Positions 1-64,000 of a DNA stretch of 64,000 bases are shown here, piece after piece. Within the stretch, counting starts at the first letter, position 1. The number at the start of each line of letters is the position of its first letter. This DNA is from Actinomycetales bacterium (GTDB lineage Bacteria; Actinomycetota; Actinomycetes; S36-B12; UBA5976). The position numbers and the translations under genes are program-made. A model generated the notes under the pieces. That model made no database searches. It was given only the letters and a program-made list of their open reading frames with translations, and was not told where the DNA came from. The DNA is taken from assembly GCA_027484085.1 (NCBI GenBank), contig JAIXQF010000004.1:320162-384161 (forward strand). The letters are read 5' to 3'.

Positions 1-11
1 AGGAGAAACAC

Positions 12-512
12 ATGAGTGACGCATTAGTTGCAGAAGCCCGTTCCGATTTTGGTAAGGGCGCATCACGTCGCCTACGCCGCGAAGGCAAAGTACCAGCAGT
101 GGTTTACGGCCATGGAATTACACCAATCCACATTGCGTTGGATGCACACAGCTTGAGACTTACCCTTCGCAAGAAGGTGACCTCACTTGAAATCGTTCTT
201 AATGGCAAAACCGAAACCGTTGCCCCACGCGATCTTCAGATTGATCCAGTGACCCGCGGTATCGAACACGTTGACTTGGTTTATGTAACAGCTGCTGAAG
301 CTGCGTCATTGGCGCGCGAAGCTGCTGAAACACATGCTCGTCAAGAAGCTGATGCAGCTGCAGCAATTTCTCTTGCTGAAACTAAGGCAGCTGCACGTGC
401 CGAAGCTAGCGCCGCAAGTGATGCACCTGCAGTCGCAGCTGATGCAGAAGCTGGTAGCGACGAAACTTCTGAAGCCAGCAGTGATGCACCTGCAGAGGAA
501 TCTGCAGAGTAA
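12..512 (+). CDS. rplY: 50S ribosomal protein L25 / Ctc-type
   Basis: 166 aa. Residues 1-92 match the L25 domain that binds 5S rRNA in the large subunit (VAEARSDFGKG at the start, then RLRREGKVPAVVYG). Ctc-type proteins normally continue with a beta-rich TL5/CTC domain. Here residues 93-166 are instead a low-complexity Ala/Glu/Ser tail with no visible fold. The ATG follows an AGGAGA ribosome-binding site at the first bases of the window. The gene is directly upstream of pth, the usual neighbour of rplY in actinobacteria and other bacteria, with only 4 nt between them. The family call is secure; the role of the tail is unknown. Confidence 0.93.
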   Translation: MSDALVAEARSDFGKGASRRLRREGKVPAVVYGHGITPIHIALDAHSLRLTLRKKVTSLEIVLNGKTETVAPRDLQIDPVTRGIEHVDLVYVTAAEAASLAREAAETHARQEADAAAAISLAETKAAARAEASAASDAPAVAADAEAGSDETSEASSDAPAEESAE

Positions 513-516
513 GACC

Positions 517-1095
517 GTGTCAGAAAACGGTGCGTGGCTTGTAGTGGGACTCGGTAACCCGGGTCCCACTTACGCATCTACGCGCCACAACATCGGTGCG
601 ATGGTTATCGATGAACTAGTTGCCCAAAATTCTGAAAAGTTAACCAGACATAAACGTGCACTCGCCGATGTGTGTGAAACTCGCATCGGTGGCGCTCAAG
701 TTGTTTTGGTAAAGCCGCTTTCATATATGAATGAATCTGGCGGTCCGGTAAAAGCGCTTGCCAAGTTTTATAAAGTTTCCCCTGAGCAAATCATCGTCTT
801 ACATGACGAACTCGACATCCCACTTGCAGCGATCCGAGCAAAGCTCGGTGGCGGCGACAATGGACACAATGGTTTGAAGTCAATCAGATCCGCATTGGGC
901 AGCGGTGATTGGTTCCGAATTCGACTAGGCATAGGTCGTCCACCAGGACAGCAAGATCCAGCGGATTTTGTTTTGCGAAGTTTTTCAAGCGCGGAAGCTG
1001 CCGAAGTAGCAATACTTAAATCTCAAGGCTGTGAAGCAGTTTCAACCTTAATCACTAAAGGATTAGTTGAAACTCAGAATTTGTATAACTCATGA
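517..1095 (+). CDS. pth: Peptidyl-tRNA hydrolase
   Basis: 192 aa, the normal Pth length. It cleaves peptidyl-tRNA released from stalled ribosomes, recycling tRNA in the cytoplasm. Visible family motifs are VVGLGNPGPTY followed by TRHNIG (catalytic His), LHDELD (the Asp that activates it) and GGGDNGHNGLKSI (substrate-binding Asn). The frame is open further upstream inside rplY, but the family begins just before VVGLGNPG, so I take GTG at 517, five nt past the rplY stop. The last codons overlap the next gene by an ATGA, suggesting translational coupling. Confidence 0.96.
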   Translation: MSENGAWLVVGLGNPGPTYASTRHNIGAMVIDELVAQNSEKLTRHKRALADVCETRIGGAQVVLVKPLSYMNESGGPVKALAKFYKVSPEQIIVLHDELDIPLAAIRAKLGGGDNGHNGLKSIRSALGSGDWFRIRLGIGRPPGQQDPADFVLRSFSSAEAAEVAILKSQGCEAVSTLITKGLVETQNLYNS

Positions 1096-1898
1096 ATGAT
1101 CATGAGTTAGCGCGAAAACTTGCTCGGGAAACTGGCGCCCTGCTCATTGGCTTGAGGAACCACGCGACAAGTTTGCAAAGTGGCGAAGACGAAACACATT
1201 CTGCATTGGCGCAGGAAGTTCTCGGCAGCGAAGGTGACCGAGTTGCACACGATTACTTAATGGAACAGTTTGCAACACACAGACCTGAAGATGTCGTCCT
1301 TAGCGAAGAAGGCGACTTGGAGGTAGCTCGACTTCAAGCACAACGAGTTTGGATCATTGATCCGCTTGATGGAACTGCTCAATACTCAAGTGGGGGCGAT
1401 GATTTCGCCGTGCACATTGCGCTATGGGATGCCGGCTCGCAGTCACCAAGCCAGATCGCAGCAGCAAGTGTGGCGGTGCCCGCTCGAAGCGAATTGTGGT
1501 CGATGGATGAACCGATTCAGCGCTACCAACCAACTGGTTCACCAATTCGAGTTTTGGTATCCCGAAGCCGACCGCCGCGCGAGATTAATGAAGTTATCAA
1601 GAAGCTTGAAGAATCTTTCCCCGATCGTGCGCCAGTAGAAGTTATTCCGATGGGATCAGTTGGTGCAAAAGTTGGAGCTATTTTGTCTAACCATGCCGAC
1701 GTCTATTTCAACTCGGGTGGTTTTTATGAATGGGATTTGGCGGCGCCACTTGGCATTGCTGTCCATAACGGACTTTCGGTAACCGACTGCAGTGGTCGCC
1801 AGATTGAACTAAACAAAGTGAATTTGAAAGTAAATGACATCTTGGTTTGTCGCCCTGAATTAACTACCTCACTAGTTTCGGTGCTGAAAAAGCAATGA
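1092..1898 (+). CDS. cysQ: Inositol monophosphatase-family phosphatase, CysQ-like
   Basis: 268 aa. Both signature motifs of the Mg2+-dependent inositol monophosphatase superfamily are present: WIIDPLDGT (residues 87-95), with an SEEGD metal-ligand motif shortly before it (71-75), and EWDLAAP (213-219) near the C-terminus. The most likely activity is 3'(2'),5'-bisphosphate nucleotidase (CysQ), removing pAp produced by sulfate assimilation. Histidinol-phosphatase or inositol-phosphatase activity cannot be excluded from sequence alone. It overlaps pth by 4 nt upstream and mfd by 4 nt downstream, so the three are probably co-translated. Confidence 0.8.
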   Translation: MNDHELARKLARETGALLIGLRNHATSLQSGEDETHSALAQEVLGSEGDRVAHDYLMEQFATHRPEDVVLSEEGDLEVARLQAQRVWIIDPLDGTAQYSSGGDDFAVHIALWDAGSQSPSQIAAASVAVPARSELWSMDEPIQRYQPTGSPIRVLVSRSRPPREINEVIKKLEESFPDRAPVEVIPMGSVGAKVGAILSNHADVYFNSGGFYEWDLAAPLGIAVHNGLSVTDCSGRQIELNKVNLKVNDILVCRPELTTSLVSVLKKQ

Positions 1899-4800
1899 CT
1901 CTGAAGTTAGTTAGCGATGCAATCGCCAAAGACACGAAGATCCAAGATGCGTTGGGTGATTTGAATTCTGGAATCAAAGTTCGCTTGGCAGTAACCAAGA
2001 GCGCAATTCCATACGTAACTGCAACTATCGCCAAAACCAAGCCCGTTGTTTTAGTGGCGCCAACTGAAAGAGCCGCACAGGATTTAGCGAACGCACTTAC
2101 CGATTTTGTTTCCGAAGAGAATGTGGCAGTTTTCCCAGCCTGGGAAACCCTTCCGCACGAACGTCTAAGTCCAAGTAGCGATACTGTCGGCAGAAGAATG
2201 GCGGTCTTGCGTAGGCTCGCACATCCAAATGAAATCGCGCCCATAAAAGTGCTTGTCACAAGTGCCAGGGCATTTATCCAGCCAATAGTTGCTGGCCTTG
2301 GTGAAGTTCCTGCTCTAAACATTTCAACCGGCGATGAATTCCCATTAGAGCGCATGGTCTCGGAACTTTCGCGATTGGGATTTGATCGCGTCGACTTAGT
2401 TGATCGCCGGGGTCAGTTCGCAGTTCGAGGTGGAATTGTTGATCTTTTCCCACCTGCGCTAGAGCACCCATTGCGGGTTGAGTTTTGGGGAGACACTGTC
2501 GAAGAAATTCGAGCTTTCTCTATTGCAGATCAACGTTCACTTGGAATTGAAGTCGATCGAATTTTTGCAACTGCATGTCGCGAATTATTGATAACCGATG
2601 AAGTAGCTAAGAAAGCAGCAAGTCTGATCGGAGCACATCCAGAGTTATCTGAAATGTTGGAAAAGATTGCTGCTGGAATTGCTGCCGAAGGCATGGAGAG
2701 TCTGATTCCAGTCTTAGTTCCAAAACTTGAAATGCTCACAGACGTGATTGATGCAAATGCAGTGATAATCGAGGCTGAGCCTGAGCGATTAGAAACTCGA
2801 GCGCATGAATTGGTTTCTACAAGCGCGGAATTTCTCGAGGCCTCATGGAGTAATGCAACGGCTGGAAACGTTTCACCAATTGACTTAGAAGCTAGTGCTT
2901 TCCGCGATTATCGAGAGCTTCGAGACAACAGTAGTTCGCATGCCTGGCTTGGACTTTCCACACTAGGCGGACCTGAGGATGAAACGCCAGACATCGAAGC
3001 TACGCCAGAATATCGATCCCAAATCGAGGATTTCGTTTCAGACATTCACACTTGGTGGAAGGCGGGATCACGGGTAGCAGTCTCGATGGCAGGACATGGT
3101 TCTACCGAGAGATTAGTAGCGACCTTGATGGATCTTGGTGTTCCCGCGCGTCAATCCGAAGAACTTAGTACGGAATTAAGTGACCAAGTGATTGAAGTTA
3201 CCGTTGGTCATCAGGCTTCGGGCATTCACGTTAAATCTGCCGGATTAGTTCTGGTTACTGAAGTCGACTTGTTTGGTAGTCGGGACGCTTCGAAAGAGAA
3301 TCGATCTTTACCAAGTAAGCGTCGAGTGGTTATTGATCCGCTAACGCTAAAGAGCGGTGACTACGTAGTGCACGAACAGCACGGCGTTGGAAAATACATA
3401 GAGATGTCACAACGAACAGTGGCTAACGCGACTCGAGAGTACTTAGTACTCGAATATGCAGCAAGCAAACGTGGCCAGCGCGGGGATCGCCTATATGTTC
3501 CAAGTGACCAGCTAGATCAAGTAACCAGATACGTTGGCGGCGAAGCACCTACTCTTAATCGCTTAGGTGGCGGGGATTGGGCAGCAACTAAATCGCGAGC
3601 CCGCCGAGCTGTTAGACAGATAGCTGGCGAATTGATTCGACTATATGCAGCGCGAATGGCAAGTAAAGGCTTCGCATTTTCTCCCGATAGTCCATGGCAA
3701 CGCGAACTTGAAGATGCTTTTGAGTACGTCGAAACACCTGACCAACTGGTAACTATCGATGAAGTTAAGCGCGATATGGAAAACGACATCCCTATGGATC
3801 GATTGGTTTGTGGTGATGTCGGTTATGGCAAAACTGAAATTGCGGTTCGCGCTGCCTTTAAGGCAGTACAAGATGGCAAGCAAGTTGCACTCTTGGTCCC
3901 AACTACGCTTTTGGTGCAACAGCACTTTGAAACTTTTTCGCGAAGGTACGCGCAATTCCCCGTTAAGTTAGCGGCACTTTCGCGATTCCAGACAGATGCC
4001 CAAGTGCGTGATGTAATCAGTGGAATTACCGATGGATCAATTGACATAGTTATCGGTACACATCGGTTGTTTAATCCTCAAGTGCGCTTCAAGGATCTTG
4101 GCTTAGTTATTGTCGATGAGGAACAAAGATTTGGTGTTGAGCATAAAGAGCACCTAAAGGCTCTTCGAACTAATGTCGACATGCTCACGATGTCCGCAAC
4201 ACCAATCCCACGAACTTTGGAAATGGCAGTTACTGGACTCCGCGAAATGTCGACAATCCAGACACCACCAGAAGAGCGACATCCCGTCTTAACTACGGTT
4301 GGGCCGTATGACGAAAAATTCATTACTGCTGCAATTCATCGAGAACTTATTCGCGATGGGCAAGTCTTCTTTGTGCACAATCGAGTGGAAAGCATTAATC
4401 GAGTAGCCAGTAAGTTAGCTGAACTAGTTCCGGAGGCTCGCATTGCAGTTGCCCACGGGCAAATGAACGAAACTACCCTCGAACAAATCATTGTTGACTT
4501 TTGGGAACATAAATTCGACATTCTTGTTTCCACAACCATTATCGAAAGTGGTTTAGATATCCCTAACGCAAACACTCTAATTGTGGATCGAGCTGACACA
4601 TTTGGCTTGTCACAGTTGCATCAATTGCGTGGTCGTGTTGGACGAAGTCGCGAACGTGGTTATGCATATTTTCTGTATTCAGCAGACAAGCCTCTAAGTG
4701 AAAATGCGCACGATCGACTTTCCACAATTGCAGCTCACACTGATTTAGGTTCAGGTATGGCAGTTGCCATGAAGGATCTAGAGATCCGTGGTGCTGGAAA

Positions 4801-5377
4801 TCTGCTTGGTGGGGAACAGAGTGGACACATCGCTGATGTTGGATTCGATTTGTATGTCCGCCTAGTTAGCGAAGCAGTTGAAGAAGTGAAAACCGGCGGC
4901 GTGGCAATCGCTGAAGAGATAGTAAAAGTTGAGTTACCTGTTGATGCTCACTTGCCACATTCCTATGTGCCGGAAGAGCGACTTCGCCTTGAGGCATATC
5001 GACGGCTTGCAGATGCTCGTACCAATGAAGAAGTAACGGGTGTGGTTGAAGAGTTAGCAGACCGATATGGCTCAATGCCTACCCCAGTTGAGACACTGAT
5101 TTCAATTGCCAGATTGCGGGTTTCGCTGCAGGCAGTTGCCATTACTGAAGTGATTGCAACATCGAGTCATGTGAAGTTTTCGCCGGTCGAGCTACCTGAA
5201 TCCAAAGTTCTTCGCTTAAACCGGTTGTATCCAGGATCAGTAATTAAGCCTGCAACTCGTACGATTGTGGTGCCTCGACCAAAGGGCGCATTGCTCGGAT
5301 CTACAAACGATGCTGCGGATATAGACCTTGTGGACTGGGTTAATACCTGGGTGTCATCAGTAGTTGCATCTTCGTAA
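1895..5377 (+). CDS. mfd: Transcription-repair coupling factor
   Basis: 1160 aa, full length for Mfd. It displaces RNA polymerase stalled at DNA lesions and recruits UvrA. The N-terminal third is UvrB-like (VAPTERAAQDLA, then the GQFAVRGGIVDLFPP block). A RID/CarD-like segment around residues 485-560 starts VVHEQHGVGKY. The RecG-like translocase has Walker A GDVGYGKTE (about residue 640), the DEEQ box VDEEQRFG (about 740), SATPIPRTL, and the TRG region HQLRGRVGRS (about 908). The ATG overlaps the end of the previous gene by 4 nt. No broken motif was seen. Confidence 0.97.
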   Translation: MTLKLVSDAIAKDTKIQDALGDLNSGIKVRLAVTKSAIPYVTATIAKTKPVVLVAPTERAAQDLANALTDFVSEENVAVFPAWETLPHERLSPSSDTVGRRMAVLRRLAHPNEIAPIKVLVTSARAFIQPIVAGLGEVPALNISTGDEFPLERMVSELSRLGFDRVDLVDRRGQFAVRGGIVDLFPPALEHPLRVEFWGDTVEEIRAFSIADQRSLGIEVDRIFATACRELLITDEVAKKAASLIGAHPELSEMLEKIAAGIAAEGMESLIPVLVPKLEMLTDVIDANAVIIEAEPERLETRAHELVSTSAEFLEASWSNATAGNVSPIDLEASAFRDYRELRDNSSSHAWLGLSTLGGPEDETPDIEATPEYRSQIEDFVSDIHTWWKAGSRVAVSMAGHGSTERLVATLMDLGVPARQSEELSTELSDQVIEVTVGHQASGIHVKSAGLVLVTEVDLFGSRDASKENRSLPSKRRVVIDPLTLKSGDYVVHEQHGVGKYIEMSQRTVANATREYLVLEYAASKRGQRGDRLYVPSDQLDQVTRYVGGEAPTLNRLGGGDWAATKSRARRAVRQIAGELIRLYAARMASKGFAFSPDSPWQRELEDAFEYVETPDQLVTIDEVKRDMENDIPMDRLVCGDVGYGKTEIAVRAAFKAVQDGKQVALLVPTTLLVQQHFETFSRRYAQFPVKLAALSRFQTDAQVRDVISGITDGSIDIVIGTHRLFNPQVRFKDLGLVIVDEEQRFGVEHKEHLKALRTNVDMLTMSATPIPRTLEMAVTGLREMSTIQTPPEERHPVLTTVGPYDEKFITAAIHRELIRDGQVFFVHNRVESINRVASKLAELVPEARIAVAHGQMNETTLEQIIVDFWEHKFDILVSTTIIESGLDIPNANTLIVDRADTFGLSQLHQLRGRVGRSRERGYAYFLYSADKPLSENAHDRLSTIAAHTDLGSGMAVAMKDLEIRGAGNLLGGEQSGHIADVGFDLYVRLVSEAVEEVKTGGVAIAEEIVKVELPVDAHLPHSYVPEERLRLEAYRRLADARTNEEVTGVVEELADRYGSMPTPVETLISIARLRVSLQAVAITEVIATSSHVKFSPVELPESKVLRLNRLYPGSVIKPATRTIVVPRPKGALLGSTNDAADIDLVDWVNTWVSSVVASS

Positions 5378-5412
5378 TAAAATTGAAAAATAGATTCTCG
5401 AAAGGAACATCT

Positions 5413-6033
5413 GTGAAACTTCGTTCATTAGCTACTGCCATCCTCAGCGTTGCAGTGCTTGCAGGTTGTTCCGACTCACCCAAGCTAGCTGGTAGCGCAA
5501 TTGTTGTTGATGGCAAGGCGATCTCGGCCTCGACAGTTTCGGAGCGCATTGACAAAGTTCGCGCCCAAATTCAAGTCACTGATCCAACACTGATTACTCA
5601 AGTTCCAAGTCTGGTTCAGATTAGCCAAAGAGCAGTGGACCATTTTGTACTTGTTTCACTTCTTGAAGAGGTCGTAGCTCGTGAAGGTATTAACGTTACG
5701 GATCTAGACGTATCTACCTACCGAGACGAAGTTTTTGCTCAGTACGCAAAGGAAACCATCGAAGCCCAACTAGCCTCGCAAAACTCAGTTCCAGCTGATG
5801 ATGTCGATGGCTTTATGTATGAAATTCTTGTACAACGCGCGCTAATGGAAAAACTTGCACCGGGAGCTGACAGCCAAACCCAGTTTTTAGCTATGGCCGA
5901 GTACTTAACGAACTTGAGTCAAGAATTAGAAGTTGAATTGAACCCACGGTTTGGTAAGTGGGACCCAGCTAATCTAATTAGTACGCCAGGAGATCAAACT
6001 TTGGCCGTTCCGCTACCTATCTCGCTAGGTTAA
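5413..6033 (+). CDS. SurA-N-like lipoprotein
   Basis: 206 aa. The GTG at 5413 is preferred: it follows AAAGGA at good spacing and gives a textbook lipoprotein signal (KLR, hydrophobic core, VLAGC with Cys19 as the lipidated residue). An in-frame TTG at 5383 would add ten polar residues ahead of it. After the signal, GSAIVVDGKAISASTVSERI resembles the N-terminal chaperone segment of SurA/PrsA proteins. No rotamase (parvulin) domain follows, and the rest looks helical. Likely a membrane-anchored extracytoplasmic folding or trigger-like factor. It sits between mfd and mazG, four nt before mazG. Function is inferred, not proven. Confidence 0.72.
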   Translation: MKLRSLATAILSVAVLAGCSDSPKLAGSAIVVDGKAISASTVSERIDKVRAQIQVTDPTLITQVPSLVQISQRAVDHFVLVSLLEEVVAREGINVTDLDVSTYRDEVFAQYAKETIEAQLASQNSVPADDVDGFMYEILVQRALMEKLAPGADSQTQFLAMAEYLTNLSQELEVELNPRFGKWDPANLISTPGDQTLAVPLPISLG

Positions 6034-6037
6034 GCAA

Positions 6038-6694
6038 ATGACGAATTCACCTGTTGAGCAATTGGTCCAGGTGATAGACCAACTGAGAAGTCCTGGCGGT
6101 TGTCCTTGGGATGCCGAACAAACGCATGCCACACTTGCGCGCTACCTTCTCGAAGAGACCTATGAAGCACTTGAGGCAATGGATCAAGGTGACTTAGGTT
6201 CACTTCGCGAAGAACTTGGTGATCTATTGCTGCAAGTGGTGTTTCATTCCCGAATTGCGCAGGAAACCGATTCGACATTTTCCTTAGATGCAGTCGCCCA
6301 AGGCGTAGTCGATAAGTTAGTGCGACGGCACCCGCACGTATTCACCGATCTTGTTGTTACGTCTACCGAAGAACTTGAAGCTAACTGGGCCAAAGTTAAG
6401 CAAGAAGAAAAGCAACGAGAGTCTGTTACTGATGGCGTCCCGCTAGCAATGCCTTCCTTGCAGCTTGCTACTCAACTTATATATCGAGCCCGAAAAAGTG
6501 GAGTCGATGCGGGAAGCTCCGAAGTTAAGGAAAGTCTGCGCAATGTAGTTGGGGAAGTGACTCCGGAAACCTTGGCAGCGTTATTGGTTGCGACGGTTGA
6601 ACTCGCACGCGAAGTTGATATCGAGCCCGAATCCGTATTGCGAGCAGAAATGACGCGCTATCGAGCCAGAGTCAGGAAATCTGAAGGCCTGTAA
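6038..6694 (+). CDS. mazG: Nucleoside triphosphate pyrophosphohydrolase MazG
   Basis: 218 aa. The MazG core is clear: LRSPGGCPWDAEQTH near residue 15, then LLEETYEALEA and LREELGDLLLQVVFHS, which supply the metal-binding EExxE and ExxD acidic residues. It hydrolyses (d)NTPs to monophosphates and PPi, acting in pool sanitation and stringent-response signalling. E. coli MazG is about 263 aa with two MazG domains; here the second half (ANWAKVKQEEK onward) is shorter and more divergent, as in many actinobacterial proteins. It starts 4 nt after the lipoprotein stop and precedes eno, an order shared with Mycobacterium. Confidence 0.93.
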   Translation: MTNSPVEQLVQVIDQLRSPGGCPWDAEQTHATLARYLLEETYEALEAMDQGDLGSLREELGDLLLQVVFHSRIAQETDSTFSLDAVAQGVVDKLVRRHPHVFTDLVVTSTEELEANWAKVKQEEKQRESVTDGVPLAMPSLQLATQLIYRARKSGVDAGSSEVKESLRNVVGEVTPETLAALLVATVELAREVDIEPESVLRAEMTRYRARVRKSEGL

Positions 6695-6743
6695 TCTCTG
6701 GTTCAGCAAGTGCGGAATCAAAATCGCTAGACTTTAGGTATCG

Positions 6744-6758
6744 GCGAGGAAACCTCGC
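6744..6758 (+). promoter_or_regulatory. Small hairpin in the eno leader
   Basis: GCGAGG, loop AAA, then CCTCGC: a perfect 6-bp inverted repeat 31 nt before the enolase start. No T-tract follows, so it does not look like an intrinsic terminator. It may be a 5'-UTR stem; its role is unknown. Confidence 0.35.
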
Positions 6759-6771
6759 ATGACGTCTTTGA

Positions 6772-8067
<1,296 letters not shown>

Positions 8068-8085
8068 GCACGGCACAATAAAGAA

Positions 8086-8529
8086 GTGGCATCTTCTCCA
8101 AGGATCACTCCCAGGCTAAATGCGCGCGCAATTTCCATGATTCTTGCGGGCGTATTCATCATGCTGACTTTGGCTGTTCCGCTTCGCGCCTTGATTCAAG
8201 AGCGTCGCGAGATTAGAGACTTGGAGCAACAGGTTGTCTCCCAACAGGAAAAGATTGACGATCTAAATAATCGTCGGGCGCGTTTAGCGGATCCCGCTTA
8301 CCTGCAAGCCTTAGCAAGAGAACGCCTCAACTATGTTTTTCCTGGTGAAATCGGGTTTGTGGTTCTTGATGAAGAAACAAATACAGCAATTACCGGAGTA
8401 TCTGGCGCATTAGTTCCAAACGATGATTCTGCTTGGTACACCAAACTTTGGAGTAGCACCAAACTTGCCGATAAGCCGCCCGCAGCTGATGACCCGCTAG
8501 TCGTGCAATCCGACGATCTACCGCAGTAG
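8086..8529 (+). CDS. FtsB/DivIC-family septum formation initiator
   Basis: 147 aa. Short basic cytoplasmic N-terminus, one transmembrane helix (about residues 15-36), then a coiled coil (about 40-65, rich in E/Q/R/L) and the conserved patch DPAYLQALARERLNYVFPGE typical of FtsB/DivIC. It is expected to bridge FtsL and FtsQ in the divisome and relay activation to septal peptidoglycan synthesis. The C-terminal 50 residues are acidic and variable. GTG start 18 nt after eno. Position between eno and DUF501 matches Rv1024 of M. tuberculosis. Confidence 0.88.
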   Translation: MASSPRITPRLNARAISMILAGVFIMLTLAVPLRALIQERREIRDLEQQVVSQQEKIDDLNNRRARLADPAYLQALARERLNYVFPGEIGFVVLDEETNTAITGVSGALVPNDDSAWYTKLWSSTKLADKPPAADDPLVVQSDDLPQ

Positions 8530-8533
8530 CACA

Positions 8534-9040
8534 ATGCTGACCCCAGAAGATTTTGCAGCAGTTCGATCTCAACTTGGCCGTGACCCAAGAAGTGTGATTG
8601 AAGTTGCCCACCGATGTTCGTGTGGCCAACCTGATGTATTAAAAACTTCACCACGCTTGGATGATGGCACTCCGTTTCCAACGCTTTATTACATGACATG
8701 CCCCAAGGCAACGGGAGCAATCGGCACACTTGAAGCAAATGGTGTGATGAAGGAGTTGGCTGATGCCTTAGCTGCCGACCCAGAACTAGCGGCAAGTTAC
8801 GAAGCTGCTCATCAAATTTATTTGCAAGAACGCGAAGCAATTGAACACGTAGAAGAAATTGCTGGAATTAGTGCCGGCGGAATGCCAACGCGTGTGAAGT
8901 GCCTGCATGTTTTGATCGGACATTCACTAGCTGCAGGTCCAGGTGTAAATCCGCTAGGAGATATCGCCTTAGCTATGTTGAAAGACTGGGGACAAACCGG
9001 ACCATGTGGGGGTGATTACATTGAGAGTGGCAGCAATTGA
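8534..9040 (+). CDS. DUF501 family protein
   Basis: 168 aa. Recognised as the conserved actinobacterial DUF501 family (Rv1025-like) by the Cys/His-bearing stretch AHRCSCGQPDVLKTSPRLDD, then FPTLYYMTCPKA, and by RVKCLHVLIGHSLAAGPGVNPLGD. The Cys and His pattern suggests a metal site, but no function is established. It starts 4 nt after the FtsB-like gene and overlaps ppx by about 20 nt, consistent with an eno-ftsB-DUF501-ppx operon. Confidence 0.88.
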   Translation: MLTPEDFAAVRSQLGRDPRSVIEVAHRCSCGQPDVLKTSPRLDDGTPFPTLYYMTCPKATGAIGTLEANGVMKELADALAADPELAASYEAAHQIYLQEREAIEHVEEIAGISAGGMPTRVKCLHVLIGHSLAAGPGVNPLGDIALAMLKDWGQTGPCGGDYIESGSN

Positions 9041-9953
9041 TTGCGGTACAAATTCAATTCGACTACTGATAGCCGATATTGAGAATGAAAAGTTAACAGA
9101 TGTTGTGCGCACCATGGTTATTGTTCGGCTAGGTGAAGGTGTCGATAAAACGGGTGAGTTCTCGCAAGCAGCTCTGGCAAGAACATTTTCTGCAATTGAT
9201 GAATTCGCTGAATTGATTTCGGAACACAAACCGGAACGCGTTCGATTTGTGGCAACTAGCGCAAGTAGAGACGTTTCAAATCGCGCAGAGTTTGTTGATG
9301 GAATCAAGGTTCGTCTCGGGATTGAACCAGACATCATTAGCGGCGATGAAGAAGCGGAACTTTCCTTCTTGGGAGCAACTGCTGATCTGATTAACTTTGA
9401 CTCAGCCCCAACCGCGCCGTACTTGGTTGTAGATATCGGTGGCGGGTCGACCGAATTTGTTCTCGGTACGAGCAAGCCAAAGTCTGCAATCAGCACAAAT
9501 GTTGGTTGCGTTCGAATGACGGAACGACACCTAGTAAGTGATCCGCCAACTGTTGAGCAAATCGCAGGAGCTACCGCCGATATTGATGCTGCGATTGACC
9601 AGGCTTACGCGGCCGTTCCGGTTGCAGAGGCAAATAGTCTGATTGGCCTGGCTGGTTCCGTAACAACCGTTGCAGCTCTTGCACTTGGTCTTGCTGAATA
9701 TGATTCAGAAGCAATTCATGGCAGCCGAATCTCAGCAGGCGAAGTTCATCGGGTCACGCAAGAGCTTTTGACTATGACTCGGGCGCAGCGGGCCACTTTA
9801 GGTCCTATGCACGAAGGTCGAATCGACGTGATTGCTTCGGGAGCGCTGGTGCTAGATCGAATTATGGCTCGAACTGGGCTTTCTGAAGTGGTTGTTTCGG
9901 AACGTGACATCCTCGATGGAATTGCTCGAGCCTTAGTTTCCAACCCCAGTTAG
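9021..9953 (+). CDS. ppx: Exopolyphosphatase / GppA-family phosphatase
   Basis: 310 aa. Member of the ASKHA-fold Ppx/GppA phosphatases that hydrolyse polyphosphate or pppGpp. Seen: AAIDCGTNSIRLLIAD (phosphate 1 loop), VRFVATSASRD, and VDIGGGSTEFVLG (phosphate 2 loop). It is the short one-core form, without the HD-type C-terminal domain of E. coli Ppx. TTG at 9021 is preferred because GGGGG lies 9 nt before it and it yields the family-typical MRVAAIDCGTNSIR start; GTG at 9006 and 9027 are in frame. Matches Rv1026 in context. Confidence 0.9.
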   Translation: MRVAAIDCGTNSIRLLIADIENEKLTDVVRTMVIVRLGEGVDKTGEFSQAALARTFSAIDEFAELISEHKPERVRFVATSASRDVSNRAEFVDGIKVRLGIEPDIISGDEEAELSFLGATADLINFDSAPTAPYLVVDIGGGSTEFVLGTSKPKSAISTNVGCVRMTERHLVSDPPTVEQIAGATADIDAAIDQAYAAVPVAEANSLIGLAGSVTTVAALALGLAEYDSEAIHGSRISAGEVHRVTQELLTMTRAQRATLGPMHEGRIDVIASGALVLDRIMARTGLSEVVVSERDILDGIARALVSNPS

Positions 9954-9999
9954 GAAGTTCTGGCATAACCTGTCAGGATTAAGCGGTGGAAAACACCAC

Positions 10000-10077
10000 G
10001 CCCCTGTAGCCCAATCGGTTAGAGGCACACGACTTAAAATCGTGCCAGTGTCGGTTCAAGTCCGACCAGGGGTACCA
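10000..10077 (+). tRNA. tRNA-Leu (anticodon UAA), short variable loop
   Basis: Cloverleaf read by eye: acceptor GCCCCTG with CAGGGGT (G1-U72 wobble, rest Watson-Crick), D arm GCC/GGC with GG in the loop, anticodon stem CACGA/TCGTG with loop CTTAAAA giving UAA, variable loop CCAGT of only 5 nt, T arm GTCGG/CCGAC with TTCAAGT, discriminator A, and an encoded CCA. The anticodon and A73 indicate leucine, but bacterial tRNA-Leu normally carries a long type II variable arm. See findings. Confidence 0.88.
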
Positions 10078-10199
10078 GTTGCGGCGGATTAGTGCTGTAT
10101 TCCTAGGACTTCAACCCTTCGCTGCTTGGTTTAACGGGTTATATTCAGGGTAGAAGTAAGCAGATGGTGACGATACTCGTCCCACGGGAGGAACAAATC

Positions 10200-10961
10200 A
10201 TGGCAAGTCGTAATCCAGTCTTGATTCGCGCTACTGGCGAAAGCTTTGGTGGCGAAACATTCGAACCAGGTTCATTTGAGCAGCCAGCGTACTCAGGCGC
10301 TCGCTTGACTATGGACGACGTAATCGTAAAAACTGGCATGCTTTTTGCACTCTTAGTTGCCGGCGCCTTTGTTGGCTGGTCATCTCCAGGACTAACTTTT
10401 GTTGCGTTTTTCCTAGGGCTAGGTTTGGCGTTTGCCAACATCTTCAAGAAAGAAGTCAGCCCAGCACTTGTTTTGGCTTATGGCGCTGCTGAAGGTGTAT
10501 TCCTTGGTGGCTTGAGTAAGACTTTCTCAATCGCATACGCAGACACTGCGCCGAATCTGGTTTCGCAGGCTGTCATGGGAACACTTATCGTCTTTGGAAC
10601 AATGTTGTTCTTGTACAAGTCACAGATCATCAAAGTAAACGGTCGCTTCAAGAAAGTCTTTATGATCGCAATGGTTTCTTACCTTGTGATTGCTCTGGCA
10701 TCTCTAGTTTCTAGTTTTATGGGTGTTGGCAGTGGCTGGGGCTTCTATGGAGTGGGTGGCCTAGGTCTTCTACTTTGTGTCGCGGGTGTAGCACTTGCAT
10801 CGTTTTCTCTCGTTATGGATTTTGAGACGATCAATGAGGCAATTGCAATGGGTGTTCCAGAAAAGGAAGCCTGGCGCATGGCCTTTGGATTAGCGATCAC
10901 ATTAGTTTGGCTTTACACCGAACTTCTTCGCTTAATCGCCATTTTCTCGGGCGACGAATAA
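10200..10961 (+). CDS. Bax inhibitor-1 / YccA family membrane protein
   Basis: 253 aa. Seven hydrophobic segments follow a 40-residue hydrophilic N-terminus (MASRNPVLIRATGESFGGE). The central motif VLAYGAAEGVFLGGLSKTF is characteristic of the BI-1 (TMBIM) family, possible pH-gated Ca2+ leak channels or stress proteins; the bacterial role is uncertain. The ATG at 10200 follows GGGAGGA at good spacing; an upstream in-frame GTG (10164) lacks a good site. It is monocistronic, between tRNA-Leu and duplicated terminators. Confidence 0.9.
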   Translation: MASRNPVLIRATGESFGGETFEPGSFEQPAYSGARLTMDDVIVKTGMLFALLVAGAFVGWSSPGLTFVAFFLGLGLAFANIFKKEVSPALVLAYGAAEGVFLGGLSKTFSIAYADTAPNLVSQAVMGTLIVFGTMLFLYKSQIIKVNGRFKKVFMIAMVSYLVIALASLVSSFMGVGSGWGFYGVGGLGLLLCVAGVALASFSLVMDFETINEAIAMGVPEKEAWRMAFGLAITLVWLYTELLRLIAIFSGDE

Positions 10962-10980
10962 AGAATCTAAGCAAAGTAAA

Positions 10981-11006
10981 GGGGCTGGCTTTGCCAGCCC
11001 CTTTTT
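10981..11006 (+). terminator. Intrinsic terminator, copy 1
   Basis: Stem GGGGCTGGC / GCCAGCCCC with loop TTT, followed by TTTTT. It lies 20 nt after the BI-1/YccA gene and presumably ends its transcript. Confidence 0.9.
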
Positions 11007-11041
11007 GCATGTGCAAAACTTCGCTTTCTTGGCAAAGTAAA

Positions 11042-11067
11042 GGGGTTGGCTCTGCCAGCCCCTTTTT
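11042..11067 (+). terminator. Intrinsic terminator, copy 2
   Basis: Stem GGGGTTGGC / GCCAGCCCC (one wobble pair) with loop TCT, followed by TTTTT. A tandem copy of the terminator 61 bp upstream, 40 nt before msrA. Confidence 0.88.
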
Positions 11068-11106
11068 GCATGTGCAAAAACTTCCAATCCTTGGCAAAGT
11101 AGGGGC

Positions 11107-11691
11107 ATGAGCGAAATGCACTTGGTTTTAGATTCAGACATTCGTGGGCCATGGCCACAAGGAACCGAAGTTATCTACTTCGGTATGGGCTGTTTTTGGG
11201 GTGCAGAGAAAAAGCTTTGGAAGATTCCAGGTGTCGTCAGCACTGCAGTGGGATACATGGGCGGAACCGCTAGCGATCCAACGTATCCAATGGTTTGCAC
11301 CGGAGCCACGGGGCACTCTGAGATTGTGTTAGTTGCATACAACCCAGCTGAGACTTCAGTTTATGAACTCTTGAAATGCTTTTGGGAAAATCATGATCCA
11401 ACACAAGGCAATCGCCAAGGTAATGACATTGGTACTCAGTACCGCAGTGCGGTTTATTGGACTACACCAGAACAAGAAATTTGGGTTAAGGAATCCCGCG
11501 ATGCATATAACGATGTATTAGTCGGAAAAGGTTTTGATCCAATCACGACTGAACTTGCGCCAGCTTCAAACTTTAAGTTTTGGTACGCCGAAGAATATCA
11601 CCAGCAATATTTGATCAAGAATCCAAATGGCTATGACTGCCATGCCCATACTGGAATCTTGCTGCCAGAAATTGCAACACTAAACAGTTAA
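11107..11691 (+). CDS. msrA: Peptide-methionine (S)-S-oxide reductase MsrA
   Basis: 194 aa. Reduces the S epimer of methionine sulfoxide in oxidised proteins. The active-site motif GCFWG is at residues 28-32 (nucleophile Cys29), followed by GVVSTAVGYMGG, TGATGHSE and the C-terminal GYDCHAH segment carrying a second Cys, a likely resolving residue. The Shine-Dalgarno-like AGGGG ends 1 nt before ATG 11107 and is better spaced for the in-frame ATG at 11116, so the true start may be three codons later. The 3' end overlaps the convergent MFS gene by 12 bp. Confidence 0.94.
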   Translation: MSEMHLVLDSDIRGPWPQGTEVIYFGMGCFWGAEKKLWKIPGVVSTAVGYMGGTASDPTYPMVCTGATGHSEIVLVAYNPAETSVYELLKCFWENHDPTQGNRQGNDIGTQYRSAVYWTTPEQEIWVKESRDAYNDVLVGKGFDPITTELAPASNFKFWYAEEYHQQYLIKNPNGYDCHAHTGILLPEIATLNS

Positions 11692-12912
11692 GTCTTTGAC
11701 CAATTTTGGTTTTCGAGTTTCGGGCATAAACAGAACTAAAATCCATGTTGCGCTTGCAACGATAAGGCTCGCGATAAATGGCCAAGCAAAGCCACCGCTT
11801 GAATCCGCTAGGAATCCAAACAGTAACGGACCAATGATGATTCCGAGATCGCTCATCATTTGAAAAGTTGCCACCACAGGGCCGCCTTTTTTGCCATCGA
11901 CGACATCGCCGACTACCGCAGAAGGTGCTCCGCCTAGAAAGGCAGCACTGACTCCCATTGCGACCATCGCGCCGTAAAAACCAAGCAGGGTTTCACTTGC
12001 GACGAGACAAAGCATCGCGATAACTAGAAACAACGTTCCGATAATCATGGATGGCTTGCGGCCCTTAGTGTCCGTCATGCGTCCAGCTGGAAGTAACAGC
12101 GAAGCTTGCACGACGCTGGTAGCTAAGAATCCATAACTTGAAGTAGCCGGCCCCTTTTGAAGAACTGACACTACAAAAAGTGGAATCAACGCGGTTCGGA
12201 GTCCAAAGGAAGAGATGCCATTTGAAAGATTTACAACCAGAGCAGTCCAGTAAGCGCGAAGCCTAAGTGCGGCTCGAAGGCTCATAGCTGGCTCTTGAGT
12301 CTCAGTGGATCCTGATGTGTCTTTTGTTGGATGCCCTAGGCCCTTCGGAAGTGCGAAGTATGCAGTCAGGGCGGCCAGAGTCAGAGTCGCAGCATAAACA
12401 AAGAACGGTGCGCGAATGCTTAAACCAACGACTAGTCCACCTACTGCCGGTCCCGCCAACCCGCCGAAGAGAAAGCCACCCTGGTAAGTGCTGGCTGCTC
12501 GGCCACGATGCGCTGAATCCACGGTTCGCAATAGCAATGACATTGAGGAAACGGTAAACATAGCCGAACCGGTACCGCCAAGGCCGCGAAGAAAAATTAG
12601 TTGTTCAAAGCTTTGGGATAAACCTGCCAGGGCACTTGAAATCGCAACAATACTGAGACCAATCCATAGAACACTGCGCTCACCAAACTTGTTAACTAGC
12701 CATCCGCTAGGTGCAGCACTTACAAATCGCATCAAGGCAAAAACGCTAATTACTGATGTAGCGGCGAAAGCCGATACTTCGAATGTTTGAGCAAAAACCG
12801 GAATGATTGGCGCCACAATGCCAAACCCAAGGGCAACGCAAAACGCAACAGCGGTTAGAACAGCAACTTCGCTTGGAAGGTCTCTAAAGTAGCGATCGAG
12901 TAATTTACGCAT
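11680..12912 (-). CDS. Major facilitator superfamily transporter
   Basis: 410 aa with about 12 hydrophobic segments. MFS hallmarks: RFVSAAPSGWLVNKFGERSVL in the TM2-TM3 loop (motif A region) and the cytoplasmic counterpart GRMTDTKGRKPSMII in the second half. Most similar in style to drug:H+ antiporters, but substrate cannot be read from sequence. It begins 2 nt after ilvA on the same strand, so the two are probably cotranscribed; export of an amino acid or related compound is possible but speculative. Confidence 0.85.
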   Translation of the reverse strand: MRKLLDRYFRDLPSEVAVLTAVAFCVALGFGIVAPIIPVFAQTFEVSAFAATSVISVFALMRFVSAAPSGWLVNKFGERSVLWIGLSIVAISSALAGLSQSFEQLIFLRGLGGTGSAMFTVSSMSLLLRTVDSAHRGRAASTYQGGFLFGGLAGPAVGGLVVGLSIRAPFFVYAATLTLAALTAYFALPKGLGHPTKDTSGSTETQEPAMSLRAALRLRAYWTALVVNLSNGISSFGLRTALIPLFVVSVLQKGPATSSYGFLATSVVQASLLLPAGRMTDTKGRKPSMIIGTLFLVIAMLCLVASETLLGFYGAMVAMGVSAAFLGGAPSAVVGDVVDGKKGGPVVATFQMMSDLGIIIGPLLFGFLADSSGGFAWPFIASLIVASATWILVLFMPETRKPKLVKDLTV

Positions 12913-12914
12913 CT

Positions 12915-14126
12915 TTAGTAGTGCGTCACAATTTCAAAGCCCTTGGCAACTATCTCTGCCAATATTTGGTCGCGATGTTCGAAGCCACGAGTTTCAAGTT
13001 CAAGTTCCACGTCAACCTCACTGATTGCCAGCGCCGGGTTCATGCGAGTATGCGAGGTTTGAACAATATTTGTTCCCATCTCGGCTACACAGGCCAACAA
13101 TTTAGCGAGCGATCCAGGCTGATCAGGAAGCCTGACTTGAACCATCAAGAACCGGCCTGAAGTTGCCAGGCCAGTCCTAAGGACTCGGCTAAGCAGAAGC
13201 GGATCAATATTGCCGCCGGACAACGTTGCAACAACCGGTCCTTCAAAGGCACTTGGATCATCCAAGATAGCGGCAGTGGCAGCGATACCAGCAGCTTCAA
13301 CTTGGAGTTTGCTTCGTTCTAATGTCAGTAGCAATGCCCGAGCCAGTGATGCTTCACTAACAGTGCGAATCTCATCAACGTGCTGCTGAATAATTTGGAA
13401 CGGAACATCTCCAGGTTTCCCAACGGCAATTCCGTCAGCCATAGTTGTCATCTTTGGCAACATTAATGGCGAACCCGCGGCAAGCGACGGTGGGTAAGCT
13501 GCTGCCATTTCGGCTTGCACACCAATAATTTTTATTTCGGGACGCAAACTCTTAATTGCAAGCGCTGTGCCAGCAAGCAATCCGCCGCCACCAGTGCACA
13601 CCACAACGGTTTTTACATCTGGATTCTGTGCCAAGATTTCCAGACCCATAGTGCCTTGCCCAGCAACAATGTGTTCGTGATCAAATGGGTGAATAAATAC
13701 CGCGCCGGTTTCGCTAGAGAAATCGCTTGCTGCGATCAATGCTTCATCAATAGTTTTGCCGTGGAAGATTACGGTTGCACCGTAACCAATCGTTGCCTGG
13801 TACTTTGGCAAGGGCGCACCTACCGGCATAAAAATGGTTGCTTTGATTCCCAAAATTTGAGCGGCAAGAGCAACGCCTTGAGCGTGATTGCCCGCACTAG
13901 CTGCAACAACACCATTACTTCGCTGTTCCTGCGTCAGCCGTGCGATTCGGTTGAAAGCGCCACGAATCTTGAATGATCCAGCACGCTGCAGGTTTTCGCA
14001 CTTAAAAGTGACATCGACGCCATATTTCTTTTCGATCCAGCCAGCTGAGATAGATGGCGTATTGCGGATCACACCATCAAGTAGTTTTGCGGCTTCGTTT
14101 ATGTCTTCAAGAGTTACTGGCTGCAC
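12915..14126 (-). CDS. ilvA: Threonine ammonia-lyase (threonine dehydratase)
   Basis: 403 aa. PLP enzyme making 2-oxobutanoate and ammonia from L-threonine, the first step toward isoleucine. Seen: GSFKIRGAFNR with PLP-binding Lys53, the phosphate loop CTGGGGLLAGTA, and LSGGNIDP. Residues from about 326 (FLMVQVRLPDQPGSLAKLL) form a single ACT-like regulatory domain, ending EVDVELETRG. The biosynthetic actinobacterial form is most likely; catabolic TdcB enzymes normally lack this domain. No leader peptide was found upstream. Confidence 0.92.
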   Translation of the reverse strand: MQPVTLEDINEAAKLLDGVIRNTPSISAGWIEKKYGVDVTFKCENLQRAGSFKIRGAFNRIARLTQEQRSNGVVAASAGNHAQGVALAAQILGIKATIFMPVGAPLPKYQATIGYGATVIFHGKTIDEALIAASDFSSETGAVFIHPFDHEHIVAGQGTMGLEILAQNPDVKTVVVCTGGGGLLAGTALAIKSLRPEIKIIGVQAEMAAAYPPSLAAGSPLMLPKMTTMADGIAVGKPGDVPFQIIQQHVDEIRTVSEASLARALLLTLERSKLQVEAAGIAATAAILDDPSAFEGPVVATLSGGNIDPLLLSRVLRTGLATSGRFLMVQVRLPDQPGSLAKLLACVAEMGTNIVQTSHTRMNPALAISEVDVELELETRGFEHRDQILAEIVAKGFEIVTHY

Positions 14127-14272
14127 TCGTCAATATTGGCACGCCTTGGCGCAACAATCTAATTTCTAGGTTTGAAAGCAATCTGGCCCATTCTAAATAG
14201 TCGAAGATTCTAGGGATTCTTGGCACTGGTAAGTTAGTCGAAGTAGTTAACACTCTAAGGATTTAAGCAAAT

Positions 14273-15271
14273 ATGACACTTGCGATAAAAGCATCAGGAT
14301 TGGCCAAAGCCTACGGCGAGGTCGTTGCTCTTAACGGCATAGATATTGAAGTTGAGCAAGGCACGGTATTAGGCCTACTTGGGCCTAATGGCTCGGGAAA
14401 GACAACTACGGTAAGAATTTTGGCCACGCTATTGCAGGCCGATAGTGGATCAGCAAGTGTTGGTGGCTTCGATGTTGTTACCCAGCCCGACGAAGTTCGC
14501 AGCGTTATTGGACTAACTGGTCAGTATGCAGCTGTCGATGAGTACCTAACCGGCCGGGAAAACTTAGAACTATTTGGTCGACTATTTCACTTAAGTAAGT
14601 TTGATGCCGCAAAGCGGGCAACTGAACTTCTTGATCGATTCGATTTGTCTGATGCAGCAGATCGAGGAATTAAGGGCTACTCAGGTGGAATGCGCCGCCG
14701 ACTCGACCTTGCAGCCTCGCTAATCGGTCGACCAAACGTTTTATTCCTAGATGAACCAACAACGGGACTTGATCCACGTAGTCGTCAAGGTATGTGGTCG
14801 GTAATTGAGAACTTAGTTTCCGAGGGAACCACCGTATTGCTAACAACGCAGTATTTGGAAGAAGCTGATCAACTTGCAGATCGCATCGTGGTTCTTGATC
14901 ATGGCACGGTTATTGCTAAGGGAACCTCCAATGAACTTAAATCTCAAGTTGGTGGAGATCGCATTGAAATCGTCGTCGAGTCTTCTGCAGATGTAGCACG
15001 AGCATCTGAATTAATTCAAGAGTTTGGTTCTGCTGCTGCCAGTATTGAAGATGTTACAAAGACAATTCTTCTACCAGTCGCTGGTGGATCAACAGCAATC
15101 GTAAACATTGTTCGAAAGCTTGATGAAAACAAAATTGCAATTGCGGACATTGCGTTGCGTAGACCAACGCTAGATGACGTTTTCTTGAGCCTTACTGGGC
15201 ATGCCACAGAAGACAATGAAGAATCTTCAGCGCCCGCCAAGGGCCGTCGCGGACGTAAAGGTAGGAGCTAA
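14273..15271 (+). CDS. ABC exporter ATPase, DrrA-like
   Basis: 332 aa. Complete nucleotide-binding domain: Walker A GPNGSGKT (residues 37-44), Q-loop TGQYAAVDEYLTG, signature YSGGMRRRLDLA (136 onward), Walker B VLFLDEP (156-162), D-loop TTGLDPRSR and the H-loop replaced by TTQYLEEAD, as is usual in the DrrA/daunorubicin-resistance family. A C-terminal accessory region (DUF4162-like) ends in a basic tail KGRRGRKGRS. It is 2 nt before its permease. Natural substrate unknown; drug or lipid-like molecules are typical for the family. Confidence 0.92.
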   Translation: MTLAIKASGLAKAYGEVVALNGIDIEVEQGTVLGLLGPNGSGKTTTVRILATLLQADSGSASVGGFDVVTQPDEVRSVIGLTGQYAAVDEYLTGRENLELFGRLFHLSKFDAAKRATELLDRFDLSDAADRGIKGYSGGMRRRLDLAASLIGRPNVLFLDEPTTGLDPRSRQGMWSVIENLVSEGTTVLLTTQYLEEADQLADRIVVLDHGTVIAKGTSNELKSQVGGDRIEIVVESSADVARASELIQEFGSAAASIEDVTKTILLPVAGGSTAIVNIVRKLDENKIAIADIALRRPTLDDVFLSLTGHATEDNEESSAPAKGRRGRKGRS

Positions 15272-15273
15272 TA

Positions 15274-16122
15274 ATGAGCACTCTGACATCACAATCAGTT
15301 AAGGAAGAGACTGCACCACGCCCACGCCTTGGCTGGTTAATAACTGACAGTATTGCGGTATCGCGTCGACACCTGTTGAAAATTACCCGAGTTCCAGAAT
15401 CGCTGTTCTTTGCATTGATTCAACCCGTCATGTTCGTTTTGCTTTTCGCGTTCGTATTCGGTGGCGCTATCGATGTTGGTCCTGGCGGGGCTCAGGCTTA
15501 CCGTGAATATTTGATCCCTGGCATTTTGGCTCAAACTGTAATGTTTGCTGTTGCAGGCATCACGGTTGGTATTACCGAAGATGCCAGCAAAGGAATCATG
15601 GATCGATTCCGTTCGCTTCCCATGCGCCCAGGTGCAGTTCTAACTGGTCATACCTTGGCTTCGTTGCTGCAAAACATTTTGGTGATCATGATTCTTTCGA
15701 TCACTGGATTCTTGGTTGGCTGGAGAATTAATAATGGGTTCTCCAATGCAGCGCTTGCTTACTTAATGTTTGCCTCATTCGCTTACGCAATCACATGGGT
15801 AGGTGCCTGGATTGGGCTTCACATGCCAAACTCTGAGGTTGCTGGCACAGCAGGCTTAGCTTGGATTTTCCCATTCACTTTCGCATCAAACATCTTCACG
15901 CCGGTGGCCACAATGCCAGGTTGGTTGCAACCATTTGTTTTGTGGAATCCGGTTTCATGTTTAGCGCTTGCGGCTCGCGAGTTGTTTGGAAACCCAACGC
16001 CTTTGTTAGGGGATTCGTTCCCTGAGCGTTACCCAGTTCAACTTTCGTTTGCTTACTCGTTGTTGTTGCTAGCAATTTTTGCTCCACTTGCCGTGCGAGC
16101 ATTTAAGACTCGTAACAAGTAG
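15274..16122 (+). CDS. ABC-2 type transporter permease, DrrB-like
   Basis: 282 aa. Six predicted membrane segments after a cytoplasmic N-terminus, with the ABC-2 permease block LIPGILAQTVMFAVAGITVGI and a GIMDRFRSLPM coupling segment typical of DrrB proteins. It follows the ATPase with a 2-nt gap, and together they make a complete two-component exporter. The gene ends 2 nt before the convergent greA gene. Confidence 0.92.
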   Translation: MSTLTSQSVKEETAPRPRLGWLITDSIAVSRRHLLKITRVPESLFFALIQPVMFVLLFAFVFGGAIDVGPGGAQAYREYLIPGILAQTVMFAVAGITVGITEDASKGIMDRFRSLPMRPGAVLTGHTLASLLQNILVIMILSITGFLVGWRINNGFSNAALAYLMFASFAYAITWVGAWIGLHMPNSEVAGTAGLAWIFPFTFASNIFTPVATMPGWLQPFVLWNPVSCLALAARELFGNPTPLLGDSFPERYPVQLSFAYSLLLLAIFAPLAVRAFKTRNK

Positions 16123-16124
16123 AG

Positions 16125-16607
16125 CTAGGGAACGTAAAGTTCCGCCGAGACGATAACAATTCGGAGAGTTTTTCCGGATGGTGTTTCATAAGTTATTTCA
16201 GCACCTACGGCTTGGTTTAACACCGCCGCGCCCATTGGGCTAGTTGGTGAATAAACGTCAATGGAAGTATGTGCGGCTTCTTCTCGAGATCCAAGCAAGA
16301 AGGTTTCGGTGTCATCCAAGTCTGGAAAGTGAACCGTCACAACCATGCCTTGAGAAACTATGCCTTCTTCAATTTCAGGGGTACCGATTTGGGCCGATTC
16401 AAGCATCTTTGTTAACTGGCGGACTCGGCCTTCGTTTTTGCCTTGCTCTTCACGAGCTGCGTGGTAGCCACCGTTTTCCTTTAGATCGCCTTCTTCACGG
16501 GCAGCCGTGATACGCGCCTTGATTTCTTCGCGCAACTCGCCACTTCGATGCTCTAGCTCAGCCTTGAGTCGATCGAATGCCTCTTGGGTTAACCAAACTT
16601 CGTTCAT
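16125..16607 (-). CDS. greA: Transcription elongation factor GreA
   Basis: 160 aa, normal length. It inserts a coiled coil into the RNA polymerase secondary channel and stimulates cleavage of backtracked RNA. The tip motif AREEGDLKENGGYHAAREEQ supplies the acidic residues for Mg2+ at the active site. The C-terminal FKBP-like half is recognisable (SPMGAAVLNQAVGAEITYETPSGK). Order greA-DUF4307, with mca divergent, equals Rv1080c-Rv1081c-Rv1082. Confidence 0.96.
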   Translation of the reverse strand: MNEVWLTQEAFDRLKAELEHRSGELREEIKARITAAREEGDLKENGGYHAAREEQGKNEGRVRQLTKMLESAQIGTPEIEEGIVSQGMVVTVHFPDLDDTETFLLGSREEAAHTSIDVYSPTSPMGAAVLNQAVGAEITYETPSGKTLRIVIVSAELYVP

Positions 16608-16627
16608 TCGATAGACATTACGCGCAT

Positions 16628-17107
16628 TTAGCTAGTTGGTGCGACTCCAGGTGCGACTTGATCTGGAATTTTCACTCCTGGTGGGAAATTTGCTGGGGGG
16701 ACCCTCATGTTTTGGGAGTTTGAGCAACCCAGTACCTCGGCCAAGACCGCTAGACCATTTGTAGTCAAAGGGTATGTGATTTGCTCGTAATCGCTACCGC
16801 CCGCAACTGTGACTATCGCGTAACCGACATCGGTTCGGGCTTCATCTTGGGCCCGAACTACGCAGTATGTCGTTAGTTCTGGACCACGAGCCAACTCCCA
16901 AGTGACATTAACCTGCGTAGGAGAAACCACTTCAAAGGTCAATAGTTGTGAGCTAATGCTGGGATTTTGTTGGCGGTAAGTTGCGTAAGCCAGACTTCCC
17001 GAAACTACACCTGCAATTAAGACCCCAACTAAGACTGGGACTACACGCCTGCGACGCACACCATACCGAAGTTGGATGTGCGGTGGGAGGTTTGTGTTGT
17101 TTGCCAT
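16628..17107 (-). CDS. DUF4307 membrane protein
   Basis: 159 aa. Short N-terminus (MANNTNLPPHIQLRYGVRRRR), one transmembrane segment (about 22-42), and an extracytoplasmic domain with VTWELARGPELTTYCVVRAQD and two Cys residues that could pair. The Rv1081c-like DUF4307 family has no assigned activity. The start at 17107 is supported by GGAGGG immediately upstream on the minus strand; the reading frame extends further but loses family resemblance. It is upstream of greA on the same strand and divergent from mca. Confidence 0.88.
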   Translation of the reverse strand: MANNTNLPPHIQLRYGVRRRRVVPVLVGVLIAGVVSGSLAYATYRQQNPSISSQLLTFEVVSPTQVNVTWELARGPELTTYCVVRAQDEARTDVGYAIVTVAGGSDYEQITYPLTTNGLAVLAEVLGCSNSQNMRVPPANFPPGVKIPDQVAPGVAPTS

Positions 17108-17153
17108 GTCCCTCCAGAATACGGCCTCCACAGAGATAGTGGAGAATAGAGCC

Positions 17154-18065
17154 ATGGCCGAATCTAAGCAATCAAATCCACTAGTGGAAGCTTGCTTGCC
17201 CACCGCCGACGAACCACTTAGATTGCTCGCGGTCCATGCCCACCCAGACGATGAATCAAGTAAAGGATCGGCGTCCACTGCAAAGTACGTCAGTGAAGGT
17301 GTGCAGATCATGGTGGTCAGTTGCACTGGAGGCGAGCGCGGGGATATTTTGAATCCGAGTTTTGAACTGGGAGACCGGTCGATTACAGAAGTACGAAGAC
17401 TTGAGATGCAACGCGCCGCGGAAATTCTTGGTGTCTCACATCGCTGGCTCGGTTTTGAAGATTCTGGTTGGCCAGATGGTGATCCAAAACCACCGCTACC
17501 TGCTGGATGTTTTGCCGACCTTCCGTTAGAACATGTGAGTGCACCGCTAGTAGAAATCGTTCGTGAGTTCAGGCCACATGTAATAACTACCTACGATGAA
17601 AATGGTGGTTACCCACACCCTGATCACATTCGAACTCATGAAGTCTCAATGTATGCGTGGGAAAAAGCTGCTGATCCAAGTTTTGAATCCAACTTAGAAC
17701 CGTGGGCCGCTGCCAAGCTTTACTACCACCACGGATTTTCAAAATCTCGGGTCCAGGCAATGCATGACGCCTGCCAAGAATTAGGAATCGAATCTCCTTA
17801 TCAAGAATGGCTTGATGAATGGGAAGGCGAAGATTTAACTACAAGTCGTGTCACAGCGCGCATTGATTGTGCGAACTGGTTCTCGATTCGAGAAGCAGCG
17901 CTGAAGGCTCATGAAACTCAAATCGATCCAAATGGCAGTTGGTTTGCGGTACCAAATGAGAAACTTGCTGAAATTTGGCCAACGGAAGATTATGAACTTG
18001 CTATTTCGCGAATTGGTGAAATTGTGGAAGAGACTGACTTGTTTGAAGGACTTAGGGGAGCATAA
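17154..18065 (+). CDS. mca: Mycothiol S-conjugate amidase
   Basis: 303 aa. Zn-dependent LmbE/PIG-L family amidase that cleaves mycothiol-S-conjugates so that the mercapturic acid can be exported. The zinc motif AHPDDE lies at residues 29-34 and the third ligand in HPDH (155-158); SSKGSASTAKYVSEG after the first motif is typical of Mca. The paralogue MshB (deacetylase of mycothiol synthesis) is the main alternative, but context with greA and DUF4307 favours Mca. The ATG at 17154 follows GGAG at 9-nt spacing. Confidence 0.93.
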   Translation: MAESKQSNPLVEACLPTADEPLRLLAVHAHPDDESSKGSASTAKYVSEGVQIMVVSCTGGERGDILNPSFELGDRSITEVRRLEMQRAAEILGVSHRWLGFEDSGWPDGDPKPPLPAGCFADLPLEHVSAPLVEIVREFRPHVITTYDENGGYPHPDHIRTHEVSMYAWEKAADPSFESNLEPWAAAKLYYHHGFSKSRVQAMHDACQELGIESPYQEWLDEWEGEDLTTSRVTARIDCANWFSIREAALKAHETQIDPNGSWFAVPNEKLAEIWPTEDYELAISRIGEIVEETDLFEGLRGA

Positions 18066-18269
18066 ATGTTTAGATTAATCACTTCAATTGCCGGAACTTC
18101 GCCGGAGCCATTCCCTTCCTCAACAGAATTTGATGCCTCAAAAGTAAACCCTGGCCCACTTGGTGGAATTGTGTTTCTGCTTTTAACAATCGCAGTCGTA
18201 ATCTTGCTGTTTAGTTTTAATCGACACATTAAGAGAGTTAACTTCGAGCAGGATGACACCGAACAATAG
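18066..18269 (+). CDS. Small single-pass membrane protein downstream of mca
   Basis: 67 aa. Polar N-terminal 32 residues (STEFDASKVNPGPLGG), one transmembrane helix (GIVFLLLTIAVVILLFSF), then a basic juxtamembrane stretch and an acidic tail. It starts directly after the mca stop codon and corresponds in position and layout to Rv1083 of M. tuberculosis. Function unknown; the context suggests it is made together with Mca. Confidence 0.82.
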   Translation: MFRLITSIAGTSPEPFPSSTEFDASKVNPGPLGGIVFLLLTIAVVILLFSFNRHIKRVNFEQDDTEQ

Positions 18270-18272
18270 TTC

Positions 18273-19052
18273 ATGATGAATCGGTACTTCTCACTTCGCC
18301 TTTTGGTAATTCACGTTATTGGGGCTGCTTCCGTGATTGCCTGTTTGGCGTTAGGAAATTGGCAGTGGGAGAGAGCCCAGGCTTATGTCCCTCCTTCAAA
18401 TACGGTTGCCAAGACATTTGATGAACTCAGTCCACTTCGCGATTACTTACCCGCATCATCGGTTGGTATTCCAACTTGGGTAACAGGCACTTGGCAACCA
18501 AGCGAAAGAATTTTGCTACCCGAGCGCGTGGCCGACGGTAAATCAATGGTCAACTCAGATCAAGGAGTTGAAGTCATAGTTGAATGGGCTATCCCAGTTG
18601 GATATTGGATCGTGGACATCATGGAGCTTGCCGACGAATCTAGCTTGGGTGTGGTCCGCGGGTTTACTAGCACTCCAGAGGAAATTCCGGCCGCAGAAGG
18701 TGAAGCAACCGTTATCGGAGTAATGCAGCCAAGTGAAGATGTGCCTGGACTTAAGTTGGTAAACAACATTGAACTCTTGACCACAGATTTAATCGTAGAA
18801 AACTCTCGGACCATTGCCCATGATGGATATCTTGTGGCAACTAATCCTGAACCAGGATTAACGCTTGTTAGCCCGATTTTTACGGAGCCAATTATCAAAG
18901 GACTGAACTGGCGAAACGTTGCTTACACATTTAATTGGATCTTTTTTGCAGTAATCGTTGGAATGATGTGGGTTCGAGTAACTAAGGATGAACTTCAATT
19001 CACTCAAATTGCCAAAAGTAATGCAGACTTAGGACATGACAATGAATCGTGA
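18273..19052 (+). CDS. SURF1 family protein
   Basis: 259 aa. SURF1/Shy1 proteins help assemble heme-copper cytochrome c oxidase. Typical architecture: N-terminal membrane helix with LALGNWQWERA, a large extracytoplasmic domain with VTGTWQPSERILLPER (the family GxxxPxxxxxx R-rich stretch) and VVRGFTSTP, and a C-terminal helix NWRNVAYTFNWIFFAVIVG. Start is ATG 18273 or 18276. It overlaps the DUF3817 gene by 17 nt. No oxidase subunit is in this window. Confidence 0.88.
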   Translation: MMNRYFSLRLLVIHVIGAASVIACLALGNWQWERAQAYVPPSNTVAKTFDELSPLRDYLPASSVGIPTWVTGTWQPSERILLPERVADGKSMVNSDQGVEVIVEWAIPVGYWIVDIMELADESSLGVVRGFTSTPEEIPAAEGEATVIGVMQPSEDVPGLKLVNNIELLTTDLIVENSRTIAHDGYLVATNPEPGLTLVSPIFTEPIIKGLNWRNVAYTFNWIFFAVIVGMMWVRVTKDELQFTQIAKSNADLGHDNES

Positions 19053-19356
19053 CGATTTTGCAAAGCAGTGGCTGTTCTACCGAATCATGGCGGTCATAGT
19101 CGGCACAGTGCTTGTGGTCTTGACGGTATTTCTAATCTCAGTTCGAGGTTTGCAAAATCCAGAACCAGCCTTTTATGCAGCTGCTTGGACCGCACATGGA
19201 TACCTATTCCCAATTTACGTTGTGGCAACCTTCATGCTTTCAACCAAATTGAAGTGGTCCTTTGGAAAAACGATTTTGATCATGCTGGCTGGAACCGTTC
19301 CATTCATGTCATTTTTGACTGAACGTAAAGTTGCCCGCGAAGTCGCTGCTGTTTAA
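19036..19356 (+). CDS. DUF3817 membrane protein
   Basis: 106 aa with three hydrophobic segments. The pattern LFYRIMAVIVG, then TAHGYLFPIYVVATF, then FMSFLTERKV matches the DUF3817 family common in actinobacteria (often beside SURF1 or cytochrome-related genes). No activity is known. It begins inside the end of the SURF1 gene and its own stop overlaps the convergent CDF gene by 4 bp. ATG at 19042 is an alternative start. Confidence 0.85.
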   Translation: MTMNRDDFAKQWLFYRIMAVIVGTVLVVLTVFLISVRGLQNPEPAFYAAAWTAHGYLFPIYVVATFMLSTKLKWSFGKTILIMLAGTVPFMSFLTERKVAREVAAV

Positions 19357-20285
19357 CGCCAGCGATGCTGACCTTCGGGTTCATCGGCCCACGAGCGCTC
19401 ATCTTCTAGCGGCTCAACATGAGTTGTGATAATTGTGTCTGGCAATTCCGCGATGATGTCTGCTTCTAAGTTCTCAGACAAATCATGACCTTTTTGAATT
19501 GTCCAAGCGCCGGGCACCAATACATGCATTGAAACAAAACGTTGCCGACCGGCTTCGCGAGTTTGTAGTGCGTGAAACTTAACTTCATCGCTCTCGTACT
19601 TAGTCAGCACTTCAACAATCTTTAAATGATCTTCATCCGAGAGGGCTTTATCCATTAGGCCAGCAGTACTACTTCTTAGCAAGTTAATGCCAGTAACAAT
19701 GATGTTGAGGCCAACTGCCAAAGCTACAATTCCATCAAGTCGATTCCAGCCCGTAACAACAACGAGGCCAACGCCAACAATTACTCCACCAGATGTCCAA
19801 ACATCTGTCATTAAGTGTTTTCCGTCTGCAACCAACACGGGAGATCTGTGCAGTTTGCCAGCCCGGAGCAAAATCAAAGCAGTGCCACCATTTATAACGG
19901 CAGCAATGGTGGAAATCGTTAGTCCCCACCCGATCGCTTCTAGTTCACGGGGCGAGATGATTCGTTCGATAGCGGTGTAAACGATAATCAGGGCCGCTAG
20001 CAGGATCATAAATCCTTCAATTGAGGCCGAAAAGTATTCTGCTTTACCGCGGCCAAAGTGGTGCATTGCATCCGCAGGTTTCATAGCTGTTCTTAGGGCG
20101 ATTAAGGCAACCACCGCAGCAACAATGTTCACTGTGGATTCGAGCGCATCCGAAAGCAGTCCTACCGAACCAGTTGCCCACCAGGCAGCTATCTTCATTC
20201 CGAACACCACAACACTCACAATGATTGACATCCACGCGAATTTAGCCAAATTGATTTGCGAATTACTGGTCTGGGAATTACTCAT
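19353..20285 (-). CDS. Cation diffusion facilitator transporter
   Basis: 310 aa. Six membrane segments in the first 210 residues followed by a cytoplasmic domain of about 90 residues with the ferredoxin-like fold expected for CDF proteins. Conserved features: GLLSDALESTVNIVA in TM2, HHFGRGKAEYFSA between TM2 and TM3, and HLMTDVWTSGGV in TM5, whose His and Asp are normal transport-site ligands. Exports a divalent metal (Zn, Fe, Mn or Co) by proton exchange; specificity cannot be assigned. Confidence 0.9.
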   Translation of the reverse strand: MSNSQTSNSQINLAKFAWMSIIVSVVVFGMKIAAWWATGSVGLLSDALESTVNIVAAVVALIALRTAMKPADAMHHFGRGKAEYFSASIEGFMILLAALIIVYTAIERIISPRELEAIGWGLTISTIAAVINGGTALILLRAGKLHRSPVLVADGKHLMTDVWTSGGVIVGVGLVVVTGWNRLDGIVALAVGLNIIVTGINLLRSSTAGLMDKALSDEDHLKIVEVLTKYESDEVKFHALQTREAGRQRFVSMHVLVPGAWTIQKGHDLSENLEADIIAELPDTIITTHVEPLEDERSWADEPEGQHRWR

Positions 20286-20332
20286 ACTTCATTGTCGCAG
20301 ATTAAGTTTCGAAAAACGACTAGCAGTAAGTG

Positions 20333-22492
20333 TTAATCAGAGATACCAAATCGAGAATGCAGTTTTAGTAACGGCTTAGGTGCCCACCAGTTCCAATCGC
20401 CTGCAACCCGCATCAAAGCTGGAACAAGTAATCCTCGAACAATGGTGGCATCAAGCAAAATTGCAAATGCGATTCCAAGACCAAGCATCTTGATGCTGGT
20501 TACTCCACTGGTCATAAAGCAAGCAAACACAATCGCAATCAATATTGCGGCTGCGGTGATGATTCGACCAGATTTTTGTAGCCCTGAACTTACCGAAGTG
20601 ATCGTGTCAGCTCCGTTGTCATGCTCTTCCTTAATTCTGGATAGAAGAAACAGTTCATAATCCATGGAAAGGCCGAATGCGACAATCGCAACCAGTACCA
20701 AAGTTGAAGTATCGAGTGCTCCAGTGACAGTGAAGTCGCCAACTAACCACTTAGCATTTCCGTCTTGGAACACCCAAACCAATACTCCGAGCGTTGCTCC
20801 CAGACTCAATAGGTTCAAGATAACTGCCTTTATAGGCAAGATCGCACTTCCGGTAAATAGGAACAAGATGATCAAAGTAGTGATGATTAGCCAACTTAGA
20901 ACTACAGGCAAATTCTCCGAAATTCCATTTTGAGAATCGGTAAAGATTGCAGCCTGGCCACCTATTAAAGTTCCATCCACTGGAGGCTCAATTGCCCGTA
21001 GTCGGGTAATCAAGTTTTGTGCGTCAAGATTTCTGGATTCAACATCGGTGTACAGCGTGACTCGATGATGTGACTGCGAAGCGGCAGTTGCCTGCTCTGG
21101 GCCAACCGGAATTACCGCGTCACCCTCGATGTAACTATCTCCAGTGAAGGCACTCACGACATTTGGATCCGCGACCAAAGATTTGGTGTAGTCATTAACT
21201 TCGGCAAGGGTTGCAGAAATTGGCACCAAAATCTCAACTGGAATTTGACTCTTAAACCGTTCACGGATTTCATCAGATGCAATCGCAGCAGGATTGCTTG
21301 CTGGGAGCACTCGGTCATCTACTTGGCTGAACTTGGCATCAAGCGCAGGTGAGGCTAGAGCCACAAGTAATGTCACAGTTCCAACGATTACTAGAACCGG
21401 ACGTTTCATAACTGCGGTGGCAAGTGCTGACCAAGCGCCAGACTCCTTTGGCTTTAGATCTCCGCGTCGAACTTTCCACTTGTCTACTCTGTGCCCAAGT
21501 AGTGCAAGCGTTGCCGGTAGTGCGATTAGCGAGGCCAGGACTGCGAACAAAACAACGCTGACTCCTGCATAAGCGAAAGACTTTAAGAAGTACTGCGGGA
21601 ATAGCAACATCGAAGCCAGCACCAGGGCGACTGTTAGTCCTGAGAAAAACACAGTTCGCCCTGCAGTGGCAACAGTCTTTACTACCGAAGCTGCCACATC
21701 ATTGGTTCTGGCTAATTCCTCTCGGAAACGATTAACAATCAGCAGCGCATAGTCAATTCCAAGCCCTAGACCAAGACCGGTAATCAGGTTAAGTGCAAAT
21801 ATTGATACGTCAGTGAATCGAGTTAGCAAGAACAGCACAAAGAAACTTCCAGCGATTGAGCCGAGGGCAACAACCATAGGTAGGCCAGCGGCTACTGCTG
21901 CACCAAAAACAAAAAGCAACATCAAGATGTTTAGTGGAATCGCAATCGCTTCGGCAATCTTTAAATCTTTTTCGATTTGGCCATTGATCGCTTTGTAAAG
22001 AACTTCGATGCCACCAACATAGGTGCGGGTACTTGTTAGTTCCTGATCGTAGGAATCTTGAATATTCTTTGCAGTTTCTGCTGCTTGCTCAGAATCCAGG
22101 TTCTTGTCGAAATAAACCAACGCTAAGCCGGCATCGCCATCAAAACTCTTGAAACTTTCTTGGCCGGTGTTCCAGTAAGAAATTATGGATTCAACATTTT
22201 CTTCTTCTGCAACCTTTGCGAGCAATTCGTTTGCGGCCGCTACCGAAGCTGGATCATCGATGCTTGCGAAGGTATCGATAACCAGAATTGCTGATGCGTC
22301 ACGAGTGTCGAAGTCTGACCTTAGAAGTCGGTCCACTTCCGCTGAATCGCTGCCAAGATCGTCGTAGCCCTGACTCTTCAGCGAGCCAAAAACTCCAGCG
22401 CCAATTACGCCCGCTAAGAGAACAGAAATCAAGTACCCAATAAAAACACCTTTACGGTGCTGAACAACAAACTTGCCAATACTTTCAAACAC
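20333..22492 (-). CDS. MMPL-family RND transporter
   Basis: 719 aa. Two repeats, each with one leading helix, a large extracytoplasmic loop (about residues 35-175 and 390-530) and five further helices, giving the 12-TM MMPL layout. In the first repeat GLGLGIDYALLIVNRFREEL, and in the second VAFGLSMDYELFLLSRIKEE, carry the conserved Asp-Tyr pair of the proton relay in TM4 and TM10. It probably exports lipid or hydrophobic compounds. GTG start. It is a single gene with no regulator next to it. Confidence 0.9.
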   Translation of the reverse strand: MFESIGKFVVQHRKGVFIGYLISVLLAGVIGAGVFGSLKSQGYDDLGSDSAEVDRLLRSDFDTRDASAILVIDTFASIDDPASVAAANELLAKVAEEENVESIISYWNTGQESFKSFDGDAGLALVYFDKNLDSEQAAETAKNIQDSYDQELTSTRTYVGGIEVLYKAINGQIEKDLKIAEAIAIPLNILMLLFVFGAAVAAGLPMVVALGSIAGSFFVLFLLTRFTDVSIFALNLITGLGLGLGIDYALLIVNRFREELARTNDVAASVVKTVATAGRTVFFSGLTVALVLASMLLFPQYFLKSFAYAGVSVVLFAVLASLIALPATLALLGHRVDKWKVRRGDLKPKESGAWSALATAVMKRPVLVIVGTVTLLVALASPALDAKFSQVDDRVLPASNPAAIASDEIRERFKSQIPVEILVPISATLAEVNDYTKSLVADPNVVSAFTGDSYIEGDAVIPVGPEQATAASQSHHRVTLYTDVESRNLDAQNLITRLRAIEPPVDGTLIGGQAAIFTDSQNGISENLPVVLSWLIITTLIILFLFTGSAILPIKAVILNLLSLGATLGVLVWVFQDGNAKWLVGDFTVTGALDTSTLVLVAIVAFGLSMDYELFLLSRIKEEHDNGADTITSVSSGLQKSGRIITAAAILIAIVFACFMTSGVTSIKMLGLGIAFAILLDATIVRGLLVPALMRVAGDWNWWAPKPLLKLHSRFGISD

Positions 22493-22541
22493 AAGAAGGC
22501 CTTAAATCGCTAAAGAGAATGATGTCTTTAAGTTTACGTGT

Positions 22542-24479
22542 CTATTGCACTTTGGTCGTTTTGGTAGATGAAACCAAGACCCCAAGGCGTGGGTCACTTG
22601 TTTTTGCCCGATAAGAGACGGTTATCTTGTTTGCTCCGGTAGTGCGAGTGATTGACCATTTGCCAGCAGCATCAGTTTTCACTGTTGCAATCTTTTGCCA
22701 TGCACCATTTCCAACTTTTCGCTCAACGGTTACAACAGCTTTTTCAAAAACTGGGGTTACTGAACCTGAAACCACAAATTTTGAGTTCCGCTTCGCGGTC
22801 TTGGGAGAACTGATAGCGACAGCTCCGGCAACCTTGATTTGGGTTGTAGAAGTCTTAATGGTTCCTTTTGCATTCGTAGCAGTGATGCGAAGTTTATGAT
22901 CCCCAGGTGATTGCCCACTCCAAGTAATTGCCCACGAACCTTTGATGTTGGACGTTGCGGTAGAAACCGTTTTCCATTTACCACCAACAAGTTGTTGCAA
23001 CTTTATTGAGGCACCCAGCTGTGCCGGTGTTACCTTTCCAGTGAATTTGTAGTCACTTGGCGTGATAACTTCGGTTGGCCAGTTGACTGTTGTGAGAGAA
23101 GTAAGTTCTCTCGGAGTCGCATCAACTGATCCTGGCTCTGTTGCTATCCCAGATGAAATCTTCGAGATGTAAGACGACTTGGTTCCAAGCACACCCCGAA
23201 TTTCATCAGGAGTAATTGGCTGACCTGGCGCAATCGTAAGTGTCGTTATGTTTCCGGCTGAATCCGAAAGATTTAGTCGGCTAATGCCACCACTTGCATA
23301 ATTACCCGTAACTGCCATCGTCAAAACGTCGGCCATAACTATGCCTTGTGCTCTAAGTCGAGCGATTAGCGATCTCTGATCGACGGTATCGATCCATGCT
23401 GCATTTGCATTGTTCACTCGTGGGTCTTTGGAGAAACTGTCATCAACACTTACAAGATACGGAAGTGTTGAACCCCATACTTCGGAAGTTGGTTGCGATT
23501 TACCTCCAGTTGAGGAGGAGTAGTAAGTCGAGATGATTGAGCCGTTATATCTCACTACATATGCGATGCGAGAATCCACAATAGTTGCGTTGACAGCTGC
23601 AACCCATTGGTTCCCGCTGGTACCGATTTCTTTGCTGTATCCAACAAAAGCTTGGTCAAGTGTTGTCGCATAGATCTGACAGTTACATCCAGTGCGCGTT
23701 GCATATTTCTTAACTGCATAAGAGCGAGCGGCAATGGCTTGAGCTTGCATCGCAGCTTGGGTCCAAGATGATGGAACTTCACCAAGTCCATACAAGTATT
23801 CATTGGATAAGCGCAATGTGTTTACGACAACCAAATCCATAACGCTATCGCCATACAAGCCGGAAGATATTTCCAAGGTTCCATATCTATATCGACTTGA
23901 ACAAGAATTTGCGGCACAACTTGAAGTCCCGAGTCTGGCGATTGCAGATGCCGCATCTGCCCCCGACCTAACATGCATCGCAGTATCTGTTTTGGACCAA
24001 GTTAATGTCACTTTTGAACCTGAGCCCAATGATGCGCCATTAGAAGTAACAGATGTTTTACCGTTTACTGTCGTAAATGTCGCCACAACTCCAGGACTAA
24101 TCGCAACAGGAGCAAGAGCATCAATAGCGACACTAAACGCCCCGCCGGTAGTTTTTCCAGGAATCGTTTCGCCTCGAACTGCGACGAATACTTGATCCTG
24201 CAAAAGCCCAACTCGAATGTTGGTTACAGGTAACTCGACCGCATCAACGGTGGCTCCCTTGTAATAGTGAGTAAGAATTTCCGCAGCCGTGTATCCGGCC
24301 AGACCCATACCCTGAGCGCCATATTGACTAAGGCCTACTCCGTGGCCAAAACCTGAACCCGTAATTGTGAACCCAGCAGGAACTTGAACCACGTCAGCAC
24401 CGCGAGCCGCGCCAAGTGAACCGCCCAATATCAGGGAGGCTATCGCGGTGGCGAATAGAGATTTAGAGAATCTGTTCAT
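22542..24479 (-). CDS. SpoIID/LytB-domain secreted protein with Ig-like C-terminal repeats
   Basis: 645 aa. Signal peptide (RFSKSLFATAIASLILGGSLG, cleavage near AARGA), then the SpoIID domain: TITGSGFGHGVGLSQYGAQG, LRLSNEYLYGLGEVPSSW, MQAQAIAARSYAVKK, and ISTYYSSSTGGKSQPTSEVW. SpoIID is a lytic transglycosylase on stem-peptide-free glycan. Four Cys in two close pairs (SSCAANSC; TGCNCQ) may form disulfides. From about residue 465 two Ig-like beta repeats follow (each with a GKWK/GAWQK strand and a GSWAIT/GKWSIT strand), a likely wall-binding part. Catalytic activity here is inferred. Confidence 0.86.
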   Translation of the reverse strand: MNRFSKSLFATAIASLILGGSLGAARGADVVQVPAGFTITGSGFGHGVGLSQYGAQGMGLAGYTAAEILTHYYKGATVDAVELPVTNIRVGLLQDQVFVAVRGETIPGKTTGGAFSVAIDALAPVAISPGVVATFTTVNGKTSVTSNGASLGSGSKVTLTWSKTDTAMHVRSGADAASAIARLGTSSCAANSCSSRYRYGTLEISSGLYGDSVMDLVVVNTLRLSNEYLYGLGEVPSSWTQAAMQAQAIAARSYAVKKYATRTGCNCQIYATTLDQAFVGYSKEIGTSGNQWVAAVNATIVDSRIAYVVRYNGSIISTYYSSSTGGKSQPTSEVWGSTLPYLVSVDDSFSKDPRVNNANAAWIDTVDQRSLIARLRAQGIVMADVLTMAVTGNYASGGISRLNLSDSAGNITTLTIAPGQPITPDEIRGVLGTKSSYISKISSGIATEPGSVDATPRELTSLTTVNWPTEVITPSDYKFTGKVTPAQLGASIKLQQLVGGKWKTVSTATSNIKGSWAITWSGQSPGDHKLRITATNAKGTIKTSTTQIKVAGAVAISSPKTAKRNSKFVVSGSVTPVFEKAVVTVERKVGNGAWQKIATVKTDAAGKWSITRTTGANKITVSYRAKTSDPRLGVLVSSTKTTKVQ

Positions 24480-24567
24480 TTTCTCGCGATCGGTGGGGGA
24501 AGCTTCACTTTAAAAGTAACACATTAACTTCAAGTAAATATGTAAGCGCAATCCAAGAAATATCCAA

Positions 24568-24600
24568 AAATCAGGCGAAAAATCAACTTTCACCTGATTT
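24568..24600 (+). promoter_or_regulatory. Inverted repeat upstream of secA
   Basis: AAATCAGG-c-GAAA ... TTTC-a-CCTGATTT, an 8+4 bp stem with one mismatch and a 7-nt loop, 75 nt before the secA start. It has no terminal T-tract. It lies between divergent spoIID-like and secA genes and could be an operator or leader structure for either. Confidence 0.4.
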
Positions 24601-24674
24601 CAAGTCATTATGGTTCGTGACTTACGATTAGAACAGTGCATTCGCGCAAAATGATTAAGAGCAAGGACTTATCT

Positions 24675-27395
24675 GTGAGCCTTCTAGACAAAATTCTTCG
24701 CGCCGGCGAAGGAAAAATTCTGCGAACTCTTGAGTCACTTGCAGGTCAAGTCAATGCCCTAGAAGAGCACTATGTTGCGATGTCCGATGATGAGCTACGC
24801 GGATTGACAGCAGACTTCAAGCTTCGAGTTGCAAACGGTGAAAGCCTTGATGACCTACTTCCTGAAGCTTTTGCTGCGGTGCGCGAAGCTAGCAAGCGAA
24901 CCTTGGGACAACGTCATTACGACGTTCAGTTAATGGGTGGCGCTGCGCTTCACTTGGGGAACATCGCTGAAATGCGAACAGGTGAAGGTAAAACCCTGGT
25001 ATCAACTTTGCCCGCTTACTTAAATGCACTTTCAGGTCGCGGAGTTCACGTTGTAACCGTAAACGATTACTTGGCAGCTCGAGATGCGCAATGGATGGGT
25101 CGCGTGCATCGCTTCTTAGGTTTAGAAGTCGGGACAATTCTTTCGGACATGAATCCGGAACAACGAAGAGTTTCTTACAACGCCGACATTACCTATGGCA
25201 CCAACAACGAATTTGGGTTTGACTACCTTCGTGACAACATGACACTTAACCCTGCAGATCGAGTGCAACGCGACTACAACTTCGCAATCGTCGATGAAGT
25301 TGATTCGATTCTTATTGATGAAGCCAGAACTCCACTTTTGATTAGCGGACCTGCTGACCTGCCAACAAAGTGGTACGCAGAGTTTGCAAGATTAGTTCCG
25401 CGATTAAGCGCTGAAACCGATTACGAGATTAATGAGAAGAAGCGCACCGTAGGAATTTTGGAACCAGGTGTAGAAAAAGTCGAAAACTGGTTAGGAATCG
25501 AAAATCTTTACGAATCCGAAAACACCCAACTGGTCGGTTATCTAAACAATGCAATCAAGGCGCTTGCGCTCTTTAAGAAAGATAAAGATTACGTTGTGAT
25601 GGATGGGGAAGTTCTGATCGTTGATGAACATACCGGTCGAATTTTGGCAGGCCGACGTTACAACGACGGAATGCACCAAGCGATTGAAGCCAAAGAAGGC
25701 GTAGAAATTCAAAACGAAAATCAAACCTTGGCCACGATTACTATCCAGAACTACTTCCGTATGTACGACAAGCTTTCGGGCATGACCGGCACTGCGATGA
25801 CAGAAGCATCGGAATTCCATGAGATCTACAAACTCGGCGTAGTTCCAATTCCCGCTAATCGCCCGGTGCAACGTATCGACCAATCGGATTTGGTTTACCG
25901 AACAGAAGAAGCCAAGTTAAAGGCTGTTGTTGCAGACATTGAAGCAAAGCACGCAACTGGGCAACCTGTATTGGTTGGAACTACCAGTGTCGAAAAGAGC
26001 GAACTTATGTCAAAGTTTTTGACTCGCTCGGGAATCCCGCATGAAGTTTTGAATGCCAAGCAACACGATCGGGAAGCATCGATCATTGCTGAAGCCGGCC
26101 GCAAGGGCGCCGTAACAGTTGCAACAAACATGGCTGGTCGTGGAACCGACATCATGTTGGGTGGAAACCCAGAATTCCGCGCAACTCAAGAGTTGCAACG
26201 TCGTGGCCTAGACCCAGTTGAAAATCAAGCAGAGTACGAAGCCGCTTGGGCGGCAGCTCTAGAAGCAGCACAAGCTGCTGTTTCTTCTGAACATGATGAA
26301 GTTGTGGCAGTCGGAGGACTCTACGTTCTAGGAACTGAACGTCACGAATCTCGCCGCATTGATAACCAGCTCCGTGGTCGATCAGGTCGCCAAGGCGATC
26401 CCGGAGAAACTCGTTTCTACCTATCTCTTGAAGACGATCTAATGCGCTTGTTTAAGGGCGACATGGTAAATTCCTTCTTGCAGCGCTTCAATGTTCCAGA
26501 CGATGTTCCGATTGAAGCAAAGATGGTTACAAACTCAATTCGATCTGCCCAAACACAGGTTGAATCACAAAACTTTGAAATCCGAAAGAATGTTTTGAAG
26601 TATGACGAGGTTATGAATCGTCAACGTCAAGTTGTTTATGCTGAACGCTCTCGAGTGCTTGACGGTGAGGACATTCAGGAACAAATAAAGACGTTCATGA
26701 GTGACACAATCTCAGCGTACGTTTTAGCAGAGACTGCAGAAGGGTTCCCTGAAGATTGGGATCTGCAAGCTTTATGGACGGCATTATCTTCGCTGTATCC
26801 AATTGAGGTTTCAATTAACGATATGGTCAAGGCCGCTGGTGGAGATCCCGCGGACTTATCTGCGGAGTTCATGATTGCAACTTTGCAGGAAGACATCAAT
26901 CGCGCCTACTTGGCGCGTGAAGCTGAGTTGCAACCGCCAGTTATGCGAGAGCTAGAGCGACGAGTGATTTTGTCTGTGCTTGACCGCAAATGGCGAGAGC
27001 ACTTGTACGAAATGGATTACTTGAAAGAAGGCATCGGACTGCGTGCCATGGCCCAACGTGATCCATTAGTTGAGTACCAACGAGAAGGTTTCGATTTATT
27101 CGTTGCAATGATGGATGCCATCAAGGAAGAATCCGTTGGCTACATGTTCAACGCTGAAGTTACTGTCACACCACATGTCCACAGCGATGGTGAAGGCGAC
27201 GAAGTCGAATTGGAAACAAAGGGTCTAGCAGCTCCACAATCTCCGTCGGCGCTGCAGTACTCAGGTCCAAGTGAGAGCGGGGAAGTTAAAACTTCCGCTG
27301 TTTCAAATGATGCTTACGCAAACATTGGACGCAATGAACCGTGCCCATGTGGTTCCGGTAGCAAATTCAAGAAGTGTCACGGAGCGGCAAGCTAA
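24675..27395 (+). CDS. secA: Preprotein translocase ATPase SecA
   Basis: 906 aa. Motor that drives unfolded preproteins through SecYEG. Walker A TGEGKT at residues 102-107, [19 protein letters not shown] (DEAD-box motif II), [14 protein letters not shown] and [12 protein letters not shown] (NBD2), and the C-terminal zinc finger [14 protein letters not shown] that binds SecB or ribosomes. GTG at 24675 with AAGGA 7 nt upstream gives the usual actinobacterial start [14 protein letters not shown]; an in-frame GTG at 24636 would add an atypical leader. This is the canonical SecA1; no second secA is in the window. Confidence 0.96.
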
Positions 27396-27398
27396 CTA

Positions 27399-27463
27399 TT
27401 TCGGCTCTACTTACCCTGCCGAAATCATTCCGGCTCTACTTACCCTGCCGAAATCATTCCGGC
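27399..27463 (+). repeat. Two-copy 29-bp repeat with inverted arms after secA
   Basis: The unit CGGCTCTACTTACCCTGCCG plus AAATCATT occurs at 27402 and 27431, and a third stub (TTCCGGCA) follows. The first copy contains the perfect inverted pair TTTCGGC / GCCGAAA (27399-27405 and 27418-27424); the second has one mismatch. Adjacent copies can also pair as GCCG/CGGC. The block starts 4 nt after the secA stop and runs into the last codons of the convergent gene. Confidence 0.88.
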
Positions 27464-27984
27464 AGTGCCCACATCAGGCTAGTCGCGCGCCATTTTCCAT
27501 CCAGGCCTTCGAGTCGTAACGCCAGAGCAAAGGATCGATTCGGCGTTCCAAAAACTGAGCTGATTTCCGCGACACCATCATCTGTTTCGTGCACGTGAAT
27601 ACTTCTCACACCAAGTTTCGGCAACTTGTTTCGGGCCACCTGATTTTGCAACTGCACCATGAGTTCAGGCGTAATCCATCGGTTTAGTTGTGCAGCGGGC
27701 CGAGAACCATTTACAACTTCTACTAATGCGTGAACAAGCCGCATCGACCACTGTCGTGCGGAAGGCAAATCTATTCTTGCCGTTGCTTGCGGATCAAAAC
27801 TGTCAGGGCGATTTTCAGCCATGCGGGGCGGCACATACTTTATTGCGTTTGCCCCATCAGTTGGCCACTCAAATGGCAATGTTTCCTGCAGGCCATACTT
27901 AGTTCGAACCGGCAGATTGATAATTTTGCTCGACTGATATTGCCGAGCCCCCGGCGCTGGCAGCGCGTAAATAACTGCATTCAT
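27454..27984 (-). CDS. Rv3235-family protein (DUF6459)
   Basis: 176 aa. Polar N-terminal half of about 75 residues, then a compact alpha/beta domain: RQWSMRLVHALVEVVNGSRPAAQLNRWITPELMVQL followed by RSIHVHETDDGVAEISSVF and GKWRATSLMWALP. This pattern matches the Rv3235-like family next to secA in many actinobacteria. Function unknown. GGGGGG just upstream of the minus-strand ATG is a good ribosome-binding site. Its stop codon lies inside the tandem repeat after secA. Confidence 0.85.
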   Translation of the reverse strand: MNAVIYALPAPGARQYQSSKIINLPVRTKYGLQETLPFEWPTDGANAIKYVPPRMAENRPDSFDPQATARIDLPSARQWSMRLVHALVEVVNGSRPAAQLNRWITPELMVQLQNQVARNKLPKLGVRSIHVHETDDGVAEISSVFGTPNRSFALALRLEGLDGKWRATSLMWALPE

Positions 27985-28141
27985 AGTTTCCCCCCAGAAA
28001 CATTTTCAATCTCAGCTCTTGCAGATCTTGCAAGTGCTTGCAGGTGCTGCCTGGTGTTTTTGTGTGACAGAAACTCCAGTAGGAACTTTTTAGTTTCCCT
28101 TCGATTGCCTGTCAATGGTTGCGAATAAATTCAGGTGAATC

Positions 28142-28150
28142 TGTGGATAT
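28142..28150 (-). promoter_or_regulatory. DnaA-box-like site (ATATCCACA)
   Basis: On the minus strand this reads ATATCCACA, one change from the TTATCCACA consensus. It forms one arm of the dyad CTGTGGATA-N12-TATCCACAG (28141-28170). Confidence 0.5.
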
Positions 28151-28160
28151 CCAAAATGGT

Positions 28161-28169
28161 TTATCCACA
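28161..28169 (+). promoter_or_regulatory. Perfect DnaA-box consensus (TTATCCACA)
   Basis: Exact consensus DnaA box on the plus strand, inverted relative to the site at 28142-28150, 50 nt before the unknown gene at 28220 and between divergent genes. A third match to the relaxed consensus TTWTNCACA lies at 29032-29040. Confidence 0.6.
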
Positions 28170-28219
28170 GGAAATGGAGGGACTAATCAGCATGACCTGA
28201 GTTGAGTTGGAATATTCCT

Positions 28220-28777
28220 ATGGAATCGGCCGAATTCGAATCATCCCTGGTGAGCGAGCTGAACCAAGTCTTGTTGCAGGCCGCTGAAGAAGTGGCATCG
28301 GAAGAACGACTAGATCTAACTTATGAAGTGCTGGAAACCGTGCGTTTTGAACAGGCCCACATCTCTTGGCTTGATCGACTTAGAAATACTTCAAGTCCAG
28401 TCGAATTGCGACTTGCACATACCAACCTCCCTTTGGTCATTGGCGAGGTTAGAGCTTTGGCCGATCCATTTATCATTTTGGAGAATTCAACTTCACAACT
28501 TCTAATTAATTTTGAGCACGTAGTCGCAATCTCGGGACTTAGTGACCTGGCAAGAAGCCAAGCATCCCCTGATGCCGTTAGCTACCTAAGTAACGTTTGG
28601 CTTCGAGAACTTACTGATAGAAATGAAATCACTACTTGGTACCTTGCCGGTGATCAACTTATCGAAGGATTGTGTCTGCGCATCGGTTTTGATTCCTTAG
28701 ACATCGAATCAAATTCCAAAATTTTCACAATTCCAAACCGAACGATTGTCGCTATTAAAAGAGTCAAGTTTGAGTAG
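28220..28777 (+). CDS. Conserved-looking hypothetical protein, possible two small beta-barrels
   Basis: 185 aa, not recognised. N-terminal helix-like stretch (residues 1-45, acidic), then two segments of similar layout: VELRLAHTNLPLVIGEVRAL...ILE...LLINFEHVVAISGL (about 60-108) and TTWYLAGDQLIEGLCLRIGFDSLDI...FTIPNRTIVAIKRV (about 140-183). Each reads as alternating strands around a Gly turn, like SH3/Sm-type barrels; this is pattern inference only. ATG 28220 has GGA at 8-nt spacing; TTG 28202 is in frame upstream. It is convergent with the HTH gene 5 nt away, and its context (Rv3235-like, HTH, SAF, ATPase) suggests a shared process. Confidence 0.7.
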   Translation: MESAEFESSLVSELNQVLLQAAEEVASEERLDLTYEVLETVRFEQAHISWLDRLRNTSSPVELRLAHTNLPLVIGEVRALADPFIILENSTSQLLINFEHVVAISGLSDLARSQASPDAVSYLSNVWLRELTDRNEITTWYLAGDQLIEGLCLRIGFDSLDIESNSKIFTIPNRTIVAIKRVKFE

Positions 28778-28782
28778 TTTTA

Positions 28783-28992
28783 CTATCGAGGGTTTTGAGT
28801 TACAAATTCGGCAGTGGATGAGTAAAGCTGCTGAATAAAACTTTCAAGCACCCTGTCTTCTACGCGCCATTGCCCGCGCGCACCAATTTTGATTGCAGGT
28901 AAAGCCCCAGTGCGCACGAGGGTGTAAACCTGCGCTGGAGCGATGTTCAAAAGTTCCGCAACATCGCTAAGAGTTAAGAATCTTGCAGCCAT
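28783..28992 (-). CDS. BldC-like / excisionase-family HTH DNA-binding protein
   Basis: 69 aa. Nearly the whole protein is one MerR-type winged HTH: FLTLSDVAELLNIAPAQVYT (helix-turn-helix), then LVRTGALPAIKIGARGQWRV (wing) and a C-terminal helix VLESFIQQLY. Size and arrangement match BldC and small AlpA/Xis-type proteins. The start at 28992 is placed where the family begins; the open frame extends 27 codons further. It is divergent from the SAF/ATPase pair with about 117 bp between them, a natural place for it to act. Confidence 0.82.
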   Translation of the reverse strand: MAARFLTLSDVAELLNIAPAQVYTLVRTGALPAIKIGARGQWRVEDRVLESFIQQLYSSTAEFVTQNPR

Positions 28993-29056
28993 ACCTAAAT
29001 CATGACTAATAACGAAAGTATGTTCAAAAAGTTTTCCACACATCTGAATAGTGAAT

Positions 29057-29082
29057 GTCACAACACGTCTCACCTATGTGAC
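29057..29082. promoter_or_regulatory. Dyad GTCACA-N14-TGTGAC between HTH and SAF genes
   Basis: Perfect 6-bp inverted arms with 14-nt spacing, 28 nt before the SAF start codon, in the region between divergent genes. Possible operator for the neighbouring HTH protein; by chance such short arms are not rare. Confidence 0.3.
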
Positions 29083-29109
29083 GATAAGAAAAAGTTTGGA
29101 GGAACTAAC

Positions 29110-29757
29110 ATGGCAATTCCACTTCGAATTGGTCAAGGTATGCCAAGGGCGCCGCTTGTAAAGACAAACCGAAAGACTCAAGATCCAAGACTGTGGCTGG
29201 GGATCCTTTTCATGTTTGCTGCGATGGCTATTGGTCAGTTAGTAGTGAGTAGCGCATCCGCTCGAGTGCCGGCAGTGACTCTGACTTCAAACATTGCTCA
29301 AGGCGCACAGATTAGGGCAAGTGATGTCAGCGCAGTTCAGGTATCGGTTCCGATGAGCGAAAATTTAGTTTCAATTCCAAGCGATGTTGTTGGAAAGATT
29401 GCCGCGACAAACTTGTTTGTCGGAGATTTAGTACGTGTCCATTCGATTTCAGATGGCTTCGAACCGGATGTTCGCGCGGTAAGTATTCCGATCCGTGCAG
29501 GTCATTTACCGCAGGTAAGTCCAGGCGAGAGGGTGGATATTTGGATGACTCCGAGCCTTGATGGCGTGGCACTACCTGGGCCCGCACAATTGATTATTCC
29601 TAGCGCTGTCATAGCCAGCGCTCCAGAATATGTTGATTCCGGAATGGACACCTCTGTCACAGTTTCGATTTCGCAAGAACAAGTGCAGGTATTGGTTCAA
29701 GCCATGCGCGATGGGCTAATTGATTTGGTAGCAATTCCAGCAGCAGGGAATCCATGA
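29110..29757 (+). CDS. SAF-domain membrane protein (CpaB-like)
   Basis: 215 aa. Basic N-terminus, one membrane helix (WLGILFMFAAMAIGQLVV, about 31-48), then a SAF domain: NIAQGAQIRASDVSAVQV, VGKIAATNLFVGDLV, and SIPIRAGHLPQVSPGERVDIWMTP. CpaB/RcpC proteins use SAF domains in Flp/Tad pilus assembly, but no tadA, flp or cpaF gene is in the window. GGAGG 7 nt before ATG 29110 fixes the start; upstream in-frame codons are not family-like. The ATPase gene overlaps its stop by 4 nt. Confidence 0.82.
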   Translation: MAIPLRIGQGMPRAPLVKTNRKTQDPRLWLGILFMFAAMAIGQLVVSSASARVPAVTLTSNIAQGAQIRASDVSAVQVSVPMSENLVSIPSDVVGKIAATNLFVGDLVRVHSISDGFEPDVRAVSIPIRAGHLPQVSPGERVDIWMTPSLDGVALPGPAQLIIPSAVIASAPEYVDSGMDTSVTVSISQEQVQVLVQAMRDGLIDLVAIPAAGNP

Positions 29758-30986
29758 TGAAAAATTTGATAGCAGCTCTTGGCGTAGTGGATTGGGAAGC
29801 GCAGTTTGTTAGTGGGTTAGGTCACCCCATGTTTGGCTTGCAGGTGCAACGAAGATGCGTTGATGGCGTTGATGTCAGAGCTGCGATACAGGTTCTCGAT
29901 TGTCAGGGCGTCTTGGTTTCGGATGCCACACCACGAATCAGTCAAGATCTTGTTACGGAATTATCCGAAAAGAACATCATGTTGATCGCAATTACAGCTG
30001 ATGTTGAACATTGGCAGAATCTAGGAGTAGACCATTGCATTGAACTTGATCCAAAGAATCCACTGTCTGGACTTAAGCAAGTTTCGGAAGTTATGCGTGG
30101 TGAGACTCAAGCAATTGAGCCAGTAATTGAACCTAAAGGAACGCTAATCGCAGTTGCGGGGTTCGGTGGGTCTTGTGGCCGAACCATGGCGGTCAAAGAG
30201 GTCGGTTGGCAGTTGGCGAAACTCGGTGCCAAGACCTGCATGGTTGATGCCGACACTCATGGACCATCACTTGATCAAGAACTAGGTTACGAGCCGAACC
30301 AAAATGGCTTACTTGAATTATGCAGAGCTATTGAGAAAAAGAAATCAGTAACTCAAACTCATTTCGACTTGCTCCCCACACCTGCCGAAAATTTATCGTT
30401 AGTTGCTGGCTTGCCAAGAGTTTCGCGCTGGACAGATTTGCGTGTCAGTACATTGCGAGAAGTATGGCGCGAATCCAAGGAAGCCTTCGATGTTGTTCTG
30501 GCGGACATTGGTGGCGTACTGGAATTTGATAACAGCTTGCAGCATGAAACTTCGCTACCTCGTCGTCATGCGGCAGCGTTAACTGCACTTAACTCTGCAT
30601 CAATCACTTTGATTTGCGCCAGGGCAGACAGTGTTGGTATTGCCAGACTAGTTCGGGGCTATTTGGAATTTCATGAATTGTTTGCCCACACTGAAGTTCA
30701 TGTTTTGCTTTGGGGTGTTACGAGTGAAGCTCATAGAAAAGATGTTAAAACTGCCGTAAGCCGTCACACCGGAATTGCCTCAATTTTTGATACTTCGCAT
30801 AACTTTGAGATCACAAGCAAGGCCTTGAAGCAAAACACTTTTATCAGCAAGCTTGATCCAAAAACTGAAGTCACAAAGGAGTTTGAATCGATTTCCAAAA
30901 TCATCTATCAAGATCTTGGCATTCAAATCCCAATTCAAATGTCCAGTAGAAAACCAATTCGCAGCTTGTTGAAGCGCGCTGCCTAG
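29754..30986 (+). CDS. MinD/CpaE-like ATPase with altered P-loop
   Basis: 410 aa. Residues 1-125 resemble the receiver-like N-terminal domain of CpaE (VLDCQGVLVSDA, LIAITADVEHW, GVDHCIELD). The ATPase part follows: GFGGSCGRT (136-144) stands where MinD/ParA have KGGxGKT, so both the deviant-Walker Lys and the canonical P-loop Lys are replaced (GRT instead of GKT). MVDADTHGPSLDQELG (163-178) and DVVLADIGG match the following Walker A' and Walker B regions. Actinobacterial CpaE relatives with GRT loops exist, so it may still bind nucleotide. Coupled to the SAF gene by a 4-nt overlap. Confidence 0.8.
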   Translation: MMKNLIAALGVVDWEAQFVSGLGHPMFGLQVQRRCVDGVDVRAAIQVLDCQGVLVSDATPRISQDLVTELSEKNIMLIAITADVEHWQNLGVDHCIELDPKNPLSGLKQVSEVMRGETQAIEPVIEPKGTLIAVAGFGGSCGRTMAVKEVGWQLAKLGAKTCMVDADTHGPSLDQELGYEPNQNGLLELCRAIEKKKSVTQTHFDLLPTPAENLSLVAGLPRVSRWTDLRVSTLREVWRESKEAFDVVLADIGGVLEFDNSLQHETSLPRRHAAALTALNSASITLICARADSVGIARLVRGYLEFHELFAHTEVHVLLWGVTSEAHRKDVKTAVSRHTGIASIFDTSHNFEITSKALKQNTFISKLDPKTEVTKEFESISKIIYQDLGIQIPIQMSSRKPIRSLLKRAA

Positions 30987-30993
30987 CGAGTTA

Positions 30994-32190
30994 CTACTTC
31001 AGCAAGTCTTGAACTCTGGAAATTCCTTCGATTAAATCGTCATCACCCAACGCGTAGGAAAGTCTGATATAGCCGGGAGTTCCAAAAGCTTCGCCTGGGA
31101 CAACTGCTACTTCGACTTCATCAAGAATCAATGACGACAGTTCAGCAGACGTCGTTGGCACTTTGCCGCGAATCTCTCTGCCCAACAGGTTCTTTACTGA
31201 TGGGTAAACGTAGAACGCACCTTCTGGCTCAGGACAATTAACGCCTTCGATTTCATTTAGCATCTTGGTAATTAATTGTCTGCGACGATCAAATGCAACT
31301 TTCATTTCATCAACGGCGGACAAGTCACCCGAAACTGCGGCTAAGGCTGCAATTTGAGAAACGTTTGCAACATTTGAAGTGGCATGCGACTGCAAGTTAG
31401 TTGCAGCCTTAACAATGTCGTTAGGTCCGATCATCCAGCCCACGCGCCAGCCAGTCATGGCATAAGTTTTTGCAACACCATTCACGACAATGCATTTGTC
31501 AGCTAACTCAGGAACCAAAACAGGCATTGAAGAAAATTCGGCGTCGCCATAAACCAAGTGTTCGTAAATTTCATCCGTCACAACCCAGATGCCTTTTTCA
31601 ACAGCCCACTGACCGATTGCTTCAACTTCGGCAGGTGAGTAAACCGCACCGGTTGGATTACTTGGAGATACAAACACCAACGCCTTAGTTTTTGGAGTTA
31701 GTGCTTGTTCAAGTTGTGCGATGGATGTGCGGTAGCCAGTTGATTCATCAGTCATGATTTCGACAGGAACACCGCCGGCCAAGCTAATCGACTCTGGATA
31801 AGTTGTCCAATAAGGAGCAGGAAGCAAAACTTCATCGCCTGGATCAAGCAATGCAGCGAATGCGTTGTATAAAGCCTGCTTGCCACCATTAGTAATGAGA
31901 ACCTGACTTGGATCAACGACAAAACCAGAATCACGCAGGGTCTTCGCGGCAATTGCTGACTTTAGCTCGGGCAAACCGCCCGCTGGGGTGTAGCGATGCC
32001 ATTTTGGGTCCCGACAAGCGGCAACCGCGGCTTCGACTATGTAGTCAGGGGTTGGGAAGTCTGGTTCACCAGCGCCAAAGCCAATAACTGGCCGGCCAGC
32101 TGCCTTTAATGCCTTAGCTTTGGCGTCTACAGCTAAGGTTGCGGACTCTGCAATTGCCCCAATTCGGGCCGAAACTCTAGGTTTGTTCAC
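30994..32190 (-). CDS. aspC: Class I PLP aminotransferase, aspartate aminotransferase type
   Basis: 398 aa. Fold type I aminotransferase (AspAT subgroup Ib): [47 protein letters not shown] and [17 protein letters not shown] with the PLP Schiff-base Lys. Predicted to interconvert aspartate and oxaloacetate with glutamate/2-oxoglutarate; prephenate activity is possible for subgroup Ib. GTG start. An aminotransferase of this kind beside tRNA-Trp and secE is standard in actinobacteria. Confidence 0.9.
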
Positions 32191-32356
32191 GCGCTCAAGT
32201 ATTGCCTATTTGGCGCGTTCTGGCATTACCGGGGTTGCAAAACCGTGGTTTTTGCTCCACCAAAAATGGGTCTAGACTTGACTCTCCGACACAATTCTTA
32301 GTCTGCGTAAGCGTGCCTAGAAACAGGTAGGCGAGTGCGGATGGAAATTGTGCCAG

Positions 32357-32429
32357 AGGGTCGTGGCTCAATTGGTAGAGCACCGGTCTCCAAAACCGGT
32401 GGTTGGGGGTTCAAGTCCCTCCGGCCCTG
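32357..32429 (+). tRNA. tRNA-Trp (anticodon CCA)
   Basis: Acceptor AGGGTCG with CGGCCCT (one T-G wobble), D arm GCTC/GAGC, anticodon stem CCGGT/ACCGG with loop CTCCAAA giving CCA, T arm GGGGT/CCTCC with TTCAAGT, discriminator G73. The 3' CCA is not encoded (the next bases are CTGC). It is immediately upstream of secE, the usual actinobacterial place. Confidence 0.95.
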
Positions 32430-32490
32430 CTGCAAGAAGTAAGAAAAGATTTCGAAAGTCAATAAAGAACTGGTGGAGAAAGGAAAGACA

Positions 32491-32706
32491 GTGAGTGTAA
32501 ACAGCACAGAGCGTCTTGGTTTGTTTGGTCGCATTTCACTTTTCTTGCGCCAAGTGATGTTCGAATTAAAGAAAGTTGTTTGGCCGACCAAAGAACAACT
32601 TGTTACTTACACAGCTGTAGTGATCGTGTTTGTCACCATCATGGGTCTGATCATCGCAGCTCTGGATTTTGCATTCGTTCAACTCGTTCTACTTGTTTTC
32701 GGTTAG
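32491..32706 (+). CDS. secE: Preprotein translocase subunit SecE
   Basis: 71 aa, the one-TM short form. Amphipathic N-terminal helix RISLFLRQVMFELKKVVWPTKEQL carries the conserved K-K-V-x-W-P motif, followed by one membrane helix. It clamps SecY in the translocon. GTG at 32491, 6 nt after AGGA, is preferred over GTG at 32473. The frequently adjacent rpmG (L33) is absent here. Confidence 0.95.
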   Translation: MSVNSTERLGLFGRISLFLRQVMFELKKVVWPTKEQLVTYTAVVIVFVTIMGLIIAALDFAFVQLVLLVFG

Positions 32707-32727
32707 TCGTTAGGTAAGGAAATATAA

Positions 32728-33627
32728 GTGTCTGAATCACCGTTCTTAGAAGCAGTAGCTCCACAGGCAGATGATGCTGCGTCATCAGTCGCTGTTGACA
32801 TGCCAATTTCTAACGAAGAAGCAATTGAAGCAACAGACGTTGCTTATGATGGCGCCACCGATTTTGACCTAGATGGCGAAGTTTCAACAACTTCTGCCGA
32901 AGACAACTTTGACCTATCTGCTGCTGTGGAAGCTGAGCTTGCAACTGAAGAAGTTGCAGTTGAAGAAGCATCTTCAGATGCATCATCTGCAGATGAAGAT
33001 GAAGATCCAGTCGTAGCCTTCCGCGCCCGCTTGGAATCACAAATCGGTGATTGGTTTGTAATTCACTCATACGCCGGTTTTGAAAATCGCGTAAAGCAAA
33101 ACTTAGAAACCCGTGCAGTCTCCCTAAACATGGAGGACTACATCTACGAAGTAAACGTTCCTGCTGAGGAAGTTACTGAAATCAAGAATGGTGTTCGCAA
33201 GCAGGTAAAGCGCAACAAGTTCCCAGGATACGTTTTGGTCCGCATGGATCTAACTGATGAATCATGGGGCGTTGTTCGTCACACACCAGGCGTAACAGGA
33301 TTCGTAGGACAGGGCCATAACCCAGCACCACTTTCAATTGACGAAGCCTTCGATATGCTTCGCCCTACTCAGCAAAAGGCAATCGCATCGGTTGCAACAG
33401 CTGCTGCTGCATCAGCCAGCGAAAAGGGTGGCAACACAACTGGTGCCAAGATCGACATCGATCTAAACATTGGCGATTCAGTAACTGTGGTTGATGGACC
33501 ATTTGCCACATTGCACGCAACGATTTCCGAGATCAACTTGGATGCACAAAAGGTCGTAGGTCTCGTTGAGATCTTCGGTCGTGAAACTCCTGTGGAACTG
33601 GGCTTCAACCAGATTCACAAGAACTAA
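32728..33627 (+). CDS. nusG: Transcription termination/antitermination factor NusG
   Basis: 299 aa, longer than the roughly 180 aa of E. coli NusG because of a very acidic, Ala-rich N-terminal extension (residues 1-95), a feature of many actinobacterial NusG proteins. The NGN domain starts at [20 protein letters not shown], with FPGYVLVRM and [12 protein letters not shown]; a KOW domain occupies about 243-299 ([19 protein letters not shown]). It binds RNA polymerase and couples to S10 or Rho. GTG start, 21 nt after secE. Confidence 0.95.
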
Positions 33628-33660
33628 AGAAACAACGAAAAGAAAAAGGACGCGATAGAC

Positions 33661-34092
33661 ATGGCCCCAAAGAAAAAGGTCACTGGACTTATCAAGTTGC
33701 AGATCAAGGCCGGAGAAGCAAACCCTGCTCCACCGGTTGGTCCAGCGCTTGGTCAGCACGGTGTAAACATCATGGACTTCTGCAAGGCGTACAACGCTGC
33801 AACAGAGTCACAGCGTGGAAATGTAATCCCAGTTGAAATTACGGTTTACGAAGACCGTTCCTTCGACTTTGTTACAAAGACACCACCAGCAGCACGAATG
33901 ATCCTCAAGGCCGCAGGCGTTGAAAAAGGTTCAGGCGTTCCGCACACAACAAAAGTTGCAAACATCAGCCAGGATCAGGTGCGCGAAATCGCCCAGACCA
34001 AAATGGTTGACCTCAATGCCAATGACATTGATGCTGCAATGAAGATCATCGAAGGTACTGCCCGCTCAATGGGCATCACAGTCGGTAAATAA
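33661..34092 (+). CDS. rplK: 50S ribosomal protein L11
   Basis: 143 aa, full length. Builds the stalk base with 23S rRNA at the GTPase centre and is needed for RelA activation. Family motifs: [23 protein letters not shown] region split across the N-terminus, then [13 protein letters not shown] and the C-terminal [16 protein letters not shown]. The thiostrepton-contact proline-rich segment is intact. Preceded by AAAAAGGA and followed 62 nt later by rplA. Confidence 0.97.
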
Positions 34093-34154
34093 TCCATCCC
34101 AGTGGGAGAGCACTTCATGCTCGCACCACGAACTCCAACGAAAGAGGAGAAAAC

Positions 34155-34871
34155 ATGAAGCACGGTAAGGCGTACAACAAGTCCGCAGCAACAATTGATA
34201 AAGATCATCTTTACAGCCCACTGGCCGCAGCCCGTTTGGCAAAAGCTGGAGCTACAAGCACCAAGTTTGACCAGACCGTTGAAGTAGCAATGCTGCTTGG
34301 CGTGGATCCTCGTAAAGCTGATCAGATGGTGCGAAGCACCGTTAACCTTCCACACGGAACCGGCAAGACCGCACGCGTCTTGGTTATTGCCGCCGGTGAA
34401 AAGGCTGACGAAGCTCGCGCTGCTGGCGCCGACTTTGTCGGTGTCGACGACCTAATCACCAATATCGAAGGTGGCTGGACTGATTTTGATGCAGTTGTAG
34501 CAACACCAGATCTAATGGGCAAGGTAGGTCGTCTAGGTAAGGTGCTTGGTCCACGTAACTTGATGCCAAACCCAAAGACCGGAACTGTAACGCTAAACGT
34601 TGGTAAGGCAGTTGAAGATATTAAGGGCGGCAAGATCGAATTCCGCGTTGATAAGCATTCAAACCTTCACTTCATCATTGGCAAGGCATCCTTCACAGAG
34701 CAGCAGCTAGTTGAAAACTACGCAGCAGCCCTTGACGAAGTACTTCGTGTGAAGCCATCCAGCTCAAAGGGTCGCTACATCAAGAAGGCTGTAATTTCCA
34801 CAACTATGGGCGTTGGAATTCAAGTTGATCCAAACAAAACCCGTAACTTGATGGTTGAAGACGAAGACTAA
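34155..34871 (+). CDS. rplA: 50S ribosomal protein L1
   Basis: 238 aa. L1-stalk protein that helps release E-site tRNA and usually represses its own L11-L1 operon. Typical residues: [40 protein letters not shown] and VRSTVNL-type RNA contacts. Strong AGAGGAG site 6 nt before the ATG. Transcription probably ends at the hairpin beginning at 34881, which is shared with the convergent antitoxin-like gene. Confidence 0.97.
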
Positions 34872-34880
34872 AGAACTTAG

Positions 34881-34920
34881 AAAACTGGCCGGCATCATTC
34901 GATGTCGGCCAGTTTTGTTT
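34881..34920. terminator. Bidirectional terminator between rplA and the antitoxin-like gene
   Basis: Stem AAAACTGGCCG / CGGCCAGTTTT extended by GCATC/GATGT with one wobble, loop ATTC, then GTTTT on the plus strand. The A-tract on the left side gives a T-run on the minus strand, so it can end both rplKA and the opposing pair. It nearly touches the stop codon of the minus-strand gene. Confidence 0.85.
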
Positions 34921-35210
34921 TACGCAGACTTTTTTGGCTTCTTTTTGACAATCGCACCGTAACGTTGCCGAGCTGCTTCGCCAGAGGTTCCGAGTATTTG
35001 TCCAATTAGTTTCCAAGACATGTTTTCTGATCGCGCCTTGACTACAAGTTCAGCAATCGAATTCTCCAGCGCTGATTTTTGCTGCCCAGCTGCCCAGAGC
35101 GCGTTGAAGGTGGCGCTATCAATAGCATCTTCGGAACCCGTCGGATAGTCCTCGAACTGTTTTGCATAAAAATCTGCTTGATCTATCAGCTCACTTAAAG
35201 ATCTAGGCAT
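34920..35210 (-). CDS. Putative antitoxin with C-terminal HTH
   Basis: 96 aa. Helical protein: SLSELIDQADFYAKQFEDYP at the N-terminus, a long helix ALENSIAELVVKARSENMSW, then an HTH-like WKLIGQILGTSGEAARQRYG followed by a basic tail KKKPKKSA. Small proteins ending in S(W/H)xxIGxxLGxSxxAAxQRYG pair with a toxin-like gene in many actinobacteria. Its start overlaps the stop region of the upstream partner by 8 nt. It probably binds DNA and autoregulates. Function is inferred from arrangement and HTH. Confidence 0.68.
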   Translation of the reverse strand: MPRSLSELIDQADFYAKQFEDYPTGSEDAIDSATFNALWAAGQQKSALENSIAELVVKARSENMSWKLIGQILGTSGEAARQRYGAIVKKKPKKSA

Positions 35211-35442
35211 GGTTTCTCACAAATCCTTTCCGCAACCGCATAGCGTGAACGATTGACCAATCTTGCGCAATTTTGACAATCCCCAACTCAAGTAAGATTC
35301 CATTTTCCGCTGGCCCAACATAGACCAGGCCATCCTTAGGGTGGGGTCGAACTTCAATGAAGTTTCGATAGGCATGCAAGATGTCCGACTTTTGAATGCC
35401 GTGCTTGTAGGCACTGGAAAGAATCCTTGGGTCGTTTGGCAC
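35203..35442 (-). CDS. Putative toxin partner
   Basis: 79 aa. Compact basic protein: RILSSAYKHGIQKSDILHAYRNFIE, then VYVGPAENGILLELGIVKIAQDWSIVHAMRLRKGF. The KHGI-x-DI-HA-RN and GP...G..LE......IHAMR pattern resembles a small actinobacterial family encoded with HTH antitoxins. I do not recognise a named family with certainty (BrnT- or HigB-like folds are possible). GTG start, no clear ribosome-binding site. The toxin is the first gene, as in HigBA-type operons. Promoter and palindromes lie directly upstream. Confidence 0.65.
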   Translation of the reverse strand: MPNDPRILSSAYKHGIQKSDILHAYRNFIEVRPHPKDGLVYVGPAENGILLELGIVKIAQDWSIVHAMRLRKGFVRNHA

Positions 35443-35447
35443 GGCGA

Positions 35448-35459
35448 CAAGTTAACTTG
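35448..35459. promoter_or_regulatory. Operator-like palindrome 1 (CAAGTTAACTTG)
   Basis: Perfect 12-bp palindrome 6 bp upstream of the toxin-like start codon and downstream of the predicted -10 element, covering the presumed early transcribed region. Confidence 0.65.
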
Positions 35460-35468
35460 CATGGATCA

Positions 35469-35499
35469 AGTATAGCAAGTTAACTTGCGAAAGTGTGAA
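35469..35499 (-). promoter_or_regulatory. Predicted promoter of the TA-like pair
   Basis: On the minus strand: TTCACA (35499-35494), 19-bp spacer, TATACT (35474-35469). The predicted start of transcription near 35462 leaves a leader of about 20 nt. One palindrome lies in the spacer and the other just downstream of the -10. Confidence 0.45.
35475..35488. promoter_or_regulatory. Operator-like palindrome 2 (GCAAGTTAACTTGC)
   Basis: Perfect 14-bp palindrome with the same core as the site at 35448, centre-to-centre about 28 bp. It occupies the spacer between -35 and -10 of the predicted minus-strand promoter. Confidence 0.65.
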
Positions 35500-35538
35500 T
35501 AGATCGTAAGTGTGGATCAACAGCGCTAAGTCCTGGTT

Positions 35539-35568
35539 TTGACTTGGTGGGTCCCCAGCATCTAAAGT
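35539..35568 (+). promoter_or_regulatory. Predicted rplJL promoter
   Basis: TTGACT, 18-bp spacer, TAAAGT. It lies just upstream of the structured L10 leader and downstream of the TA-like pair, so rplJL would not depend on the rplKA transcript that ends at 34881-34920. Confidence 0.45.
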
Positions 35569-35574
35569 TCAAGA

Positions 35575-35734
35575 GAACAAACCGAAGACCGCCGGTCCTT
35601 TCTGGGAAACCAAAAGGGCTAAGGCTCCTGAATCGGAGCGCCAGCGTAGGTGATGTAAGAAGTACAGCATTATTGCTGGTTTCATGCCTCGCTTACGCGG
35701 GGCTTTTTTCATGGGCCACTACATAAGGAGCACC
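35575..35734 (+). ncRNA. L10 (rplJ) mRNA leader
   Basis: About 160 nt of structured leader before rplJ: a GACCGCCGGTC segment, GGGCTAAGGCTCC, the small stem CAGCA/TGCTG (35665-35678), and a terminator-like hairpin at its end. In many bacteria this region binds the L10(L7/L12) complex to regulate rplJL (Rfam L10 leader). Boundaries are approximate; a covariance-model search would decide. Confidence 0.5.
35686..35709 (+). terminator. Terminator-like hairpin (possible attenuator) before rplJ
   Basis: Stem GCCTCGC / GCGGGGC (one T-G pair) with loop TTAC, followed by TTTTTT, ending 25 nt before the rplJ start codon. Placed after the leader and before the ribosome-binding site, it would act on rplJL transcription itself. 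Confidence 0.7.
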
Positions 35735-36418
35735 ATGGCACGCGCTGACAAGGCCGCTGCAGTAGCTGAGATCACGGAAGAATTCCGCGCCTCTAACGCT
35801 GCCGTCTTGACTGAGTACCGCGGTTTGACTGTGGGTCAACTCAAGCAACTTCGCCGTTCGCTTGGAGAAGACACCACTTACGCCGTAGTCAAGAACACGC
35901 TGACAAAAATCGCAGCAAAAGATGCTGGTGTTGTAGGTTTCGACGACTTGCTCGTTGGCCCAACTGCAATCGCATTCATCAAGGGTGACGCTGTCGCTGC
36001 CGCAAAGGGCATCGATACTTTCGCCAAAGAAAATCCACTCCTTGTTATCAAGGGCGGAATCATGGATGGAAAAATCCTGACCGCTGATGACATCAAGAAG
36101 TTGGCAAAGCTAGAGTCTCGCGAAGTTCTTCTGTCCAGAATCGCTGGCGCTGCAAATGCAACGCTTGCCAAGGCAGCAGCACTATTCCAGGCTCCGCTAT
36201 CACAGGCCGCTCGTACTATCGCTGCGCTTGAAGCAAAGGTGGCTTCTGAAACACCAGCCGCCGCCGCTCCAGCACCAGCTGCAGTCGAGGAAGTTGTGAC
36301 TGAAGCTCCTGCCGAAGAAGCAGTAGCTGAAGCACCACAAGAAGAAGCAGTAGAAGCACCCGCTGAAGCTGTCGAAGCTGAAGCTGCACCAGCAGCCGAG
36401 GAATCAACTGAGGGCTAG
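35735..36418 (+). CDS. rplJ: 50S ribosomal protein L10
   Basis: 227 aa. Anchors L7/L12 dimers to the ribosome stalk. Family start [17 protein letters not shown], then [14 protein letters not shown] and [12 protein letters not shown]. Residues about 178-227 form an Ala/Glu/Pro-rich tail beyond the normal L7/L12-binding helix, longer than in E. coli (165 aa). ATG at 35735 follows AAGGAG at 5-nt spacing; an upstream in-frame ATG (35684) falls inside the terminator hairpin and is rejected. Confidence 0.96.
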
Positions 36419-36474
36419 GCCCCTCTCAGCAAGACATAACCGGGCCTAACGCCCCAAACCGGAAGGAAGCCATC

Positions 36475-36864
36475 ATGGCAAAGCTAAGCACCGATCAGTT
36501 GATCGACGCATTCAAGGAACTAACACTGATCGAACTTTCAGAGTTCGTTTCACAGTTTGAAGAAGTATTCAACGTAACCGCAGCAGCACCTGTTGCAGTT
36601 GCCGCAGCTCCAGCAGCTGGCGGCGGCGACGGTGGCGGCGCAGCATCAGATCAGGATGAATTCGATGTCATTCTTGAAGATGGTGGCGCACAGAAGATTG
36701 CAGTTATCAAGGAAGTACGTGCACTAACAAACCTTGGTCTTAAGGAAGCAAAGGACCTTGTAGAAGCAGCACCAAAGGCCATCCTTGAGAAGGTCAAGAA
36801 GGATGCAGCAGATGCAGCTAAGGCAGCTCTTGAAGGTGCCGGCGCAAAGGTAACAGTTAAATAA
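36475..36864 (+). CDS. rplL: 50S ribosomal protein L7/L12
   Basis: 129 aa. N-terminal dimerisation helices ([20 protein letters not shown]), Ala/Gly-rich hinge (about 40-60) and the factor-binding C-terminal domain ([37 protein letters not shown]). Recruits EF-Tu and EF-G. Its last codons lie inside a perfect 26-bp palindrome. Confidence 0.97.
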
Positions 36865-36962
36865 TTAATTATTTAACTGGAATAAATACTGTTAAGTAGT
36901 TTCGAAGAAACTACTTAACGGAAATAAACACGGCCAAAGTAGTACAAATCGAAAAACTACTT
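36854..36962 (+). repeat. Row of diverged tandem hairpins after rplL
   Basis: Three related units of about 41-46 bp, each ending in a TTTAAC or CTTAAC arm followed by a similar GGAATAAATAC-like tract. Unit 1: perfect 26-bp palindrome 36854-36879, including the rplL stop codon. Unit 2: GTTAAGTAGTTTC / GAAACTACTTAAC (36891-36903, 36907-36919), 13-bp perfect stem with a 3-nt loop. Unit 3: AAGTAGT / ACTACTT (36937-36943, 36956-36962) with a 12-nt loop. A fourth, unrelated terminator follows at 37000. Confidence 0.85.
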
Positions 36963-36999
36963 AACTGCAATCAGTGCAGCTAAGTAAAAGTTAAGTTCT

Positions 37000-37033
37000 A
37001 AAAAGGTGGTTCCCTCGGGGGAGCCACCTTTTT
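37000..37033. terminator. Strong intrinsic terminator after rplL
   Basis: Stem AAAAAGGTGG / CCACCTTTTT continued by TTCCC/GGGAG-type pairs and a TCGG tetraloop, about 15 bp in all. The A and T runs make it potentially bidirectional. It separates rplJL from rpoBC. Confidence 0.88.
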
Positions 37034-37120
37034 ACTTTGTTCCACTTCAAGTGATATCCCGAATAGCTAATCTTGTGCTTTTGTGAAGATAACGCCTTTG
37101 TCACAGTGCGCGTTGGGTGC

Positions 37121-37149
37121 TTGACATGGGTCCCGATCTGGGTGACTAT
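37121..37149 (+). promoter_or_regulatory. Predicted rpoBC promoter
   Basis: Consensus TTGACA, 17-bp spacer, GACTAT. It is downstream of the terminator at 37000-37033 and about 260 nt before rpoB, implying a long structured 5' leader. Confidence 0.5.
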
Positions 37150-37220
37150 TGGCGGGTAAGTTAAGAAGTGCAGTCTTCCCCCTGTAACCGATGTTTTCGG
37201 TCTGGCGCACTTGGCCCTAG

Positions 37221-37288
37221 CTGTCCAAGTCAGTGCAGAAGGCTCGAAAATCGATGGTTTTCAGGGAAATTTGAGCTGCATTGGACAG
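37221..37288 (+). promoter_or_regulatory. Long hairpin in the rpoB leader
   Basis: Outer arms CTGTCCAA / TTGGACAG (37221-37228, 37281-37288), a 5-nt bulge, then TGCAG / CTGCA (37234-37238, 37276-37280), and an inner GAAAA / TTTTC stem (37246-37250, 37258-37262). No T-tract follows. A candidate cis-regulatory RNA element. Confidence 0.5.
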
Positions 37289-37411
37289 TGGCTGCCGCCT
37301 CTAGGTATGCTACAAATTCGCCGTGCCCTAAACCACCTGTCATTTTTGTACCTAAATTTGACTAGGTTCCTTTAGCGCGCTCGGATTACAGCTAGCTCGG
37401 AAGGACGACTG

Positions 37412-40873
<3,462 letters not shown>

Positions 40874-40925
40874 TCCCGGTCAGAACAGACAACCCGAAAC
40901 TTAACTAGAAATAGAGGAACTCAAA

Positions 40926-43900
40926 GTGTTGGACGTCAACTTCTTCGACGAACTGCGGATCGGCCTAGCTAGCGCCGAAGACATCCGTTTGTGGTCGCAT
41001 GGTGAAGTCAAGAAACCAGAAACAATTAACTACCGCACACTCAAGCCAGAGCGCGATGGTCTTTTCTGCGAAAAGATCTTCGGACCGACTCGTGACTGGG
41101 AATGTTACTGCGGTAAGTACAAGCGCGTGCGATTCAAGGGAATCGTTTGTGAGCGTTGTGGCGTTGAAGTCACTCGCTCCAAGGTTCGCCGTGAACGCAT
41201 GGGTCACATCGAACTTGCTGCACCAGTAACACACATCTGGTACTTCAAGGGCGTACCTAGCCGCCTTGGTTACTTACTTGATCTAGCTCCAAAGGATCTA
41301 GAAAAGGTAATTTACTTTGCTGCTTACATGATCACTTCGGTTGACGAAGCTGCTCGTCGTGAAGATCTTCCAAGCTTGGAAGCAAGTCTGAACGAAGACC
41401 GCAACAACCTGATCAAGAAGCGCGATGCCGATGTCGATGCTCGCCTAAAGAAGATGGAAGCCGACTTAGCTGAACTTGAAGCTGAAGGCGCCAAGGCAGA
41501 TATCAAGCGCAAGGTTCGCGAATCCGGAGAACGTGAAGTTACTCAGATCCGCAAGCGCGAAGACGCAAAGATTGATCGTTTGGTCAAGGTATTTGATCGC
41601 TTCCGCACTCTTAAGGTTCAAGACCTTGAAGGTGACGAAATGCTTTACCGCGAAATGCGTGACCGTTTCGGTCGCTACTTCAAGGGTGGCATGGGCGCTG
41701 CAGCAATCAAGGCTCGTTTGGAAACTTTCGATCTTGAAGCCGAAGCAGTAAAGCTAAAAGACATCATCATTAATGGCAAGGGTCAAAAGAAGACTCGTGC
41801 ACTTAAGCGTCTCAAGGTTGTTAATGCATTCTTGAACACCACAAACCACCCAGCCGCAATGGTCCTGGATGCAGTTCCGGTTATTCCACCAGATCTACGT
41901 CCAATGGTTCAGCTTGATGGTGGCCGTTTCGCGACTTCAGATCTAAACGATCTATACCGTCGCGTTATCAACCGCAACAACCGTCTAAAGCGTCTGCTTG
42001 ATCTTGGTGCACCTGAGATCATCGTTAACAACGAAAAGCGCATGCTTCAGGAATCTGTTGACGCATTGTTCGATAACGGTCGTCGTGGTCGTCCAGTAAC
42101 TGGTCCGGGTAACCGTCCACTTAAGTCACTGTCCGACATGCTTAAGGGTAAGCAAGGTCGCTTCCGCCAGAACCTTCTTGGCAAGCGCGTTGACTACTCA
42201 GGCCGTTCGGTAATTGTTGTTGGCCCACAGCTAAAGCTGCACCAGTGTGGTCTGCCTAAGCAGATGGCGTTAGAACTTTTCAAGCCTTTCGTAATGAAGC
42301 GCTTGGTTGATCTAAATCACGCACAAAACATCAAGAGCGCAAAGCGCATGGTTGAACGTCAGCGTTCAGTTGTTTGGGATGTACTTGAAGAAGTAATTAC
42401 CGAGCACCCAGTTCTGCTTAACCGCGCACCTACATTGCACCGTTTGGGTATCCAAGCCTTCGAGCCTCAGCTCATTGAAGGTAAGGCAATCCAGATTCAC
42501 CCACTTGTATGTACAGCATTCAACGCTGACTTCGACGGTGACCAGATGGCGGTACACGTACCACTTTCTGCGGAAGCTCAGGCTGAAGCTCGCGTGCTTA
42601 TGCTTTCGACAAACAACATTTTGTCGCCAGCAAACGGTCGCCCGATCACTTCACCAACTCAGGACATGGTTCTTGGTCTGTACTCGCTTACTCGCGATGA
42701 TGCAGCCGGTGTTGGTGCTGGTCGTGCATTCGGCTCGCTTTCTGAAGCCATCATGGCTTTCGATCGCAACGAACTCGCATTGCAGGCAAACGTAAAGATT
42801 CGTTTGGAAAATGTAGTTACTGAAATGGGTGGCGAATCGTCTTCAAAGACAATCGAAACCACACTAGGTCGCGCATTGTTCAACGAAACACTTCCAGCAA
42901 ACTACCCGTTTGTTAACGAAGAAGTTAAGAAGTCAAAGCTTGGCGAAGTAATCAATGACCTTGCTGAGCGTTACTCCAAGGTTCAGGTCGCTGCGACTCT
43001 GGATGCTTTGAAGGAAGCTGGCTTCCGCTGGGCAACTCGCTCTGGCGTAACGATCTCGTTCGCAGATGTTGTGGCTCCTTCGGCTAAAGCAGGTCTACTT
43101 GCTGAAGCAGAAGAGAAGGCTGACAAGATCCAAAAGCAGTACGACCGTGGTTTGATTGCAGACTCCGAGCGTCGCCAGGAACTAATCGAAGTATGGACTG
43201 ACACAACCAACAAGGTTGCCGAAGCTATGCAGGAAAACTTCCCGACCACTAACCCGGTCTGGATGATGGTTAACTCCGGTGCGCGAGGCAACATGCTTCA
43301 GATTCGTCAGATTGCAGGTATGCGTGGTCTGGTAGCAAACCCTAAGGGTGAAATTATTCCTCGCCCTATCAAGAGCAACTTCCGTGAAGGCTTGTCTGTA
43401 CTTGAGTACTTCATTTCTACACACGGTGCTCGTAAGGGTCTTGCAGATACCGCACTTCGTACTGCTGACTCCGGTTACCTAACTCGTCGTCTAGTTGACG
43501 TTTCACAGGATGTAATCATCCGTGAAGAAGACTGTGGCACCGATCGTGGAATCACAAAGTCAATCCGCAAAGCTGATGGCTCTGCTGAAGATTTCTTGGA
43601 CACCACAATTGCATCTCGCTGCTTGGCAGAAGAAGTAGTTGCTAGCGGAAAGACATTATTCGAAGCAGGTCAGGACATCGGCATTCTCGACATTGATGCC
43701 ATGGTTGCTGCCGGTGTTGACGAAATCAAGGTTCGTTCGGTTCTCACTTGTGACAGCCGCTTTGGAACTTGTGCTCGTTGCTACGGTCGCTCACTTGCAA
43801 CATCCAAGTTGGTTGACATTGGTGAAGCCGTAGGCATCATCGCTGCTCAGTCAATTGGTGAGCCAGGAACTCAGCTAACAATGCGTACCTTCCACACTGG

Positions 43901-44774
43901 TGGTGCTGCATCTGACGGTGGAGACATCACACACGGTCTACCTCGCGTAGTCGAACTTTTCGAAGCTCGTACTCCAAAGGGTGTTTCACCAATCTCCGCA
44001 GCTACTGGCCGCGTTCGCATTGATGAATCAGATAAGGCCAAGAAGGTCATCGTTATTCCTGACGACGGTTCCGAAGAACTGGAATACCCAGTTTCCAAGC
44101 GTGCCAAGTTAGTAGTTGAAGATGGTCAGACTGTCACAGCTGGTGATTTGATCCTTGTTGGTAAGCCAGATCCGAAGGAAGTTCTTCGTATCCGTGGTCC
44201 ACGTCAGGTCCAGATCCACTTAACTGACGAAGTTCAAGAGGTCTACCGCTCACAGGGTGTATCGATTCACGACAAGCACATCGAAGTAATCGTGCGCCAG
44301 ATGTTGAAGCGAGTAATCATCGTTGAGCAGGCTGAGTCCACATTCCTAACCGGTGAACTTGTTGAGCGTTCAGCATACGAAAACGACAACCGTCGTCTCG
44401 TTGCTGAAGGTGGCAAGCCAGCCTCAGCTCGTCCAGAGTTGATGGGTATCACCAAGGCTTCCCTTGCAACTGAATCTTGGTTGTCGGCCGCATCGTTCCA
44501 GGAGACAACTCGTGTCCTTACCGATGCTGCAATCAACGGCAAGCGCGATCCATTGCTTGGCCTAAAGGAAAACGTAATCATCGGAAAGTTGATCCCAGCA
44601 GGAACAGGTCTTCCTCGTTACCGCAATGTCAAGGTCGAACCAACCGAAGAAGCCAAAGCAGCCGTCTACGCCGCAATGAGCGTCTACGACGACTACGACT
44701 ACGGCGACTTCGGTCAGGCTTCCGGCGAAGCAGTTCGCCTGGAAGATTACGACATGGGGCAATACCGTTCCTAA
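40926..44774 (+). CDS. rpoC: RNA polymerase beta-prime subunit
   Basis: 1282 aa. N-terminal zinc ribbon CYCGKYKR...CERCGVEVT; catalytic loop NADFDGDQM (about residues 531-539) coordinating the active-site Mg2+; trigger-loop and bridge-helix region [11 protein letters not shown]...[16 protein letters not shown]; second zinc site [18 protein letters not shown] start. A clear terminator follows the gene, so rpoBC is the end of this operon. Confidence 0.98.
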
Positions 44775-44788
44775 ACAGCAATACTCAA

Positions 44789-44826
44789 ACAAAGGCCGAG
44801 TAGAAATGCTCGGCCTTTGTTGTTTC
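44789..44826 (+). terminator. Terminator after rpoC
   Basis: Stem ACAAAGGCCGAG / CTCGGCCTTTGT (12 bp) with loop TAGAAATG, then TGTTTC. It begins 14 nt after the rpoC stop. Confidence 0.88.
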
Positions 44827-45101
44827 TTGAATGCTCAAATGTGCCATTTGCAAGAAGTTCGCATAAACAAAGTTGAGTCATAATTGACTTTAAGATCTGT
44901 GTAATAGTCAGTCACATGTTTACTGTGGCCCTGCTTACCAAGCGTTTGCATATCGACCATATGTCAACCAATTCCTCGTTGTGTATGTAGGTCGCTGATC
45001 CTCTCGGACGATCAAGCGGCCGGTTCCCTGTTTCTAAATCCCAAGCTTTAGAAACTCTGAATAGACCAAACCACTTACTCAAAAACAACAAAGGAATAGA
45101 A
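44827..45101 (+). other. Gene-free region before carbonic anhydrase
   Basis: No supportable gene in this 275-bp stretch. It contains small dyads CATAT-N5-ATATG (44949-44963) and GTTTCTAAA / TTTAGAAAC (45030-45055, 8-nt loop), the latter 46 nt before the carbonic anhydrase start. I could not pick a convincing promoter. Confidence 0.5.
45030..45055 (+). promoter_or_regulatory. Hairpin upstream of carbonic anhydrase
   Basis: Perfect 9-bp arms GTTTCTAAA and TTTAGAAAC with loop TCCCAAGC. No T-run after it. Could be an operator or part of the 5' leader. Confidence 0.4.
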
Positions 45102-45590
45102 GTGTCAGTAACAGATGAATACCTTGCCAACAATGCCGAATACGCAAAATCTTTCAGTGGACCACTCCCACTCCCACCTAGCCGAAACATCGCCGTCCTT
45201 GCCTGCATGGATGCGCGCATTGATGTCTACGGCGTCCTGGGCTTAGGCCAAGGCGAATCCCACGTGATTCGCAACGCCGGTGGAGTTGTAACCGCAGACG
45301 AGATTCGCTCGCTAGCTATCAGTCAGCGCCTACTTGGAACCAAAGAAATCATTCTGATCCATCACACTGACTGTGGAATGCTCACATTCACTGATGACGA
45401 ATTCAAGGAAGGTATCCGCGCTGAAGTTGGTCAAAAGCCAGAATGGGCAGCTGAAGCCTTCAATGACCTAGACACTGACGTTCGTCAGTCGATCGCGCGC
45501 ATCAAGAACAGCCCATACATCCCGCATAAGGATCAGGTTCGCGGTTTCGTCTTCGACGTTGCCACCGGACTTCTTCGCGAAGTTAAGTAG
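45102..45590 (+). CDS. Beta-class carbonic anhydrase
   Basis: 162 aa. Interconverts CO2 and bicarbonate with a zinc ion bound by Cys35, His88 and Cys91 (ACMDAR and HHTDCGM); Asp37 and Arg39 form the catalytic dyad. VIRNAGG after the first motif is conserved. The length matches short mycobacterial-type beta-CAs such as Rv1284. GTG start with AAGGA 6 nt upstream. It is monocistronic and ends just before a very strong inverted repeat. Confidence 0.93.
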   Translation: MSVTDEYLANNAEYAKSFSGPLPLPPSRNIAVLACMDARIDVYGVLGLGQGESHVIRNAGGVVTADEIRSLAISQRLLGTKEIILIHHTDCGMLTFTDDEFKEGIRAEVGQKPEWAAEAFNDLDTDVRQSIARIKNSPYIPHKDQVRGFVFDVATGLLREVK

Positions 45591-45593
45591 TAC

Positions 45594-45643
45594 CTCTCGT
45601 TGACAAGGACCGGGCAGCGATGTCCGGTCCTTGTCAACGAGAG
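45594..45643. terminator. Very long perfect hairpin after carbonic anhydrase
   Basis: Arms CTCTCGTTGACAAGGACCGG (45594-45613) and its exact complement (45624-45643); the loop can extend by three pairs (one G-U) to leave a GCGA tetraloop. The 23-bp stem starts 4 nt after the stop codon but is not followed by a T-run, so termination is likely but of a non-standard kind; a mobile-repeat origin is an alternative. Confidence 0.65.
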
Positions 45644-45694
45644 AGGTCAGGGAAACCGTTGACCTGGAACAGCCCCGGTTATAGGATTTTTCTC

Positions 45695-46072
45695 ATGACA
45701 ACAATTGACTCGGGAATTCAAAAACTTCTAGATAATTACTTCGATCTAATGCATCTCCAGAACATGGAGAATTTTGACAAGGTTTTTCATAAGGTCTGCA
45801 ACCTCTACGGAGTAGTGGACGGTGAACTAAACATCCGAAGCTTTGATGTTTACCGTGAGGCAGTAGCTGGTCGTCAATCCCCGGCAGAGGTTGGGAATGC
45901 CCGGCGTGACAAAATAATCATGGTCGACCAGATCAGCCCCACTTTGGCGCTGGCAAAGGTTCAGCTTGAGATGTTTGGCGGCGTAATGCAGGACTACTTG
46001 AACCTGAGCTTCGTGGACGGTCAATGGTTTATCGTTTCCAAGATGTGGGAGCGGGTAGGCGATTCTGCCTAG
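45695..46072 (+). CDS. NTF2-fold protein, lumazine-binding-like family
   Basis: 125 aa. Cone-shaped NTF2-like layout: N-terminal helices with LLDNYFDLMHLQNMENFDKVF, then strands ending FVDGQWFIVSKMWERV. Best fit is the nuclear transport factor 2 / putative lumazine-binding (Lumazine_bd_2) family, whose members include enzymes and binding proteins with varied ligands; no activity can be assigned. ATG 45695 follows TAGGA at 8-nt spacing; an upstream in-frame ATG lies inside the long hairpin region. Confidence 0.8.
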   Translation: MTTIDSGIQKLLDNYFDLMHLQNMENFDKVFHKVCNLYGVVDGELNIRSFDVYREAVAGRQSPAEVGNARRDKIIMVDQISPTLALAKVQLEMFGGVMQDYLNLSFVDGQWFIVSKMWERVGDSA

Positions 46073-46100
46073 GCCATAAAGGCTCCTGCCACAAGAATCC

Positions 46101-46124
46101 GCCCAAAATGTCCGATTTTTGGGC
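46101..46124 (+). terminator. Possible terminator after the NTF2-like gene
   Basis: Stem GCCCAAAA / TTTTGGGC (46101-46108, 46117-46124), 28 nt after the stop. The T-run lies in the stem and not after it, so it is a weak terminator candidate. Confidence 0.4.
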
Positions 46125-46125
46125 G

Positions 46126-46153
46126 CGACACGCCGTCCGCGTGGGTGGGAGCT
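46126..46153 (+). repeat. Leader-like motif, copy A
   Basis: CGACACGCC-gt-CCGCGTGGGT-g-GGAGCT. It contains the hairpin CACGC / GCGTG (46129-46133, 46139-46143) with loop CGTCC. An imperfect copy of the element at 46316-46344, but located upstream of the predicted rpsL promoter. Confidence 0.6.
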
Positions 46154-46162
46154 GATCTCGTT

Positions 46163-46192
46163 TTGACCTTTAACCATAAGTGTGGGTAATGT
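46163..46192 (+). promoter_or_regulatory. Predicted str operon promoter
   Basis: TTGACC, 18-bp spacer, TAATGT. It would give a leader of about 220 nt before rpsL, which carries the elements at 46204-46219 and 46316-46360. Confidence 0.4.
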
Positions 46193-46203
46193 TTCACCTT
46201 GTG

Positions 46204-46219
46204 CCTAACGAAAGTTAGG
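46204..46219 (+). promoter_or_regulatory. GNRA-capped hairpin in the rpsL leader
   Basis: CCTAAC, loop GAAA, GTTAGG: a perfect 6-bp stem with a GAAA tetraloop near the predicted 5' end of the str mRNA. Confidence 0.45.
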
Positions 46220-46315
46220 TTTCGCATCTATGCCTAGGGCTTCCCCGTCGGCGCAGTGTTCGCAAGACAGGCTCCTTATCTAAAGGAAATGTCTTCTAAT
46301 ACGCGCTAAAACGGA

Positions 46316-46344
46316 CGACACGCCCGACCGCGTGGGTCGGAGCT
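46316..46344 (+). ncRNA. rpsL (S12) mRNA leader motif, copy B
   Basis: CGACACGCC-cga-CCGCGTGGGT-c-GGAGCT, about 76 nt before rpsL. Hairpin CACGC / GCGTG (46319-46323, 46330-46334) with loop CCGACC; an alternative CCGAC/GTCGG pairing exists. Stem residues agree with copy A while the loops differ, as expected of a structured RNA. A 14-bp palindrome (TGGCGGTACCGCCA, 46347-46360) follows. Likely a str-operon leader element; a covariance search would test this. Confidence 0.5.
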
Positions 46345-46419
46345 AGTGGCGGTACCGCCATCACAACAAACGTTTGAAAGTTGAGCGAGAAGTCGCGCAA
46401 CTTGGATGAAGGAGTACGA

Positions 46420-46794
46420 GTGCCAACGATCCAGCAGTTGGTCCGCAAGGGCCGACAGGACAAGGTCACGAAGAACACCACGCCTGCTCTTAAGGGCAGC
46501 CCGCAGCGCCGTGGCGTCTGCACGCGTGTGTACACAACAACACCTAAGAAGCCGAACTCTGCGCTTCGCAAGGTAGCTCGTGTGCGTTTGACCAGTGGTA
46601 CTGAAGTAACCGCCTACATCCCAGGCGAAGGTCACAACCTCCAAGAGCACTCAATCGTGCTTGTTCGCGGCGGTCGCGTTAAGGATCTTCCCGGCGTACG
46701 TTACAAAATCATTCGCGGCGCTCTTGATACTCAGGGCGTAAAGAACCGTAAGCAGTCTCGCAGCCGCTACGGAGCAAAGAAGGAGAAGAGCTGA
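46420..46794 (+). CDS. rpsL: 30S ribosomal protein S12
   Basis: 124 aa. Decoding-centre protein. [11 protein letters not shown] start, [20 protein letters not shown] with Lys43 (wild type, streptomycin-susceptible form) and [16 protein letters not shown] at 46420, with GAAGGAG at 6-7 nt, is the family start; an in-frame TTG upstream at 46381 is rejected. First gene of the str operon; rpsG follows 1 nt after its stop. Confidence 0.97.
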
Positions 46795-46795
46795 T

Positions 46796-47266
46796 ATGCC
46801 ACGTAAGGGTCCAGCTCCGAAGCGACCAATCATCGTCGATCCGGTTTACCAGTCACCAGTAGTAACTCAACTTGTTAACAAGATTTTGCTGCATGGAAAA
46901 AAGTCCACAGCAGAATCAATCGTTTACGGTGCGCTTTCCGGCTGCCATGAAAAGACTGGAACAGATCCAGTGCAGACACTTCGTCGCGCACTAGACAACG
47001 TTCGCCCAACTTTAGAAGTTCGTAGCCGTCGCGTTGGTGGCGCTACTTACCAGGTGCCGGTTGAAGTTAAGCCAGCTCGCGCAAACACACTTGCACTTCG
47101 TTGGTTAGTTGGTTACTCCCGCGCCCGTCGCGAGAAGACCATGACCGAACGCTTAATGAACGAAATCCTTGACGCTTCAAATGGTCTAGGTGCTGCAGTT
47201 AAGAAGCGTGAAGACACACACAAGATGGCTGAAAGCAACAAGGCCTTCGCACATTACCGCTGGTAA
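46796..47266 (+). CDS. rpsG: 30S ribosomal protein S7
   Basis: 156 aa. Nucleates assembly of the 30S head and contacts E-site t[14 protein letters not shown] start, then [15 protein letters not shown] and [20 protein letters not shown]. The ATG is one base after the rpsL stop, giving tight coupling. Confidence 0.97.
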
Positions 47267-47332
47267 TCCAAGAAATAAATTTCAAAAGACTTTTCGAAAC
47301 CGACAGAACAAGACAAAGAGACGAGAGAGTAA

Positions 47333-49453
47333 GTGGCTACCGAAACATCGCTTAACCTCGCCAAGACCCGCAACATCGGGATCATGGCGCACATCGACGC
47401 GGGCAAAACCACGACGACTGAGCGCATCTTGTTCTACACCGGCATCAACTACAAGATCGGTGAAGTGCACGAAGGTGCAGCAACCATGGACTGGATGGAA
47501 CAAGAGCAAGAGCGTGGCATCACGATCACTTCTGCTGCCACCACATGTACTTGGAAAGATCACACGATCAACATCATTGACACACCCGGTCACGTTGACT
47601 TCACTGTTGAAGTTGAGCGCTCACTTCGCGTGCTTGATGGTGCAGTTGCAGTATTCGACGGCGTTGCTGGTGTTGAACCACAATCCGAAACCGTATGGCG
47701 TCAGGCAAACAAGTACAGCGTTCCGCGTATCTGTTTCGTAAACAAGCTTGACCGCACAGGTGCAGACTTCTTTATGTGCGTAGGCATGATCAAGGATCGT
47801 CTAGGCGCTAACCCACTTATTCTTCAGCTTCCAATTGGTGCCGAGGGTGACTTCATTGGTCTAGTTGACTTGATTCGCATGCAGGCCATGGTTTGGCGCG
47901 GCGAAACAGCAATTGGTGAAGATTATGTTCTTGAACCAATTCCAGCCGATCTACAGGCACAAGCTGACGAATACCGTCAGGCAATGCTTGAAACCATCGC
48001 TGAGAACGACGAAGCATTCATGGAGAAGTTCTTCGAAGATTCTGATTCATTAACTGAAGACGAAATTCACGATGCAATCCGTCGCGTAACACTTTCTGGA
48101 GGAGCTGTTCCAATCGTCACCGGAACTGCATTCAAGAACAAGGGTGTACAGCCGATGCTGGATGCCGTTATTCGTTACCTTCCATCACCACTAGATGTTG
48201 AGGGTGTAACCGGCCACAAGCCAAACAAGCCAGAAGAAGAAATTCTTCGCACCCCAAGTGACAGCGAGCCACTTGCTGCACTTGCATTCAAGATTGCAAC
48301 TGATCCACACCTTGGCAAGCTAACTTACGTCCGCGTTTACTCCGGACGTCTAGAAGCTGGCTCCCAGGTTCTTAACTCAGTTAAGGAACGCAAGGAGCGC
48401 ATCGGAAAGATTTACCGAATGCATGCCAACAAGCGTGAAGAAATTGCAGCTGTAGGTGCAGGCGACATCGTTGCAGTAATGGGTCTTAAGGACACCACAA
48501 CTGGCGAAACACTTTGCGATCCAGCAAACCCAATCATTCTTGAGTCAATGAGTTTCCCAGCTCCGGTTATCGAAGTTGCGATTGAACCTAAGACCAAGAG
48601 CGACCAAGACAAACTTGGTGTTGCAATCCAGCGTCTGTCGGATGAAGATCCAACATTCCGCGTGCACACCGACGAAGAAACCGGCCAGACCATCATCGCG
48701 GGTATGGGCGAACTTCACTTGGAAATTTTGGTTGACCGCATGAAGCGTGAATTCAACGTGGAAGCAAACGTTGGTAAGCCACAGGTTGCTTACCGCGAAA
48801 CCATCACCAAGAACGTTGATCGCATCGATTACACCCACAAGAAGCAAACTGGTGGTTCCGGACAGTTCGCAAAGGTTCAAATTGCGATTGCTCCAAACAA
48901 GCCAATCGATGGCGACGAAAACGCCAAGGGTGGTTACGAATTTATTAACAAGATCACCGGTGGTCGCATTCCTCGTGAATACATCCCATCCGTTGATGCT
49001 GGTTGCCAAGATGCGATGGAAAATGGCGTTCTTGCTGGTTACCCAATGGTTGATGTGCAGGTCACACTTCTTGACGGTGCTTACCACGACGTTGACTCAT
49101 CTGAACTTGCATTCAAACTTGCTGGTACTCAAGCATTCAAGGAAGGCGTTCGCAGCGCTGGTCCAGTGATTCTTGAACCACTTATGAGCGTCGAAGTAAC
49201 AACCCCTGAAGACTTCATGGGTGATGTAATCGGCGACCTTAATTCTCGGCGCGGACAGATTCAGGCTATGGATGAGCGTTTTGGCTCACGCGTAGTCAAG
49301 GCTCTTGTTCCGTTGTCAGAAATGTTCGGCTATGTGGGAGATCTTCGTAGTCGTACTCAGGGACGTGCTAGCTACTCCATGGAGTTCGCGCAGTACGCCC
49401 AAGTTCCCGCCAACGTCCAGACAGAAATTGTCTCGAAGGCGCGGGGCGAGTAA
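47333..49453 (+). CDS. fusA: Elongation factor G
   Basis: 706 aa. Translocase GTPase. G1 [20 protein letters not shown]2 with [12 protein letters not shown]3 [10 protein letters not shown]4 NKLDRTGAD; domains II-V complete, with domain IV ending [22 protein letters not shown] start. This is the canonical str-operon EF-G. Confidence 0.98.
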
Positions 49454-49537
49454 CGGCCCACAGGCCAAAAGAAACAAAAACCCTGCCGGAGTGAAGGTCA
49501 CTCTGACAGACAGCACAAGGATCCAGGAGGACCCACC

Positions 49538-50731
49538 GTGGCAAAGGCGAAGTTTGAGCGGACGAAACCGCACGTAAACATCGGCACCATCGGTCACATC
49601 GACCACGGCAAGACAACGCTGACTGCTGCCATCACAAAGGTGCTGCACGATGCATACCCAGATGTAAACCCATTCACGCCATTCGACATGATCGATAAGG
49701 CACCTGAAGAGCGTCAGCGCGGTATTACGATTTCGATCGCCCACGTTGAATACCAGACAGAAGTGCGCCACTACGCGCACGTTGACTGCCCAGGTCACGC
49801 TGACTACATCAAGAACATGATCACCGGCGCGGCACAGATGGACGGTGCAATTCTTGTAGTTGCAGCGACTGACGGCCCAATGCCTCAGACCAAGGAGCAC
49901 GTACTACTTGCTCGTCAGGTTGGCGTTCCGGCAATCGTTGTTGCGCTTAACAAGTGCGACATGGTTGATGATGAAGAACTTATTGAACTCGTAGAAATGG
50001 AAGTTCGTGAACTTCTAAGCTCCTACGAATTCCCAGGCGATGACATTCCAGTTGTTCGCGTAGCTGCATTCCCAGCTCTTCAGGGTGACGCTAAGTGGGC
50101 ACAGTCAATTCTTGATCTGATGCAGGCTGTAGATGACTACATCCCAACCCCAGCTCGCGAAATTGACAAGCCATTCCTTATGCCAGTTGAAGACGTTTTC
50201 ACCATCACAGGTCGTGGAACCGTTGTTACTGGTCGTATCGAACAGGGCATCGTCAAGGTCAACGAAGAAGTTGAAATCGTTGGTATTCGTCCAGACGTAC
50301 AGAAGACAACCGTTACTGGTGTCGAAATGTTCCGCAAGCTTCTTGATGAAGGTCGCGCTGGCGAAAACGTAGGACTTCTTCTTCGTGGAACCAAGCGTGA
50401 AGACATTGAACGTGGACAGGTTGTTTGCCACCCAGGTTCAGTAAACCCTCACACTGACTTCGAAGCTAACGTTTATATCCTTTCCAAGGATGAAGGCGGC
50501 CGTCACACACCATTCTTCGACAACTACCGTCCACAGTTCTACTTCCGTACCACGGACGTAACTGGTGTAGTAACGCTTCCAAGCGGAACCGAAATGGTTA
50601 TGCCTGGCGACAACACTGAAATGACCGTTGCGTTGATTCAGTCAATCGCTATGGACGAAGGTCTGCGTTTCGCAATCCGCGAAGGTGGCCGCACCGTCGG
50701 CGCCGGTCGCGTAACCAAGATCATCAAGTAA
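49538..50731 (+). CDS. tuf: Elongation factor Tu
   Basis: 397 aa. Delivers aminoacyl-tRNA. [14 protein letters not shown] (P-loop), [14 protein letters not shown] (switch I), [12 protein letters not shown] (switch II), NKCDMVDD; domains II and III complete. GTG start behind AGGAGGACC. It ends the str operon and is followed by duplicated hairpins, then the S10 operon. Confidence 0.98.
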
Positions 50732-50772
50732 GTAATTACTTTCTGATCTAAGCAAGACAACCGTTTGAGTTG

Positions 50773-50853
50773 GTTGGTGGCCCGCAAGGGCCACCAACTT
50801 CCAAACAAAATTGAAAGTGTTTGAAAGTTTGGTAGCCCTAGGGGGCCACCAAC
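50773..50853 (+). repeat. Duplicated hairpin between tuf and rpsJ
   Basis: Copy 1: GTTGGTGGCCC, GCAA tetraloop, GGGCCACCAAC (50773-50798). Copy 2, 55 bp downstream (50828-50853): TTTGGTAGCCC, TAGG, GGGCCACCAAC, with two mismatched pairs. Both are followed by a TTNCAAACAAA tract. The first resembles a terminator stem without a T-run. Confidence 0.85.
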
Positions 50854-50913
50854 TTGCAAACAAAGCAATACCTCTTATTGGCAGAAACTAGAAGAAAAGG
50901 ATGGTCAAGCCAC

Positions 50914-51222
50914 ATGGCTGGACAAAAGATCCGAATCAGGCTCAAGGCCTACGATCACGAGGTCATTGACTCTTCAGCGCGCAAAATCGTTGAGGTTGTC
51001 ACTCCTACTGGCGCGAAAGTCGCCGGTCCCGTGCCGCTGCCAACTGAGAAAAACATTTACTGTGTAATCCGTTCGCCGCACAAGTACAAAGACTCACGCG
51101 AGCACTTCGAGATGCGCACACACAAGAGACTTATCGACATCATCGATCCAACACCTAAGACAGTTGACTCACTTATGCGTCTCGACTTGCCTGCCGGTGT
51201 TGATATTGAGATCAAGCTGTAG
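50914..51222 (+). CDS. rpsJ: 30S ribosomal protein S10
   Basis: 102 aa. First protein of the S10 operon; also NusE, partner of NusG/Nus[19 protein letters not shown] start and the loop [19 protein letters not shown] typical of S10. ATG 50914 marks the family N-terminus; the nearest AAGGA is 12 nt away, a little long. Confidence 0.97.
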
Positions 51223-51233
51223 GGACGAAAAAT

Positions 51234-51878
51234 ATGGCTATCAACAAGAAGGGCATTCTGGGCGAAAAGCTTGGCATGACCCAGGTATGGGACGAGAACA
51301 ACCGCGTTGTTCCCGTAACTGTAGTTAAGGCAGGACCTTGTGTTGTTACACAGGTTCGCACGCCAGAAAACGACGGTTACTCAGGTGTCCAGATTGCTTT
51401 CGGTCAGATTGACCCTCGCAAGGTAACTCAGCCAATGCTTGGCCACTTCGCCAAGGCTGGCGTTACCCCGCGTCGTCACGTGCTTGAACTTCGCTTCGAC
51501 GATGCATCAGATTACGCACTTGGCCAGGAACTCGGCGCTGACACTTTTGAAGCTGGCAGCAACATCGACGTAACTGGCGTCACCAAGGGTAAAGGTTTCG
51601 CTGGAACTATGAAGCGTCACGGCTTCTCCGGCGTTAGCGCATCCCACGGTGCTCACAAAAACCACCGCAAGCCAGGTTCCATTGGTGCCTGTGCAACACC
51701 GGGTCGCGTTTTCAAGGGTGTTCGAATGTCAGGTCGTATGGGTGGAATCACTCAGACAACACAGAACCTAAAGGTTCACGCAGTAGATACCGAAAAGGGT
51801 CTGATCTTGGTTAAGGGTGCAATTCCTGGACCCGCAGGCTCAGTAGTACTACTTCGTTCCGCAGCGAAGGGAGCATAA
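51234..51878 (+). CDS. rplC: 50S ribosomal protein L3
   Basis: 214 aa. Early assembly protein near the peptidyl-transferase centre. [17 protein letters not shown] start, central extension [20 protein letters not shown], and [16 protein letters not shown]. 11 nt after rpsJ. Confidence 0.97.
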
Positions 51879-51882
51879 CGTC

Positions 51883-52557
51883 ATGACATCAGTAGACGTT
51901 AAGACACCAGCTGGCAAAGCCGCCGGAACAGTGGAACTACCTGCAGACATCTTTGATGTGCAGACAAACATTCCATTGCTTCACCAGGTTGTAGTTGCAC
52001 AGCTTGCAGCTGCTCGTCAGGGAACACATGACACCAAGCGTCGTGGCGAAGTAAGCGGTTCCGGTAAGAAGCCTTTCAAGCAAAAGGGAACTGGTCGCGC
52101 CCGTCAGGGTTCGATTCGTGCACCTCAGTACCGCGGTGGTGGTATCACACACGGACCACACCCACGCGATTACGATCAGCGCACACCTAAGAAGATGAAG
52201 GCCGCTGCACTTCGTGGCGCACTTTCAGATCGTGCACGTAATGGAAACATTCATGTGCTTTCTTCAGTCGTTGAAGGTGACGCCCCATCAACCAAGCAGG
52301 CACTTGCTGCAATCAACGCAGTATCAACTGCAAAGAACATCTTGGTTGTAGTAGACCGCACTGACTTCGTAAGTTGGAAGAGCCTACGCAACGTAGATGC
52401 AATTCACTTACTTGCAGTAGATCAACTAAATACTTACGACGTACTTAAGTCCGATGATGTTGTCTTCACAAAGGCAGCACTTGAAGCTCTGGTTGCAGGT
52501 CCAGCTCGCGGTAAGTCCGCGAAGGCTGTTGCTGGATCCAACGAAGTAGAGGCGTAA
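51883..52557 (+). CDS. rplD: 50S ribosomal protein L4
   Basis: 224 aa. Exit-tunnel protein. Long loop [20 protein letters not shown] followed by [17 protein letters not shown] is the tunnel-facing extension (macrolide region, intact). A short basic tail ends the protein. 4 nt after rplC. Confidence 0.96.
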
Positions 52558-52560
52558 GTC

Positions 52561-52863
52561 ATGACAACTATTTATGATCCACGCGACATTCTTATCTCGC
52601 CAGTTATCTCTGAAAAGAGCTACGCACTACTGGATGAGAACAAGTACACATTCATCGTTCGTCCGGATGCCAATAAGACCCAAATCAAGATTGCGGTTGC
52701 AGAAGTATTCAACGTAAAGGTGACTGGCGTAAACATCATCAATCGCCGCGGCAAGACAATGCGTACACGTACTGGATTTGGCAAGCGTGCCGACACCAAG
52801 CGTGCAATCGTAACTGTTGCAGCTGGCGACCGTATCGACATCTTTGGTGGTCCGGTTTCTTAA
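52561..52863 (+). CDS. rplW: 50S ribosomal protein L23
   Basis: 100 aa. Forms the exit-site docking platform for SRP and trigger factor. [20 protein letters not shown] start and the [20 protein letters not shown] loop. 3 nt after rplD. Confidence 0.96.
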
Positions 52864-52892
52864 CCGGACGAGAATAGGACAGGGAAACTCAA

Positions 52893-53729
52893 ATGGGAAT
52901 CCGTAAGTACAAGCCGACCACTCCGGGCCGTCGCGGCTCCAGTGTCGCCGACTTCGTCGAAATCACGCGTTCAACGCCAGAAAAGTCATTGGTTCGCCCG
53001 CTTCACAGCAAGGGTGGCCGTAACAACGCCGGTCGCGTAACAGCACGTCACCAAGGTGGCGGCCACAAGCGCGCTTATCGTCTAATCGACTTCCGTCGCA
53101 ATGACAAAGATGGTGTACCAGCAAAGGTTGCACACATCGAATACGATCCAAACCGTACTGCTCGTATTGCACTTTTGCATTACGCAGATGGCGAGAAGCG
53201 TTACATCATTGCACCGAACAAGTTGAAGCAAGGCGACCGCATCGAAACTGGTCCAGCAGCTGACATCAAGCCAGGCAACAACTTGCCACTTCGCAACATT
53301 CCAGTAGGTACCGTTATTCACGCAATTGAACTTCGCCCAGGTGGTGGAGCGAAGATTGCTCGTAGCGCAGGAACTAGCGTCCAGCTTGTTGCTAAAGATG
53401 GACCTTACGCACAGCTGCGTATGCCATCTGGCGAAATCCGTAACGTAGATGCTCGTTGCCGCGCAACCATCGGTGAAGTTGGTAACGCGGAACAGTCAAA
53501 CATCAACTGGGGTAAAGCTGGCCGTATGCGTTGGAAGGGCAAGCGCCCAACCGTCCGCGGTGTTGCAATGAACCCTGTCGATCACCCACATGGTGGTGGT
53601 GAAGGTAAGACTTCCGGTGGACGTCACCCAGTGAATCCAAACGGTAAAGCAGAAGGTCGTACTCGTGCAGCCAATAAGGCCAGCGACAAGATGATCGTCC
53701 GTCGCCGCAAGACCGGCAAGAAGCGCTAG
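52893..53729 (+). CDS. rplB: 50S ribosomal protein L2
   Basis: 278 aa. Core protein needed for subunit joining and peptidyl transfer. [14 protein letters not shown] start, [20 protein letters not shown] and the C-terminal [18 protein letters not shown] with the conserved His. Confidence 0.98.
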
Positions 53730-53740
53730 GAGTTATTGAG

Positions 53741-54022
53741 ATGCCACGTAGCCTGAAAAAAGGTCCATTCATTGACGGACACCTTCTAAAGAAGGTTGAC
53801 GACCAAAATGAAAAGGGAACCAAGAACGTGATCAAGACCTGGTCACGCCGTTCAGTAATTTCTCCTGCCATGCTCGGCCACACTCTGGCTGTTCATGACG
53901 GACGCAAGCATGTTCCAGTTTTCGTAACTGAAGACATGGTTGGCCACAAGCTCGGTGAATTCGCACCAACACGTACCTTCAAGGGTCACGTGAAGGACGA
54001 TCGCAAAGCAAAGCGTAAGTAG
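53741..54022 (+). CDS. rpsS: 30S ribosomal protein S19
   Basis: 93 aa. Head protein near the A-site finger. [36 protein letters not shown] and [15 protein letters not shown] are family motifs. Confidence 0.97.
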
Positions 54023-54030
54023 GGACAGTG

Positions 54031-54399
54031 ATGGAAGCTTTAACAACAAACTCGGCTCGTGCTCAGGCACGTTTCGTACGCGTCACACCACAAAAGGCTC
54101 GTCGAGTAATCGACATGATCCGTGGCATGAACGCGCAAGAAGCACAGACACTTCTTCGCTTTGCCCCACAAGCTGCAAGTGAGCCAATTGGCAAAGTTGT
54201 TGGTAGCGCGATTGCTAACGCAACTAACAACTACAACTTGGACGCTCGCACACTTGTTATCACTCAGGCATTCGTTGACGAAGGCCCAACAATGAAGCGT
54301 TTCCGTCCACGTGCTCAAGGTCGCGCTAGCCAGATTTTGAAGCGCACCAGCCACATCACCGTAGTCGTCGAGTCCGTTGACTCCCAGAAGAAGGGATAG
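54031..54399 (+). CDS. rplV: 50S ribosomal protein L22
   Basis: 122 aa. Tunnel-lining protein with the beta hairpin [20 protein letters not shown] (macrolide-resistance region, intact). ATG 54031 is better spaced from AGGGA than the GTG three bases earlier. rpsS ends 8 nt before. Confidence 0.95.
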
Positions 54400-54404
54400 T
54401 CACA

Positions 54405-55211
54405 ATGGGTCAAAAAATTAATCCGTATGGCTTCCGCCTCGGCATCACAACTGATTACCGCTCCAAGTGGTTTGCAGATTCATCAAAGGTTGGCGAGCGC
54501 TACCGCGACTACGTTGCCGAAGATGTAAAGATTCGCAAGCTCATGACTGAAGGCATGGAACGTGCCGGCATTGCTCGTGTTGAAATCGAACGTACTCGTG
54601 ACCGAGTTCGCGTTGACATTCACACTGCTCGCCCAGGCATCGTTATCGGTCGCCGCGGTCAAGAAGCAGACATCATTCGCGGAAAGCTAGAAAAGCTAAC
54701 TGGTAAGCAAGTTCAGCTAAACGTTCTGGAAGTTAAGAATCCAGAAATCGAAGCACAGCTTGTAGCTCAGGGTGTTGCAGAACAACTTTCCAGCCGCGTT
54801 TCATTCCGTCGCGCGATGAAGAAGGCAATGCAGTCCGCACTTAAGGGTGGAGCCAAGGGTATTCGTATCCAGGTTTCCGGCCGTCTTGGTGGTGCTGAAA
54901 TGTCACGTCGTGAGTTCTACCGTGAAGGTCGCGTGCCATTGCACACACTTCGTGCAGACATCGACTACGGCTTCTACGAAGCTCGCACAACTTTTGGTCG
55001 CATCGGCGTAAAGGTATGGATCTACAAGGGCGATGCTCTTGGAACCCGCACCGAACGTGAGCAAGCAGCAGCTGCTGCCCGTGCGCGTCCAGCAACTAGA
55101 GCACCACGTGCTCCACGAGCTGCTTCATCCAGTGCAAGTTCCGCTGCGGCAACACCTGCAGCTGAAAGCGCTCCAGTTGTTGAAGCCGCTCCAGTAACGG
55201 AAGGTGCATAA
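54405..55211 (+). CDS. rpsC: 30S ribosomal protein S3
   Basis: 268 aa. mRNA entry-site protein with KH domain ([20 protein letters not shown]) and [17 protein letters not shown]. Residues about 215-268 form a basic then Ala/Pro-rich tail ([14 protein letters not shown]...) beyond the 233 aa E. coli length, common in actinobacteria. Confidence 0.97.
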
Positions 55212-55213
55212 GC

Positions 55214-55627
55214 ATGTTAATTCCACGTCGCGTTAAGCACCGTAAGCAGCATCACCCAGATCGCCACGGCGCATCAAAGGGTGGCAATGCTGTAACTTTC
55301 GGTCAGTGGGGTCTGCAGGCAATGGAGCCGGCATACGTTACTAACCGTCAAATCGAGTCCGCTCGTATCGCAATGACCCGTCACATTCGCCGTGGTGGAA
55401 AAGTTTGGATCAACATTTATCCAGACCGCCCACTTACAAAGAAGCCAGCTGAAACTCGAATGGGTTCCGGTAAGGGTTCACCTGAGTGGTGGGTAGCAAA
55501 CGTCAAGCCAGGTCGCGTGATGTTTGAAATTGCTTTCCCTAACGAGAAAGTCGCGCACGAAGCCCTAACTCGCGCAATGCACAAATTGCCGATGAAGTGC
55601 CGCATCGTTGCACGTGAGGAGATCTAA
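55214..55627 (+). CDS. rplP: 50S ribosomal protein L16
   Basis: 137 aa. Contacts A-site t[19 protein letters not shown] start, [20 protein letters not shown] and [15 protein letters not shown]. Its stop overlaps the next ATG in a TAATG. Confidence 0.97.
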
Positions 55628-55860
55628 TGCCAACAACAAGCACAGTTGACTTACGTCGCCTAGCTAACGATGAACTAGTGTCAAAGTTACGCGAAGCCAA
55701 AGAAGAACTATTCAACCTACGATTCCAGGCTGCTACCGGTCAGCTTGAAAGTCACGGCCGTCTACGCGCAGTCCGCAAGGAAATTGCACGCGTGTACACC
55801 GTGATGCGCGAACGCGAATTGGGTATCACTCCGGTTGAAAGTACTGAGGGTGCAGCATGA
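55627..55860 (+). CDS. rpmC: 50S ribosomal protein L29
   Basis: 77 aa. Two-helix exit-site protein. [20 protein letters not shown] followed by [14 protein letters not shown], and [20 protein letters not shown]. Overlaps rplP by 1 nt and rpsQ by 4 nt. Confidence 0.95.
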
Positions 55861-56120
55861 GCGTAGACGAGCGCGGCGACCGCAAGGTTCGCGAAGGTTT
55901 AGTTGTTAGCGACAAAATGGATAAGACCATTGTCGTTGCAGTTGAAGACCGATTTAAGCATCCGCTTTACGGCAAGGTTGTGCGTCGCACAAGCAAGCTA
56001 AAAGCACATGACGAAGCAAATGCCGCTGGCATTGGCGATCGTGTTCTGTTGATGGAAACTCGACCACTTAGTGCCACAAAGCGCTGGCGCATGGTCGAGA
56101 TCCTCGAGAAGGCTAAGTAA
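55857..56120 (+). CDS. rpsQ: 30S ribosomal protein S17
   Basis: 87 aa. OB-fold 16S rRNA binder. [40 protein letters not shown] and [15 protein letters not shown]. Confidence 0.96.
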
Positions 56121-56135
56121 GGGTAGGGATCAAGA

Positions 56136-56504
56136 GTGATTCAGCAAGAGTCGCGACTACGAGTCGCTGATAACACCGGTGCCAAGGAAATCTTGGTCAT
56201 CCGTGTTCTCGGTGGTTCCGGCCGTCGCTATGCAGGTATCGGCGATGTTGTCGTCGGTACAGTCAAGGACGCGATCCCTGGTGGCAACGTCAAAAAGGGC
56301 GATGTCATTAAGGCAGTAATCGTGCGTACCAAGAAGGAACGCCGACGTCCAGATGGTTCCTACATCCGCTTCGACGAAAACGCAGCAGTCATTCTTAAGG
56401 CTGACGGCGAACCTCGTGGAACTCGTATCTTTGGCCCAGTTGGTCGTGAACTTCGCGATAAGAAGTTCATGAAGATCATCTCGCTAGCACCGGAGGTTTT
56501 GTAA
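56136..56504 (+). CDS. rplN: 50S ribosomal protein L14
   Basis: 122 aa. Interface protein forming bridges to 16S rRNA; docking site of the silencing factor Rsf[21 protein letters not shown] start and [20 protein letters not shown] end. GTG start; 1-nt overlap with rplX. Confidence 0.97.
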
Positions 56505-56851
56505 TGAAAATCAAAACTGGTGATGAAGTATTGGTAATCGCAGGCAAGGACAAGGGCTCAAAGGGCACCGTACTTGCAGTATTCGAAGACCGTAACAAGG
56601 TAATCGTTGAAGGCGTAAACCGCATGAAGCGTCACGTTCGTAAAGAACAGACAACTCGTGGGGTAGTAGTTGGCGGAATCGAAACTGTCGAAGCTCCAAT
56701 CCACGTATCGAACGTTCAGCTGCTTGTTGATGGCAAGCCAACTAAGGTTGGCGGGCGTCGCGACACAGTAACCAAGACTCGTACTGATGGCACTACTTAC
56801 GAAGGCTCCCGTGGCGTTCGTGTTGCCCGTAGTACCGGAAAGGACATCTAA
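56504..56851 (+). CDS. rplX: 50S ribosomal protein L24
   Basis: 115 aa. Assembly initiator. [20 protein letters not shown] (KOW motif) and [19 protein letters not shown] junctions on both sides. Confidence 0.96.
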
Positions 56852-57414
56852 TGTCTGCTGATGTCAAAGTAATTCCACGTCTAAAGACTCAGTACCGCGA
56901 GGAAATTGTTCCTGCGCTTACGACTGAGTTCAAGTTTGCAAATGCAATGCAGGTTCCAGGTCTAACCAAGATCGTTGTGAACATGGGTGTTGGCGAAGCT
57001 GCTCGTGACTCGAAGTTAATCGAAGGTGCAATCCGCGATCTAACTGCGATCACCGGACAAAAGCCACAGGTAACTAAGGCCCGTCTTTCTATTGCACAGT
57101 TCAAGCTTCGTGAAGGTATGCCAATTGGTGCACACGTAACACTTCGCGGTGACCGCATGTGGGAATTCCTAGATCGTCTACTGACACTGGCTTTGCCACG
57201 TATCCGTGACTTCCGTGGTTTATCCCCAAAGCAATTTGATGGAAATGGAAACTACACCTTCGGTCTAACCGAGCAGGTTATGTTCCACGAAATCAATCCA
57301 GACTCAGTAGATCGCCAGCGTGGTATGGATATCACTTTGGTTACAACTGCTGCAAACGATGCTGAAGGTCGGGCGCTACTAAAGCACCTGGGCTTCCCGT
57401 TCAAGGAGGCTTAA
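56851..57414 (+). CDS. rplE: 50S ribosomal protein L5
   Basis: 187 aa. Binds 5S rRNA and P-site t[43 protein letters not shown] and [15 protein letters not shown]. Confidence 0.97.
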
Positions 57415-57417
57415 GTC

Positions 57418-57603
57418 ATGGCGAAAACCGGTCTTAAGAACAAGTCCAACGAAACCCCGAAGTTCAAAGTTCGTGGTTACACCCGCTGCCAGCGCTGCGG
57501 TCGTCCTCATTCGGTTTACCGCAAGTTCGGCCTATGCCGTATTTGCTTCCGTGAGATGGCACATGCTGGCGAACTTCCAGGTATCACTAAGAGCTCCTGG
57601 TAA
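57418..57603 (+). CDS. rpsZ: 30S ribosomal protein S14, zinc type
   Basis: 61 aa. Short S14 with four Cys in the pattern [22 protein letters not shown] (two CxxC pairs), the zinc-binding C+ form used when zinc is sufficient. 3 nt after rplE. Confidence 0.97.
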
Positions 57604-57658
57604 CAACAACAACGACGTAGGTCCCTAGGGATACCGCGACGAGAAGGGCGATAAGCCA

Positions 57659-58057
57659 ATGACTATGACCGACCCAATTGCAGACATGCTCACGCGTGTT
57701 CGCAATGCAAACTCGGCTCACCACGAGTCCGTGTCAATGCCGCACTCCAAAATGAAAGAGCACATCGCTGAAATCCTCAAGCGCGAGGGTTACATCGGAA
57801 GCTTTGAAATTGCAGATGCTCCAGTTGGCAAGACTCTTAACATCAGCTTGAAGTACGGACCAAACCGCGAGCGTTCAATCGCCGGTGTCCGTCGTGTTTC
57901 CAAGCCTGGTCTACGCGTATACGCAAAGAGCACTGCTCTACCTCGCGTACTTGGTGGACTTGGTGTGGCAATCATTTCAACATCAACAGGTTTACTAACT
58001 GACAAGCAGTGCGCACAGAAGGGCGTAGGTGGAGAAGTTCTCGCCTACGTCTGGTAA
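57659..58057 (+). CDS. rpsH: 30S ribosomal protein S8
   Basis: 132 aa. Translational repressor of the spc operon and central-domain assembly protein. [20 protein letters not shown] start and [11 protein letters not shown]-like end ([15 protein letters not shown]). Preceded by a 55-nt gap, the largest inside this part of the operon, where an S8-type regulatory site could lie. Confidence 0.97.
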
Positions 58058-58068
58058 GGGGACCTGTT

Positions 58069-58611
58069 ATGTCACGTATCGGTCGTATGCCAATCGCTAT
58101 TCCAAGTGGAGTAGACGTCACTATTGATGGATCAAACATCACAGTAAAGGGACCTAAGGGTCAGCTTTCACATGTTGTTGTTGAGCCAATCACTGTTACT
58201 CGCGAAGAAGATGGTCAGCTTGCAGTTGTCCGTCCAAACGACGAGCGCGAAAGCCGTTCACGTCACGGTCTAACTCGCACCTTGATCGCAAACATGGTCA
58301 CTGGAGTTACTGAAGGCTATTCAAAGACTTTAGAAATCTCCGGAACTGGTTACCGTGTTGCAGCTCAGGGTGACACTCTTGAATTTGCACTTGGCTTTTC
58401 GCATCCAGTGAAGGTGACTGCACCAGCAGGAATTACTTTCACAGTTGAGAGCCCAACAAAATTGCATGTATCAGGTATCGACAAGCAGCAGGTTGGCGAA
58501 GTATCCGCAAACCTACGCAAGCTTCGTAAGCCAGATCCATACAAGGCAAAAGGTATCCGTTATTCAGACGAAGTTATTCGTCGCAAGGCTGGAAAGGCTG
58601 GCAAGAAGTAA
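58069..58611 (+). CDS. rplF: 50S ribosomal protein L6
   Basis: 180 aa. [20 protein letters not shown] start, [17 protein letters not shown], and the C-terminal [13 protein letters not shown] with its sarcin-ricin-loop contacts. ATG 58069 follows AAGGGGA; upstream in-frame codons overlap rpsH. Confidence 0.96.
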
Positions 58612-58613
58612 TC

Positions 58614-58994
58614 ATGTCTGTCGTAGCCAAATTAGGTTCAGGTAACAAGAAAGCGGTAGCGCGCAAGCGTCGCCACACACGAGTACGTAAGAAGCTTTCC
58701 GGAACAACTGCGCGTCCACGCATGGTTGTAAACCGTTCAGCTCGTCACATCTCGGTCCAGGTAGTTGACGATGTTGCAGGTCACACACTTGCTTTCGCAT
58801 CAACAATGGAAAAGTCCTTGAAGAGCAAGTCAGACGACAAGAGTGCAAAGGCCCGCGAGGTCGGCCAGCTTGTTGCTGAACGTGCAAAGCAAGCCGGAAT
58901 TTCAACAGTCGTTTTTGATCGCGGTGGCAACAAGTACCACGGTCGAATTGCGGCCCTAGCTGATGGCGCCCGCGAGGGCGGCCTCGATTTCTAA
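58614..58994 (+). CDS. rplR: 50S ribosomal protein L18
   Basis: 126 aa. 5S rRNA binder. [34 protein letters not shown] and [20 protein letters not shown]. Confidence 0.97.
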
Positions 58995-59021
58995 GTCACG
59001 AAGGAAGTAGGAAAAGTTATT

Positions 59022-59636
59022 ATGGCTGCTAACCAACGTGGTGGTGAAACTCGCGAAGGCGGTACTGATCGTCGCGAACGTCGTGATCGTAATGATCGCT
59101 CACAGGCTCCTGCCGAAAAGAGCGCATTCGTAGAACGCGTAGTTGCGATTAATCGTGTATCCAAAGTTGTTAAGGGTGGTCGTCGCTTCAGCTTCACCGC
59201 TCTAGTTGTTGTCGGTGACGGCGACGGTCGTGTTGGTGTGGGTTACGGCAAGGCAAAAGAAGTGCCTGCCGCAATCGCAAAGGGTGTCGAGGAAGCAAAG
59301 AAGAATTTCTTCTCAGTGCCTCGTATCCAAAGCACAATCCCACACCCAGTAAAGGGTGAGGCTGCAGCTGGCGTTGTAATGCTTCGCCCAGCAGCTCCAG
59401 GTACTGGTGTTATCGCTGGTGGACCTGTTCGCGCGGTACTTGAGTGCGCTGGAATCCATGACGTTCTTTCCAAGTCACTTGGATCTGACAACGCAATCAA
59501 CATTGTTCATGCAACTGTTGCTGCGCTAAAAATGCTAGAACGCCCAGAGCAGGTTGCTGCTCGACGCGGACTGCCGCTAGATCAGGTTGCTCCGGCTGCC
59601 TTACTTCGTGCGAATGCAGAAAAGGTCGGTGCGTAA
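59022..59636 (+). CDS. rpsE: 30S ribosomal protein S5
   Basis: 204 aa. Fidelity protein at the mRNA entry. Acidic/basic N-terminal tail [20 protein letters not shown], then [20 protein letters not shown] and [20 protein letters not shown]. 1-nt overlap with rpmD. Confidence 0.97.
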
Positions 59637-59818
59637 TGGCACAGCTCAAGGTAACTCAGTTGAAGTCTGAAATTGGCGGAAAGCAGAATCAGCGCGACAC
59701 ACTGCGCTCACTTGGCTTGAAGCGAATTGGCGACACAGTTGTCAAAGAAGATCGTCCAGAAATTCGTGGCATGGTTAACACCGTTCGTCACTTGGTCAGT
59801 GTTGAGGAGGTTAAGTAA
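59636..59818 (+). CDS. rpmD: 50S ribosomal protein L30
   Basis: 60 aa. [20 protein letters not shown] followed by [16 protein letters not shown] is diagnostic. Tight coupling on both sides. Confidence 0.96.
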
Positions 59819-59820
59819 CC

Positions 59821-60261
59821 ATGACACTTAAGGTTCATCATCTTCGCCCGGCTCCGGGTAGCAAGACTGCGAAAACACGTGTTGGCCGTGGTGAAGGTAG
59901 CAAGGGTAAGACAGCAGGTCGTGGTACCAAGGGTACAAAGGCTCGCTATCAGGTACCGGCTCGCTTCGAGGGTGGCCAAATGCCACTTCACATGCGCACT
60001 CCAAAGCTAAAGGGTTTCAAGAATCCATTTGGCACCGAGTATCAGGTCGTTAACGTAGCTCAAATCAATGCACTGTTTCCAAAGGGTGGAGACGTAACAA
60101 TCTCTGACCTAATCAAGGCTGGCGCAGTTCGCAAGGGCGAACTTGTAAAGGTTCTTGGACAAGGTGACATCACCGTTTCGGTAAATGTAACTGCAAATGC
60201 TTTCTCCGAATCAGCTAAGGCAAAAATTGCTGCAGCTGGTGGTTCCGTAACCCAGATCTGA
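59821..60261 (+). CDS. rplO: 50S ribosomal protein L15
   Basis: 146 aa. Late-assembly protein. [20 protein letters not shown] start, [20 protein letters not shown] and the C-terminal IAAAGGSV. A long hairpin follows before secY. Confidence 0.97.
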
Positions 60262-60263
60262 TT

Positions 60264-60306
60264 CATTTGACTTCGACAGCAAGTATGAGGCTGTCGAAGT
60301 CAAATG
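60264..60306 (+). terminator. Long hairpin between rplO and secY
   Basis: Perfect 17-bp stem: CATTTGACTTCGACAGC (60264-60280) and its complement (60290-60306), loop AAGTATGAG. It starts 2 nt after the rplO stop; only GTTT follows, so it may be a partial terminator or processing/stability element setting ribosomal versus secY expression. Confidence 0.6.
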
Positions 60307-60338
60307 GTTTACTAGTCAGTAAGTAAAAGGAGGCAACA

Positions 60339-61631
60339 GTGCTAAGTGCATTCGCTGCCGCATTCCGCACCCCGGATCTGCGTCGCAAGTTATTGTTCAC
60401 ATTGGGCATGATTGCGCTTTTCCGTATTGGTTCCGTCGTTCCCGCGCCTGGTGTTAGTTACGCTGCGGTCCAAACTTGTGTTGATTCGGTACAGGACAAC
60501 TCGATTTACGGACTGATCAACCTCTTTAGCGGTGGCGCTTTACTTCAGCTGTCCATTTTTGCTCTCGGCATCATGCCTTACATCACGTCAAGCATCATTA
60601 TTCAGCTGCTTACTGTTGTTATCCCACGTCTTGAATCTTTGAAAAAAGAAGGTTCGGCTGGGCAAGCGCAGATCACTCAGTACACCCGCTACCTAACAAT
60701 CGGTTTAGCGATTCTGCAGTCAACAACGATCATTACTTTGGCCAGAACCCCAGGACGATTGTTCCAAGGCTGTAATGAGCAATTGTTGCCAAATCAGTCA
60801 ATTCAAATGTTGCTAACAATTGTTGTTGTTATGACCGCCGGAACTGCATTAATCATGTGGCTCGGTGAATTGATTACAGATCGTGGCGTTGGCAACGGAA
60901 TGTCAATCCTGATTTTCTCATCGATTATTTCTTCCTTCCCAGGTCAACTGGTTTCTATTTTCACAATTGATGGTGCCTTAAAGTTCTTGTTGGTCATTCT
61001 TGTAATCAGCGTGACTATTGTGGGAATCGTTTTCGTTGAACAAGCGCAGCGACGAATTCCGGTTCAGTATGCAAAGCGTCAAGTAGGGCGTAAGTCTTAC
61101 GGCGGCACCTCGACTTACTTGCCAATTAAGGTAAACCAAGCAGGCATCATTCCAGTTATCTTTGCCTCTTCCTTGTTGTACTTGCCGTCATTGGTAGTTC
61201 AGCTAACTGGTTCTCAAGCAGGTTGGGCCCAATGGATTGCGACGTATATGGATCCGGGCCGCGCTGGTTACTTAACACTTAACTTCTTGCTTATCTTGTT
61301 CTTTGCATACTTCTATGTATCAATTACTTTCAATCCAGAAGAAACTGCCGACAACATGAAGCAATACGGCGGCTTTATTCCGGGTATCCGTTCCGGAAAG
61401 CCAACGGCTGACTATTTGGCTTATGTACTAAACCGCATCACACTTCCTGGTGCGCTTTACCTTGCAACTATTGCGACTCTGCCTTACCTGGCTTTTGAAG
61501 CCCTTGGTGTTGGCACCAGATTTGCATTTGGTGGCACAAGCATCCTCATCATCGTTGGTGTTGGCCTCGATACCGTTAAGCAAATCGAGAGCCAATTGCA
61601 GCAACGAAATTACGAAGGTTTTCTGAAGTAA
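60339..61631 (+). CDS. secY: Preprotein translocase channel SecY
   Basis: 430 aa with ten membrane segments. FRTPDLRRKLLFTLGMIALF start, plug region SGGALLQLSIFALGIMPYIT, and loop QQRRIPVQYAKR-type motif (VEQAQRRIPVQYAKRQVGRK) for SecA contact. GTG start behind AGGAGG. Forms the channel with SecE, which is encoded at 32491. 1-nt overlap with adk. Confidence 0.98.
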   Translation: MLSAFAAAFRTPDLRRKLLFTLGMIALFRIGSVVPAPGVSYAAVQTCVDSVQDNSIYGLINLFSGGALLQLSIFALGIMPYITSSIIIQLLTVVIPRLESLKKEGSAGQAQITQYTRYLTIGLAILQSTTIITLARTPGRLFQGCNEQLLPNQSIQMLLTIVVVMTAGTALIMWLGELITDRGVGNGMSILIFSSIISSFPGQLVSIFTIDGALKFLLVILVISVTIVGIVFVEQAQRRIPVQYAKRQVGRKSYGGTSTYLPIKVNQAGIIPVIFASSLLYLPSLVVQLTGSQAGWAQWIATYMDPGRAGYLTLNFLLILFFAYFYVSITFNPEETADNMKQYGGFIPGIRSGKPTADYLAYVLNRITLPGALYLATIATLPYLAFEALGVGTRFAFGGTSILIIVGVGLDTVKQIESQLQQRNYEGFLK

Positions 61632-62188
61632 TGAGACTGCTCATCATGGGGTCACCAGGAGCTGGCAAAGGTACGCAATCAGCCATGATCTGCGAAGAGT
61701 TTGGAATCCCACACATCTCTACTGGGGATCTTTTCCGCGAGAACCTGACACAGGGAACTGCGTTGGGGCAAGAAGCTAAGAAGTACATGGATGCTGGCGA
61801 GTACGTGCCAGATTCTGTGACTAACGGCATGGTTCGGGAACGTCTTAAAGCGCCAGATGCTAAGTCTGGATTTCTATTGGATGGCTACCCAAGAACAGTG
61901 GCGCAAGTTGCCGAACTTGATGGCATGCTCAGCACTACTCCGTTAGATCGAGTCATTGAGCTAACTGCAGATACCGAAATAGTTGTTGAGCGCCTTCTGG
62001 GTCGCGCACAAGATCAGGGTCGCGCAGATGACACCGAAGAAGTGATTCGTCGCCGACTTGAAGTTTACGAAGAGCAAACTGCACCGCTAACTTCGTTATA
62101 TAAATCGCGCGGCATACTTGTGCAAGTCGATGGACTTGGAACTGTTGAAGAAGTCTCTGCGCGAATCTCTGCTGCGTTAAACAGTTAG
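61631..62188 (+). CDS. adk: Adenylate kinase
   Basis: 185 aa. Balances ATP, ADP and AMP. P-loop GSPGAGKGT (residues 7-15), AMP-binding STGDLFRENL, and GYPRTVAQ. The LID is the short form (no zinc-finger insert), giving about 185 aa instead of the usual 214, like the M. tuberculosis enzyme. Coupled to secY by TAATG. Confidence 0.97.
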   Translation: MRLLIMGSPGAGKGTQSAMICEEFGIPHISTGDLFRENLTQGTALGQEAKKYMDAGEYVPDSVTNGMVRERLKAPDAKSGFLLDGYPRTVAQVAELDGMLSTTPLDRVIELTADTEIVVERLLGRAQDQGRADDTEEVIRRRLEVYEEQTAPLTSLYKSRGILVQVDGLGTVEEVSARISAALNS

Positions 62189-62197
62189 TAGAGCCAA

Positions 62198-63028
62198 ATG
62201 TTTGGTCGCAAAAGTAAATTTGAAATTAAAACGCCTGAGCAATTTCTATTGATGCGTAAAGCCGGACTCGTGGTTGCTGATGTGCTTGCGCGCATGCAAC
62301 TTGAAGCTGTTCCTGGTGTGACAACAGCAGACCTTGATCGCATCGCTCGCGAAATGCTGAAATCTGCCGGAGCCGAATCTTCATTTCTAGGTTACTTCGG
62401 CTACCCATCAGTGATTTGCGCTTCAGTAAATGAAGAAGTGGTTCATGCAATTCCGAATGCGCGAACTTTAATTGATGGTGACATTTTGTCGGTTGACTTT
62501 GGTGCAATCGTCGAAGGCTGGAATGGCGATGCGGCAGTAACAATTGAGATTGGCTCACCAGTTGAAAAACAATCTGCGCTTAGCAAGACAACTGAACTTT
62601 CCATGTGGGCAGGGTTATCTAAAGCTGTTGCTGGTAATCGACTTTCAGACATTAGTCACGCAGTAGAAAAAACAATTCGCTCAGCTGGACCGTATGGAAT
62701 TTTGGAAGAGTACGGCGGTCACGGCATTGGAACCAAAATGCATATGGATCCGTTAGTTCCTAATTACGGTGAGCCTGGACATGGTCCGGAACTAGTAGTT
62801 GGAATGGCGCTTGCTATCGAACCAATGGCAACCCTAGGCAGCCGACATGTCAGAACTTTGGATGACGATTGGACGGTCGTGACTACGGATGGGTCGCGTG
62901 CGGCGCATTGGGAACACACTGTTGCGATCACCGAAGAGGGCCCTTGGGTACTAACTGCCCACGATGGTGGGGCTGAGTACTTTGCAGCCAATGGAATCCC
63001 AAGTCCAGCGTCAAAATACGCAGTTTGA
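62198..63028 (+). CDS. map: Methionine aminopeptidase, type I
   Basis: 276 aa. Removes the initiator methionine. Di-metal ligands are visible in SVDFGAIVEGWNGDAAVTI (two Asp), GHGIGTKMHMDP (His), LAIEPMATLGS (Glu) and HWEHTVAIT (Glu). 9 nt after adk; the end of the secY-adk-map unit. Confidence 0.95.
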   Translation: MFGRKSKFEIKTPEQFLLMRKAGLVVADVLARMQLEAVPGVTTADLDRIAREMLKSAGAESSFLGYFGYPSVICASVNEEVVHAIPNARTLIDGDILSVDFGAIVEGWNGDAAVTIEIGSPVEKQSALSKTTELSMWAGLSKAVAGNRLSDISHAVEKTIRSAGPYGILEEYGGHGIGTKMHMDPLVPNYGEPGHGPELVVGMALAIEPMATLGSRHVRTLDDDWTVVTTDGSRAAHWEHTVAITEEGPWVLTAHDGGAEYFAANGIPSPASKYAV

Positions 63029-63202
63029 GCTGGATTTAGACCTCAATTTGGTCTTATTGCCGAGCGAAAATCCAAAAAACCCTTATTTCTATAGGGGGTC
63101 AATCCCAGGATTTCATGTTTTGCAGGGTATTGCCGTAACATCGGACGTCGGTCCTCTTGCAATTCCGTAAGAGAGCCGCTTCCAAGGGAGTACAAGACCT
63201 TT

Positions 63203-63424
63203 ATGGCCAAAAAAGACGGCGCCATCGAAATCGAGGGCACCATCACCGAGGCTCTGCCGAACGCAATGTTCCGCGTAGAACTCGAAAATGGTCACAAAGT
63301 ACTTGCACACATTTCCGGCAAGATGCGTATGCACTACATCCGTATCCTGCCTGATGACAAGGTTGTTGTGGAGCTATCTCCATACGATCTAACCCGTGGA
63401 AGAATTGTCTACCGCTACAAGTGA
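63203..63424 (+). CDS. infA: Translation initiation factor IF-1
   Basis: 73 aa. [20 protein letters not shown] start and [20 protein letters not shown], an OB fold that blocks the A site during initiation. The 174-nt gap before it probably holds its promoter; I see a weak TAACAT at 63136 but no convincing -35. Confidence 0.97.
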
Positions 63425-63438
63425 TCAGGATCTAAAAA

Positions 63439-63552
63439 GTGAAGGTTAATCCCTCAGTTAAGCCAATGTGCGACAAGTGTAAAGTCATTCGTCGTCATGG
63501 TGTAGTCATGGTTATTTGCGAAAACCCACGCCACAAACAGCGTCAGGGATAA
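63439..63552 (+). CDS. rpmJ: 50S ribosomal protein L36, zinc type
   Basis: 37 aa, GTG start at 63439 with AGGA 8 nt upstream. [20 protein letters not shown] then [13 protein letters not shown]: three Cys and a His form the zinc site (C+ type). It lies 14 nt after infA, the normal order infA-rpmJ-rpsM. Confidence 0.96.
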
Positions 63553-63737
63553 GCAGTATTCGATTCGTTTAGCCCCCAAGCTAAACAACAACAAAAGACG
63601 ATCACCCGATCCCGAATGAACGCGTGCGTGAATTCGGAACGACACCCTCAGGTGTGTAAAGGCTGAGGACCTTGTCAGGCGGCAAGGAATGGTGAACGTG
63701 CGAGACCTTTACCACGAAAAGAAATGAGTTACGCCTG
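63553..63737 (+). other. rpmJ-rpsM intergenic leader
   Basis: 185 nt without a gene, rich in short dyads (for example TTTAGCCC...GCTAAAC-like pairing near 63567-63594). No confident promoter or terminator; a possible leader for the S13 operon. Confidence 0.4.
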
Positions 63738-64000
63738 ATGGCACGCCTTGTTGGTGTCGACCTCCCGCGCGAAAAGCGTCTAGAGATCGCCCTTACATAT
63801 ATCTTCGGCATTGGCCGTACCCGCGCGGATGAAATCCTTGCGGCTACCGGCATCAGCCCAGATCTTCGCGTTAAGGACCTAACGGATGAGCAATTGATTC
63901 CGTTACGCGAATACATCGAAGCCAACTTCAAAATTGAAGGTGACCTTCGTCGCGAGGTACAAGCAGATATTCGTCGCAAGATCGAAATCGGTTCGTACCA
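63738..64000 (+). CDS. rpsM: 30S ribosomal protein S13 (cut by the window end)
   Basis: First 87 codons only; the gene continues beyond the window. [20 protein letters not shown] followed by [18 protein letters not shown] is the S13 N-terminus that contacts 16S rRNA and P-site tRNA. It should open the alpha operon (rpsM-rpsK-rpsD-rpoA). Confidence 0.96.

Follow-up and report, generated by a model that had tools for sequence, protein, structure and literature searches.

A tRNA-Leu(UAA) without a long variable arm downstream of ppx in an Actinomycetales genome, an ordinary member of a widespread short-arm class

In reviews, the long variable arm is presented as invariable in bacterial tRNA-Leu (PMC9976931, PMC7609411, PMC4033280). 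Leucine identity in E. coli depends on A73, the pair A15-U48, G18G19 and A20a; the anticodon and the long variable arm are both dispensable, and armless variants are charged (PMC9976931). The human mitochondrial tRNA-Leu(UUR), whose identity rests on A73 and A14 (PMC9976931), reads UUR codons without a long variable arm as the tRNA described here would do, but it is organellar, has a floppy anticodon arm and differs in its sequence and its LeuRS. For Mycobacterium tuberculosis, a 2024 paper on the toxin MenT3 attributes long variable loops to tRNA-Leu-2, -3 and -5, which fits with two short ones, and a Mycobacterium genome in our comparison carries short UAA and CAA genes, although short leucine tRNAs are not discussed as a class in that paper (PMC11541572). 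A short-loop tRNA-Leu(TAG) was remarked on in a mycobacterial tRNA cluster (2019 paper, PMC6582537). Such phage- and cluster-borne tRNA-Leu genes, with UAA, CAA or UAG anticodons, share the short variable region with the gene reported here; unlike it, they are accessory copies beside the normal host tRNAs. We found no description of short-arm bacterial UUR tRNA-Leu as a class, but most subscription journals lay outside our search and the class may be known.

The window, i.e. the whole analysed stretch of 64,000 nucleotides, contains a tRNA gene that starts 46 bases behind the end of a ppx-type phosphatase gene. The features are as follows.

9006..9953, + strand: ppx-type phosphatase gene, directly upstream of the tRNA
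10000..10077, + strand: tRNA-Leu(UAA), type I (short variable region), CCA encoded (ARAGORN, RF00005, sequence)
10009..10026, + strand: D arm GCCC-AATCGGTTAG-AGGC, three pairs, with A14 A15, G18 G19 and a C13.A22 mismatch
10035..10037, + strand: anticodon TAA (34-36) in the loop CTTAAAA (10033-10039), stem CACGA/TCGTG (sequence, ARAGORN)
10045..10049, + strand: variable region CCAGT, five bases, U48 opposite A15 (sequence)
10074..10077, + strand: discriminator A73 and CCA (sequence)

ARAGORN, a check proposed in an earlier note on this DNA, called tRNA-Leu with the anticodon taa at 10000-10077 (+), and the Rfam tRNA model RF00005 was covered in full by 10000-10074 (59.6 bits, E 7e-12). Together with the sequence, these calls bear out what that note had read from the letters, namely a UAA (Leu) anticodon, a complete cloverleaf, A73, an encoded CCA and the variable region CCAGT. 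The acceptor stem reads GCCCCTG/CAGGGGT with the end pair G1-U72, and the T arm reads GTCGG-TTCAAGT-CCGAC. The molecule has the leucine anticodon and the complete cloverleaf expected of a tRNA-Leu, but not the long variable arm that marks type II, as CCAGT comprises only five bases and a long arm cannot fit into a tRNA of 78 nt. All features of the short-arm UUR class are present, i.e. a five-base variable region, a three-pair D stem, C12-G23, C13.A22, A15-U48 and A73. The minimum-energy fold of the naked RNA is not the cloverleaf; because this is common for unmodified tRNAs, it was not weighed against the covariance-model match. A further Rfam match, to Plastid-ycf2 antisense, mirrors the tRNA and stayed below threshold (28.6 bits versus a cut-off of 65.7). 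No promoter- or terminator-like site was found by a simple scan, which says little in the source organism.

Like the bacterial type II tRNA-Leu, for example those of E. coli and the bldA tRNA-Leu(UAA) of Streptomyces, the window tRNA combines a leucine anticodon with A73, A14 A15, G18G19 and A15-U48, and its three-pair D stem, with a mismatch at 13.22, is likewise preceded by an A and G21-A22. It differs by its five-base variable region without an arm and, compared within the source genome, by A instead of G at base 9 and by C12-G23 and C13.A22 instead of G12-C23 and G13.A22. Among the E. coli determinants, A73, A15-U48 and G18G19 are present; the conserved A stands at 20b, whereas it is found at 20a in most relatives. 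This displacement is due to an additional U in the D loop, which is common to most of the genus relatives compared.

For a wider view of the conserved bases, 230 distinct short leucine tRNAs were chosen by a D-arm pattern that leaves A73 and base 48 outside. A73 occurs in all 230, and the 15-48 pair is A-U in 197 and G-C in 21 of them. The conservation of the D arm in this set is partly built in by the selection, so a set of 39 genes was used against this bias; it comprises 30 loci from a narrow pattern (anticodon loop, five-base variable-region spacing and T loop only) and nine found by region in genus and family relatives. All 39 are tRNA-Leu(UAA) with A15, U48, A73, C13.A22 and a covarying three-pair D stem, and the variable region is of the CAGT/AAGT type throughout the short-arm family. 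The earlier note had pointed to the G1-U72 end pair and an imperfect D stem. Both are present, but they are family features and not defects, since G1-U72 occurs in 91 of the 230 relatives and C13.A22 in 39/39 genes found without D-arm selection. Furthermore, the D-stem pairs 10-25 and 11-24 keep their pairing among the 230 relatives despite changes on both sides.

An Rfam search of the source genome (G000; 1.8 Mb, 98.4% complete) yielded 44 tRNA matches and was followed by ARAGORN by region. Of the four leucine tRNAs, those with UAA (variable region CCAGT) and CAA (TCAGT) are short-armed, while UAG and GAG are long-armed (85 nt). The short-armed tRNA-Leu(CAA) lies outside the window at G000:C3:932522-932595 (locus L043) and follows the same D-arm plan. 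No long-armed UAA or CAA gene is among the 44 matches; the search for a second, type II tRNA-Leu(UAA) that had been suggested earlier was negative, and the short UAA form occurs without a type II counterpart among these matches. The type II UAA pattern had no match in the source genome or in 22 other sampled genomes of the genus, and the short tRNA-Leu(UAA) is present in 21 of these 23 genomes, source genome included. These counts bear on the idea that the locus is a pseudo-tRNA or a regulatory RNA and that an unseen type II gene reads UUA. One gene could indeed be missing from an assembly of 98.4% completeness, but the type II UAA pattern is seen in 0/23 genomes of the genus and the short form in 21/23, the sides of the stems covary, and UUA is not rare, with 65 of the 411 leucine codons in ten window genes. 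We consider this explanation very improbable.

The meaning of UUA was read from codon alignments of seven window genes with homologues in actinobacterial loci. Among the residues aligned at UUA positions, in segments contributed mostly by eno, ppx and the gene that follows the tRNA, 78% are Leu and 64% are encoded by CUN, a match to leucine at least as good as that of the CUN positions. In the source genome, UUA hence stands at leucine positions. This is relevant for another option of the earlier note, according to which the tRNA carries an amino acid other than leucine, which would mean that UUA is recoded in the lineage. A short variable region is unusual for a leucine tRNA, and by whole-sequence similarity the closest tRNA within the genome is a tRNA-Asn and not a leucine tRNA. 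Nevertheless, UUA aligns with leucine just as CUN does, A73 and A15-U48 are kept family-wide, the leucine determinants are retained in the window tRNA apart from the shifted A20a, and sister lineages carry long-arm leucine tRNAs in place of the short form. A recoded UUA is hence unsupported and, in our view, hardly credible.

The replacement of short by long forms was followed in several genome samples, whose counts are uncorrected for kinship. In the order (n=148), a type I tRNA-Leu(UAA) was found by the narrow pattern in 94 genomes, belonging to 23 of 40 genera, and a type II form in 23; two genomes have both and 33 neither, as pattern searches miss variants (Fisher p 4e-9, an optimistic value because the genomes are related). 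One of the two doubles, G023, may reflect contamination, given that this assembly is 83% complete and its short gene is identical over 75 bases to that of Nocardia carnea. In a class sample of 26 genomes, the UAA gene is short in 14, long in eight and present in both forms in none, and the CAA gene is short in seven, long in 12 and again never present in both forms. Further genomes were reached via named contigs. Both genes are short in Mycobacterium sp. SM1; CAA is short and UAA long in Bifidobacterium, in Salinispora and in two Streptomyces, whose long UAA gene is presumably of the bldA type; and UAA is short and CAA long in Nocardia, Microbacterium, Okibacterium and Brachybacterium. Exceptions are Kibdelosporangium and a Chloroflexaceae MAG, with both forms of CAA, and a Rokubacteria MAG with both forms of UAA. 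In the samples of both the order and the class, short and long genes for one anticodon almost never occur together, which indicates that they do the same job.

The evidence points to a functional, UUA-reading leucine tRNA that is charged by LeuRS and belongs to a conserved type I UUR class; we assign this reading a probability of about 95%, with charging and expression being inferred. The short-arm leucine isoacceptor, one of the options in the earlier note, was the right one. The tRNA would read UUA and probably, by wobble, UUG. The genome encodes one LeuRS, a full-length bacterial protein that has catalytic, editing and anticodon-binding domains, and this single, ordinary enzyme would also charge the short-arm tRNA. 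It is expected to recognise A73 and the corner of D loop and T loop (A15-U48, G18G19 and the neighbouring A) and would not need the long arm. In much of Actinomycetota, the type I UUR-leucine class substitutes for the type II form.

The class is not confined to one lineage. A broader family pattern (UAA or CAA) was run on GTDB species genomes and gave at least 119 stretches, mostly from Actinomycetota among the matches listed, such as Nocardia, Gordonia, Rhodococcus, Mycobacterium, Corynebacterium, Dietzia, Streptomyces, Salinispora, Bifidobacterium, Microbacterium, Planktophila and others. The few from outside, again among the matches listed, belong to Christensenellaceae, Planctomycetota, Rokubacteria, Chloroflexaceae and Deltaproteobacteria. 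In a sample of the phylum, 71 of 296 genomes match. Short-arm genes also occur in viral contigs and in cultured phages, with Streptomyces, Rhodococcus, Myxococcus, Synechococcus, Bacillus, Pseudomonas and Rhizobium as hosts. The special lineage form considered in the earlier note was hence too narrow in scope, given the occurrence across Actinomycetota, in some other phyla and in phages; the window gene is an ordinary member of an old, widespread and little-described short-arm class. Contig L105 bears the label Bifidobacterium breve; it resembles genes of the order itself, and misbinning is probable. Short-arm tRNA-Leu genes with a UAG anticodon were seen in Bacillus phage P59 (L078 301-377) and Streptomyces phage CeilingFan (L081 295-369), so that the short form in phages extends beyond UUR codons. 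An Actinomycetes MAG contig (L163 4835-5152) carries four consecutive leucine tRNAs (GAG, CAA, TAA, CAG), every one of them short-armed.

Similar short-arm tRNA-Leu(UAA) genes in phages of many hosts could suggest that the window gene was recently acquired from a phage as an additional copy. However, it is the sole UAA gene found in its genome, and the position downstream of ppx is shared with 17 other short tRNA-Leu(UAA) loci fetched, each of which is preceded, on the same strand, by a ppx homologue 21 to about 5,100 bases away. These loci include Nocardia, Rhodococcus, Mycobacterium/Mycobacteriaceae, Corynebacterium, Dietzia, Nocardioides, Aeromicrobium and Pseudarthrobacter, and such synteny across families favours an old chromosomal gene over a recent insertion. 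A recent phage copy is accordingly most unlikely, while the short-arm gene may have an ancient phage origin. In contrast to the accessory copies of phages and clusters, the window gene belongs to the chromosomal core.

Contrary to the reviews, many Actinomycetota, mycobacteria and Streptomyces included, have one or both UUR leucine tRNAs without a long arm. This is relevant for isotype-based tRNA annotation, for the choice of tRNAs by LeuRS and by arm-sensing toxins, and for the gain and loss of variable arms; the single window gene contributes little beyond the short-arm family as a whole. As a rather doubtful generalisation, the short-arm UUR tRNAs could represent one family of phages and chromosomes that repeatedly displaced the type II form in Actinomycetota because LeuRS ignores the arm. 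If true, such displacement may affect toxins, nucleases and modification enzymes that target tRNAs and sense the arm.

Some other tRNA genes of the source genome deserve mention. ARAGORN called two Val(GAC) genes with abnormal anticodon loops, one of them without U33, at G000:C3:171369-171440 (L031) and G000:C11:51454-51526 (L038). A tRNA-Gly(ACC), an unusual anticodon for bacteria, lies on a 3.2 kb contig (G000:C4:2065-2136, L041); this gene could stem from a phage, a plasmid or contamination. Besides the chromosomal tRNA-Ser(GCU) at C3:147405-147493, a 13.7 kb contig carries two additional, diverged genes for this tRNA close to its ends (C6:261-349 and C6:13373-13461).

What the first reader, a model, noticed from the sequence alone, without database searches (positions are those of the whole stretch)
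28220..30986. Four-gene group of unknown role next to secA: barrel-like protein, BldC-like HTH, SAF protein and P-loop-variant MinD/CpaE ATPase
Gene order and tight overlap (SAF/ATPase 4-nt overlap; HTH divergent from them) suggest one system. SAF and CpaE-like proteins normally belong to Tad/Flp pilus machinery, but no tad, flp or pilus gene is in the window. The likely function is therefore not classical pilus assembly, unless those genes are elsewhere. The Rv3235-like neighbour is also uncharacterised.
Basis: partly seen in the sequence, partly recalled or inferred. Interest (0 to 1): 0.55.

Follow-up and report, generated by a model that had tools for sequence, protein, structure and literature searches.

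The report
Split-off half of a pilus locus
These four genes are a relocated piece of a known pilus machinery that related bacteria use to take up DNA; they include an unstudied double-barrel protein, and their control regions carry short sites that look like binding sites of the replication starter DnaA.

Summary
The four genes are real, but they are not a pilus-free system. The genome holds two tad loci outside the window. The second, Tad2 (tadA-tadB-tadC-small pilin-like gene-3 tadE/G-like, before prfB), starts 59 kb downstream and lacks cpaB and cpaE; the SAF protein and the ATPase fit those slots. The SAF profile hits RcpC/CpaB of known structure (E 7.5e-7); the ATPase is CpaE/TadZ-like with a family-wide Lys-to-Arg P-loop (64 of 68). 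In related genomes tadA lies downstream on the same strand, in the closest case 4.5 kb away, and ATPase and tadA co-occur across the class. The HTH-SAF-CpaE unit is published: in Micrococcus luteus ("cluster 13") deleting the SAF gene cut natural transformation 10^4-fold. Two things look undescribed. The "barrel" protein is a tandem repeat of Sm-like barrels and accompanies the ATPase in 137 of 146 genomes. A DnaA-box 9-mer (TTNTCCACA) precedes barrel, HTH/SAF and tadA across the host genus, and precedes HTH in 36 of 60 stretches, nearly all from the class-wide sample. The same 9-mer marks oriC, dnaA and dnaB, so I propose, untested, that DnaA co-controls this split DNA-uptake pilus.

The parts
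28161..28169 (+). DnaA-box-type 9-mer TTATCCACA upstream of the barrel gene, with an imperfect inverted copy at 28142-28150
   Evidence: box before barrel in 15 of 15 same-genus barrel loci
28220..28777 (+). barrel gene: about 55-residue N-terminal part plus two tandem Sm-like small beta-barrel repeats (185 aa)
   Evidence: repeat 1 vs repeat 2 hhalign probability 97, E 1.1e-10; weak PDB profile hits to Sm/Hfq/SH3-like barrels in both halves, best E 0.0018 with 14 rows and 0.0051 with 49 rows; co-occurrence
28783..28992 (-). HTH_17 (excisionase/MerR-like) DNA-binding protein, 69 aa; likely counterpart of M. luteus Mlut_14660
   Evidence: Pfam HTH_17 E 4e-11; conserved sequence in relatives
29032..29040 (+). 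DnaA-box-type 9-mer TTTTCCACA in the HTH-SAF divergent promoter region
   Evidence: 300 bp upstream of HTH: 36 of 60 stretches; same genus 13 of 15 loci
29110..29757 (+). SAF protein = CpaB/RcpC-type pilus alignment-ring protein, one N-terminal hydrophobic segment (215 aa)
   Evidence: SAF over Pfam cut-off; profile A3 hits RcpC 9gzr E 7.5e-7, the only hit up to E 1
29754..30986 (+). CpaE/TadZ-like deviant-Walker ATPase with Lys-to-Arg P-loop (410 aa)
   Evidence: Arg at the P-loop Lys position in 64 of 68 aligned sequences, own included

Best explanation
This is the cpaB-cpaE half, with its regulator and a barrel protein, of an Actinomycetia-wide Tad (type IVc) pilus locus whose tadA-tadB-tadC-pilin half now lies 59 kb away. 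Shown: gene content, ancestral neighbourhood, co-occurrence and the shared DnaA-box-type sites. Inferred by homology: the SAF protein is anchored by its N-terminal helix and forms an extracytoplasmic ring through which the pilus passes, as RcpC does in Pseudomonas but without a secretin; the ATPase binds nucleotide with little hydrolysis and recruits or positions the machine; TadA (Tad2) and the single prepilin peptidase build and drive the pilus, perhaps together with Tad1, as in M. luteus where both tad loci are needed; the pilus feeds DNA to ComEA/ComEC, both present. Inferred more weakly: the HTH protein regulates its own divergent promoter and com genes, and DnaA, through TTNTCCACA boxes in front of barrel, HTH/SAF, tadA and the prepilin peptidase, sets expression of the dispersed units together. 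The role of the Sm-like barrel protein is unknown; my guess is RNA- or protein-binding control of this regulon.
For: Tad2 and Tad1 loci in the own genome (Pfam); one Peptidase_A24; ComEC and ComEA. Co-occurrence among 295 other class genomes: ATPase and tadA 124, ATPase only 22, tadA only 28, neither 121; 20 of the 28 are one family (f31), and all 7 f31 genomes tested have the SAF gene, with a diverged ATPase beside it next to secA in 3 of 3 loci read. Distance: of 61 genomes (own included) with both on one contig, 31 have tadA downstream, same strand, within 20 kb, 44 within 60 kb; in G199 everything from secA to prfB is in one run. Barrel and ATPase: both 137, ATPase only 9, barrel only 2, neither 147; 107 of 124 pairs with typed coordinates lie within 4 kb, barrel upstream in 107 of 107. 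M. luteus genetics: PMC8467076, PMC4322843. Boxes.
Against: 22 genomes have the ATPase without a detected tadA (several incomplete; at most 6 candidates per genome were scored); some complete genomes keep both about 1-2.7 Mb apart, so linkage is not universal. f31 has no labelled barrel or HTH in the 3 loci read yet keeps SAF, ATPase and Tad2, so these two are not indispensable. The gene in the flp position of Tad2 has no Flp-family hit. No M. luteus sequence was available, so its orthology rests on the paper's description. Co-occurrence counts are not corrected for phylogeny. Boxes: absent upstream of tadA in most genomes outside the genus (4 of 23 stretches have one, one of the four from the genus); two hits in 64 kb is itself the chance number; no exact box at comEA or Tad1 in the own genome.
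Confidence: 0.8

Rival explanations
1. The group is a pilus-independent system that uses CpaB/CpaE-like proteins for another envelope or positioning task.
For: The genes are not next to tad genes in this genome; 22 of 146 ATPase-bearing genomes had no tadA match at the threshold used.
Against: tadA downstream and close in many relatives, matched presence at family level (33 families with both, 2 with the ATPase only, 2 with tadA only), and published transformation loss on SAF-gene deletion in M. luteus.
Confidence: 0.07
2. SAF and ATPase serve Tad1 rather than Tad2, or serve both.
For: In M. luteus both tad loci are needed together for Flp filaments and transformation (PMC4322843, passages).
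Against: Tad1 carries its own CpaE-like protein, and the ancestral neighbour of SAF-ATPase is the Tad2-type tadA. A shared use is not excluded.
Confidence: 0.15
3. The conserved 9-mers are operators of the HTH protein, or DnaA titration sites without a regulatory role, not DnaA-controlled promoters.
For: The strongest conservation is in the HTH protein's own divergent promoter (36 of 60).
Against: The 9-mer is identical to the oriC boxes of this genome and occurs before dnaA and dnaB, and before dnaB in 4 of 4 genomes looked at; box orientation varies, against a -35 element; one of 3 HTH-less f31 loci still has a TTCTCCACA before SAF.
Confidence: 0.4

Closest known systems
Micrococcus luteus cluster 13 (Mlut_14660 HTH_17; Mlut_14650 SAF/CpaB; Mlut_14640 CpaE; PAS histidine kinase), PMC8467076
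   Same: HTH_17 gene divergent from a SAF-CpaE operon; two separate tad loci elsewhere; comEA/comEC present; the paper reports similar arrangements in Geodermatophilus, Rothia, Jonesia, Cellulomonas and, rearranged, in Nocardioides, Gordonia and Kytococcus.
   Different: No kinase follows the ATPase here (aspC does); the passages and sections that I read mention no Sm-like protein, no DnaA boxes (DnaA 0 occurrences) and no contiguous secA-to-tadA-to-prfB arrangement.
Pseudomonas RcpC/CpaB (PDB 9gzr; the RcpC structure paper PMC12307814)
   Same: SAF/RcpC domains after one membrane helix; profile match E 7.5e-7.
   Different: The present host is taken to be a monoderm (recalled), so no secretin partner is expected; shorter protein (215 aa).
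TadZ/CpaE and actinobacterial Ssd (TIGR03815)
   Same: MinD/ParA fold ATPase with atypical Walker A, gene next to cpaB.
   Different: Far below the Ssd cut-off (30.7 vs 154 bits); Arg replaces the P-loop Lys family-wide.
Hfq/Sm small beta-barrel proteins
   Same: Repeat pattern and weak PDB profile hits in both halves.
   Different: Two barrels in one chain with an N-terminal extension; no significant family match.

Membership tests
CpaB/RcpC | SAF domain followed by RcpC domain | tested here: met
   Pfam SAF over cut-off; RcpC E 1.2e-4 but below its cut-off; CpaB model TIGR03177 35.6 bits, below its cut-off of 71; profile vs PDB hits RcpC only, E 7.5e-7
CpaB/RcpC | N-terminal membrane anchor and extracytoplasmic ring assembly | not testable with these tools
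   a hydrophobic N-terminal segment is visible by eye in the sequence; topology and ring assembly not predicted or tested
CpaB/RcpC | encoded with a tad system | tested here: met
   Tad2 59 kb downstream; near in relatives
CpaE/TadZ | MinD/ParA-type P-loop ATPase, atypical Walker A | tested here: met
CpaE/TadZ | passes a curated CpaE/Ssd model | tested here: not met
   TIGR03815 30.7 bits, cut-off 154.45; so called CpaE-like, not an Ssd member
M. luteus cluster 13 | HTH_17 divergent from SAF-CpaE operon | tested here: met
   described in PMC8467076
M. luteus cluster 13 | PAS histidine kinase in the operon | tested here: not met
   aspC follows here; PdtaS-type kinases follow the ATPase in L183-L185 and L225
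DnaA regulon | DnaA box in promoters | tested here: met
DnaA regulon | DnaA binds and changes transcription | not testable with these tools
   needs ChIP-seq or band-shift and expression data
BldC | sequence match to BldC of known structure | tested here: not met
   no PDB sequence at E up to 1; that BldC is in the PDB is recalled
Sm/Hfq | significant sequence or structure match | tested here: inconclusive
   best profile E 0.0018 (a designed barrel) and 0.0051 (an Sm-like archaeal protein, label recalled); Hfq_1 matched by 4 of 49 members, best E 0.0019; single-sequence AlphaFold model unusable, pLDDT 35

The most novel reading that the evidence does not exclude
In Actinomycetia the Tad pilus that serves DNA uptake belongs to the regulon of the replication initiator DnaA: conserved DnaA boxes at the HTH/SAF, barrel, tadA and prepilin-peptidase promoters tie the dispersed halves together and couple DNA uptake to replication status; a tandem Sm-like protein is a hitherto unrecognised constant component.
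Probability: 0.4. Interest if true: 0.75.

Novelty: new variant of a known kind. Interest (0 to 1): 0.5.

Why it matters
It gives an often unnoticed cpaB/cpaE pair a home: PMC8467076 says that cpaB is absent from Gram-positive tad loci and may lie elsewhere in the genome; here the pair is shown to sit near secA across the class and, in some lineages, to be followed closely by tadA. It offers a reason why uncultured freshwater Actinobacteria could be naturally transformable, adds an uncharacterised tandem Sm-like protein to the system, and makes a concrete, testable link between DnaA and competence in a phylum where competence control is poorly known.

Tried and rejected
Rejected: a pilus-free system (see rivals); 'BldC-like' as a family claim; the 251-aa SAF start at 29002. 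Single-sequence AlphaFold of the barrel gave pLDDT 35 and was not used or searched. Profile-based search for related loci failed for lack of conserved stretches; the single-protein scan gave one named locus, a Candidatus Nanopelagicales MAG. Genes downstream of the ATPase were a PdtaS-type kinase in four loci (L225, L183, L184, L185), a wax-ester-synthase-like gene in three (L156, L108, L115) and without a Pfam hit in two (L154, L178) of the nine scanned for this (the tenth protein of that call, from L116, was an RNA-polymerase-beta fragment much further downstream); the kinase is therefore not a constant part. Literature searches gave no listed paper whose title or shown abstract treats DnaA boxes in actinobacterial competence or Tad promoters, or an Sm-like Tad protein; only the held open-access library was searched, and only five papers were opened (PMC8467076, PMC6668835, PMC4322843, PMC11577799, PMC12307814), of these PMC8467076 by sections and passages, the others by passages.

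Weak points: my ORF caller is naive and mislabels genes in high-GC loci; presence/absence tables were typed by hand from outputs 40, 46 and 51 (nine weak ATPase matches, E 6.8e-16 to 1.3e-37, were set apart; counting them changes 'both' from 124 to 128). The 9-mer was noticed first in the own genome, then tested on relatives; share some genomes, and members of the own genus are part of all three.
Full report
What is there. Window 28220-30986 holds barrel (+), HTH (-), SAF (+) and ATPase (+). The window is G000:C3:320162-384161 of a 1.8-Mb draft genome in 12 contigs. The only named relative found is a Candidatus Nanopelagicales MAG whose ATPase is 73% identical. SAF starts at 29110, leaving 117 bp between HTH and SAF. 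Names such as secA, gdh2, dedA, prfB, ftsE, ftsX, aspC, nusG and rplK, and the label Tad1 = Rv3660c-type, are read from the sequence or recalled; they were not tested here.

The tad genes are elsewhere in the genome. PF00437 matches twice, both outside the window. Tad1 (C3:63-68k) encodes its own CpaE-like ATPase, TadA, TadB, TadC and TadE-like proteins. Tad2 (C3:409.2-413.5k) encodes TadA, TadB, TadC, a 72-aa pilin-like protein without a Flp-family hit, and three TadE/G-like proteins (two with Pfam hits), followed by prfB-ftsE-ftsX, and has no cpaB or cpaE. There is one prepilin peptidase, and comEA-comEC.

The group is Tad2's missing half. In the order, 81 of 119 genomes have the ATPase at E 1e-5. 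In the fetched relatives the usual run is secA, DUF6459, barrel, HTH, SAF, ATPase, a variable stretch often holding gdh2, tadA, tadB, tadC, pilins, prfB. In 40 class-wide stretches, secA lies in the same stretch in 35 and all six genes from secA to ATPase carry labels in this order in 16; the others miss one or more labels, partly through my ORF caller (my count). In G199 the ATPase and tadA are 4.5 kb apart within one secA-to-prfB run. Of 61 genomes (own included) with both on one contig, tadA is downstream on the same strand within 20 kb in 31 and within 60 kb in 44. Across 295 other class genomes: both 124, ATPase only 22, tadA only 28, neither 121 (Fisher p 5e-32, not corrected for phylogeny). 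Twenty of the 28 are family f31; 7 of 7 tested f31 genomes have the SAF gene, with a diverged ATPase and secA beside it in 3 of 3 loci read, but without labelled barrel or HTH.

What the proteins are. SAF: profile A3 against all PDB sequences gives one hit up to E 1, RcpC, E 7.5e-7; RcpC forms a dodecameric ring proposed to guide the Tad filament (PMC12307814, passages). ATPase: MinD/ParA family; the P-loop Lys is Arg in 64 of 68 aligned sequences (72 rows, 4 with a gap there), so the 'variant' is a family trait; TadZ is described as having an atypical Walker A with low ATPase activity and as a hub that recruits Tad components (PMC6668835, passages). HTH: HTH_17, with a conserved core around RFLTL...DVAE.LN and RGQWRVE in relatives. 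Barrel: an alignment of 57 sequences, own included, shows that residues about 50-110 and 118-183 are repeats of each other (hhalign probability 97, E 1.1e-10 for this one comparison); PDB profile hits are at best marginal (best 0.0018 and 0.0051) but are mostly Sm, Hfq and designed SH3-like barrels, in both halves. Barrel and ATPase: both 137, ATPase only 9, barrel only 2, neither 147 of 295. They stay together in presence even where they are not neighbours: 17 of 124 pairs are on other contigs or more than 4 kb apart; some of these are contig breaks.

Published function. PMC8467076 (sections 17 and 24 read, other passages) reports that in M. luteus the divergent HTH_17 gene and the SAF gene were the densest mutation cluster in a screen for comEA/EC promoter activity; SAF-gene deletion lowered transformation 10^4-fold, a G27D mutant more than 10^5-fold, and the HTH gene could not be deleted. 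PMC4322843 (passages) reports that both M. luteus tad loci are required for Flp filaments and transformation.

A shared control site. TTWTCCACA occurs twice in the 64-kb window; for TTNTCCACA, also found twice, this is about the chance number. But both copies sit in promoter regions of this group: 28161 before barrel and 29032 between HTH and SAF. Genome-wide there are 32 copies against 17 for the reversed pattern: two before Tad2 tadA, one before the prepilin peptidase, five in the dnaA-dnaN intergenic region (taken as oriC), one before dnaA, one before dnaB, one before a dnaK-like gene, and others, several inside genes. Among fetched stretches, TTNTCCACA lies within 300 bp upstream of HTH in 36 of 60, SAF in 30 of 69, barrel in 12 of 58 and tadA in 4 of 23, against secA 1 of 42, prfB 0 of 10, gdh2 0 of 26, ATPase 0 of 67, tadB 0 of 4, tadC 0 of 18; 400 permuted motifs never exceeded 6 in any set. 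Without presetting the motif, TATCCACA is among the two commonest 8-mers of the HTH-SAF regions (17 of 46); in the barrel regions GC-rich 8-mers are commoner. In the host genus: HTH-SAF 13 of 15 loci (one lacks the region, one has no detected HTH), barrel 15 of 15, tadA 13 of 14. In G314, with 7 TTRTCCACA sites in 3.6 Mb, one is about 40 bp before tadA and one at HTH-SAF although the two loci are 1 Mb apart; two are before dnaB and three elsewhere. In G119, with 67 sites, one is 105 bp before tadA. In G201, with 40 sites and none near tadA, the boxes around dnaA-dnaN are TTGTCCACA while the HTH-SAF one and the one before dnaB are TTATCCACA. That this 9-mer is the DnaA-box consensus is recalled; its placement at oriC, dnaA and dnaB supports it. 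DnaA binding is not shown.

Verdict. A known kind of system, relocated, with two features that I did not find described and that are worth testing: the tandem Sm-like protein and the DnaA-box regulon.

Noticed in passing
L228:3567-4340 (-), G000:C3 about 298.6-299.3k: A second SAF protein (SAF domain, FlgA-like) in the own genome, weakly matching the SAF profile.
   Followed up: partly
L224, L225, L226: Family f31 (genomes of 1.2-2.2 Mb): secA-DUF6459-SAF-diverged ATPase, then a roughly 490-aa gene (PdtaS-type kinase in L225, the one scanned), with no labelled barrel or HTH.
   Followed up: partly
L318:2289-3035 (+): In G119 a second SAF/RcpC protein with a TTATCCACA box 60 bp upstream, outside the main locus.
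   Followed up: no
L004:12036-12254 (+): The gene in the flp position of Tad2 has no Flp-family match in Pfam or NCBIfam; small GDVPGW-type proteins sit in the same place in relatives.
   Followed up: no
G000:C3:200956, L263: DnaA-box 9-mer about 120 bp before a dnaK-like (HSP70) gene.
   Followed up: no
L097:6655-7637 and L096:1863-2866: Two small genes (one starting like an exported protein) between the ATPase and tadA in two genomes of one genus, conserved between them.
   Followed up: no
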